A stretch of 37,082 bases of DNA from Zetaproteobacteria bacterium. Lineage in GTDB: Bacteria > Pseudomonadota > Zetaproteobacteria > Mariprofundales > Mariprofundaceae. Under the pieces are notes generated by a model. That model saw only the letters and a list, made by a program, of their open reading frames with translations, was not told the origin of the DNA and ran no database searches. Shown here one piece after another: positions 1-37,082 of the stretch (its first letter is position 1; every line of letters begins with the position of its first letter). The stretch lies in NCBI GenBank assembly GCA_003696795.1, contig RFFT01000017.1, positions 1 through 37,082 of the forward strand, read 5' to 3'. A program made the translations under genes and the position numbers.

Positions 1-135
1 CCGAGCAAGCTGCCACCGAGCAAGCTGCCACCGAGCAAGCTGCCACCGAGCAAGCTGCCACCGAGCAAGCTGCCACCGAGCAGGCCACCAACGGGCAAGC
101 CACTACCGGGCAGGCTGCCACCGAGCAAGCGCGTG
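1..135 (+). repeat. 15-bp in-frame tandem repeat (EQAAT pentapeptide)
   Basis: Five exact copies of the 15-mer CCGAGCAAGCTGCCA run from the window edge to base 75. Four degenerate copies follow (76-90, 91-105, 106-120, 121-135). The period is a multiple of three, so the array stays in frame and encodes Glu-Gln-Ala-Ala-Thr units in the linker of the SPOR-domain protein. The array is cut by the window edge, so its full copy number is unknown. Perfect copies beside decayed ones suggest expansion by slippage, with homogenisation at the upstream end. Confidence 0.95.
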
Positions 136-371
136 CGATACCAGCCGGGTACTATGTGCAGGTGGGTGCGTTCAGCGACAAGCGTCGCGCGCTGGCACTG
201 CGGGCACGCGTACGTAAGGCGGGCTGGCCTGCGCAACTGATTCCGAAAGGCCACGGATTGCTTGCCGTCGCGATTGGGCCGTACCTGACGAGAAAAGAGG
301 CATCCCACAAGCAGCAACGCATCCTCGGCCAACTGCACCTGAAAGGTTATCCCATCCAATATCAGCAATGA
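1..371 (+). CDS. SPOR-domain protein, 3' part (5' end outside window)
   Basis: The reading frame is open from base 3 and ends at TGA 369-371, so only the C-terminal portion is present. It starts with EQAAT pentapeptide repeats (about 40 residues), then a short linker, then a roughly 70-residue domain beginning YYVQVGAFSDKRRALAL. The YVQVGAF opening, the A-L-R pattern and the later VAIGPYLTRKEA segment are typical of the SPOR domain, which binds denuded glycan strands of septal peptidoglycan. Family members (DedD, FtsN, RlpA, DamX) usually have a membrane anchor or signal peptide at the N-terminus, which would lie upstream. The Ala/Gln/Glu/Thr-rich repeat is a likely flexible periplasmic linker. 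The stop overlaps the next start as ATGA, so it is probably cotranscribed with the downstream genes. The specific family member cannot be decided. Confidence 0.85.
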   Translation, partial: EQAATEQAATEQAATEQAATEQAATEQATNGQATTGQAATEQARAIPAGYYVQVGAFSDKRRALALRARVRKAGWPAQLIPKGHGLLAVAIGPYLTRKEASHKQQRILGQLHLKGYPIQYQQ

Positions 372-1939
372 GCCGAATTGGGCGAATAAAAAACGGCGTC
401 ATTGCCGCCGGCCACCCCCATACGGTTGAAGCCGGCGCGGCCCTGCTAAGCGGCGGAGGCAATGCGGTGGACGCGGCAATCGCCGCCGTTTGCACCGCTT
501 TTGTGGCCGAGCCTGTGCTGACGGCTGCCGGCGGTGGCGGTTTCATGTTGATTGCGCCAGCCTCAGGCGAGGCGAGCCTGCTGGATGGCTTTGCCCGCAT
601 GCCGCGGGGCCATGCCGAGCACAAGGAATTGATCCCGATCGAGATTGATTTCGGCGATCATTGCCAGACTTTTCATTGCGGGCAAGCATCCGTGGCCTCT
701 CCCTCCTTGCTGGCCATGCTGTTCGAGGCACATGCCCGCTACGGTCGACTGCCGATGCGCGAAGTCTTGACACCAGCCATCGAAGCTGCGCGTCAGGGCA
801 TACGGCTGAATGCCTTGCAGGCATCGTTCATTCGCTTACTCACACCCATTCTCACCCGCCTTCCCGATTGCGCGCGCCTGCATACCCGTAATCAGCAACC
901 ATGCGCAACCGGAGACATATTCCGCAATCCCGACCTTGCGAATACGCTGGAAATGCTGGCCATCGACGGCATTGAGGAAATGTACCGGGGCGATCTCGCC
1001 CGCGCCATTGTGCGCGCCTGCTCACCGCACGGCCTGCTCACCCTGGACGATTTGGCGGCGCCGCAATTTCACTGGCGCAAGCCGCTGCGTGTCCGCACCC
1101 ATAGCGGGCTGCTGCTGACCAACCCTCCTCCTTCCAGTGGCGGGCTATTGATCGCGCTCACCCTTTCGTTGCTCGAACACCTGCCGGAACGCCACGACTG
1201 GCGTGTCATGCTGGCGGAAACATTGCGCGCGGTCAGCCAGTTGCGCATCACCCTGCTCGACCGTGCCATCCGCCAAAATGGCATCGCGGCAACGGTACTG
1301 AAAGGTGAAGTTTTCGCCGCAACCCTGGCCAGCATCGAACAGCGTCTCTTCCAGACGGGCAAGCCGGATGCGGAAAGCGAAAACGCGCATGGCGGCACAA
1401 CCCATATCAGTGTCGTCGATGGACAAGGCATGGCTGTATCGATCACCACCAGCAACGGCGAAGGTTCGGGGATCATCGTTCCCGGCAGCGGCATACATCT
1501 GAACAATATGCTTGGCGAAGAGGACATCAATCCACTCGGATTTCATGCCTTGCCGCCCGGCTACGCCCTTTCGTCGATGATGGCCCCCAGCATCTTTCAA
1601 AGCCACCGCCACGGGCGACTCGTGCTTGGCAGCGGCGGCTCCAATCGCCTGCGCAGCGCAATCGGTCAGGTGCTGCTGCACATCCTCACACGCGGAAAAT
1701 CGCTCAGCGAGGCCATCCATGCGCCGCGCATGCACAACGAAGGGGCGACACTCGATGTGGAACCACATCTATTGGATGCGCATAGCCGCACGCAGCTCAA
1801 AGCGCTGGGATGGCAACTCCGAGAATGGCGCAGCCAGGGCGTGTATTTTGGCGGCGTACATGCAATCCATCTTACCCCCAATGGAAGCATTGAGGGCTGC
1901 GGCGATCCGCGTCGGGGCGGCAGCTGGTGCCTGGCATGA
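368..1939 (+). CDS. gamma-glutamyltransferase-like Ntn hydrolase, divergent branch
   Basis: A 523-residue protein of the gamma-glutamyltranspeptidase family. The N-terminal GGNAVDAAIAA (about residues 30-40) and the GGTTHISVVD motif (342-351) are diagnostic. Thr344 is the expected autoprocessing nucleophile that would start the small subunit. It is shorter than E. coli Ggt (about 580) because it has no signal peptide, so it is predicted cytosolic. The usual F-R-E-x-A-P substrate-binding segment is replaced by FARMPRGHA (about 75-83), followed by an IDFGD...FHCGQASVASP stretch. From family knowledge this marks a sub-branch whose substrate is not well established, so glutathione hydrolase activity is only a guess. 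ATG 368 overlaps the upstream stop by 4 bp and the stop overlaps folK by 4 bp. Confidence 0.85.
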   Translation: MSRIGRIKNGVIAAGHPHTVEAGAALLSGGGNAVDAAIAAVCTAFVAEPVLTAAGGGGFMLIAPASGEASLLDGFARMPRGHAEHKELIPIEIDFGDHCQTFHCGQASVASPSLLAMLFEAHARYGRLPMREVLTPAIEAARQGIRLNALQASFIRLLTPILTRLPDCARLHTRNQQPCATGDIFRNPDLANTLEMLAIDGIEEMYRGDLARAIVRACSPHGLLTLDDLAAPQFHWRKPLRVRTHSGLLLTNPPPSSGGLLIALTLSLLEHLPERHDWRVMLAETLRAVSQLRITLLDRAIRQNGIAATVLKGEVFAATLASIEQRLFQTGKPDAESENAHGGTTHISVVDGQGMAVSITTSNGEGSGIIVPGSGIHLNNMLGEEDINPLGFHALPPGYALSSMMAPSIFQSHRHGRLVLGSGGSNRLRSAIGQVLLHILTRGKSLSEAIHAPRMHNEGATLDVEPHLLDAHSRTQLKALGWQLREWRSQGVYFGGVHAIHLTPNGSIEGCGDPRRGGSWCLA

Positions 1940-2433
1940 GACACGCATTGATCGCGCTGGGAGGCAACCTCGGCGATGTACGGGCACACTTCGCGCATGC
2001 GCGTACCCTGCTCCGCGAACGCGCGGGCATGGTGTCGACGGTGTCGCCCTGTTATCGCACCCCGCCACTTGGCCCCGCCGGCCAGCCAGATTACCTGAAC
2101 GCCGTCCTGGCGCTGGAAACTCCGCTGTCGGCGCATGGCCTGCTGCGCTTGCTGCTGGCCATCGAACGGGAACTGGGGCGCATTCGTCCCGCCCCCCGCT
2201 GGAGCGCGCGCACGCTTGACCTGGACTTGCTGGACTGGGGGCGCACCATCATGCGCAGTCGACGCCTGCAACTTCCCCACCCGCGCTTGCATCAACGCAT
2301 GTTCGTCCTGCAACCGCTGTACGACATCGCCCCCGACTGGATTCATCCCCGCCTACATCTCAGTGCCCGGCAGTTGCGTGAATCTCTGCTCGCGCGAGGC
2401 GAACCGCGCCTGGATGAGGGAATGGCCTGGTAG
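1936..2433 (+). CDS. folK: 2-amino-4-hydroxy-6-hydroxymethyldihydropteridine pyrophosphokinase (HPPK)
   Basis: A 165-residue protein matching the size of HPPK, which transfers pyrophosphate from ATP to 6-hydroxymethyl-7,8-dihydropterin in folate synthesis. The N-terminus ALIALGGNLGD and the signature RWSARTLDLDLLDWG (around residues 92-106) are the two hallmark motifs; the latter carries the metal-binding Asp pair. I chose ATG 1936 because it forms the ATGA overlap used throughout the window and matches the usual N-terminus. A GTG at 1927 is in frame and possible. Its pathway partner folP lies about 13 kb away on the opposite strand. The gene ends convergently, 5 bp from the copper-chaperone gene. 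Confidence 0.93.
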   Translation: MRHALIALGGNLGDVRAHFAHARTLLRERAGMVSTVSPCYRTPPLGPAGQPDYLNAVLALETPLSAHGLLRLLLAIERELGRIRPAPRWSARTLDLDLLDWGRTIMRSRRLQLPHPRLHQRMFVLQPLYDIAPDWIHPRLHLSARQLRESLLARGEPRLDEGMAW

Positions 2434-2438
2434 CTGGA

Positions 2439-2852
2439 CTACGGCCGCTCTAGCCTGCGCATATCCCGCACCGGCAGCTCGACCTGGATCGGCTTGCCCT
2501 TGGCGCGGCGCAGAACCAAGTGGACGGAATCGCCCGCGTGCAACGGTTGCTTCAGTTTCATCAGCATGACATGCGCAGCGCCAGGGGCGAAGCGATACTC
2601 GCCACCGGCGGGAATACGCACCGTGCCAAGCGGACGCATGCCAGGTCCATGAAACATCGCCTCGCCGGCAACATTCGCGCGCACCCCCAACAACACCAAT
2701 TCGCGCCCACCATGGTTGATCAATCGCAAATACGCCGCCGCTGTATCGGCGACCGGAGGCGGCAACCGCACCCAGGCATCGCGCACCTCGACCTCCTCCG
2801 CCTGCACCCACACGGGCAGCAGGCACAATACCACCAAAATCCATCGTTTCAT
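2439..2852 (-). CDS. PCu(A)C-type periplasmic copper chaperone
   Basis: 137 residues with a signal peptide (MKRWILVVLCLLPVWVQA). The PCu(A)C family carries Cu(I) to the CuA/CuB sites of cytochrome oxidase, working with SCO proteins. The second half of the family motif is perfect: Met72, then exactly 21 residues, then His94-Val-Met96. The first half is atypical: His68 precedes Met72 by three residues, where H-X10-M is normal, so the binding loop is shortened. ATG 2852 is preceded by AAGGAGAG and overlaps the SCO stop as ATGA. An in-frame upstream codon at 2879 would place residues before a clear signal peptide and is unlikely. It is the last gene of the copper operon. Confidence 0.9.
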   Translation of the reverse strand: MKRWILVVLCLLPVWVQAEEVEVRDAWVRLPPPVADTAAAYLRLINHGGRELVLLGVRANVAGEAMFHGPGMRPLGTVRIPAGGEYRFAPGAAHVMLMKLKQPLHAGDSVHLVLRRAKGKPIQVELPVRDMRRLERP

Positions 2853-3481
2853 CGTCGCTCTCCTTGTGTGTCCTTCCACATCCGTCGAACAGATGCCGCA
2901 TACAACCAGCGCCGCAACGCACGGCGCAAACGCGCGCTGGGCGTCTTCTCGTCAAACAACGCCACCACCCGCCCTTCGGCATCCAGCAGATAGATAAAGC
3001 GCGAATGGCGCACGGTGTACGCCGCATCGGCGGGCGCCTGCGGCACCTCAAAATCCATCCGGTACTTCACCGCCAATGCCGTCAACTGCCGCGTAGTACC
3101 GGTCAGTCCGATAATCCGTCGATCAAAAAATGCCGTGTACGCCTGCAAATGTTCCGGTGTGTCCCGCTTGGGATCCACGCTGACAAACAAGGCATAGACT
3201 CGATCCCGCTGCGCCGCCGACATCCCGCGCAATGCGCGGGCAATCACGCTCAAGGCCATGGGGCAGGCATCCGGACAATGTGTATAGCCAAAATAGAGCA
3301 GCCCCACCTTGCCCCGGAAATCGTGCAACGAGACTGGCCCATGGGCCGAACGCAAGGTGAAGTCGCCACCCATGCCGCGCAGATACGCCGGCACATCCGG
3401 CTCGGTGTGTTGGATAAAACACGTCAAGGCGCCGACACTCAGCGCAAGCATCACAACCACCCACATCGCCCCACGCCACAT
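2849..3481 (-). CDS. SCO1/SenC family copper-chaperone thioredoxin
   Basis: 210 residues: one N-terminal membrane anchor (about 5-24), then a thioredoxin fold. The metal site is complete: HCPDACP with Cys69 and Cys73 (CxxxC) and the distal His159 in RHSRFIYLLD. SCO proteins deliver or reduce copper for the CuA centre of haem-copper oxidases in the periplasm. The frame is open far upstream (to 3811), but that extension lies inside tlpA. ATG 3481, 2 bp after the tlpA stop, gives the expected anchor. It is cotranscribed with tlpA upstream and the PCu(A)C gene downstream, the classic partner pair. Confidence 0.93.
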   Translation of the reverse strand: MWRGAMWVVVMLALSVGALTCFIQHTEPDVPAYLRGMGGDFTLRSAHGPVSLHDFRGKVGLLYFGYTHCPDACPMALSVIARALRGMSAAQRDRVYALFVSVDPKRDTPEHLQAYTAFFDRRIIGLTGTTRQLTALAVKYRMDFEVPQAPADAAYTVRHSRFIYLLDAEGRVVALFDEKTPSARLRRALRRWLYAASVRRMWKDTQGERR

Positions 3482-3483
3482 GC

Positions 3484-4035
3484 TCAGTCCTCCCGCTCCA
3501 AAGCCCGCAGCAAACGCTGTCCGACAGGTCCCAGCCAGTCGCGTTCTCCGATTGCACGCGCAAAAATTCTCCCATCCGGCGCAATCAAATAGCTGGTGGG
3601 CAATGCGCGCACCGCATACCGCCGTCGCACGCGCCCCTCCTCGTCCAGCAGAACGTCCATTCCGGGAGCCTGCGTACGCACGAACGCCTCGACCCCATGC
3701 TTGCCTCCGCGATCCTCGTTCACGCAGACAATGCGCAAATGATGCGCGCGCTGCGCGACCCGATGCAAAGCGCGCATCTCCGCGCGGCAAGGGGGACACC
3801 AGGTCGCCCAAAAATGCAACAAGACCCAGTGTCCCCGTGCGTCCGCAAGGGCATGCCTACGGCCATCCAGGCTGACCAGGGAGAATGCCGGAGCGGGCTT
3901 CATAACCCTGGGCAACTGCATACCCAAGGCCTGCGCCAGCCCCGACACCTCTTCTCCGCATCCCTGCCCCGGCCACATCCATCCAAACAGCAGCGCGAGG
4001 AAACCAAGACCCGCCAGCCTGCTCCGACCAAACAT
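3484..4035 (-). CDS. TlpA-like membrane-anchored thioredoxin
   Basis: 183 residues with an N-terminal hydrophobic segment (about 7-22) and a TlpA/ResA-type thioredoxin domain. WATWCPPC carries the redox pair Cys80/Cys83, and the cis-proline region is seen as ALPTSYLIAPDG. Such proteins reduce apo-SCO, CuA or apocytochrome c in the periplasm, consistent with its place directly upstream of SCO and next to a cytochrome c gene. ATG 4035 is chosen because it gives a normal anchor and has GAGAGG upstream. A longer frame to 4092 overlaps the cytochrome gene and adds an implausible N-terminus. GCG at about residues 25-27 may be a lipoprotein-like or processing site, but this is uncertain. Confidence 0.9.
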   Translation of the reverse strand: MFGRSRLAGLGFLALLFGWMWPGQGCGEEVSGLAQALGMQLPRVMKPAPAFSLVSLDGRRHALADARGHWVLLHFWATWCPPCRAEMRALHRVAQRAHHLRIVCVNEDRGGKHGVEAFVRTQAPGMDVLLDEEGRVRRRYAVRALPTSYLIAPDGRIFARAIGERDWLGPVGQRLLRALERED

Positions 4036-4049
4036 GCCTATCCTCTCAT

Positions 4050-4316
4050 TCAGCGCGCATGTCGGCGCAAATAGGCGGCGATCTGCCGCCATTCAGCGCC
4101 CTCCATGTCCACGCCGCGCTCCTCTATGCGTCGCTTCATCACCCGCAGCATATGCCGCCAATGGGGCCAATCCAGGCGCTTGGGATGCGGTAAAGCATGG
4201 CATGCCGAGCATCGCGCAGCAAACAACCGCGCCGCTTCACTGTCAGCCTCCGGCAAATCCATCGCCCATGCGTTGCCAGCCAGGCTCAAAAGCAACAATA
4301 GCCATATTCCTCGCAT
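4050..4316 (-). CDS. small monohaem c-type cytochrome
   Basis: 88 residues: a signal peptide ending near NAWA (residue 18), then a mature protein of about 70 residues. One haem-attachment motif is present, CSACH (Cys36, Cys39, His40). Met56 or Met60 in HMLRVMKRR is the candidate sixth ligand. It resembles the short cytochrome c found in metal- and respiration-linked clusters. Its position between the outer-membrane barrel and TlpA/SCO suggests periplasmic electron transfer to the copper-delivery thiol proteins, which is inference. The start is firm: AGGAGG lies just upstream of ATG 4316. Confidence 0.9.
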   Translation of the reverse strand: MRGIWLLLLLSLAGNAWAMDLPEADSEAARLFAARCSACHALPHPKRLDWPHWRHMLRVMKRRIEERGVDMEGAEWRQIAAYLRRHAR

Positions 4317-4325
4317 GACGTCCTC

Positions 4326-5495
4326 CTAAAATCCCAACGCCGCATCGGCCGGCGTATGCACATCGTTTAAGGCGCGAATACTCTTTTGGGTGGGAATCTC
4401 GATATACCATGTCAGCATCACGCGCCACTTGTCCTTCAGTTGCAGCCCATTCATATGCTGATAGAGGGGCAATTGCACGCCGGCATCGATGATGTGCAAC
4501 GGCACGGGCTGCCATTGCACGCCCAGCGTTGCGAACAACTGGGTCTTGCCGGTATTGGCCGGATCCCATAGCGGGGTCATATACGGCGAGTTGGGATCGC
4601 CTTGGGTGACACGCCCGGAGGCGCCGGTCAACACCTCATCGGCCTGACCATGGATGCGGCCCTGCCAATCCCCATTCAACTGACCATACAACACCAGGGC
4701 ATAATGCGGCTGGTACATCAGGTAGCCATCGACCTGAGCCCGATTGCCCAAACGGTATCCCCGCTTGTTGGTGCCAAGGCGATGCGTATAGCGCGCATCC
4801 ACCCCCCACCACCATGGCGAGCCGGCATGTTGATAAAGCATGCCGATGGTTGGGTCCCATGTCCCCGAACCAAGCTGCATGCCATAGGGAAGCAATTCCT
4901 TTTGCCGCATGGGCAATGGATGGGTGCGGTTGCGCTCGTCGATCGAGCCGGTCGGCACCGACAACCCGAGCAGGAATGAAGCCTCGTTTGCCGGGATCAG
5001 AGGATCGTCCGCATACAGGCGATACTTGCCCATCAGCATTGTATCCATGAAACCGCGCGACTTCATCGTGAATCCGCTTTGGCCGGTTTTCATCCGCATC
5101 ATGCTGTTGAAGCGCATGTCCATGCGATTGTCCGCATACATGGCCATGACGCCGAGGAACACATCATCGGTGAGGCTGTAGCCCGCCGCAATATTGAGCA
5201 TATTCATATCCATGGAAGTCGGCGCGGCCATATACTTGCCCGTCGGCATTCCCATCATCACCGGCATACCGAGCACGTCCTGCACCGCCACATTGTGGCC
5301 GCCGGATTGCAGGCCGGACATATGCATCTGATGCATTTGAATCTTGAAGCGGAATTCGTGCGTCTCAGGCACGCCACCGCCTGGAATATTCATGGGCATG
5401 TTGCCACCGCACTTGCCGCAGCACAGCCCGACATAAGCCTCGGCTGTGGGCAAGGCGATGCCCAACATGACCAGAAAGGTCATGAGTCTGATCAT
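4326..5495 (-). CDS. Met-rich outer-membrane beta-barrel (putative transporter, PF13557-like)
   Basis: 389 residues with a signal peptide ending near PTAEA (residue 19-20). The mature N-terminus begins with a Cys cluster CCGKCGG. The first roughly 160 residues hold about 27 Met, with clusters such as QMHQMHM and GMPVMMGMP. The remainder alternates polar and aromatic residues in the way of a beta-barrel (YSLTDDVFLGVMAMY, YRLGNRAQVDGYLMY) and resembles the MetA-pathway/phenol-degradation transporter-like family. Cys, Met and His clusters are typical Cu(I) ligands, and the following genes are SCO and PCu(A)C, so copper capture or transit across the outer membrane is a reasonable inference. RBS AAGGAGT precedes ATG 5495. 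Confidence 0.8.
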   Translation of the reverse strand: MIRLMTFLVMLGIALPTAEAYVGLCCGKCGGNMPMNIPGGGVPETHEFRFKIQMHQMHMSGLQSGGHNVAVQDVLGMPVMMGMPTGKYMAAPTSMDMNMLNIAAGYSLTDDVFLGVMAMYADNRMDMRFNSMMRMKTGQSGFTMKSRGFMDTMLMGKYRLYADDPLIPANEASFLLGLSVPTGSIDERNRTHPLPMRQKELLPYGMQLGSGTWDPTIGMLYQHAGSPWWWGVDARYTHRLGTNKRGYRLGNRAQVDGYLMYQPHYALVLYGQLNGDWQGRIHGQADEVLTGASGRVTQGDPNSPYMTPLWDPANTGKTQLFATLGVQWQPVPLHIIDAGVQLPLYQHMNGLQLKDKWRVMLTWYIEIPTQKSIRALNDVHTPADAALGF

Positions 5496-5637
5496 CGTGT
5501 ACTCCTTGTCTTGAATTTACGTCCATCATGTCGCGCCCCGACAGAACTATGACGGGGGCATGGGTTGTAATAGAAGACACCTCGCCGGCGCATGCGGCAC
5601 CATGGCCGCGCACGCAGAAGCAAGGCGCGGTGGACGA

Positions 5638-5976
5638 TCAGGAGTACTTGGGTGGGGGATCCTCTCCGTCGAGCAGGACAGGCGTCAGCCGCGCCCGCCA
5701 CGGCATATCGATTGGCACCATGAGCCGGACATGGCGCAAGCCGACCCCAGCGAACAGATGCGGCGCCAACTGATGCGGCAAGGAATCGATATTGGCATGA
5801 CAACCGCAACCGCATTCGATCACGCAATCGGCCACATGCATCCTCATGTGTCCATGCCCATCTTCTGCACAGGCCAAGTGCGGGTGCCCGGACATGCTCC
5901 GGAACCCTAACGTCGGAACGCTTGCCACCAGCAACAAGGACATGCTGAGCAGCACCGCCATGAGCCTGCGCATCAT
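5638..5976 (-). CDS. small Cys/His-rich exported protein, DUF2946-like
   Basis: 112 residues from ATG 5976 (a second ATG at 5973 is equally possible). It has an N-terminal hydrophobic segment (about 5-23) and then a metal-ligand-rich stretch: HPHLAC at 31-36, HGHMRMH at 41-47 and CVIECGCGCH at 51-60. The C-terminus ends in a proline-rich DGEDPPPKYS. This layout (signal/TM, a few His and Cys, a C-terminal Pro-rich tail) resembles the DUF2946 proteins often found with copper genes. I cannot run a profile search, so the family is tentative. It is upstream of, and codirectional with, the Met-rich barrel, separated by 142 bp. The frame is open to 6285, but that would run across the start of dsbC on the other strand. 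Confidence 0.6.
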   Translation of the reverse strand: MMRRLMAVLLSMSLLLVASVPTLGFRSMSGHPHLACAEDGHGHMRMHVADCVIECGCGCHANIDSLPHQLAPHLFAGVGLRHVRLMVPIDMPWRARLTPVLLDGEDPPPKYS

Positions 5977-6100
5977 ATACGGAAACTTAACGCCGGCGTA
6001 AGGATCGATCAAGCAGCCGGAGCTGCTGGCAATACGCGTGATTTCTGCAACAATTGCCGACCCGTGCCGCGCCAAGGGACGAAGCCAAAGGGAGGTTCTC

Positions 6101-6820
6101 ATGCACCGCATCCTTGCCATTGTCAGCCTTTTGCTGTTTTCCGGCTGCCAATATGCGACCAAAACACCGCAAAGCAACGAAGCAATCGCGCAACACATCC
6201 AGCAAGCGATTCCGGAACTGAGCATCTCTGCGGTTCGACCCGCGCCGATCTCGGGGCTGTACGAGGTGCAGGCGGGCAAAAACATCTATTATGCCGACGC
6301 CGAGGGACGCCATCTGATCGTCAGCGGCCATATCATCGACACGAAAACCCATCAGGATCTTACGGGCCAACGGCTGGAGGAAATCAACCGCATCGACTGG
6401 AGCCAGTTGCCGCTGGACAAGGCCATTATCTCCGGCGATCCCAATGCGCCCCTCAAGCTCGCGGTCTTCACCGACCCGGACTGCCCGTTCTGCAAGCGTT
6501 TGGAATCCATGCTCAAGGATGCCAAGGGCATTCGGGTCTATACCTTCCTTTATCCGCTGGCGCAGTTGCATCCAGATGCGCCGCGCAAGGCACAGGCGAT
6601 CTGGTGCAGCAAGGAGCGTCATCGGACGCTGGTTCGTACGATGCTGGACGGTGTCGATCCCGGACACGCCACCTGCGAAAACCCGCTGGATGACATCGCG
6701 CAACTGGGCAACAAGCTCGGCATAGGCGGCACCCCCACGCTGATCAGCGGCGATGGTCGCCGCCTGGCCGGCGCGCCACGCTCGCTGGACGCGCTGTTGA
6801 ACTGGCTCAAGCGGCAATAG
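6101..6820 (+). CDS. dsbC: DsbC-type thiol:disulfide interchange protein
   Basis: 239 residues: a signal sequence with a lipobox-like FSGC (Cys16), an N-terminal DsbC dimerisation domain (about 25-95, including SGLYEVQAGKNIYYAD), then a thioredoxin domain. FTDPDCPFCKRLE carries the redox pair Cys128/Cys131, and the cis-proline loop is seen as GGTPTLI. Two further Cys (in IWCSKE and ATCEN) could form the structural disulfide seen in DsbC. It isomerises disulfides in the periplasm. If the lipobox is real, it would be membrane-tethered, unlike E. coli DsbC. ATG 6101 is chosen over the upstream in-frame 6038 because GGGAGG precedes it and it gives a signal peptide. It is divergent from the copper operon. 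Confidence 0.92.
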   Translation: MHRILAIVSLLLFSGCQYATKTPQSNEAIAQHIQQAIPELSISAVRPAPISGLYEVQAGKNIYYADAEGRHLIVSGHIIDTKTHQDLTGQRLEEINRIDWSQLPLDKAIISGDPNAPLKLAVFTDPDCPFCKRLESMLKDAKGIRVYTFLYPLAQLHPDAPRKAQAIWCSKERHRTLVRTMLDGVDPGHATCENPLDDIAQLGNKLGIGGTPTLISGDGRRLAGAPRSLDALLNWLKRQ

Positions 6821-6832
6821 GAGGAGTCATCG

Positions 6833-7549
6833 ATGCGCGAAGACCGCGACAACCATCAAATCCGCCCCGTCAGCATTGACACCACATTCAACCGCTACGC
6901 GGAAGGTTCGGCGCTGATCAGTTTCGGCCATACCCGCGTGTTGTGTACAGCCAGCGTCGAAAACAAACAGCCGCCGTTTCTGCGCGGCACGGAGCAAGGA
7001 TGGGTTACGGCCGAATATGGCATGCTGCCGCGCGCCACCCATACCCGGGGCAACCGGGAAGCCGCGCGCGGCAAGCAAGGAGGGCGCACCGTGGAAATCC
7101 AGCGCCTGATCGGGCGTTCGCTGCGTGCGGTCGTGGATCTCGACAAGCTCGGCCCGCGCACAATCGCGCTCGACTGCGATGTGTTGCAAGCCGATGGCGG
7201 AACACGCACGGCGGCCATCACTGGCGCCTGGGTAGCGTTGCGCATCGCGATCAACCGTCTGCTGGAAGACGGCGAGATCGAGGTTGATCCCGTGCGCGGA
7301 CAGGTGGCCGCGATCAGCTGCGGTTTCGTGCAAGGTCAAGCATTGGTCGATCTGCAGTATTCCGAGGACTCGCAGGCCGAGATGGACGCAAACTTCGTAA
7401 TGACCCCGGAGGGCGGCGTGATCGAGGTGCAAGCCACCGCCGAGCAGGAACCCGTCAGCTGGAACGAATTCATGCAACTCAAGCAACTGGCCGATGAGGC
7501 GATTCAGCAGTTGGCCGAGTTGCAACGCGCCGCCGTGGCCCGCGCATGA
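6833..7549 (+). CDS. rph: ribonuclease PH
   Basis: 238 residues, full length for this phosphorolytic 3'-5' exoribonuclease, which trims tRNA 3' ends. Recognised segments are [31 protein letters not shown], the [18 protein letters not shown] helix and [19 protein letters not shown], which form the phosphate- and RNA-binding surfaces. GGAGGAG lies 6 bp before ATG 6833. The stop overlaps rdgB as ATGA. The rph-rdgB pair is a common proteobacterial arrangement. It is codirectional with dsbC, 12 bp upstream, so one transcript may cover dsbC through the glycosylase gene. Confidence 0.96.
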
Positions 7550-8121
7550 AGCTGGTCATCGCCAGCAACAACACCAAAAAACGGCAGGAAATCGTCGCGA
7601 TCCTGGCGACCGTCGGCGTTCGCTGTGTCGCCGCGCATGATACCCGTTTCGTGCCCGTGCAAGAGATCGGCACCAGCTTTGCGGAAAATGCGCGCTTGAA
7701 GGCGAAGTCCTTCGCCCAGGCCAACGGTCTGCCCGCGCTGGCCGATGATTCAGGCCTGTGTGTGCAGGCACTGAATGGAGCGCCCGGAATTTATTCCAGC
7801 CGCTTTGCCGGCCCCTCAGCCACGGATGAGGACAATTGCCGCAAACTGCTTGATGCCATGCGCGGCAAGCAGGATCGTCGCGCGTATTTCATCTGCGCCG
7901 TGCATCTGGCTTTCCCCGATGGGCGTGCGCCCATCACCAGTGAGGGACGTGTGGAAGGATTCATCCTCGAGGCATGCGCCGGCCAAGGCGGATTCGGCTA
8001 CGACCCGCTGTTTTTCTCCCCCGAGTTGAACAAGCCTTTCGCGCTGGCCAGCGACGAGGAAAAAGCCTCCGTTTCCCATCGTGGGCGGGCGTTGCGCGCG
8101 CTGGTTCAACAACTTCGGTGA
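7546..8121 (+). CDS. rdgB: dITP/XTP pyrophosphatase (Ham1/RdgB)
   Basis: 191 residues. The N-terminal [11 protein letters not shown] nucleotide-binding loop, [13 protein letters not shown], the catalytic [22 protein letters not shown] region and [11 protein letters not shown] are all family signatures. The enzyme hydrolyses dITP, dXTP and related deaminated purine nucleotides to keep them out of DNA. Start ATG 7546 overlaps the rph stop by 4 bp. The stop overlaps the glycosylase start. This couples nucleotide-pool sanitation with a base-excision enzyme in one operon. Confidence 0.96.
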
Positions 8122-8765
8122 ACCCGAGTTTCGATCCGGCCTGCCGCGCCTGCCCGAGGTTGGCGCGATTTCTTGCCGAGGTTCGACAGGCGCATCCGCA
8201 CTATCATGCCGCGCCCGTCCCCGCCTTTGGCGATGACGCCCCGCGTCTGCTCATCATTGGGCTTGCACCCGGCATGCATGGAGCGAACCGCACCGGCCGA
8301 CCGTTCACCGGCGATTACGCAGGCATCCTGCTCTTTCGCACGTTATTCGAGCTGGGCCTCAGCAATCAACCGGAAGCAACCAGCATCGATGACAAGCTTG
8401 TCTTGCACGGCGTTCGCATCACCAACGCGGTCAAATGCCTGCCACCGCAAAACAAGCCCAATGCGGCGGAAGTTCGTCGCTGCAACCCCTACCTACGAGG
8501 CGAGATCCACAGCCTGCCCATCTCATGCCGCCTGCTCGCGTTGGGTAGAATCGCGCATGAAGCGGTGTTGCGCGCCTACGCATTGCCTTTGACCCATCAT
8601 CGCTTCGTCCATGGCGCGCGGCATCAGTTGCCGGACGGACGCCTGTTGTTCGATTCCTATCACTGTTCGCGCTACAACACCCAAACAGGACGGCTCTCGC
8701 CGGCAATGTTCCGCGAGGTCATACGTCAGGCGCTCAACCCGTTGTCGTCTTCGACTCGGCCTTGA
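8118..8765 (+). CDS. uracil-DNA glycosylase, family 5 (UDGb-like)
   Basis: 215 residues from GTG 8118, which overlaps the rdgB stop as GTGA. An ATG further upstream (7974) would lie deep inside rdgB. The N-terminal C-x2-C (Cys9, Cys12) with CPRL and a downstream C-X14-C in KCLPPQ...RRCNP form the four ligands of the [4Fe-4S] cluster found in family 4/5 enzymes. Motif A, GLAPGMHGANRTGRPFTGD, matches family 5, which lacks the usual polar catalytic residue and accepts uracil and other deaminated bases. A C-terminal H-x-S-x-Y-N-like motif reads SYHCSRYNTQTG. The 3' end overlaps the convergent transglycosylase gene by 32 bp. Confidence 0.88.
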   Translation: MNPSFDPACRACPRLARFLAEVRQAHPHYHAAPVPAFGDDAPRLLIIGLAPGMHGANRTGRPFTGDYAGILLFRTLFELGLSNQPEATSIDDKLVLHGVRITNAVKCLPPQNKPNAAEVRRCNPYLRGEIHSLPISCRLLALGRIAHEAVLRAYALPLTHHRFVHGARHQLPDGRLLFDSYHCSRYNTQTGRLSPAMFREVIRQALNPLSSSTRP

Positions 8766-9411
8766 AGCGCCGCATGGCCTTGAGCACCTTGGCGGGATAC
8801 TTCTTGCGCCCCAACGAGCCGTTATACGCGGCCAGCGCCCGTTCCAAGGAGTGATAACGGTCCAGATAGTGACGCAAGATCGCGCAGCCGTAGCGAATAT
8901 TCGTCTCGATGTTCAGCAGATTGTCGTCCTTGGAGCCCAGCTTTTCCTTCCAGAACGGCATCACCTGCATCAACCCGACCGCGCCGACATTGCTGACCGC
9001 GAAATGATCGAAACGCGATTCAACCGCGATTACCGCAAGAATCAGCTCCGGCGACAAATTGAAGCGCCGACTGTAATGATAGACCCACCGGGCGATCACC
9101 TCGGCTTCCCTATCATCGGCCACCCAAGGCCGAATGGTATGGCTTAGATCCTTGATCCAAACCAGTTGTTCATAGTCGGTTTCGGAAGTGTGCCGGTCCG
9201 GCTGCAACATTCGCTGCAACGTGGCCCGCTCCTCGGGCAACAAGTCAAGCACGCCGACGTTGCGTGCCACCAGTTGTCGCGCGGCCGTGCGCTCAGTCAA
9301 ATGCTGCCGGTCCTCGGATGTGCTCTTCAGCCAGAAAGGGAGGCTAGCCAGAAAACCAAGCACCAGCACCATCGCCAGCAGCGACTTGTGCCTCGTTCCA
9401 TACCAGCTCAT
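8734..9411 (-). CDS. soluble lytic murein transglycosylase-like protein (SLT domain)
   Basis: 225 residues: an N-terminal membrane segment or uncleaved signal (about 11-28), a variable helical region (about 35-110), then a C-terminal goose-lysozyme-like SLT domain. Catalytic Glu131 lies in AVIAVESRFD, followed by NVGAVGLMQVMP and ALAAYNGSLGRKKYP, the normal motif order. It cleaves the MurNAc-GlcNAc bond of peptidoglycan with formation of the 1,6-anhydro product. It overlaps proS by 4 bp (ATGA 9408-9411). The pairing of proS with a transglycosylase gene occurs in several proteobacteria. The 3' end overlaps the convergent glycosylase gene. Confidence 0.9.
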   Translation of the reverse strand: MSWYGTRHKSLLAMVLVLGFLASLPFWLKSTSEDRQHLTERTAARQLVARNVGVLDLLPEERATLQRMLQPDRHTSETDYEQLVWIKDLSHTIRPWVADDREAEVIARWVYHYSRRFNLSPELILAVIAVESRFDHFAVSNVGAVGLMQVMPFWKEKLGSKDDNLLNIETNIRYGCAILRHYLDRYHSLERALAAYNGSLGRKKYPAKVLKAMRRFKAESKTTTG

Positions 9412-11123
9412 GCGGGGGCCGCGCCTGCCTCCAGAAGGGCCTCGACCTCCGCCACCGCCGAGGCAATGGGACAGCGCCGACGAGGCTCGCCACGGCGCCC
9501 CAGCTCCACCTCGCCATCGGCCACAGTGCGCGCACCCACAACGAGTTGAATGGGAATGCCGATCAATTCCGCGTCCTTGAACTTCACGCCCGGTCTCTCC
9601 GCACGATCATCCCACAGCACCTCGATCCCGGTCGCCCCCAGTTGGGCATACAGTTGCTCGGCGACCCGTTCGACCTGTTCGCCGCGCCCCATCGAAATCA
9701 ACGCTACCTGGAAGGGCGCAACCTGTACCGGCCAAGCGATACCGGCCTGGTCATGGCATTGCTCCACAATCGCCGCCACCAGACGCGAGATGCCAATGCC
9801 ATAGCAACCCATCGTCGCCACCTTGCGGCTACCATCCTGGGCCTGAAAACGCACATCCATCGGCTCGGTATAACACGTGCCCAACGCGAACACATGCCCC
9901 ACTTCAATACCACGGGAAAACGACAGCTCACCGCCGCAGCGCACACAACGGTCACCCTCCCGCGCCTCACGCAAGTCCACAACCGTCTTATCAACCACAT
10001 CGCGCGCAACATTGACCCCGGTCAGATGCGTATTCACCTTGTTCGCACCCGCTACGAGGCCATAGGCATCGGCCAGCGATGCATCCACCAACACGCGACA
10101 ACGAAGTCCAATCGGGCCGACGAAGCCAGCCACCCCGCCCACCGATGCAATCTCGTCCTCGCCCGCGGGGACGACCTCCAACGCATCCAGCGCTTGTTGC
10201 AACTTGACTGGCTGCAACTGATCGTCACCGCGCAAGCACGCGGCCACGATTTCCGTACGCCCATCTTCGAAACGAACCCGATACACCAAGGTCTTCAACA
10301 GTAGCGCCGGTGACACGTCAAGAAACGCGGCCACATCCTCGACGGAACTCAGTCCGGGCGTGGCCACCTCGGCACATGGCGCATCCTCACCATGCGCCTT
10401 TACACGTGCAGCCTGCGCCTTCTCCACATTCGCGGCATAGTCGCAGGACGCGCAATGCGCAATCAGATCCTCACCGGAATCCGCCAGCACATGAAATTCG
10501 TGCGAGTCACGCCCGCCAATCGAGCCGGTATCCGCCTCGACCGCGCGAAACCGCAGCCCAAGACGGGTAAAGATACGCTCGTACGCCGCGAACATATTGC
10601 GGTATTCGCGCCGCAGACAGTCATCGTCCGCATGAAAGGAGTAGGCGTCCTTCATGACAAACTCGCGCCCGCGCATCAAGCCAAAACGGGGCCGAATCTC
10701 GTCGCGAAACTTGGCCTGAATTTGATACAGCGTCATCGGCAGCTGCTTGTATGAGCGCAATTCGCGCCCCACCAGATCGCAGATCACCTCCTCATGTGTC
10801 GGCCCCAGGCAGGAGGGATGGTTATGGCGGTCACGAAAACGCAGCAGTTCCGGTCCGTATTTCTCCCAACGTCCCGACTGCTGCCAAAGTTCCGCCGGCT
10901 GAACCATCGGCATCAGCAACTCCAATGCCCCCGCCCGTTCCATTTCCTCACGCACGATGGCTTCGATCTTGCGTAATACACGCAAGCCCAGCGGCAGGAA
11001 ATCGTAGACACCCGAAGTCACGCGCCGGATATAGCCCGCACGCAACAACAAACGATGGGACACGACATCGGCGTCCGCCGGATCGTCGCGCAAGGTTGGA
11101 GCAAAGAATCGTGAATATCGCAT
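9408..11123 (-). CDS. proS: prolyl-tRNA synthetase (bacterial type, with editing insert)
   Basis: 571 residues, almost the same length as E. coli ProS (572). Class II motif 1/2 regions are visible (RAGYIRRVTSGVYDFLPLG, GPTHEEVICDLV, FRDEIRPRFGLMRGREFVMKDAYSFH), as is motif 3 (GCYGIGISRLVAAIVEQ). Between motifs 2 and 3 sits a YbaK-like insert (about residues 215-385) that hydrolyses mischarged Ala-tRNAPro. The C-terminal anticodon domain follows. Start ATG 11123 (MRYSRFF) aligns with E. coli MRTSQYL. An in-frame ATG at 11132 is an alternative, and neither has a strong SD. It ends in a 4-bp overlap with the transglycosylase gene. Confidence 0.95.
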   Translation of the reverse strand: MRYSRFFAPTLRDDPADADVVSHRLLLRAGYIRRVTSGVYDFLPLGLRVLRKIEAIVREEMERAGALELLMPMVQPAELWQQSGRWEKYGPELLRFRDRHNHPSCLGPTHEEVICDLVGRELRSYKQLPMTLYQIQAKFRDEIRPRFGLMRGREFVMKDAYSFHADDDCLRREYRNMFAAYERIFTRLGLRFRAVEADTGSIGGRDSHEFHVLADSGEDLIAHCASCDYAANVEKAQAARVKAHGEDAPCAEVATPGLSSVEDVAAFLDVSPALLLKTLVYRVRFEDGRTEIVAACLRGDDQLQPVKLQQALDALEVVPAGEDEIASVGGVAGFVGPIGLRCRVLVDASLADAYGLVAGANKVNTHLTGVNVARDVVDKTVVDLREAREGDRCVRCGGELSFSRGIEVGHVFALGTCYTEPMDVRFQAQDGSRKVATMGCYGIGISRLVAAIVEQCHDQAGIAWPVQVAPFQVALISMGRGEQVERVAEQLYAQLGATGIEVLWDDRAERPGVKFKDAELIGIPIQLVVGARTVADGEVELGRRGEPRRRCPIASAVAEVEALLEAGAAPA

Positions 11124-11170
11124 AGGCGGCATGTTACCGGCATGCCACGGCTTGCGGTAGCCTGGCTGAC

Positions 11171-12571
11171 TCAATCGGTGCACGCATCGAGTGCATCGAG
11201 TAATCGCTGATGAATGCCATCGAAGCCGCCGTTGGAGAGAATCAGCACATCGTCACCCGCACATGCCTCGGCGCAAATCGCCTCGATCACCGCATGGCTA
11301 TCGCTGCAAACATGCGCATGCTCGCCAATCCGGCGGCACACCCGCGCGACATCCAGCAGCTGATCAGGGGATAGCCCCCGTGCGGCAGGCGGTACGATCA
11401 GGACACGGTCGGCCGCCTCCAAACTCGCCGGAAGCGCGTCCTGATGAACCCGCGTACGCATGGTGTTCGAGCGCGGCTCAACAACCACCCAAAGTCTTCC
11501 CCGCCCCCCGTTTGCCACGCGAGCCGCCTCAACCACGCCGCGAATCGCGGTGGGGTGATGTGCGAAATCATCGAAGACGCGCACGCCGCGCGCCTCGCCG
11601 ACGAGACTCATGCGTCGCTTGACGCCCGCGAAGCTTGCCAGCCCGCGCGCGATTTCCTCATAGCTCAACCCCAACGCGTGCACAGCCGCCGCGGCCGCCG
11701 CCGCATTCGCGACATGATGCACGCCAAGCATCGGCCAACGGACACGGATCGCTTCCTTCCCCTGATGATACAGGCGGAACGCGCTGCCATCGGCATGTTC
11801 GGGTCGCCACTGCCAGGGCGCATCCCGCCCGCCATGGCGCGCAAACCCGATCACCGGACTCCAGCAACCGCGACGCAAGACGTCACCAATCTCGGCATCG
11901 TCAAGGTTGACCACGACCCGACCGTTGCCCGGCACCGTGCGCAACAAAAAGTGGAATTGCTGCTTGATCGCCTCCAGATCGGGAAAAATGTCGGCATGGT
12001 CGAATTCGAGATTGTTCAGAATCAGGGTGCGCGCATGGTAGTGTAAGAACTTGCTCCTCTTGTCGAAAAACGCGGTGTCGTATTCGTCGCCTTCGAGCAC
12101 GAAGGTCTCCCCCTCGCCCAGGCGCGCGCCGGCCGCAAAATTGTTCGGCAGGCCACCGATCATGAAGCCGGGCGAGCGACCAGCGCGTTCAAGCAGCCAG
12201 GCCACGAGACTGGACGTCGTGGTCTTGCCATGCGTGCCAGCCACCACCACTGCATGCCTACCCGGCAAAACATGGTCACCGATGAACTGCGCGCCCGAAG
12301 TATAACGAAGTCCACGTGCAAGCACGGCTTCCACTTCGGCATTCCCGCGCGACAAGGCATTGCCGATCACCACCAAGTCCACATCCTGGTCGAGATTGGC
12401 TGCAGAATAGGGTTGCACCGGAATGCCCAGGTTGCGCAGATAATCCGACATCGGAGGATAAACATGCGCATCGGAGCCGGTGATATGCCAGCCCAATTGC
12501 CGCGCGAGTGTGGCTACCGCTGCCATTGCGGTACCGCAAACACCAAGGATATGCAAACGCCGGCGCGCCAT
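11171..12571 (-). CDS. mpl: UDP-N-acetylmuramate:L-Ala-gamma-D-Glu-meso-DAP ligase
   Basis: 466 residues, a Mur ligase fold with an N-terminal Rossmann domain (LHILGVCGTAMAAVA) and the ATP-binding loop GTHGKTTTSS at 112-120. Mpl attaches the recycled tripeptide from murein turnover directly to UDP-MurNAc. It is separated from MurC by the GGLPNNFAAGARLG segment and by EGDEYDTAFFDKRSKFLHY, both typical of Mpl. ATG 12571 is preceded by AAAGGGG; the in-frame ATG 12586 falls before this SD and overlaps the glmM end. Next to glmM and a lytic transglycosylase, it fits a peptidoglycan supply-and-recycling block. Confidence 0.95.
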   Translation of the reverse strand: MARRRLHILGVCGTAMAAVATLARQLGWHITGSDAHVYPPMSDYLRNLGIPVQPYSAANLDQDVDLVVIGNALSRGNAEVEAVLARGLRYTSGAQFIGDHVLPGRHAVVVAGTHGKTTTSSLVAWLLERAGRSPGFMIGGLPNNFAAGARLGEGETFVLEGDEYDTAFFDKRSKFLHYHARTLILNNLEFDHADIFPDLEAIKQQFHFLLRTVPGNGRVVVNLDDAEIGDVLRRGCWSPVIGFARHGGRDAPWQWRPEHADGSAFRLYHQGKEAIRVRWPMLGVHHVANAAAAAAAVHALGLSYEEIARGLASFAGVKRRMSLVGEARGVRVFDDFAHHPTAIRGVVEAARVANGGRGRLWVVVEPRSNTMRTRVHQDALPASLEAADRVLIVPPAARGLSPDQLLDVARVCRRIGEHAHVCSDSHAVIEAICAEACAGDDVLILSNGGFDGIHQRLLDALDACTD

Positions 12572-12582
12572 GCTCGCCCCTT

Positions 12583-13935
12583 TCAAGCGTGCTGCTCCAC
12601 CACTTCTCCGATCCCCTCATAGAGCATATCCCCGACCTGGCGCATCAGTGTTTCCTGCTCCGCCTCAACCATGATGCGCAACTTCGGTTCCGTCCCGGAC
12701 ATGCGTACATTGAGCCGCCCCTTGCCAGCCAATAGCTGTTCCGCCTCGCGGATCAGCGCCTGTACCCGCTCATGGCTCAACACGTCCCAGCGATGCGGCA
12801 AACGCACATTCCACATATGCTGGGGAAACAGCTCCAGATCCGCAGCCAATTCATGCACGGGCTTCTCCATATCCGCCATGGCGCACAGCAGTTGCAACGC
12901 GGTGAGCAGACCATCACCGGTGGTGTTGTAATCGAGCAAAATCATATGCCCCGATTGTTCCCCACCAATATTGCAGCCATGCCGGCGCATCATCTCCAGC
13001 ACATATCGATCGCCCACATCGGCGCGCAACATACCCAAGCCGCGCGCTTGCAAGAAGCGTTCCAAACCCATATTGCTCATCGTGGTGGTCACCACCGCCC
13101 CGCCGGCAAGCCTGTTTTCCGTCCTCGCATGCTCGGCGAGAATGGCAATGATCCGATCACCATCGATGATCCTGCCGGAGGCATCGCAAACGATGAGCCG
13201 ATCCGCATCGCCATCCAGCGCGAAACCGATATCGCTGCCGGTTTCGACCACCGTGCGCGCCATCGACTCCGGCGCGGTCGAACCGCATTCCGCATTGATG
13301 TTCAGCCCATCCGGCTCGTCATGAATCGACGTCACCTGGCAACCCAGCTCGATGAACAAGCGGGCAGCCACGCCATATGCGGCCCCATTGGCGCTGTCCA
13401 CCACTACCTTCAAGCCATCGAAACGCATGCCGCGCGGCAGCGACGCCTTGAGAAATTCGATATACCGCCCCTTCGCATCATCGATGCGCTTGGCCCGCCC
13501 GATCTTCAACGCCGGCGGCAGTGCCGGCGGTTGATCCAGCAGACGCTCGATCTCCAATTCCACCTCGTCCGGCAGCTTGAAACCGTCAGCGGCAAAGAAC
13601 TTGATGCCGTTGTCGCCAGCCGGATTATGGGATGCGGACAACACCACCCCGGCATCCGCGCGCAGACTTCGTGTTAAATAAGCCACCGCGGGCGTGGGCA
13701 CGGGGCCGACCAGCAACACATTCATTCCCTGCGCGGTCAATCCAGCGCAAAGCGCGGACTCGATCATATAGCCAGAGAGTCGAGTGTCCTTGCCAATCAA
13801 AATACTGGGTGTGTGCGCAACATGGCGTGTCAGCACATGCCCCGCCGCACGGCCCAAGGCCAAGGCGAATTCAGCGGTCATCGGCGGCTCATTCACCGTA
13901 CCGCGCACCCCATCGGTACCAAAGTATTTACGCAT
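12583..13935 (-). CDS. glmM: phosphoglucosamine mutase
   Basis: 450 residues from the second of two adjacent ATGs; GGAGG lies 4 bp before 13935 but only 1 bp before 13938. The active-site Ser102 in LSASHNP coincides with the E. coli numbering. The metal-binding ALDGDADR loop, the GEQSGH sugar-binding loop and the C-terminal RMSGTEPKLRI phosphate-binding loop are intact. GlmM converts glucosamine-6-P to glucosamine-1-P for UDP-GlcNAc synthesis. Gammaproteobacteria often have ftsH-folP-glmM; here cdaA and cdaR are inserted between folP and glmM. In Firmicutes, GlmM binds and inhibits CdaA, so the arrangement is functionally suggestive. Confidence 0.96.
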   Translation of the reverse strand: MRKYFGTDGVRGTVNEPPMTAEFALALGRAAGHVLTRHVAHTPSILIGKDTRLSGYMIESALCAGLTAQGMNVLLVGPVPTPAVAYLTRSLRADAGVVLSASHNPAGDNGIKFFAADGFKLPDEVELEIERLLDQPPALPPALKIGRAKRIDDAKGRYIEFLKASLPRGMRFDGLKVVVDSANGAAYGVAARLFIELGCQVTSIHDEPDGLNINAECGSTAPESMARTVVETGSDIGFALDGDADRLIVCDASGRIIDGDRIIAILAEHARTENRLAGGAVVTTTMSNMGLERFLQARGLGMLRADVGDRYVLEMMRRHGCNIGGEQSGHMILLDYNTTGDGLLTALQLLCAMADMEKPVHELAADLELFPQHMWNVRLPHRWDVLSHERVQALIREAEQLLAGKGRLNVRMSGTEPKLRIMVEAEQETLMRQVGDMLYEGIGEVVEQHA

Positions 13936-14621
13936 CATTCCTCCTTTTGTCGCGTAGACGCCGGCAAGGCCACACGCGCCAATGTTCCACGAACGGTCAA
14001 TGTCGCGCCTGGATCGACCAGACGAATTCCTTGCCCGGATGGCGTGGCCACGGTCACCTTCGCCACGAACGGCCCAACCTTGTGACGCGGACGCACCGGA
14101 TTGCTTCGCACTGCGGGCAGCGAGCCGAGCCAGACTTCCGGTCCGGTCAAGGCAATCTTCTCGGGTGTCACGGACACATCGCGCGCTTGCCAGCCGGCCG
14201 GCAATTCGATCACGGGACGCACCGGAACCTTACGCCGGATCTTTCGGTCCACCTGCAGCTCGAGCGTATCGGGCCTGATCTTCTCCACCTTAAGCCCGGG
14301 CGGCACATGAATGGCGGACAGCGACAGCGCGCGGCGCACCACTCCCGGCGAGGTGATATCCGCCACATCCAGCGGGATAAACAGACCGCGCGCCCGCACC
14401 TCCTGCAGCCTGCTCTGCAATCCGCTGAGCGTAATGCGCACGCGATCGGGCAAATCGTTCACGATCATCATCCCCACCGGCAGTCCCTGCACCTGAAGTG
14501 GTGCCTCGATGGTGAGCGACCCTTGCCCCTCGCCATGCACATACATCCAGAGCCCGATGGCCACAAGCAAAGAGAGCAGATGCAGCCGGAAGCGATCCAG
14601 CAAACGGAATGCGCGCCTCAT
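13935..14621 (-). CDS. cdaR: YbbR-domain membrane protein (CdaR)
   Basis: 228 residues: an N-terminal transmembrane anchor (about 12-29, LHLLSLLVAIGLWMYVHGE) followed by two YbbR-like beta-rich repeats. These are about 35-115 and 120-215, with segments such as IEAPLQVQGLPVGMMIVNDLP and RKVPVRPVIELPAGW. YbbR/CdaR proteins are extracytoplasmic partners that modulate the diadenylate cyclase CdaA. Gram-positive CdaR usually has three or four repeats, so this one is short. It overlaps cdaA by 4 bp (ATGA 14618-14621) and glmM by one to four bases, so the three genes are very likely translationally coupled. Confidence 0.88.
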   Translation of the reverse strand: MRRAFRLLDRFRLHLLSLLVAIGLWMYVHGEGQGSLTIEAPLQVQGLPVGMMIVNDLPDRVRITLSGLQSRLQEVRARGLFIPLDVADITSPGVVRRALSLSAIHVPPGLKVEKIRPDTLELQVDRKIRRKVPVRPVIELPAGWQARDVSVTPEKIALTGPEVWLGSLPAVRSNPVRPRHKVGPFVAKVTVATPSGQGIRLVDPGATLTVRGTLARVALPASTRQKEE

Positions 14622-15430
14622 TTGCCTGCCTCTTGGCCCTTTCCGCGGACCATCGTAATCACCGTATGATGGTCAATATCGGGCTGAAAGCATTGCATCA
14701 AGCGACGGTGCAGCTCCAGCCCATCCAAGGGGCCCTCGATATGTCCCTCGCGCACCAGATGAATATCCCGTCGTTCCTCGGAAACCACGATCACCAACGC
14801 ATCGGCTTCCTCACTCAGGCCGATCGCGGCGCGATGGCGCGTACCCAGCGCGCCCGGCACATCTTTGGCCTGCGCCAGGGGAAGAAGCACGCGCGCGGCC
14901 CGTATGCGCCCCCCTTGCTCCGTCTGGCGCACAATGATGGCGCCATCATGCATCGGTGCCTGAGGACAGAACAAGGCCAGCACCAGGTCCGGCGACAATG
15001 GTGTATCCAGCTCCACACCGGTTTCATACAGGTGGCGCAGTCCGGTTTCCCGCTCAACCACGATCAATCCTCCCCACCCTCGCTCCACCAAGGCAACGGC
15101 GGACTCCATCAGCATATGGGCCAGCGACCTGGCCGCATCCTCGCTGGCCACCAGCGGGTTAAACGCCACACGCACCAAAGCCCGACGAATTTCATGTTGG
15201 AACAACACCACAAGAATCACGATGAAGGCGGAAAAGAAATGACCAAAAATCCACTCAACGGTAAACAGGCCAAAGTGGCGAGCAAGGAAATAGACCGCCA
15301 CCACGATGCCCAGCCCCATCAGCATCTGCATGGCCCGCGTGCCACGAATCATGCGCAGCAGAAAATAGACGACGACAGCCACGCACAGGATATCGATCGC
15401 ATCCCGAAGGCCAAAGGACCAACTGTTCAT
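14618..15430 (-). CDS. cdaA: membrane diadenylate cyclase (CdaA/DacA)
   Basis: 270 residues: three N-terminal TM helices (about 10-26, 33-50 and 57-77) and a DAC (DisA_N) domain from about 95 to 250. The catalytic motifs are intact: MHDGAIIV with Asp162-Gly163-Ala164, and GTRHRAAIGLSEE with Thr197-Arg198-His199-Arg200. The enzyme condenses two ATP to cyclic di-AMP, a messenger that governs potassium and osmolyte transport and wall homeostasis in Gram-positives. The SD before ATG 15430 is weak. A TGA lies in frame a few codons upstream, so the start is constrained. It lies 69 bp after folP. No c-di-AMP phosphodiesterase is present in the window. Confidence 0.93.
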   Translation of the reverse strand: MNSWSFGLRDAIDILCVAVVVYFLLRMIRGTRAMQMLMGLGIVVAVYFLARHFGLFTVEWIFGHFFSAFIVILVVLFQHEIRRALVRVAFNPLVASEDAARSLAHMLMESAVALVERGWGGLIVVERETGLRHLYETGVELDTPLSPDLVLALFCPQAPMHDGAIIVRQTEQGGRIRAARVLLPLAQAKDVPGALGTRHRAAIGLSEEADALVIVVSEERRDIHLVREGHIEGPLDGLELHRRLMQCFQPDIDHHTVITMVRGKGQEAGK

Positions 15431-15499
15431 CAGCGGGTATTCACTTCAAGACTCAAGGGACCCTCCGCCCCAACCAACATCACCCCGTTACGATAACCC

Positions 15500-16345
15500 C
15501 TAGCCTTTGGGTTGCAAGCGATGATCCGCCAACGCGGCGGCCACTCTGGCCGCCCGTCGCTGCAAAGCCACATCATGCACGCGCAAGCCATCCGCGCCGT
15601 CGAACACCCCAATACCGCCCGCCACCGCCGTTTCCAACTCGCGATCATGCACCTCGGCACCGGTCAGCGCATGGATGAACGATTTGCGCGAAACTCCAAG
15701 CAGGACGGGCATTTCAAAGCGGGACCTGAAGTAGCCAAGGTTGGCTATCAAGCAAAGATTGTCTTCGAGCCTTTTGCCAAAACCAATACCGGGATCAAGC
15801 AGAATCGCGCTCGGCTCCATCCCTGCCGCCAGACAGGCATCGATACGCTGCGCAAAGAAGGATGCGACTTCGCCAAGTACGTCATCATAGTGCGGCGCGC
15901 GCTGCATCGTTCGTGGCGTGCCCTGCATATGCATCAGGCAGACATCCACCCCGGCATCCGCAACGACGGCAAGACTCGCCGCATCGAAACGAAGGGCCGA
16001 AACATCGTTAATCATACATGCCCCGGCCTCAATGGCCCTGGCCATCACCTCCGCCTTCATTGTATCCACCGACACCCTGCAACCATGCGCCACCAGTGCG
16101 CGCACAACGGGCAGTACGCGACGCAACTCGTCCTCCACGGGCACAGGTTCCGCCCCCGGCCGCGTGGATTCACCGCCGACATCAATAATCTCCGCGCCCT
16201 GCTCCCACATCGCCAAGCCATGGGCGATGGCGCGATCGACATCAAAATAGTTGCCCCCGTCGGAAAACGAATCGGGCGTGCAATTCAGCACGCCCATGAT
16301 CCATGCGGGACTACCGGCCTTGCGCCACCAGCGAGAGCGGGTCAT
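15500..16345 (-). CDS. folP: dihydropteroate synthase
   Basis: 281 residues, the same size as E. coli FolP. It condenses p-aminobenzoate with the pyrophosphorylated pterin made by FolK. The pterin loop MGVLNCTPDSFSDGG lies at 17-31, then EIIDVGGESTRPGAEPV, the DPGIGFGK phosphate/pterin motif, and the C-terminal GVSRKSFIHALTG and RVHDV elements. ATG 16345 starts 2 bp after the ftsH stop and gives the expected N-terminus. The frame is open to 16528, but that would overlap ftsH. The only nearby SD-like sequence is weak, suggesting coupling to ftsH translation. The ftsH-folP order is conserved in proteobacteria. Confidence 0.95.
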   Translation of the reverse strand: MTRSRWWRKAGSPAWIMGVLNCTPDSFSDGGNYFDVDRAIAHGLAMWEQGAEIIDVGGESTRPGAEPVPVEDELRRVLPVVRALVAHGCRVSVDTMKAEVMARAIEAGACMINDVSALRFDAASLAVVADAGVDVCLMHMQGTPRTMQRAPHYDDVLGEVASFFAQRIDACLAAGMEPSAILLDPGIGFGKRLEDNLCLIANLGYFRSRFEMPVLLGVSRKSFIHALTGAEVHDRELETAVAGGIGVFDGADGLRVHDVALQRRAARVAAALADHRLQPKG

Positions 16346-16346
16346 C

Positions 16347-18272
16347 TCAGCGCGGCTGTTCGGCCTCTTGGCCTGCGCCACCGCCCTTGACTCCTTCTTC
16401 GGCCACATCAATGGCCTCTTCCTCCTCGTCCGTGCCGCTGGCAGGCGAGGCTGTCGCCTTGGGCTCTTCCCGTTGCAATTCCTTTCCGGCCATGACCAAG
16501 TCGATTTCGTCGCCCTCCAGCGTCTCATACTTGATCAACGCTTTGGCGATATTATGCAACTGATCCATGTGGTCGAGCAGAATCTGCCGTGCACGGGCAT
16601 AGTTCTCCTCGATCAGCTTGCGCACCTCGGCATCGATCTTGCGCGCCGTCTCTTCCGAAATATTGGTCTGCCGGGTGATTTCACGGCCAAGAAACGGCTC
16701 GTGCTCGCGCTCACCATAGACCATCGGCCCCAACGCATCGCTCATCCCCCATTGGGTGACCATATTACGCGCCAATTGGGTCGCACGTTCAAAATCGTTG
16801 GACGCGCCGGTTGTCATCTGGCCCAACACGAGCTCCTCGCCAAGCCGTCCGCCCATCATGATCGCGATCTGGTCGCGCAGATACTCGCGGTCATGGTTGA
16901 AGCGATCCTCCTCGGGCAACTGCATCGTCACGCCGAGCGCCTGGCCGCGCGGAATTATGCTGACCTTGTGCACCGGATCCGCGTGTTTCAGATGCTTGGC
17001 CACCAAGGTATGGCCCGCCTCATGATAGGCCGTCGTCTCTTTCTGTTCATCGGACAGCAACATCGAGCGACGCTCTGTACCCATCATGACCTTATCCTTG
17101 GCCGCCTCGAAATCCGCATTGGTGACCTTGTCCCGATCAAACCGAGCCGCATTCAGTGCGGCTTCATTGACCAGATTGGCCAAGTCGGCCCCGGAAAAGC
17201 CCGGTGTTCCGCGCGCCAACTTCTTCACGTCCACATCGGGAGCCAATGGCACTTTGCGCATATGCACCTTCAGGATCTGCTCCCGCCCCAACAAATCCGG
17301 ACGCGGCACAACCACCTGACGATCGAAACGACCGGGGCGCAACAACGCCGGGTCCAACACATCCGGACGATTGGTCGCCGCCACAATGATCACACCCTCA
17401 TTCGCCTCGAACCCATCCATTTCCACCAGCATCTGGTTCAGGGTCTGTTCACGCTCGTCGTTGCCTCCGCCAATGCCCGCGCCACGATGTCGACCCATCG
17501 CATCGATCTCATCGATGAACACGATACACGGCGCGTTCTTCTTGGCCTGCTCGAACATATCGCGCACGCGAGACGCACCGACACCGACAAACATCTCGAC
17601 AAAATCCGAACCGGAAATGGAGAAGAAAGGCACATCAGCCTCGCCGGCGATCGCGCGCGCCAGCAGCGTCTTGCCCGTTCCCGGTGGTCCCACCAGCAGC
17701 ATACCCTTGGGAATCTTGCCGCCCAAACGGGTGAACTTGGACGGGTCACGCAGAAACTCGATCACCTCGGTGACCTCCTGCTTGGCCTCGTCGCAACCGG
17801 CCACATCGTCGAAGGTCACCTTCTGGGTATTTTCGGTCAGCAACTTCGCCCGGCTCTTGCCGAACGACATCGCGCCACCTTTGCCTCCACCCTGCATCTG
17901 GCGCATGAAGAATACCCATACGGCGATCAACAGCAGCATCGGGAACCAGGAGATCAGCACCGACACAAAGAACGGTACATGATCGGGCTCCTTCACATTG
18001 ACGATGACGTGCTGGTCCAGCAAGCGCCTGGTCAGCGAAGGATCGTCGGGCACCAACACCTCGTAGCTTTTCAGCTCGCCCTGCATATCGCGATACTGGC
18101 CCACAACGTGGTTTTCCTTGATCGTCGCCGTCTCCACAAGGCCCTTGTCCACCTTCTCCATGAAGGCGGAATAGGACATTTTCTCTCCCCCCTGCATTGG
18201 CGTGGAAAACATGTTGAATACGCTCATCATGGTCACGCCGATGACCAACCAAAGCAACACATTACGACCCAT
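16347..18272 (-). CDS. ftsH: ATP-dependent zinc metalloprotease FtsH
   Basis: 641 residues. Two TM helices (about 5-20 and 102-122) flank a periplasmic domain. An AAA+ module follows, with Walker A GPPGTGKT at 195-202, Walker B VFIDEID and an SRH region ending in RPGRFDR. The M41 protease domain has HEAGH at 417-421. The pore motif MFVG is present. The C-terminus is Glu- and Ala-rich, as usual. FtsH degrades membrane and regulatory proteins such as LpxC. The SD is modest (GGGGTTTTTC before ATG 18272). The gene heads the run ftsH-folP-cdaA-cdaR-glmM-mpl-proS-transglycosylase. The rlmE gene often found upstream is absent here; tilS precedes it instead. Confidence 0.97.
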
Positions 18273-18353
18273 GAAAAACCCCGTTGATTAAAACTCGGCC
18301 ATTAGACCCGCGCCGAACATAGCCCGGCAAACATTAAGCCAGGATGAACGCGC

Positions 18354-19322
18354 TCAGCGAAGCATCACCTGCCTGCTTCGTAGATGCAAGTAGCTCTTTT
18401 CCCTTTGCACACGACAACGGGAAAGGTCGAGCCCACCGTTCCCGCCCCGCAACGTCCATGCCTCAACCAGCTCGATATGGCGCCTGCCGGCACACGTGCC
18501 CGCGCCGAACAGACAGGTCAACATGCGCTGCAGCAATACCGCCCGTTCCGCGGCCAACAAGCGCCGCCAACTGTCCCAGGCGACACGCACCCCCTCACCC
18601 GTCTCCTCCAGCGCCACCTCCCGAACGCGCGAGCCAAGCTCCTCCGCAACGCGCAACGCCTGCCGCTGCAGACGCGTAAACAGCGCATGCGGCTCAACAC
18701 CAGCCCGCCGCATCGCAGGGAACAAGCGATGCCGAATGCGATTGCGCCACAAGGTACAGTCGTTGTTGGTCTCGTCCTCAATCCAGTCGACGTGCGCCTG
18801 GCGCAATAGCCGCCGCAAATAGCCGGGGGCGACCTGCAACCAAGGACGGTGCAACAACAAGCCTTCGCGCGAAGCGCTCACCGCCATGCCGCAACACCCC
18901 TGGACACCTGCCCCCTGCAATAAACGCATGCACACCGTTTCCGCCTGATCGCCGACATGATGCGCAAGATACACATGACGAACCTGCTGCTCGCGCGCCC
19001 AGCGCGCGAACTGCGCATAACGCTGTTGCCTGGCCGCAGCCTCTCGATTGCGCGCGGCGGCGGGCACCCGTGCGACATGGAAGGCGACTCCCCATTCCTG
19101 CGCACGCCGCGCCAACCATTGCGCCTGGCGATGGCTTTCCGGTCGCCAACCATGATCGATATGCCAGGCAACGAGCCGGTCGACCCGTGCGCGCAACGCC
19201 AGCAACAACGCGGTCGAGTCCGCGCCCCCCGACCAGGCCACCGCCACCTTTTCGCGTTCGCCTTCCAATCGCTCGGGCAGCAAAGCCGTAAGCTTGCTCA
19301 GCGCGTCTTCGCGCTCGCTCAT
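18354..19322 (-). CDS. tilS: tRNA(Ile)-lysidine synthase
   Basis: 322 residues. The PP-loop SGGADS at 31-36 and the downstream AHHVGDQAETVCMRLLQGAG are signatures of TilS, which converts C34 of the CAU-anticodon tRNAIle2 to lysidine. The N-terminal ATP-pyrophosphatase domain is followed by a middle substrate-binding domain. The C-terminal region is shorter than in E. coli TilS (432), so it is likely missing part of the last domain. ATG 19322 is chosen because AAAGGAGAG precedes it; a longer frame to 19367 overlaps the divergent promoter region. It lies 81 bp upstream of ftsH on the same strand and is divergent from znuA. Confidence 0.92.
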   Translation of the reverse strand: MSEREDALSKLTALLPERLEGEREKVAVAWSGGADSTALLLALRARVDRLVAWHIDHGWRPESHRQAQWLARRAQEWGVAFHVARVPAAARNREAAARQQRYAQFARWAREQQVRHVYLAHHVGDQAETVCMRLLQGAGVQGCCGMAVSASREGLLLHRPWLQVAPGYLRRLLRQAHVDWIEDETNNDCTLWRNRIRHRLFPAMRRAGVEPHALFTRLQRQALRVAEELGSRVREVALEETGEGVRVAWDSWRRLLAAERAVLLQRMLTCLFGAGTCAGRRHIELVEAWTLRGGNGGLDLSRCRVQREKSYLHLRSRQVMLR

Positions 19323-19373
19323 ATCGCCATCTCTCCTTTGGTCATCCGCGCTGTGAGCGGCTAGCATGCCGGC

Positions 19374-20174
19374 ATGTTCGATTCATCCGCTTTTCAGCGA
19401 CTCCTCGTTATTGTCGTACTCATCCTTCCCCTGAGCGCCCGCGCAGCGGACATCGTCGTCACCCTGCCACCGCTTGCCGGCATCGTCCGCATGCTTGACC
19501 CGGCCAGCCATCCCGCCTGCCTGTTGCCGCCGCACGCCGATCCCCATCACTTTGCGTTGACGCCGAAATTGGCGCAGCAACTGACGCAAAGCAAGTTGCT
19601 GGTTCGCGCCAAGCCGGATGATGCTGCGTGGTCCTTCCTGAACGCGCAACCTCGGGCGTTCTCGCTTTGGCAACATGCACGGCATGGTTGGCTTACACCC
19701 AGCCTGGTGGAGCAAGCACTGCCCGCATTGGCGAAGCAGTTGATCGAACTGCATCCGGAGCGCAAACAAGCCATAGAACAGCGCTTGGGCAAAGCCCGTG
19801 CGGTACTCCATGGCATCGACCAACAATGGCAACAAACGCTGCAACGCTGGCGTGACGATGGAGTGGTCATGCAGCATGACGCCTGGCGCTCGCTGTTCGC
19901 TCGACATGGCATTCCCGTGCATGCCGCGCTCGAATCCACCGGACATGGCAGTCAGGCGACACCGCATCTGCTGCAGGAAGCGCTCAAAGTGCTGCGCGGA
20001 CATCCCAACACCCTGTTGCTGGGCGACGCCCGGCACAACAACGACGAATTGCGCTGGCTGGCGGAACAAACCGGACATGCCATGGTCATCCTCGATCCCA
20101 TGGGCTCGTGCGACGAACCATGGCCGTCGATGATGCAGCGCAACATCGCCCAACTTGCGGGACAAGCGCATTGA
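19374..20174 (+). CDS. znuA: ZnuA-like metal-binding ABC substrate-binding protein
   Basis: 266 residues with a signal peptide (about 1-24, ending SARAA). It is an A-1 cluster SBP: HADPHHFALTP (His54, His58 or His59) matches the first metal-ligand region, HGWLTPSLVEQ resembles the second, QHDAWRSLFARHGI matches the HDA motif, and LDPMGS supplies the last acidic region. The His-rich loop of E. coli ZnuA is missing, and the protein is shorter than usual (about 310). The metal is therefore zinc or manganese; zinc is inferred from ZnuC/ZnuB similarity. It starts 51 bp from the divergent tilS. No clear SD or Zur operator was recognised. It is followed by znuC and znuB with 4-bp overlaps. Confidence 0.85.
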   Translation: MFDSSAFQRLLVIVVLILPLSARAADIVVTLPPLAGIVRMLDPASHPACLLPPHADPHHFALTPKLAQQLTQSKLLVRAKPDDAAWSFLNAQPRAFSLWQHARHGWLTPSLVEQALPALAKQLIELHPERKQAIEQRLGKARAVLHGIDQQWQQTLQRWRDDGVVMQHDAWRSLFARHGIPVHAALESTGHGSQATPHLLQEALKVLRGHPNTLLLGDARHNNDELRWLAEQTGHAMVILDPMGSCDEPWPSMMQRNIAQLAGQAH

Positions 20175-20956
20175 GCGACACCCTGCTGACCATCCATGAT
20201 CTTCGCGTGGAGGCCGGCGGGCGCGCCATTCTCGACGGCATCAACCTCTCCGTTCCCAAAGGACACTTTCTGGGCATCGTCGGTCCCAACGGCGCTGGAA
20301 AAAGCACGTTGATCAACGCGCTCGTCGGCCTGCAGCGACCCGATCACGGGCATATCGATTTATTCGGCCAATGTCTAAAGCCGTTCAACCGGCGCCAACT
20401 TTTGCGTCACGTAGGGTTTTTGCACCAATTGCACGAGCAACAACCGCGCCTGCCCGTGCGGGTATGCGATGTCGTGATGATGGGACTAGGCGCCCATCTC
20501 AACCCGCTCGTGCCGATGCGGCGTTATCGCCAGCGCATCATCGAGGCATTGCGCTTGACCGACATGGAACATGCCTACGCGCATGATTATCGCACCTTGT
20601 CAGGCGGGCAACGCCAACGCGTGCGCCTGGCACGTGCGCTCGTCCGCCGCCCCAAACTGTTGTTGCTGGATGAACCGTCCGCGGCTCTCGACAGCAAACG
20701 CCAAGAAAAACTCTATCTGCTCCTGCGCCGCCTTTGCGACGAACAAGGCATGGGAGTGATTATGGTTGACCATGATATCGCCGCGATCAGCAGTCACGTG
20801 GACTCGGTGGCCTGCCTGAACCGCCGCATCCATTTCCATGCCAGCAGGGGGGAACCCATTCCCGACCACGTCTGGCAACGCATGTATGGGGAGCATATTC
20901 AATTGATGGCCCATGACGCAGCTTGCATCGGCTGCACCCCGGCGGAGCATTCATGA
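20171..20956 (+). CDS. znuC: ABC transporter ATPase of the zinc/manganese importer
   Basis: 261 residues from TTG 20171, which forms a TTGA overlap with the znuA stop. An ATG at 20108 in the same frame lies inside znuA and would add unrelated residues. Walker A is GPNGAGKST (38-46), the Q-loop region reads GFLHQLHEQQPRLPV, the signature is TLSGGQRQRVRLARAL, Walker B is LLLLDEPSAALD, and the switch His is in MVDHDIAAIS. It powers import with the ZnuB permease. The C-terminal tail (HDAACIGCTP) has two Cys and a His. Translation coupling to both neighbours is likely. Confidence 0.9.
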   Translation: MSDTLLTIHDLRVEAGGRAILDGINLSVPKGHFLGIVGPNGAGKSTLINALVGLQRPDHGHIDLFGQCLKPFNRRQLLRHVGFLHQLHEQQPRLPVRVCDVVMMGLGAHLNPLVPMRRYRQRIIEALRLTDMEHAYAHDYRTLSGGQRQRVRLARALVRRPKLLLLDEPSAALDSKRQEKLYLLLRRLCDEQGMGVIMVDHDIAAISSHVDSVACLNRRIHFHASRGEPIPDHVWQRMYGEHIQLMAHDAACIGCTPAEHS

Positions 20957-21795
20957 TGCTAGCGCTTGTGAGCGACTTTCTGGCCAGCCCCGTCATGATG
21001 CACAGCTTGCCCTACGCGCTGGTGATTGCAGTGGTCACATCGTCGGTCTCCATCATGGTCCTGGCCCATCGCCTGTCCTTTCTAACCGTCGGTGTGTCAC
21101 ATGCCTCGTTGGCTGGACTGGGCATCGCGGCACTGCTGGGGTTGCCGCTGCTGCCCGGCGCCACGGTCATTGCTACGCTCATCGCCATGCTGCTGGCGCT
21201 CATGCCGCACAAGCAAGGGATCAGCGAAGATGCGGGCACGGGCATTCTGTTCGCTGGAAGTATGGCGCTGGGGATCACCCTGCTGAGCACCGCGCCGGCA
21301 AGCGCGGTAAGCCTGTTTGGCCTGCTGTTTGGCAACATCCTGACCATCAGCGCGACCGAAAGCATCTGGCTATGGTTCCTCGCGCTATTGATTCTGCTGG
21401 CAACATTTGCCGCGTCGCGCGCGTGGTGGAGCATTGCCTTCGACCCGGTCACTGCGGCTGCCGGTGGGCTGCCGGTCGATGGCCTGCGACTACTGCTCTA
21501 TGCGGTCATCGCCCTTACGGCCATGCTCTGTGTCAAGCTTTCAGGCATCGTTCTCACTGCGGGACTGATGATTCTGCCGGCATCCTGTGCCTGGCTGTGG
21601 GGACGCTCACTGATACATCTCTGGCTGCTTTCTCTGATCTTCGCCGTGGTTGGCGTACTCAGCGGACTACTGGCCTCCTACGCCCTGGACTGGCCGGCCG
21701 GACCAACAATCGTGCTCGCCCTTTGCACCCTCTTTCTGGCCAGCGCGGGCGCTGCTTGGACCCGCAAACGATGGCCCAGCCAGCCACATCCGTGA
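20953..21795 (+). CDS. znuB: ABC-3 family permease of the zinc/manganese importer
   Basis: 280 residues with about eight hydrophobic TM segments throughout. It includes HRLSFLTVGVSHASLAGLGIAA, which resembles the conserved coupling region of the ABC-3 (ZnuB/MntB) family. ATG 20953 forms ATGA with the znuC stop; an in-frame TTG at 20923 is an inferior alternative. The product forms the membrane channel for metal delivered by ZnuA and driven by ZnuC. The gene ends 5 bp from the convergent potassium-channel gene with no visible terminator between them. Confidence 0.92.
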   Translation: MMLALVSDFLASPVMMHSLPYALVIAVVTSSVSIMVLAHRLSFLTVGVSHASLAGLGIAALLGLPLLPGATVIATLIAMLLALMPHKQGISEDAGTGILFAGSMALGITLLSTAPASAVSLFGLLFGNILTISATESIWLWFLALLILLATFAASRAWWSIAFDPVTAAAGGLPVDGLRLLLYAVIALTAMLCVKLSGIVLTAGLMILPASCAWLWGRSLIHLWLLSLIFAVVGVLSGLLASYALDWPAGPTIVLALCTLFLASAGAAWTRKRWPSQPHP

Positions 21796-21800
21796 TGCGG

Positions 21801-23516
21801 TCAATGCGCATCGGATACCCCGGCGACAGCCCAGTCGCCACATGCATTTGCCACCCCATAAGCCAGCGCATCCGGCTGCAGACGGGCCGCCATCCACCCC
21901 ACACTTTGGCGACCGCAAAACAGCAAATTCATATTCGGTTGCAGGGGTAAGGAAGGTCCAGGCAACACCCACTCCCGCCCATCGAGTTCCGCCAGCAATA
22001 CGATATGCGGCAAGGGCTCATCGGGATGCCAGGGGTCGCGCAGCAGATGCCCCATGCGTAGTTCCTTCCCCTCGCGCAACATGGTGGCAACGGCAGGCAT
22101 GTCGCCATCGTCCAGGCGCACCTGCCATGTTTCAAACGTTTCAGCCGCTGTCTTCGCGGCGATGCGCTTCATCAGCCGCTCCACAGTGCGCTCCGACAGT
22201 CGCTCGATGCCGTCCGCGAAATCATGCAGCAAAGGCGTGGCGATCCACGAATGCGCGTTGCGGGCCACCAGATGGTTGCATTGCATCACCATGTCCGGCG
22301 CGGCCGCCTCGAACAGCGCGCCATTGGCGCGCTGTACCTGGCGAACGATGGTGAAGATGTCCGGGTTCAGCCGCCGCGCCGCCATGATAATCGAAAGGTT
22401 GTCCATGTCGTCGTCGGTGGCGGCGATAATACCTCCCGCCCGTTCGATGCCGGCCTCGCGCAGATGTCCCTCCTCAATACCGCGGCCGATGATGGCCCCG
22501 TCCGGAAGCGGGTTGATTTCGGGATGCGCATCCACAACCGAAAAGCGCACACCAATCTCGCTCAACCGGGCATGAATCGTCTGCCCCAAACGACCAAACC
22601 CGCACAGCACCCAGGGCCTGTCGGCCAAGCCGGCAAGGCGTTCGGCCAGTGACTCGGGATCGTTCCCTTCCATCAGGCGCGTCCGAAAGCGGAAATGCGC
22701 CGGCATGGTCATCGCCTCGGCGATGTCCTCGGCGAAGGTGGCGAAGGGATTGACGACATGATGCACGCCGAATGCGCGCATATTGCGCTCGGTCTCGGGA
22801 TATTCCGCGCGGGCGATGACCGCGATGTCCGGATGCAGCAGGCGCGCCGTCATCGCAATCTTCTGGTTGGCCTGATCGTCGTTGGTGATGGCCGCTACAG
22901 CCCGACACATCGGATGTCGGAGCCCTGCTTTAATGAGATGCTCCGTTTCCGCCGCATCCGCACCCAGGCTTGGCACATACAGGTTCAGATCTTCCATCAC
23001 CAGTTCGTTGATGACCTCCTGGTCGATATCGATTACCACGCACTGACGATACTCCTTGGCCATGCGATGAACCAGTAGGTGTCCTGTCGCTCCGTAGCCG
23101 CACACCAAGCAAAAAGGCTCGCTCAAGTTGCGCACATGGCGGGCGAAAGCCGCATGAAACAAGGTGCGCTTGAAGGCCGGGTCCTGCATCAGGTTCAGAA
23201 TCGAACCAAAGGCATACAACCAACCGACCACGGTCGGATAGATGCATAAAGTAACCCAGAAACGCTGCTCAGGCGTAAACGCGTGCGGGATCTCGCCAAA
23301 ACCGATGGTGGTGGTCATAAAGCTGACGAAATAAAACGCCTCGAAGAAACTCATATGGTAGGGATGACCCTGTTCGTCCACACCTGGTATCAGCACCATG
23401 CCCAGCACCGAAATGGAAGTGATAACGATCATCACAATCAACGGCGCGCGCATCCGTCGCAGGACGAGAAACACCACATGATCGCCGGGATTGGGCACCA
23501 AATGCGGCAAAGGCAT
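21801..23516 (-). CDS. two-TM potassium-channel-like protein with two RCK domains
   Basis: 571 residues. Two N-terminal TM helices (about 26-45 and 84-105) flank a pore loop with TTTIGFGE at 68-75, a variant of the usual TVGYG filter. Two Rossmann RCK/TrkA_N domains follow. The first (about 125-245) begins LVCGYGATGHLLVHRM with the acidic VVIDID end. The second (about 300-415) begins WVLCGFGRLGQTIHARL. The last 150 residues have no motif I recognise. It probably gates potassium in response to NAD(H) or another nucleotide. ATG 23516 has AGGGGG upstream. It follows the small membrane-protein gene by 10 bp. Confidence 0.88.
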   Translation of the reverse strand: MPLPHLVPNPGDHVVFLVLRRMRAPLIVMIVITSISVLGMVLIPGVDEQGHPYHMSFFEAFYFVSFMTTTIGFGEIPHAFTPEQRFWVTLCIYPTVVGWLYAFGSILNLMQDPAFKRTLFHAAFARHVRNLSEPFCLVCGYGATGHLLVHRMAKEYRQCVVIDIDQEVINELVMEDLNLYVPSLGADAAETEHLIKAGLRHPMCRAVAAITNDDQANQKIAMTARLLHPDIAVIARAEYPETERNMRAFGVHHVVNPFATFAEDIAEAMTMPAHFRFRTRLMEGNDPESLAERLAGLADRPWVLCGFGRLGQTIHARLSEIGVRFSVVDAHPEINPLPDGAIIGRGIEEGHLREAGIERAGGIIAATDDDMDNLSIIMAARRLNPDIFTIVRQVQRANGALFEAAAPDMVMQCNHLVARNAHSWIATPLLHDFADGIERLSERTVERLMKRIAAKTAAETFETWQVRLDDGDMPAVATMLREGKELRMGHLLRDPWHPDEPLPHIVLLAELDGREWVLPGPSLPLQPNMNLLFCGRQSVGWMAARLQPDALAYGVANACGDWAVAGVSDAH

Positions 23517-23526
23517 GGCGGACCCC

Positions 23527-23904
23527 CTATCGCCTGATGGTGCTCGCCTCAATTACCATCAGGGTCACAGAAACGATGTTCGCGCTCAATGCCCCGCCGG
23601 CCAAGGACACCTCCAGTGGGGTCCAGGCCGCGGGATTCCCCGCCACATGCGTCGCATAACCCATCACCGCAGCCGCTCCCAGCAGACCGACATCCGCCAC
23701 CAAGCTACTGGCCAACAGCAGAGAACCGATATGCGACCGTTCACCAAACTTGAGTACTGTGGCAATGAGATTGATGACCACGGCGCCGAACAGCTCATAT
23801 ACGCTGTGGTGCGCGGGATTGTCCATATCGCCGACGAAGAAACCGTAGTTCAATGACATGGCAAGCAACACGAAGAACGCGAAAAAAACCCGTTGCAGAT
23901 TCAT
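23527..23904 (-). CDS. small membrane protein, DUF6394-like
   Basis: 125 residues with an excellent SD (GGAGGAGGGG) before ATG 23904. Four predicted hydrophobic segments are visible: VFFAFFVLLAMSLNYGFFVG (about 5-24), VVINLIATVLKFG, LLLASSLVADVGLLGAAAVMG and a C-terminal ANIVSVTLMVIEAS. The opening MNLQRVFFAFF and the VYELFGAVVINLIATVLK stretch resemble a small proteobacterial family (DUF6394 by memory) that sits beside two-TM RCK channels. It may be an accessory subunit. No catalytic residues are seen. Confidence 0.72.
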   Translation of the reverse strand: MNLQRVFFAFFVLLAMSLNYGFFVGDMDNPAHHSVYELFGAVVINLIATVLKFGERSHIGSLLLASSLVADVGLLGAAAVMGYATHVAGNPAAWTPLEVSLAGGALSANIVSVTLMVIEASTIRR

Positions 23905-24008
23905 TGCCCCTCCTCCAGTCCCACACCCGGTCAGGACCATTGCGGAGATTATGATACGTCAGACGACTTGCCGCAATGGACCTCGATGGCAATCCACGGG
24001 AATACCTC

Positions 24009-24037
24009 TTGACATTATATTATCATATAATAATTTT
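24009..24037 (+). promoter_or_regulatory. AT-rich candidate promoter/operator of the cyd operon
   Basis: An AT island in high-GC DNA. TTGACA is at 24009-24014, with TAATTT 16 bp downstream at 24031-24036 as a possible -10. A perfect TATAAT at 24026-24031 is only 11 bp from the -35. The core is a perfect 7-bp dyad, ATTATAT-TATC-ATATAAT (24014-24031), suitable as an operator for a dimeric regulator. A second small palindrome, ATCATGAT, covers 24043-24050. No FNR consensus half-sites (TTGAT/ATCAA) were found in the expected spacing. Either -10 choice would put the transcript start within a few bases of the cydP ATG. Confidence 0.5.
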
Positions 24038-24045
24038 CGACTATC

Positions 24046-24216
24046 ATGATTCACGAAATAACCGGCATCCTAATCCTCAAGATGCTCTTGCTGGGCATGA
24101 TCTGGTGGGCCTTTTTCTCTCATCCAGCAACCGATGAGAATGTTCTCGGGAGCCACCTACTACAACAATACACGACAAACGCATCGCCTGATGCAACCAA
24201 CGGAGGGCAACCATGA
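24046..24216 (+). CDS. cydP: CydP-like small subunit/assembly protein of cytochrome bd oxidase
   Basis: 56 residues. One TM helix (about 8-24) ends in IWWAFFSHP. The layout EITGILILKMLLLGMIWWAFF matches the CydP pattern (E-I, Leu/Lys-rich helix, WW-x-FF-x-x-P) that precedes cydA in many proteobacteria. The stop overlaps the cydA start as ATGA at 24213-24216, so the two are translationally coupled. No purine-rich SD precedes ATG 24046, and the likely transcript start is very close, so the gene may be translated from a leaderless or nearly leaderless mRNA. The remaining 30 residues are polar and of unknown role. Confidence 0.8.
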   Translation: MIHEITGILILKMLLLGMIWWAFFSHPATDENVLGSHLLQQYTTNASPDATNGGQP

Positions 24217-25739
24217 CCGATATGCTTGTGGATGTTTCACGACTTCAATTTGCACTCACCGCTTTGTTCCACTTCGTTTTTGTTCCGTTGACGCTGGGAC
24301 TGAGCTTTCTGCTGGTCATCATGGAAACGGTCTATGTGATCACCGGCAAGGAAATCTATAAGGAGATGACCCAGTTTTGGGGCAAACTGTTCGGCATCAA
24401 TTTCGCAATGGGTGTCGCCACGGGGCTGACGATGGAGTTTCAGTTCGGCACCAATTGGGCCTACTACTCGCACTATGTGGGGGACATCTTCGGAGTGCCG
24501 TTGGCAATTGAAGGTATGATGGCTTTCTTTCTCGAGTCCACCTTCGTCGGCCTGTTCTTTGTGGGCTGGAAACGACTCACCAAATATCAACATCTACTGG
24601 TGACCTTCCTGGTGGCCTTGGGCTCCAATTTGTCGGCGCTGTGGATCTTGATCGCCAACGGCTGGATGCAAAATCCGGTGGGTGCCGTCTTTAATCCCGA
24701 CACGATGCGCATGGAATTGGACAGCTTCACCGCGATGCTGTTCAACCCGGTGGCGCAGGCCAAGTTCGTGCATACGGTAAGTGCCGGATACACAACAGGC
24801 AGCGTGTTCGTGCTGGCCATCAGCGCCTGGTATCTGCTCAAGGGGCGTCACCTTGCCTTTGCCCGCCGCTCATTCGCGGTCGCAGCCGGTTTCGGCCTAG
24901 CCGCAATCACATCAGCCATCGTGCTCGGCGACGAGTCGGGTTATACCGTGGGTGACGTACAAAAAGCCAAGCTTGCGGCCATTGAGGCCGAATGGGAGAC
25001 GGCGAAACCGCCGGCCAGCTTCACCGTGATCGGCATCCCCAACCAGGAAACGATGGAAACCGAACACGCAATTCGCATCCCCTGGTTGTTGGGGCTCATC
25101 GCAACCCGTTCTGTAGATGAGCCGGTCGAAGGGCTTAAGGACATCATCGCGCGCAACGAAGCGCGCATCAAGCGCGGCATTCATGCCGTGCTGGCCTTAC
25201 GCGACCTGCAATTGAACCGTCATGATGAACATGCGCGCGCCACCCTGCTCCGTTATCAGAAAGATCTCGGCTATGGCCTGCTGCTCACACGGTATACGGC
25301 AGACATCGCGCACTCGACCCCAGAAGAAATCCATGCAGCCGCTTTGCACTCCGTGCCTCGCGTTGCGCCCTTGTTCTTCACGTTCCGAATCATGGTCGCC
25401 AGTGGTTTCGCGATGCTGATCCTGTTTTTGGCTGCCGCATGGAGCGTATGGCGGAACAATTTCATGGAAAAACGCTGGCTGCTCAAAGCCGCATTGTGGT
25501 CATTGCCCCTGCCTTGGCTAGCGGCAGAGCTAGGTTGGTTCGTCGCCGAATACGGTCGTCAACCGTGGACCATCAGCGGCATCCTGCCGACCTCATTATC
25601 GGCATCCAGCCTGAGCGCCACGCAAGTGACCTCAAGCCTGATCGCCTTCATTCTGTTCTATACAGGTCTCACAGCTGTAGAAATGTTTCTGATGATCAAA
25701 TACGCGCGCAAAGGGCCAGACGCCCTTCACGCACACTGA
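24213..25739 (+). CDS. cydA: cytochrome bd ubiquinol oxidase subunit I
   Basis: 508 residues with about nine TM helices. The haem ligand His20 (E. coli His19) lies in LTALFHFVFVP, with a second ligand region in AKFVHTVSAGY. The Q-loop region contains GDESGYTVGDVQ, and a GRQPW motif (GWFVAEYGRQPW) lies near the end. CydA binds haems b558, b595 and d and oxidises ubiquinol, reducing O2 to water in the cytoplasmic membrane. GGAGGGC precedes ATG 24213 inside cydP. The subunit carries no copper, so the oxidase does not need the copper chaperones encoded upstream in the window. Confidence 0.97.
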   Translation: MTDMLVDVSRLQFALTALFHFVFVPLTLGLSFLLVIMETVYVITGKEIYKEMTQFWGKLFGINFAMGVATGLTMEFQFGTNWAYYSHYVGDIFGVPLAIEGMMAFFLESTFVGLFFVGWKRLTKYQHLLVTFLVALGSNLSALWILIANGWMQNPVGAVFNPDTMRMELDSFTAMLFNPVAQAKFVHTVSAGYTTGSVFVLAISAWYLLKGRHLAFARRSFAVAAGFGLAAITSAIVLGDESGYTVGDVQKAKLAAIEAEWETAKPPASFTVIGIPNQETMETEHAIRIPWLLGLIATRSVDEPVEGLKDIIARNEARIKRGIHAVLALRDLQLNRHDEHARATLLRYQKDLGYGLLLTRYTADIAHSTPEEIHAAALHSVPRVAPLFFTFRIMVASGFAMLILFLAAAWSVWRNNFMEKRWLLKAALWSLPLPWLAAELGWFVAEYGRQPWTISGILPTSLSASSLSATQVTSSLIAFILFYTGLTAVEMFLMIKYARKGPDALHAH

Positions 25740-25772
25740 CCCGCACTGAATGACGAAGTAGAGGAGGCAACG

Positions 25773-26906
25773 ATGATCGATTACGACACACTGAGACTAA
25801 TCTGGTGGGCGCTACTGGGTGTGTTATTGGCTGGCTTCGGCGTAACCGGAGGGTTCGATCTGGGCGTGGGAGCGATGTTGCGCGTGCTCGGTCGCACGGA
25901 CGATGAACGTAAAGTATTGGTCAACGTTGTCGCACCCACTTGGGACGGCAATCAAGTCTGGCTGATTCTCGGCGCCGGCGCCGTGTTTGCAGCCATGCCC
26001 CTCGCGTATGCCACATCGTTCTCGGTTCTCTACCCCGCCATGCTCGCCGCGTTGTTTGCGCTCTTTTTCCGGCCCACGGGCTTTGAATATCGCGCCAAGG
26101 TCAACAAGGCACGATGGCGAAATTTCTGGGACTGGGCCCTGGTCATCGGCGGCGCCCTGCCAGCCATCGTGTTTGGCGTGGCCTTCGGTCTTATCTTGAG
26201 CGGGATTCCCTTTCATTTCGATCCGGATATGCGTGTGGTCATGGATGGCGGCCTTTGGGACGCGGTGACTCCCTTTGCGCTGTTCGCCGGTGTTGTCTCC
26301 CTCGTCATGTTGAGCATGCATGGGGCCGCATTTGTCAATCTGAAAACTGTGGACACGCTGCAGGTGCGCGCAATCTCATGGATGCGAAGGCTGGCCTTGC
26401 TGCTGATCGTTCTGCTGGCAGCTGGTGGGCTGTGGATCGCGCAAGGCATTGAAGGCTATTCTTTACATGGCCCCATGCTGGCCAATCAGGTATCCACGCC
26501 ACTGGATCAGCATGTGGTCCGGGAGGTTGGCGCCTGGCTGAACAATTTCAAGGCACACCCCTGGATGTGGTCGGCGCCTATCGCAGCCATGGCGGGCGCG
26601 GCCTTGGCAGCCTGGTTGGCTTGGTATCCGCTGATCGCCCTCTTGTTCTCGGGCATTTCGGTAGCAGGCGTCATCGCCACAGCGGGGTTTGCCGCCTTCC
26701 CATTCCTCCTGCCATCGAGCACCCACCCCGACCATTCGCTGACGATCTGGAACGCGGCGGCCAGCCCGCACACGCTGACATGGATGACTGCCGCAGCTGT
26801 GGTATTTGTGCCGATCATTCTGGCGTACACAAGCTGGGTGTTCCATGTGCTTCGGGGGCCGGTGCGCGCATCGCACCTTAAGAACAATGAATATGGAACA
26901 TATTAG
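25773..26906 (+). CDS. cydB: cytochrome bd ubiquinol oxidase subunit II
   Basis: 377 residues, full length. The opening YDTLRLIWWALLGVLLAGF, the GFDLGVGAML motif and VAPTWDGNQVWLILGAGA are family hallmarks. Eight or nine TM helices are visible. CydB is the structural partner of CydA and, in E. coli, holds a bound quinone. GAGGAGG lies 6 bp before ATG 25773, 33 bp after cydA. It is followed by cydX, 13 bp downstream, giving the order cydP-cydA-cydB-cydX. Confidence 0.97.
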   Translation: MIDYDTLRLIWWALLGVLLAGFGVTGGFDLGVGAMLRVLGRTDDERKVLVNVVAPTWDGNQVWLILGAGAVFAAMPLAYATSFSVLYPAMLAALFALFFRPTGFEYRAKVNKARWRNFWDWALVIGGALPAIVFGVAFGLILSGIPFHFDPDMRVVMDGGLWDAVTPFALFAGVVSLVMLSMHGAAFVNLKTVDTLQVRAISWMRRLALLLIVLLAAGGLWIAQGIEGYSLHGPMLANQVSTPLDQHVVREVGAWLNNFKAHPWMWSAPIAAMAGAALAAWLAWYPLIALLFSGISVAGVIATAGFAAFPFLLPSSTHPDHSLTIWNAAASPHTLTWMTAAAVVFVPIILAYTSWVFHVLRGPVRASHLKNNEYGTY

Positions 26907-26919
26907 AAGGGGGGCAGAA

Positions 26920-27042
26920 ATGTGGTATTTCGCTTGGATTCTTGGACTATTGCTTGCCTGCGCCTGCGGTGTTTTGGCCGCAATCTGGTATGAATATCAT
27001 TTTGAGGATGAAGCACCTGGGCGCCAACATGGATCGACCTAG
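26920..27042 (+). CDS. cydX: CydX small subunit of cytochrome bd oxidase
   Basis: 40 residues: MWYFAWILGLLLACACGVL at the N-terminus is the CydX hallmark, one TM helix followed by a short polar tail (EYHFEDEAPGRQHGST). CydX stabilises the CydAB haems. ATG 26920 is preceded by a GGGGGG-rich SD. The TAG stop at 27040-27042 lies in CTAG, which is also the stop of the convergent channel gene, so the two genes share four bases. The usual cydX/ybgT-type conserved WYFAWILG is intact. Confidence 0.95.
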   Translation: MWYFAWILGLLLACACGVLAAIWYEYHFEDEAPGRQHGST

Positions 27043-27668
27043 TCTTTTCCCACCTTCTCGATCAGGCGGGTGACATTGGCGATGACCAGCGAGTAGACCG
27101 CTATGCCGAACACCATGGCCAGCACCGCAACCAGCCTTCCTCCACTGGATTGGGGCACGATGTCTCCGTAGCCCACCGTGGTAATCGTCACGATGGCCCA
27201 CCACAGGCTATCAGCGATACTGGCAAAGGCCGCGTTGTGTGCATGCTCGAAAAGGTAGGCGCTCACGCCGAACAGGAAGGCCATGCCAAACACCAGGCTC
27301 ATCTGAGCCGGAAAACTCTCGCTGGAAAGCACAAGCAGACGCAGTAAGGTGTCACGATGCGCGCGAGTCAGCGCCGTCACCCGCATAATGGGAACCAGGC
27401 CAACCATCTTCAGCGCCATGATCAAGCGCAATAGGGGCGAGGCCAGCAGCACGACGAGAACCAGGTCCAGCCAGTTGGCCCGGATATAAGCCATGCGATC
27501 GCTATCGAGATACCAGCGCACGACAAAAAGGGTGACAAAGGCGAGCAACACCGAAAGCTGTGCCCAGTCCGGCATGTGTTGCAACAAGGAGATCCCCACA
27601 GCCGCAAGCGTGAGCGCGAACAGCAATAGATCCGCCAAGCGGGTCAACCATGCCGGGGCCGGCCTCAT
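27039..27668 (-). CDS. voltage-gated potassium channel-like protein (six TM, TVGYGD filter)
   Basis: About 209 residues from ATG 27668; an in-frame GTG at 27686 is possible. Hydrophobic segments S1-S6 are visible, and the S4-like segment is rich in Arg (RVTALTRAHRDTLLRLL). The pore helix SLWWAIVTITTVGYGDIVP carries the potassium filter TVGYGD. It is shorter than E. coli Kch and lacks an RCK domain. It probably conducts potassium. The gene terminates by sharing CTAG with cydX and follows the UPF0114 gene by 21 bp. Confidence 0.85.
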   Translation of the reverse strand: MRPAPAWLTRLADLLLFALTLAAVGISLLQHMPDWAQLSVLLAFVTLFVVRWYLDSDRMAYIRANWLDLVLVVLLASPLLRLIMALKMVGLVPIMRVTALTRAHRDTLLRLLVLSSESFPAQMSLVFGMAFLFGVSAYLFEHAHNAAFASIADSLWWAIVTITTVGYGDIVPQSSGGRLVAVLAMVFGIAVYSLVIANVTRLIEKVGKD

Positions 27669-27689
27669 CCCATGCGCGCGCCCCACACC

Positions 27690-28205
27690 TCAATGCGCCT
27701 TATGCGAAAAGTAAGTCGCCAGGCTGACGAGCAGAATCCCGCCGCCCATGAACAGCGCATTCATCGGCTCGTCAAACGTCACATGCAGTACATTCTTGAA
27801 AAAGGCCACAACCAGGATCATCAACACGACCTTGACCAAGCGATCCTTGAGATCATCGAGGTTTTTAATCATCAGAATCTGGCTCGCGGCCTTGTCCCCT
27901 TGCGCGACATCGATCTTACTGATAAACAGCTCATACAACCCGAGCGAGAAGATCAGCAATACGGTTGCAAGCAGAAAATCATCGATGGCGGAGATGATCG
28001 TTCCCACCGCATCGGCATGGAACTCCGTCGAGATCGCTTCATGGCCCGTGACCACCTGGAAGAACTCGACCGCAAGATGCCACATGCTTTCCGCCGCCAG
28101 AAAAAACAATATCAGCATCCCCAACATCGAGGCCAACACGGCAAGCAGCACCACAAACCGGCTGTTCCACAGGAAAGACTCGAAAACCCGCTCAATGAAA
28201 TTCAT
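27690..28205 (-). CDS. UPF0114/YqhA-family inner membrane protein
   Basis: 171 residues with three TM-rich regions: RFVVLLAVLASMLGMLILFFLA, AIDDFLLATVLLIFSLGLYELFI and VKVVLMILVVAFF. The signature FISKID and the NFIERVFESFLW opening match YqhA (UPF0114). The function of this family is not established. GGAGGAG precedes ATG 28205. The neighbouring ion-channel gene and codirectional yciO suggest a membrane or ion context only. Confidence 0.88.
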   Translation of the reverse strand: MNFIERVFESFLWNSRFVVLLAVLASMLGMLILFFLAAESMWHLAVEFFQVVTGHEAISTEFHADAVGTIISAIDDFLLATVLLIFSLGLYELFISKIDVAQGDKAASQILMIKNLDDLKDRLVKVVLMILVVAFFKNVLHVTFDEPMNALFMGGGILLVSLATYFSHKAH

Positions 28206-28265
28206 TTCGGAGCTCCTCCATCGCCGCACCAGGCGCGCGAATTAACGCAGTTGGTCCAGAAATCG

Positions 28266-28886
28266 TCAAGCAGGCGGCCACGGACCGGCCCCGGCGCGAA
28301 CCAGCTCTGCATCGCCCGCACAAAGATCCACAACCGTCGTTGGCGTCAGCCCGCCCCACCCCGCATCCATGACCGCACAATTCAAGTGCTTGATGCGCGG
28401 GATGAATACGTCCGGATCATACTCGACATCCGGCTCGCCCCGCAGGCGGAAGGTTGTGGCGAGCAAGGCTTCCGGACACTCTGCTTGCAACGCGCGACAT
28501 ACCGGATGATCCGGCATACGCACGCCGATGTCGCGTCTCTTGCCGAAGATGCGCCGTGGCAACCGACTGCTGGCGGGCAGGATAAAGGTATAGGGGCCAG
28601 GAAGGCAGCGCTTCAGCAGACGATGCGCACTGTTGTCCATACGCGCATATTCCGCAACTTGGGACAAATCGGCGCATAGCAGCGACCATAAATGCCGCTG
28701 ATCCAAACCGCGCAACTGTCGGATATCCGCCAGGGCTCGATTCGCTTGCGGCAGACAAGCGGCCACATATGTGGTGTCCGTAGGCAACACAACGAACAGC
28801 CCCTGCCGTAGCAGCTCGACCGCCCGCCGCACCTGCCGGGCCTGCGGTCGTTCCGCATGCAAGCGAAGACGCTCGAAAACGCGCAA
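28266..28886 (-). CDS. yciO: YciO-family Sua5/YrdC-like protein
   Basis: 206 residues from TTG 28886, the only supported start: GAGGG lies 4 bp upstream and no ATG or GTG exists near the N-terminus. The single-domain Sua5/YrdC fold shows PTDTTYVAACLP, RGLDQRHLWSLLC and DNSAHRLLKRCLPGPYTFILPAS, features closer to YciO than to the tRNA-modifying TsaC. TsaC makes threonylcarbamoyl-AMP for t6A; the role of YciO is not settled. It overlaps nothing and lies 11 bp downstream of the AsmA gene. Confidence 0.85.
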   Translation of the reverse strand: MRVFERLRLHAERPQARQVRRAVELLRQGLFVVLPTDTTYVAACLPQANRALADIRQLRGLDQRHLWSLLCADLSQVAEYARMDNSAHRLLKRCLPGPYTFILPASSRLPRRIFGKRRDIGVRMPDHPVCRALQAECPEALLATTFRLRGEPDVEYDPDVFIPRIKHLNCAVMDAGWGGLTPTTVVDLCAGDAELVRAGAGPWPPA

Positions 28887-28897
28887 GGAACCCTCGC

Positions 28898-31180
28898 TCA
28901 GAACGGAAGGGGAATGGCTTGCAGAGGATTGGGCGCCGACTTGCCGGAGCGCTTGCGCTGCTTCTTCGCCGGCGGCTTGCCCTGGCCACCGCCAAGGAGT
29001 CCCCCCAACGCACCGCCAACGGCGCCGCCCCGTATACCCTGGATCACCGTTCTGGCGTCCACTTCCGGGCGCACCTTGGGCGCATCAAAACCACCCGTGA
29101 CGCGCAATGGAATCGTAAGCCCCTTGCGAATCGTGACCTGATCACCTTGACCGCGCAGCGTGCCCACCACTGTCGGCTTGAACCGGTAATCCAGGGTGCG
29201 ATTGGCCAAATCCACCGTCCCCGCGCCGCTGACCCGCAACAAGGGCGAGGCCATGAACAGATCCTTGTTGCTCAAAACGCCGTGACGAATGGTAAAAGTG
29301 CCGGAAAGTTGCGTGAAATCGGTCTGCTGCGGGCCAGTGTCGGGACTGCCAGGATGCAGCACTCGGCGCATAGTGCCGGCAATATCAAAGCCACGAATCA
29401 TGCCATCACGCAGCATCACATTGCCCTTGCCATTCAGGCTGCCCAACGCACGCTCGGTCAGTCCTACGCCCTTTAGCGTGGTTTCCAGCGCCAATGTCCC
29501 TTCAAGCTTGTCCGTCACATTCAATGCCTGCAAAACAGGCCCAACCCGAACCCCCATCACATGGGCGGACTCGGTCCAACGCGCGGGATATTCCGCAACA
29601 TTCAATGTCGCCTGTTCCTCCACACGGCCACCAGCCAAACCGAAACGCATCGGATTCAGCGCAATACGACCGTTTTTCCCGTGCATACGGGTACGAAACT
29701 GGTTCAACTGCAAACCCCGAAGATGCAACGCGTCAATCTCCAGCCGTAAATTCAGCGACCAATCCTTGAGAAAACGCAAATCGGGCTCGCTGGCTGTCTC
29801 CGACGGCGGAGAGGATGTAGCACCCGCTTCCGGTGTTTGCTCCGCGCCGGTTGACCCGCCCTGTTCCTTCCCTGCACTGTCTGCTTGCGGCAACCATGGA
29901 TCCAGATGCAGCGCGGCACCCGTCAACTGCAGACGAATATCCGGTTTATCCAGTCGCAATTGACCGACACCATGCAGCCGATCCTCATCGAACAGCAACT
30001 GCAGATCCCGAAACTCCACATGCTTCGCATCGCCCGCCACCAGTCCGCGTGCCTGCACCTGCCGCCAGGGTGCCGGATGATGCGCGTACATGTCCTGCAA
30101 GGCGGGCACGAACGTTGCCAACCATGTACGTGTCAGCGGCTCGCTCTTGAACATCAGATCAAAGCTGGGTTGTCCCCGCATAAACCCCTTGAGCTTTCCG
30201 GATAGCGACAACACACCTTGTTGATCGACGCGCAACGTTGCCTCCCCAATATGCAACGTTTGCGCATCCTGGGAATCCATGCGCCATTGCGCTTGCACGG
30301 CATGGGCTGCATCGAGCGCCAACTCGCCCTCGATCATGCGCCCGCCATCGGGGCGCTGCTCCAACGATGCACGAAGATCTAGCGTCGCCTGCGCCGGCGC
30401 ACCGAGCACGCCCGGCCAGCCATCAAGCTGGGTGGCAAATGATTTCAAATGCAGCTTCTCGATCACCGCCTTGAGCTTGATAGGCAGACGTTCCACCCTC
30501 AGCGCCGACGTATCCCCGATCGGCCCGATCATGCCGGACAGCTCAAAGCGATCCCCTTGCAACGTGCCGGACAGTTGCACATTGATCGGACGTTCAAGCT
30601 GAACATCGTCCAACGCCACATGCAATGCATCAAATGCATATTGGACATGGTTCAGCTCGTCATTCCAGGTAATCTTCCCGTCATTGATCGTGATATGATC
30701 GGCTTTGAGCCCGGCCAGCACGGACGGCGGCGCGGTTGCCGCATCTTGCGCGCCTGTAGCTCGCGACCTCGTTGGGGGTTCCTCCGCGCTGGAAGTCAGC
30801 AGATCGTCCCAGTTCGTGCGCGCATCGGCGCGGCGTTGCAGATACACATTTGGCGCATCCAACAAAAATTCCTTGATCTCATAGCGCCCATCAAGCAAGG
30901 GCAGCACGGCCACCTTGACATCGAGATGGCGGATGCTGATGAAATCGCGCGCGGCAAAACCATCCGGATTCGCCAGGTGCACGTCCTCCAACTCGACCCC
31001 CACCCAAGGGAACAAGGACACCTGAATGCCTCCAATGGTCACCGCCCTGCCAGTCGCATCCTCGACCCGCTGGGAGATCTCGTCCTTGTAATCATTGACA
31101 TCGATGAAAAAGGGAGCGGTCAACAACGCCGCCAGCAGCAGCGCCAGGCCGCCGAGCATATAACGAAGGGCTTTTTTCAT
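28898..31180 (-). CDS. asmA: AsmA-family protein
   Basis: 760 residues with an N-terminal membrane anchor (about 9-28), an AsmA N-terminal domain (FFIDVNDYKDEISQRVEDATGRAVTI and a downstream beta-rich run), and a C-terminal AsmA_2-like region with GNVMLRDGMIRGFDIAGTMR. The end is a Gly-rich stretch (GGALGGLLGGGQGK) followed by Lys/Arg. AsmA-like proteins form long beta-grooves that carry phospholipids to the outer membrane. ATG 31180 has AAGGATGG; an upstream TTG at 31204 is in frame and not used. The symbol marks the family, not proven orthology. Confidence 0.88.
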   Translation of the reverse strand: MKKALRYMLGGLALLLAALLTAPFFIDVNDYKDEISQRVEDATGRAVTIGGIQVSLFPWVGVELEDVHLANPDGFAARDFISIRHLDVKVAVLPLLDGRYEIKEFLLDAPNVYLQRRADARTNWDDLLTSSAEEPPTRSRATGAQDAATAPPSVLAGLKADHITINDGKITWNDELNHVQYAFDALHVALDDVQLERPINVQLSGTLQGDRFELSGMIGPIGDTSALRVERLPIKLKAVIEKLHLKSFATQLDGWPGVLGAPAQATLDLRASLEQRPDGGRMIEGELALDAAHAVQAQWRMDSQDAQTLHIGEATLRVDQQGVLSLSGKLKGFMRGQPSFDLMFKSEPLTRTWLATFVPALQDMYAHHPAPWRQVQARGLVAGDAKHVEFRDLQLLFDEDRLHGVGQLRLDKPDIRLQLTGAALHLDPWLPQADSAGKEQGGSTGAEQTPEAGATSSPPSETASEPDLRFLKDWSLNLRLEIDALHLRGLQLNQFRTRMHGKNGRIALNPMRFGLAGGRVEEQATLNVAEYPARWTESAHVMGVRVGPVLQALNVTDKLEGTLALETTLKGVGLTERALGSLNGKGNVMLRDGMIRGFDIAGTMRRVLHPGSPDTGPQQTDFTQLSGTFTIRHGVLSNKDLFMASPLLRVSGAGTVDLANRTLDYRFKPTVVGTLRGQGDQVTIRKGLTIPLRVTGGFDAPKVRPEVDARTVIQGIRGGAVGGALGGLLGGGQGKPPAKKQRKRSGKSAPNPLQAIPLPF

Positions 31181-31247
31181 CCGCGAACCATCCTTGCTTG
31201 ACAATATGGGTTATCGTTACCGATTCGGCCCCCGCTTGCAAGATCGG

Positions 31248-31892
31248 CTATGCGACAATCCTGGTCAAGCCATTCATCAGGGCAGGAACATCATCGAAGA
31301 CATGCAACGCCCCATGCGCCTTCAGCGCATCCCCTGAGGCGACGCCATAAGAGACCCCTACGGGCCGAACCCCGGCGGCTACGGCCATTTGCATATCAAA
31401 AAGGGCATCGCCGACCAGCACGGTCTCATCCGCCCGCACGCCAAGCTCGTCCATGCATTCGAGCACCATCGCAGGATGTGGCTTGGAGGGACAGCAATCC
31501 GCGGTACGCCAGACCAAAAAACGCTCCCGCATCGCAAACGTATCAAGCACGCGCAACAGCCCCGCCCGCGACTTGCCGGTCACAATCCCCAGCCAGTAGC
31601 CCTCCGCACACAAGCGATCAAGCATGCGCGGCACCCCCGGAAACAACCGCAAATCTTGCTCTTCTCTGCGATAGGCGGCGCGATAGGCCTGCTCGACCTC
31701 GGCCAAGCGTGCATCGGGCACGGCCAAACGCCGCAAACCCTCTTGCAACGAGAGGCCAATGATGGCGCGCACCTTGTCGACATCCGGGGGAGGCAGCGCG
31801 CACGAAGCAAATGCCTTGCGCATGGCACGTACAATCGCGCCTTGCGAATCCACCAAGGTGCCATCGCAGTCGAACAGAATCAGTCGTGTGAT
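31248..31892 (-). CDS. HAD-superfamily phosphatase, phosphoglycolate phosphatase-like, with non-canonical start
   Basis: 214 residues if read from ATC 31892. HAD motif I is FDCDGTLVDS (residues 9-18), motif II is VTGKS, the Lys/Pro motif III region is CPSKPHPAM, and motif IV is VGDALFDMQMA. The first ATG, GTG or TTG in frame (TTG 31856) lies inside motif I and would delete the catalytic Asp pair. No ATG, GTG or TTG exists upstream in this frame before the region joins the DUF4340 gene. ATC has AAGGGAG 7 bp before it. CTG 31883 overlaps the DUF4340 stop as CTGA. The protein may hydrolyse phosphoglycolate or another small phosphate ester. Confidence 0.82.
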   Translation of the reverse strand: MTRLILFDCDGTLVDSQGAIVRAMRKAFASCALPPPDVDKVRAIIGLSLQEGLRRLAVPDARLAEVEQAYRAAYRREEQDLRLFPGVPRMLDRLCAEGYWLGIVTGKSRAGLLRVLDTFAMRERFLVWRTADCCPSKPHPAMVLECMDELGVRADETVLVGDALFDMQMAVAAGVRPVGVSYGVASGDALKAHGALHVFDDVPALMNGLTRIVA

Positions 31893-32437
31893 GTTTTGTC
31901 TCCCTTCTTGTCTTCCGTTTGCGGGGCCAACCAGGCATCCGGCGTGCGTTGCAATTGCCAGCGCAGCACCTTATCCACCGCAACCACCTTATGCCAGCCG
32001 ACAGGGCGCAGAAAGGTCGAAGCCAAATCCCGACCCTGCTTGCCAATCGCGAATGCGATGCGCTGTCCCTGCGCACCCTCCAGGCGCACGAGCAGGCGAT
32101 GCGCCTTATCCAGCCCAAGACGCTCATCGTATTGCGCACCCATCGCAACCGTTCGCAGCGGACGCATCGTGCCAAGATCCCGCAACAGCGCGCCCATCGC
32201 TTGGGCATCCACCGCGCGCGACGCCCGTTCAACAAGCTGCCAATGGCCCTTGTTGCGGCGGAAATGCAACGGTTTTCGCCCCGGCACATCGATTTCCACC
32301 GCCCTTACCTCAGTGGGTGGAAGCGACGGCAGGGGCGCAACATCGAGCACCTGCGCATTACGTTCGTTGCTCGACAGCCAAATCGCTCCCCCCAACACCA
32401 CCAGCGCGAAGATTGCAATCGTCAGCCTTCCTTTCAT
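31880..32437 (-). CDS. DUF4340-like exported/membrane-anchored protein
   Basis: 185 residues with one N-terminal anchor (about 5-22, LTIAIFALVVLGGAIWL) and a periplasmic-side domain with repeated LFVRLEG- and GLDKAHRLLVRLEG-like strands. DUF4340 proteins are commonly encoded after GldG-like genes, which is the case here (ATGA overlap at 32434-32437). The function is unknown. AAAGGAG precedes ATG 32437. The ATGs above this in the same frame would enter the GldG gene. The C-terminus is Lys/Asp-rich (EDKKGDKTSHD). Confidence 0.75.
   Translation of the reverse strand: MKGRLTIAIFALVVLGGAIWLSSNERNAQVLDVAPLPSLPPTEVRAVEIDVPGRKPLHFRRNKGHWQLVERASRAVDAQAMGALLRDLGTMRPLRTVAMGAQYDERLGLDKAHRLLVRLEGAQGQRIAFAIGKQGRDLASTFLRPVGWHKVVAVDKVLRWQLQRTPDAWLAPQTEDKKGDKTSHD
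31900..31906 (-). promoter_or_regulatory. ribosome binding site supporting an ATC start of the HAD phosphatase
   Basis: AAGGGAG (minus strand) is placed 7 bp before ATC 31892, the exact position where homologues begin MxRLxLFDxDGT. The spacing to CTG 31883 would be 16 bp, which is too long for efficient initiation. It lies inside the 3' end of the DUF4340 gene. Confidence 0.55.
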
Positions 32438-33987
32438 GCCGCAGCGCTCCTTTGTTTGCGCAGCCAACGCCAACGCGCGAGCCCAAACAACACAACAAAG
32501 AGCGGCAACAGAAACATCCACACCCCCTTCCACAACGCGCGCATGGGCGCATCCAGCGGCGTCAACGGATGCTGGGTGGCGCCACGCGAACGCAAGGCGA
32601 TAAGCTCCTCATTGCCGCTCAGCCAGTCCAACGCATTGAGAACGAACAATAGATTCTCTCCATCCATGAACGCATCCTCCAGCAGGCTTGGCGAAGCAGA
32701 GACCAGCAATCGCCCACGGCCATCACGTTTGTCACCCTGCGCCTTGATCCCTTTTGGCGCCTTGAGATGCGCGTGCAGCGGCCCATCATACACCAGCATC
32801 AACGAGCTGCGACGCGGCGTGGCTTTGGCGAAACGCCGCTTCATGGACACCAGTGGATCGACATCGAACGGTGGCCCCGCCTGCACCGCCGCCATCGAGG
32901 AGCTTCGCGCCAGCACCGTTCCCCGAGGTTTCTCCAACCAATCGACCGGCGAGGCGAAGGGCATGCTCAACCCTTCCAGCCCCCGCGTGATGGGGTGTCG
33001 TTTGTCGAGATCGGTCACTCGCAACAAAAACGGATAATCAACCGCCGTGCGCAGCATGAACCCCTGCTGCTGCTGATCGACCAGAATGCGCGTCGCCTGG
33101 CGATCCATTACCAGTCCACCGTCGATGGCCACGCCGAAATCCTCGCCAGCCCACTTCACAGCCGTTTCCTCAAGCGCCCGCACCCGAATTCCCTGGTCGA
33201 GCGCCGCCTTGGCTCGTCCGGCGAGCAGCCAAACGCCGCCACCACGCAGGCGAAACTGCTCCAGCCGATAGCGAAACGCCCGATCCGGCTCCCGTTCCAC
33301 GCCCGCAATGATCAATACCCGCACTTGGTCGGGGATCTCCGCCCGGGAAGGATCGACAGCAATTGGTGCGTAATCCTCCCCAACCAACTGCCGGAACTTG
33401 TGCAGATCGGCCAGCGGTGTGGCGCCAAACCCTTCCACGACCCCAATCGTCGGTCGTTCCTTGCCGATCAGCTTGCGGATCTTGCTGGTTAGCAGATATT
33501 CGAAGCCCTGCTCGCTCTGCACCACCGGAATGACTTCCTGCTTGTCGAGATAGTCCAAGACCAAGGCGAGATACCCCTGTTTCACCCGCGCTTGGTCGTC
33601 CTCCACCACTTGCACGCGCACCATGGGTACATTCAATGCCATTAACGTTGTTCGCGCATCCGGGCTCTGCGCAGGGTCCACCATGCGGAACGACACCTTG
33701 TCCCCACCCGCCTCATGATAGGCATCCAACATATCGCGGATAAAACGGCGCACATGGCCATAAGGCTGCGGCAGCCCTTCGCTGACATAAGCGCGAATCA
33801 TCAACGGCGCATCGAGCCTGCCAAGCACCGCGCGCGTGGTGGCGGACAGCGTATACCGATGGTCATCCGTCCAATCCATGCGCAAATGCGCGCTTCTTGC
33901 ACCAAGAAAGGCGGCCACCGCCAAGATCCACACCGTCAGCAGACTCAGCCACGCCCGCCTGCGCAGCACACCGCGCCGATCGTTCAT
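32434..33987 (-). CDS. GldG-family ABC-associated protein
   Basis: 517 residues. A TM helix near the N-terminus (about 12-30) and one near the C-terminus (about 480-500) flank a large extracytoplasmic domain with SATTRAVLGRLDAPLMIRAYVSEGLPQ-like features, matching the ABC_transp_aux/GldG family. It may also have DUF4350-like features. ATG 33987 is chosen because it forms ATGA with the permease stop; ATG 33993 is an alternative. GldG is best known in the Bacteroidetes gliding motility GldA-GldF-GldG complex, but homologues occur in proteobacteria that do not glide. Substrate and role are unknown here. Confidence 0.82.
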   Translation of the reverse strand: MNDRRGVLRRRAWLSLLTVWILAVAAFLGARSAHLRMDWTDDHRYTLSATTRAVLGRLDAPLMIRAYVSEGLPQPYGHVRRFIRDMLDAYHEAGGDKVSFRMVDPAQSPDARTTLMALNVPMVRVQVVEDDQARVKQGYLALVLDYLDKQEVIPVVQSEQGFEYLLTSKIRKLIGKERPTIGVVEGFGATPLADLHKFRQLVGEDYAPIAVDPSRAEIPDQVRVLIIAGVEREPDRAFRYRLEQFRLRGGGVWLLAGRAKAALDQGIRVRALEETAVKWAGEDFGVAIDGGLVMDRQATRILVDQQQQGFMLRTAVDYPFLLRVTDLDKRHPITRGLEGLSMPFASPVDWLEKPRGTVLARSSSMAAVQAGPPFDVDPLVSMKRRFAKATPRRSSLMLVYDGPLHAHLKAPKGIKAQGDKRDGRGRLLVSASPSLLEDAFMDGENLLFVLNALDWLSGNEELIALRSRGATQHPLTPLDAPMRALWKGVWMFLLPLFVVLFGLARWRWLRKQRSAAA

Positions 33988-34694
33988 TGCCATGCCCGGC
34001 GCTCCCACTGGAACCAGCTAAGCGACAGAAAAACCCAAGTCCATGCTAGCAGCAGCACGACATGCTCCAGCCCGACCACCCCGCGCAACATGTACCGGTA
34101 ATGCATAATCGGACTGAGCAGCGCCACCACGTCCTGCCACTCCGGCGGCAGTGTGGAAAGCGCCGCATCCAGCAGATACATACCCAGCAACATGCCCAAC
34201 CCGAGCACATAAGCGACAATCGTCCGCTTTGTAAGCGACGAGGCATAAAGACCAATCGCGAGATAGCAGGCCGCCAACAGCAATGCGGCAAGATAAGAAG
34301 CCGCAATTTGCCCGACATCGATCGTACCAAGCAGGGACAAACTCAACGGGTAAAGGCACGTGGCCAGCAACAGCAACAGCATCTGCCCAAGCAATGCCAC
34401 ATACTTGCCCAGCATGATCTCCCAGTTGCGCGTTGGCAAGGTCGCCAGGAGTTCGTCGCTGCCATCATGCCGCTCCTCGGCAAGCATGCGCATTGCCATC
34501 GCCGGCGCAAAAAACAGCAACAGCAAAGGCAACAGCTCAAAATAACCGCGCATCTCCGCCTGCCCGAACAGAAACAGGTTCTTACCGAAAAAGAAGCCGG
34601 AAACCAACAAGAAAGCGGTAGCCACGACATAACCAAGCGGCGTATCCAGCATGATACGCCATTCCTTCCATGCCAGCGCCCAAACCACCCTCAT
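33984..34694 (-). CDS. ABC-2 type permease, GldF-like
   Basis: 236 residues with about six TM helices: MLDTPLGYVVATAFLLVSGFFF, LLPLLLLFFAPAMAMRMLAEE, LLLLLATCLYPLSL, ASYLAALLLAACYLAIGLYAS, IVAYVLGLGMLLGMYLL and VLLLAWTWVFLSL. RMLAEERHDGSDELLATLPT is the cytoplasmic loop typical of ABC-2 permeases. It overlaps the ATPase gene as ATGA 34691-34694 and the GldG gene as ATGA 33984-33987. Confidence 0.9.
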   Translation of the reverse strand: MRVVWALAWKEWRIMLDTPLGYVVATAFLLVSGFFFGKNLFLFGQAEMRGYFELLPLLLLFFAPAMAMRMLAEERHDGSDELLATLPTRNWEIMLGKYVALLGQMLLLLLATCLYPLSLSLLGTIDVGQIAASYLAALLLAACYLAIGLYASSLTKRTIVAYVLGLGMLLGMYLLDAALSTLPPEWQDVVALLSPIMHYRYMLRGVVGLEHVVLLLAWTWVFLSLSWFQWERRAWQ

Positions 34695-35617
34695 GCGCTC
34701 CCCCTCGACGCGGTCAGGCGATGGAACACATCTTCAAGGCTTGTTTTTCTGGCATGCATCTCAACGATCACAACATCCTTGGCAACGGCGGCCCGAAACG
34801 TCCGCTCGGCCAACGGCATATCCGCATCCGGGCAATGCAGCCACCAGCCGTTCACCTCGCCCGTCGCCTCGGCTTCGACACCGTCGGTCGCGAGCATCTC
34901 AAGCACAGATCGCCCATCGTCGAGAAAACGAACATACAGTGTCTGCCCGTCTCCTGCCTGGCGTGCCAGTTCCTCGGCCGTCCCAATCGCGCGTAATTGG
35001 CCACGATCGATGATCATCACCCGATCGCACACCGCCTCCACCTCAGCAAGCACGTGCGATGAAAGCAATACCGTTTTCGACTCGCCCAAGCGGCGAATCA
35101 GCTGCCGGATCTCACTAATTTGGTTTGGATCAAGACCGGTAGTCGGCTCATCCAGAATCAAACATGCCGGATCATGCAACATGCTGGCGGCGAGTCCCAC
35201 CCGCTGCCGATAACCCTTGGATAGCTCATCAATGCGCCGACGCAGCACCTGCTCCAGCCCGCAAACGCGTGCCATTTCCGCAATGCGATCCGCCAGTGTA
35301 CCTTGTGGCAAACCTTGCATGCGGCCAACAAAACGGAGATGGGTTTGCACATCGAGGTCGATATACATCGGCGCGTTTTCCGGCAAATACCCGATGCTCC
35401 GGCGCACAGCGAGGCTATCATCGAGCGAGTGGCCGTTGACCCTTGCCTGTCCGGAAGAAGGCGGCAAGAAGCAGGTGAGCATCTTCATCGTGGTGGATTT
35501 GCCCGCGCCATTGGGGCCAAGCAATCCCATCACCTCACCACGATGCACGTGGAAACTCAGCTCCCGCACAGCAGGCGTTCGACCAAACAGGCGTGTCAGT
35601 CGCTCCGCTTGAATCAT
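34691..35617 (-). CDS. ABC transporter ATPase, GldA-like
   Basis: 308 residues. Walker A is GLLGPNGAGKSTT (about 32-44), the Q-loop region is YLPENAPMY, the signature is ELSKGYRQRVGLA (not LSGGQ), Walker B is CLILDEPTTGLDP, and the H-loop is LLSSHVLAEVE. ABC-2 exporters of this type often show the SKGYRQR variant. A C-terminal extension of about 90 residues follows. It energises the GldF-like permease with the GldG-like accessory protein. ATG 35617 lies 33 bp after nhaA. Confidence 0.92.
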   Translation of the reverse strand: MIQAERLTRLFGRTPAVRELSFHVHRGEVMGLLGPNGAGKSTTMKMLTCFLPPSSGQARVNGHSLDDSLAVRRSIGYLPENAPMYIDLDVQTHLRFVGRMQGLPQGTLADRIAEMARVCGLEQVLRRRIDELSKGYRQRVGLAASMLHDPACLILDEPTTGLDPNQISEIRQLIRRLGESKTVLLSSHVLAEVEAVCDRVMIIDRGQLRAIGTAEELARQAGDGQTLYVRFLDDGRSVLEMLATDGVEAEATGEVNGWWLHCPDADMPLAERTFRAAVAKDVVIVEMHARKTSLEDVFHRLTASRGSA

Positions 35618-35650
35618 GCCGGCGGCATTGTAAAAACGACGTTGTCCCGG

Positions 35651-36838
35651 TCAACCGCGTGCGCGAGGCATAAAACGCAGCAGCGCATAACCCATGCCCC
35701 CGGAGAGCAACGAAGCGCATAGAATAGCCAGCTTGTCCGTGTACTGAAACAAATCGTCGCGAGCAAAGGCCAACGAGGTGATGAACAGGCTCATCGTGAA
35801 GCCGATGCCGGTAAGCACCGATACCCCGTAAAACTGAATCCAATCGCTGCCCGCGGGCAACCGCGCCCACCCCAAGCGAATCGCCATAAAACCGAAGCCG
35901 AAAACGCCAAGCTGCTTGCCTAGAAACAGAGCAACAAGAATCCCCATGGGCACCGGCTGCATCAGCTGCGAGAAGGAGAAACCGGAAAGATTCACCCCTG
36001 CATTTACAAACGCAAATAAAGGCAAGATCAAGTATGCGACCCAACCATGCAGATGGTGTTCGATCTCTCTCAACGGGGAACAGTCGCGACCGTCTTGATC
36101 CAGGCCACGCAATGGTACCGTAAACGCCAGCGCCACACCGGCCAATGTGGCATGCACGCCCGACTTAAGCACACTCAACCACAGCAAAATACCAACAAGG
36201 ACGTAGCCCGCCTTACGTATTACCCCAAGGCGGTTCATCACCACCAGCACCAGCAAGGCAACCCCGGCAGCCAGCAACGCCCAGCCTGACAATCGCGCTG
36301 CATAAAACAGCGCGATGATCAGGATCGCTCCCAGATCGTCGATAATTGCCAGGGCCATCAGAAACACCTTCAGGGAAAGCGGCACCCGACTTCCCAACAA
36401 GGCGAGAATCCCCAACGCGAACGCAATATCCGTAGCTGTGGGAATGGCCCAGCCCTGCAAGGCCAGCGAATCCCCCGCATTGAACAACACATAGATGAGA
36501 GCAGGCACGAGCATGCCACCCAGCGCCGCAATACCGGGCAATACCACCTGTCGCAGGGATGATAAGTGCCCTTCCAACAACTCCCGCTTCACCTCAAGCC
36601 CAACGAGGAAGAAAAACACAGCCATCAACCCGTCGTTCACCCAATGATAGAGCGAGTATTCAAGCTCCCAAGAACCCACACGCAGCGCGATGGGCGCATG
36701 CAAAAAGGCATGATAGCCGTGGGCCAGCATGGAATTGGCGCATAAAAGCGCAAACACGGTGGCGACGATCAGCATCAGCCCACCGGCAGCCTCTTTGTTT
36801 ATGAATTCATCAAACATGCCCGTTGCGTATTTCATCAC
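35651..36838 (-). CDS. nhaA: Na+/H+ antiporter NhaA
   Basis: 395 residues with about twelve TM helices. The essential Asp pair is present in LAIIDDLGAILIIALFY (E. coli Asp163/Asp164). The N-terminus EFINKEAAGGLMLIVATVFALLCANS and the motif PTATDIAFALGILALLG are diagnostic. It exchanges Na+ or Li+ for H+ at the inner membrane. ATG 36838 and 36835 are adjacent; AGGATTGAG precedes both. A structured leader of about 170 nt lies upstream (36839-37009). It ends 33 bp before the Gld-like ATPase gene. Confidence 0.95.
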   Translation of the reverse strand: MMKYATGMFDEFINKEAAGGLMLIVATVFALLCANSMLAHGYHAFLHAPIALRVGSWELEYSLYHWVNDGLMAVFFFLVGLEVKRELLEGHLSSLRQVVLPGIAALGGMLVPALIYVLFNAGDSLALQGWAIPTATDIAFALGILALLGSRVPLSLKVFLMALAIIDDLGAILIIALFYAARLSGWALLAAGVALLVLVVMNRLGVIRKAGYVLVGILLWLSVLKSGVHATLAGVALAFTVPLRGLDQDGRDCSPLREIEHHLHGWVAYLILPLFAFVNAGVNLSGFSFSQLMQPVPMGILVALFLGKQLGVFGFGFMAIRLGWARLPAGSDWIQFYGVSVLTGIGFTMSLFITSLAFARDDLFQYTDKLAILCASLLSGGMGYALLRFMPRARG

Positions 36839-37009
36839 TCAATCCTGACACGCAAAGGCGACAATGGAAGGAAGATCGATAATATCTCGACCTTCTCCCG
36901 ATCAGCCGGCATGCGGACCCGCTCCGAGTGCGCAGCCCACCACAAGTGCAACCGGATTTTCCTTCGTGATCTGCTCATGGCGGAACGCGCATCCCATGAC
37001 GAAACATAT
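36839..37009 (-). promoter_or_regulatory. structured 5' leader of nhaA, candidate cation-sensing riboswitch (nhaA-I type)
   Basis: Non-coding interval between the terminator and the nhaA start. On the minus strand it can fold into two good hairpins. One pairs TGCG-C-ACTC with GGGT-C-CGCA around a GGAGC loop (36912-36934, one C/C mismatch). The other pairs GAAGGTCGA with TCGATCTTC around a seven-base loop (36871-36895). A short CCGG/GAT closure between 36901-36910 and 36952-36960 could enclose the first. Established knowledge: the nhaA-I RNA motif upstream of nhaA genes is reported as a Li+ riboswitch. I cannot check the consensus from memory, so the class is a hypothesis. A 63-codon frame (36835-37026) crosses the region and begins inside the terminator; I do not consider it a gene. 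Confidence 0.5.
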
Positions 37010-37039
37010 AAAAAGCCCGCAAACACTGGGCTTGCGGGC
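37010..37039 (-). terminator. intrinsic terminator
   Basis: Minus strand: GCCCGCAA (37039-37032), a 9-base loop, then TTGCGGGC (37022-37015) followed by TTTTT (37014-37010). The perfect 8-bp GC-rich stem with a T tract is a clear Rho-independent terminator for a minus-strand gene lying to the right. It separates that gene from the nhaA leader. Confidence 0.9.
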
Positions 37040-37051
37040 CTATCCTGTACG

Positions 37052-37082
37052 TCATGAAACGGATGATTGGTGGCGCTTCAGG
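37052..37082 (-). CDS. possible 3' end of an unidentified minus-strand gene
   Basis: The reading frame that ends at TGA (37054-37052) gives only LKRHQSSVS before the window edge. It is followed within about 13 bp by the terminator, a normal distance. Nine codons cannot identify a gene, and another frame could be the real one. Confidence 0.25.
   Translation of the reverse strand, partial: LKRHQSSVS

Follow-up and report, generated by a model that had tools for sequence, protein, structure and literature searches.

A probable class-wide cyclic di-AMP synthesis module in Zetaproteobacteria

The window analyzed here, a stretch of 37,082 nucleotides, is contig C83 of a zetaproteobacterial (Mariprofundaceae) MAG of 1.55 Mb and 97.5% completeness. 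It carries cdaA, a YbbR-domain gene and glmM, which are adjacent on the same strand and so form a cdaA-cdaR-glmM module. The relevant genes, in window coordinates, are as follows.

11171-12586, minus strand: mpl-like UDP-MurNAc peptide ligase gene, named from a reading of its sequence; 4-bp overlap with glmM
12583-13938, minus strand: glmM, phosphoglucosamine mutase, 451 aa; 4-bp overlap with cdaR
13935-14621, minus strand: cdaR, YbbR-domain protein, 228 aa; 4-bp overlap with cdaA
14618-15430, minus strand: cdaA, membrane diadenylate cyclase, 270 aa, CdaA_N and DAC domains, intact DGA and RHR motifs
15500-16528, minus strand: folP, dihydropteroate synthase; open reading frame taken from its first start codon
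16347-18272, minus strand: ftsH, membrane AAA protease, from domain and family profile matches
18354-19367, minus strand: tilS-like gene that opens the conserved gene order, named from its sequence and neighbors
21801-23552, minus strand: ion channel of 583 aa with two RCK_N (TrkA_N) domains; extent taken from the first start codon
27039-27686: second, voltage-type ion channel, from a profile match
35651-36838: NhaA, from a profile match

An earlier note on this DNA had described the three module genes as intact and overlapping, and the present coordinates bear this out. The mpl-like gene probably belongs to one transcription unit with glmM, and the true start of folP probably lies near 16345. 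Both potassium-type channels named in that note, one with two RCK domains, were found together with NhaA; the two-RCK_N channel spans 21801-23552 here and 21801-23516 there. Directly upstream of it lies a gene for a DUF6394 protein (23527-23940, minus strand), and the two are probably transcribed as one unit. A UPF0114 membrane protein is encoded at 27690-28229 (minus strand), just upstream of the voltage-type channel.

Domain searches support the reading that this proteobacterium carries an intact CdaA-CdaR-GlmM module. Against Pfam, CdaA scores 114.7 bits for the DAC domain (cut-off 27) and 40.4 bits for CdaA_N (cut-off 23.8), CdaR scores 34.9 bits for YbbR (cut-off 22.3), and GlmM gives a full four-domain match above the curated cut-offs, along with 590 bits for the NCBIfam GlmM model. 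The NCBIfam model TIGR00159 scores CdaA at 170.7 bits, which places it just outside NCBI's CdaA equivalog because the cut-off is 188.8, a naming threshold rather than a biological feature. The DGA and RHR motifs are invariant in all 55 aligned CdaA sequences, and residues 10-86 hold the hydrophobic segments expected of three transmembrane helices by simple hydropathy, in line with the earlier description of CdaA. Among solved structures, its best match is the diadenylate cyclase chain of 9g69 (292 aa, E 2.7e-40), an entry that also contains GlmM. The closest named relatives come from Mariprofundaceae and Zetaproteobacteria MAGs (76-78% identity) and from the isolate Mariprofundus micogutta (61%). 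One genome (G026) has a 605-aa cdaA frame that was considered as a fusion and rejected, only CdaA_N and DAC being detected; the extra length is probably open frame upstream of the start. The module is very probably able to make c-di-AMP.

DAC domains are found in 26 of the 29 sampled members of the order. An evenly sampled set of 398 Pseudomonadota genomes with a minimum completeness of 90% contains 42 genomes with DAC matches above 100 bits: 40 of the 42 members of the order, plus G029 and G189, so that strong matches outside the order amount to 2 of 356 genomes. Five further genomes show marginal matches of 22-29 bits. The two DAC-negative order members in this set, G027 and G156, lack a true glmM match as well, which indicates that the glmM locus is missing from their assemblies. 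In another order member, G025, the neighbors of glmM (L156:12576-13955) include none of cdaA, cdaR, folP and ftsH, possibly a real case of pathway loss within the class; with a completeness of 84% and a break in the infB contig, this MAG gives no basis for judging whether the DHH gene was lost too.

G189 is a reduced genome of another lineage (0.9 Mb, 100% complete) with no detectable glmM. It encodes a stand-alone DAC protein (132 bits, L161:6642-7400) with no cdaR beside it, as well as a DHH-DHHA1 protein. The DAC protein is probably an independent acquisition.

A 2023 review describes the c-di-AMP system as lacking in Alpha-, Beta- and Gammaproteobacteria and present in Deltaproteobacteria (PMC10745434). 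Among papers available without subscription, no report of c-di-AMP in Zetaproteobacteria was found, nor any paper pairing diadenylate cyclase with Mariprofundus; two papers mention c-di-AMP together with the class, one surveying cpdB genes and the other jumbo phages. The module is of an ordinary kind in an apparently undescribed place, and is class-wide and probably ancestral there. We consider it very likely that it is a vertically inherited c-di-AMP synthesis module and a trait of the class Zetaproteobacteria, with CdaR as its partner, a GlmM that may bind CdaA, turnover by a DHH-DHHA1 enzyme and the general role of c-di-AMP.

Whether GlmM controls CdaA in these bacteria, as the earlier note had assumed from Firmicutes, can be gauged from the residues at the interface. 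In B. subtilis, R126 of CdaA contacts D151, E154 and D195 of GlmM (PMC8573169). Position 151 is arginine in all 49 readable GlmMs of the zetaproteobacterial and related loci and in E. coli, whereas B. subtilis has aspartate. Position 154 is aspartate in 49 of 49 readable sequences and position 195 glutamate in 48 of 48, the same chemistry as in E. coli. On the other side of the interface, Arg126 is present in the window CdaA and in 46 of 55 aligned sequences, with lysine in four. This numbering follows the B. subtilis CdaA sequence and agrees with the S. aureus alignment. Of the features of the B. subtilis mode, CdaA Arg126 and acidic GlmM residues at 154 and 195 are thus present and an acidic residue at 151 is absent.

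The module could nonetheless work exactly as in Firmicutes, with GlmM blocking the head-to-head CdaA dimer and so coupling c-di-AMP to cell-wall precursors. The conserved neighborhood with its frequent 4-base overlaps, the retention of Arg126 or lysine in most CdaA sequences and the two preserved acidic contacts, Asp154 and Glu195, all fit such control. However, one of the three acidic contacts is arginine in every zetaproteobacterial GlmM read, and arginine at 151 in the E. coli and P. aeruginosa enzymes has been suggested as a possible reason for their failure to bind DacA of S. aureus (PMC8573169). Moreover, the contact chemistry is identical in GlmMs with a CdaA neighbor and in E. coli GlmM, which has none. 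We regard full conservation of the Firmicutes mode as plausible but somewhat less than probable. GlmM control of CdaA is doubtful on these residues, with a universal Arg151 set against a mostly kept Arg126. Compensation of Arg151 by CdaA Glu125 was considered and dropped, as the 9g69 pair has glutamate there together with Asp151. In the single genome G029 (L122), aspartate stands in for Arg126 of CdaA and arginine for Asp151 of GlmM, so that the charges may have been swapped. Zetaproteobacterial GlmMs, with an E. coli-like arginine beside a cognate CdaA, offer a natural test of which residue decides CdaA binding.

Candidate outputs of the signal differ from those first proposed. c-di-AMP binds KtrA and CpaA in the RCK_C domain, and the ligand residues of KtrA have been described (PMC7288161). 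At E<=1, no RCK_C domain is seen in the two-RCK_N channel of the window, and the earlier note's suggestion that this channel is an output finds no support. The genome-wide search for RCK_C domains that the note had recommended did locate them on two other contigs, C29 and C62, in a double-RCK TrkA encoded beside trkH and in a CPA2 antiporter. TrkA shows no KtrA-type c-di-AMP ligand motif. The antiporter (RCK_N and RCK_C; L120:1106-3025, contig C62) has the motif DIRIPHGVQ in its RCK_C domain, with glutamine in place of Asn175, and the RIPHGVQP stretch, which falls at about the c-di-AMP site of KtrA, is near-invariant in aligned zetaproteobacterial CPA2 homologues. This antiporter is possibly a c-di-AMP receptor, a lead only. 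PstA is absent from the source genome, and no ydaO riboswitch was found in it or in 40 others under strict filters that may miss weak matches.

These observations allow a tentative variant of the vertical reading, to which we give rather less than even credence: an ancestral proteobacterial c-di-AMP system wired unlike that of Firmicutes, with no GlmM control of the known mode and with receptors other than PstA, ydaO and KtrA, possibly including CPA2. Such a system would imply that the ancestors of other proteobacterial classes lost cdaA-cdaR from between folP and glmM.

Turnover of the signal is likely provided by a DHH-DHHA1 protein. DHH domains occur at only two places in the source genome: in a frame of 585 aa, about as long as RecJ, and in a stand-alone protein of ~325 aa that combines DHH and DHHA1 domains with the DHH and GGGGH motifs, which is the architecture of DhhP/Pde2-type enzymes. 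TmPDE and Rv2837c are among its best solved matches (E about 1e-37 to 1e-39). The earlier note had called for a search for GdpP, PgpH or DhhP-type phosphodiesterases; this yielded the DhhP-type candidate, and no match to PgpH (7TM-7TMR_HD domain) in the source genome. For GdpP, a membrane PAS-GGDEF protein with a DHH domain, the DHH places to consider are the RecJ-sized frame and the stand-alone protein. The note had also held that the lack of any c-di-AMP phosphodiesterase in the genome would tell against the pathway. Here a candidate exists, and its presence follows that of CdaA: the DHH-DHHA1 profile is found in 44 of the 398 phylum genomes, namely all 42 DAC-positive genomes and two MAGs with a missing glmM locus, and in none of the remaining 354. 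The association of DAC with DHH-DHHA1 has a Fisher p of about 1e-54, a value that ignores relatedness, and since the pair occurs in three lineages, its weight is that of three lineages and not of 42 independent events.

The main substrate of this protein could instead be nanoRNA or pAp. As an NrnA-type nanoRNase or pAp phosphatase, it would be unrelated to c-di-AMP; its gene lies directly after nusA-ylxR-infB-rbfA, apart from the cda locus, and several of its solved relatives are named NrnA. However, nearly every member of the order also has oligoribonuclease, and the DHH-DHHA1 protein is therefore not needed as the sole nanoRNase. Its absence from every one of the 354 genomes without strong DAC outside the class also speaks against this reading. 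We consider this alternative improbable and, on domain architecture and phyletic pattern, retain the c-di-AMP phosphodiesterase as the likely identity.

Gene order bears on the ancestry of the module. Where the contig extends far enough, most loci show the order tilS-ftsH-folP-cdaA-cdaR-glmM, among them those of the isolate M. micogutta (L032) and of a one-contig genome (G012), and 4-base overlaps are frequent. The few loci in which folP was not found upstream within the stretch examined belong to family f3 and to two members of genus g10. Outside the class, G029 has ftsH-folP-cdaA-cdaR-glmM. Distances among CdaA sequences correlate with those of CdaR (r=0.92), FolP (r=0.87) and GlmM (0.66), and the observed value was not reached in any of 999 permutations. 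The E. coli locus reads ftsH-folP-glmM and has no cdaA-cdaR at that point. The earlier description of a gammaproteobacterial-type locus accordingly stands for the ftsH-folP-glmM order but not for the host genome, which is zetaproteobacterial.

The note had further called the module inserted. Recent horizontal acquisition, with cdaA-cdaR entering a proteobacterial locus between its folP and glmM genes, has in its favor that these two genes lie near each other without an intervening cdaA in E. coli and in two more of the sampled phylum members, ~1 kb apart in the latter. It is nevertheless very unlikely given that the order is class-wide and shared with G029, that CdaA divergence tracks FolP and CdaR, and that folP adjoins a diadenylate cyclase gene in most Spirochaetes except Leptospiraceae (PMC6335563), so that this pairing is not peculiar to Proteobacteria. 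Because ftsH-folP-cdaA-cdaR-glmM is found across the class and in G029, and E. coli has it minus the cda genes, loss of cda in other classes is the likelier account, suggesting a c-di-AMP pathway that was already there early in the phylum and was later lost.

For the vertically inherited module, we infer activities, partner contacts, receptors and physiology along the following lines. CdaA, held in the membrane by its three predicted helices, would join two ATP molecules into c-di-AMP, with CdaR as its putative extracytoplasmic regulatory partner. GlmM, predicted to share the transcript of CdaA, would provide the wall with glucosamine-1-phosphate, whether or not it binds CdaA. The stand-alone DHH-DHHA1 phosphodiesterase encoded after rbfA would remove c-di-AMP, pApA or both. 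The signal most likely serves its general function here, in which potassium, osmolyte and turgor state would be matched to wall synthesis. An intact synthase and a candidate phosphodiesterase are thus present class-wide in a phylum whose best-studied classes lack a c-di-AMP system (PMC10745434). Mariprofundus isolates exist, one of them among the matches, which makes the main claims testable.

Compared with the cdaA-cdaR-glmM modules of Firmicutes (B. subtilis, L. monocytogenes and dacA of S. aureus), the zetaproteobacterial module has the same gene order, CdaA_N and DAC domains, motifs, YbbR partner and GlmM enzyme. Unlike them, it is embedded in tilS-ftsH-folP, its CdaR is short (228 aa), its GlmM has arginine for Asp151, its CdaA scores under the NCBI equivalog cut-off, and its source genome has neither a ydaO riboswitch nor PstA. 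The candidate phosphodiesterase resembles TmPDE (TM1595) and M. tuberculosis Rv2837c, both likewise stand-alone DHH-DHHA1 proteins with DHH and GGGGH motifs; the zetaproteobacterial gene, known here from sequence, differs in its place after rbfA, away from the cda locus. The E. coli ftsH-folP-glmM locus matches in neighbors and order but has no cdaA or cdaR between folP and glmM. Spirochaetes (PMC6335563) and Leptospira (PMC12974146) are likewise Gram-negative bacteria with CdaA encoded beside folP or cdaR; the Leptospira cdaA-cdaR operon is without glmM (PMC12974146), unlike the zetaproteobacterial locus, which joins all three genes.
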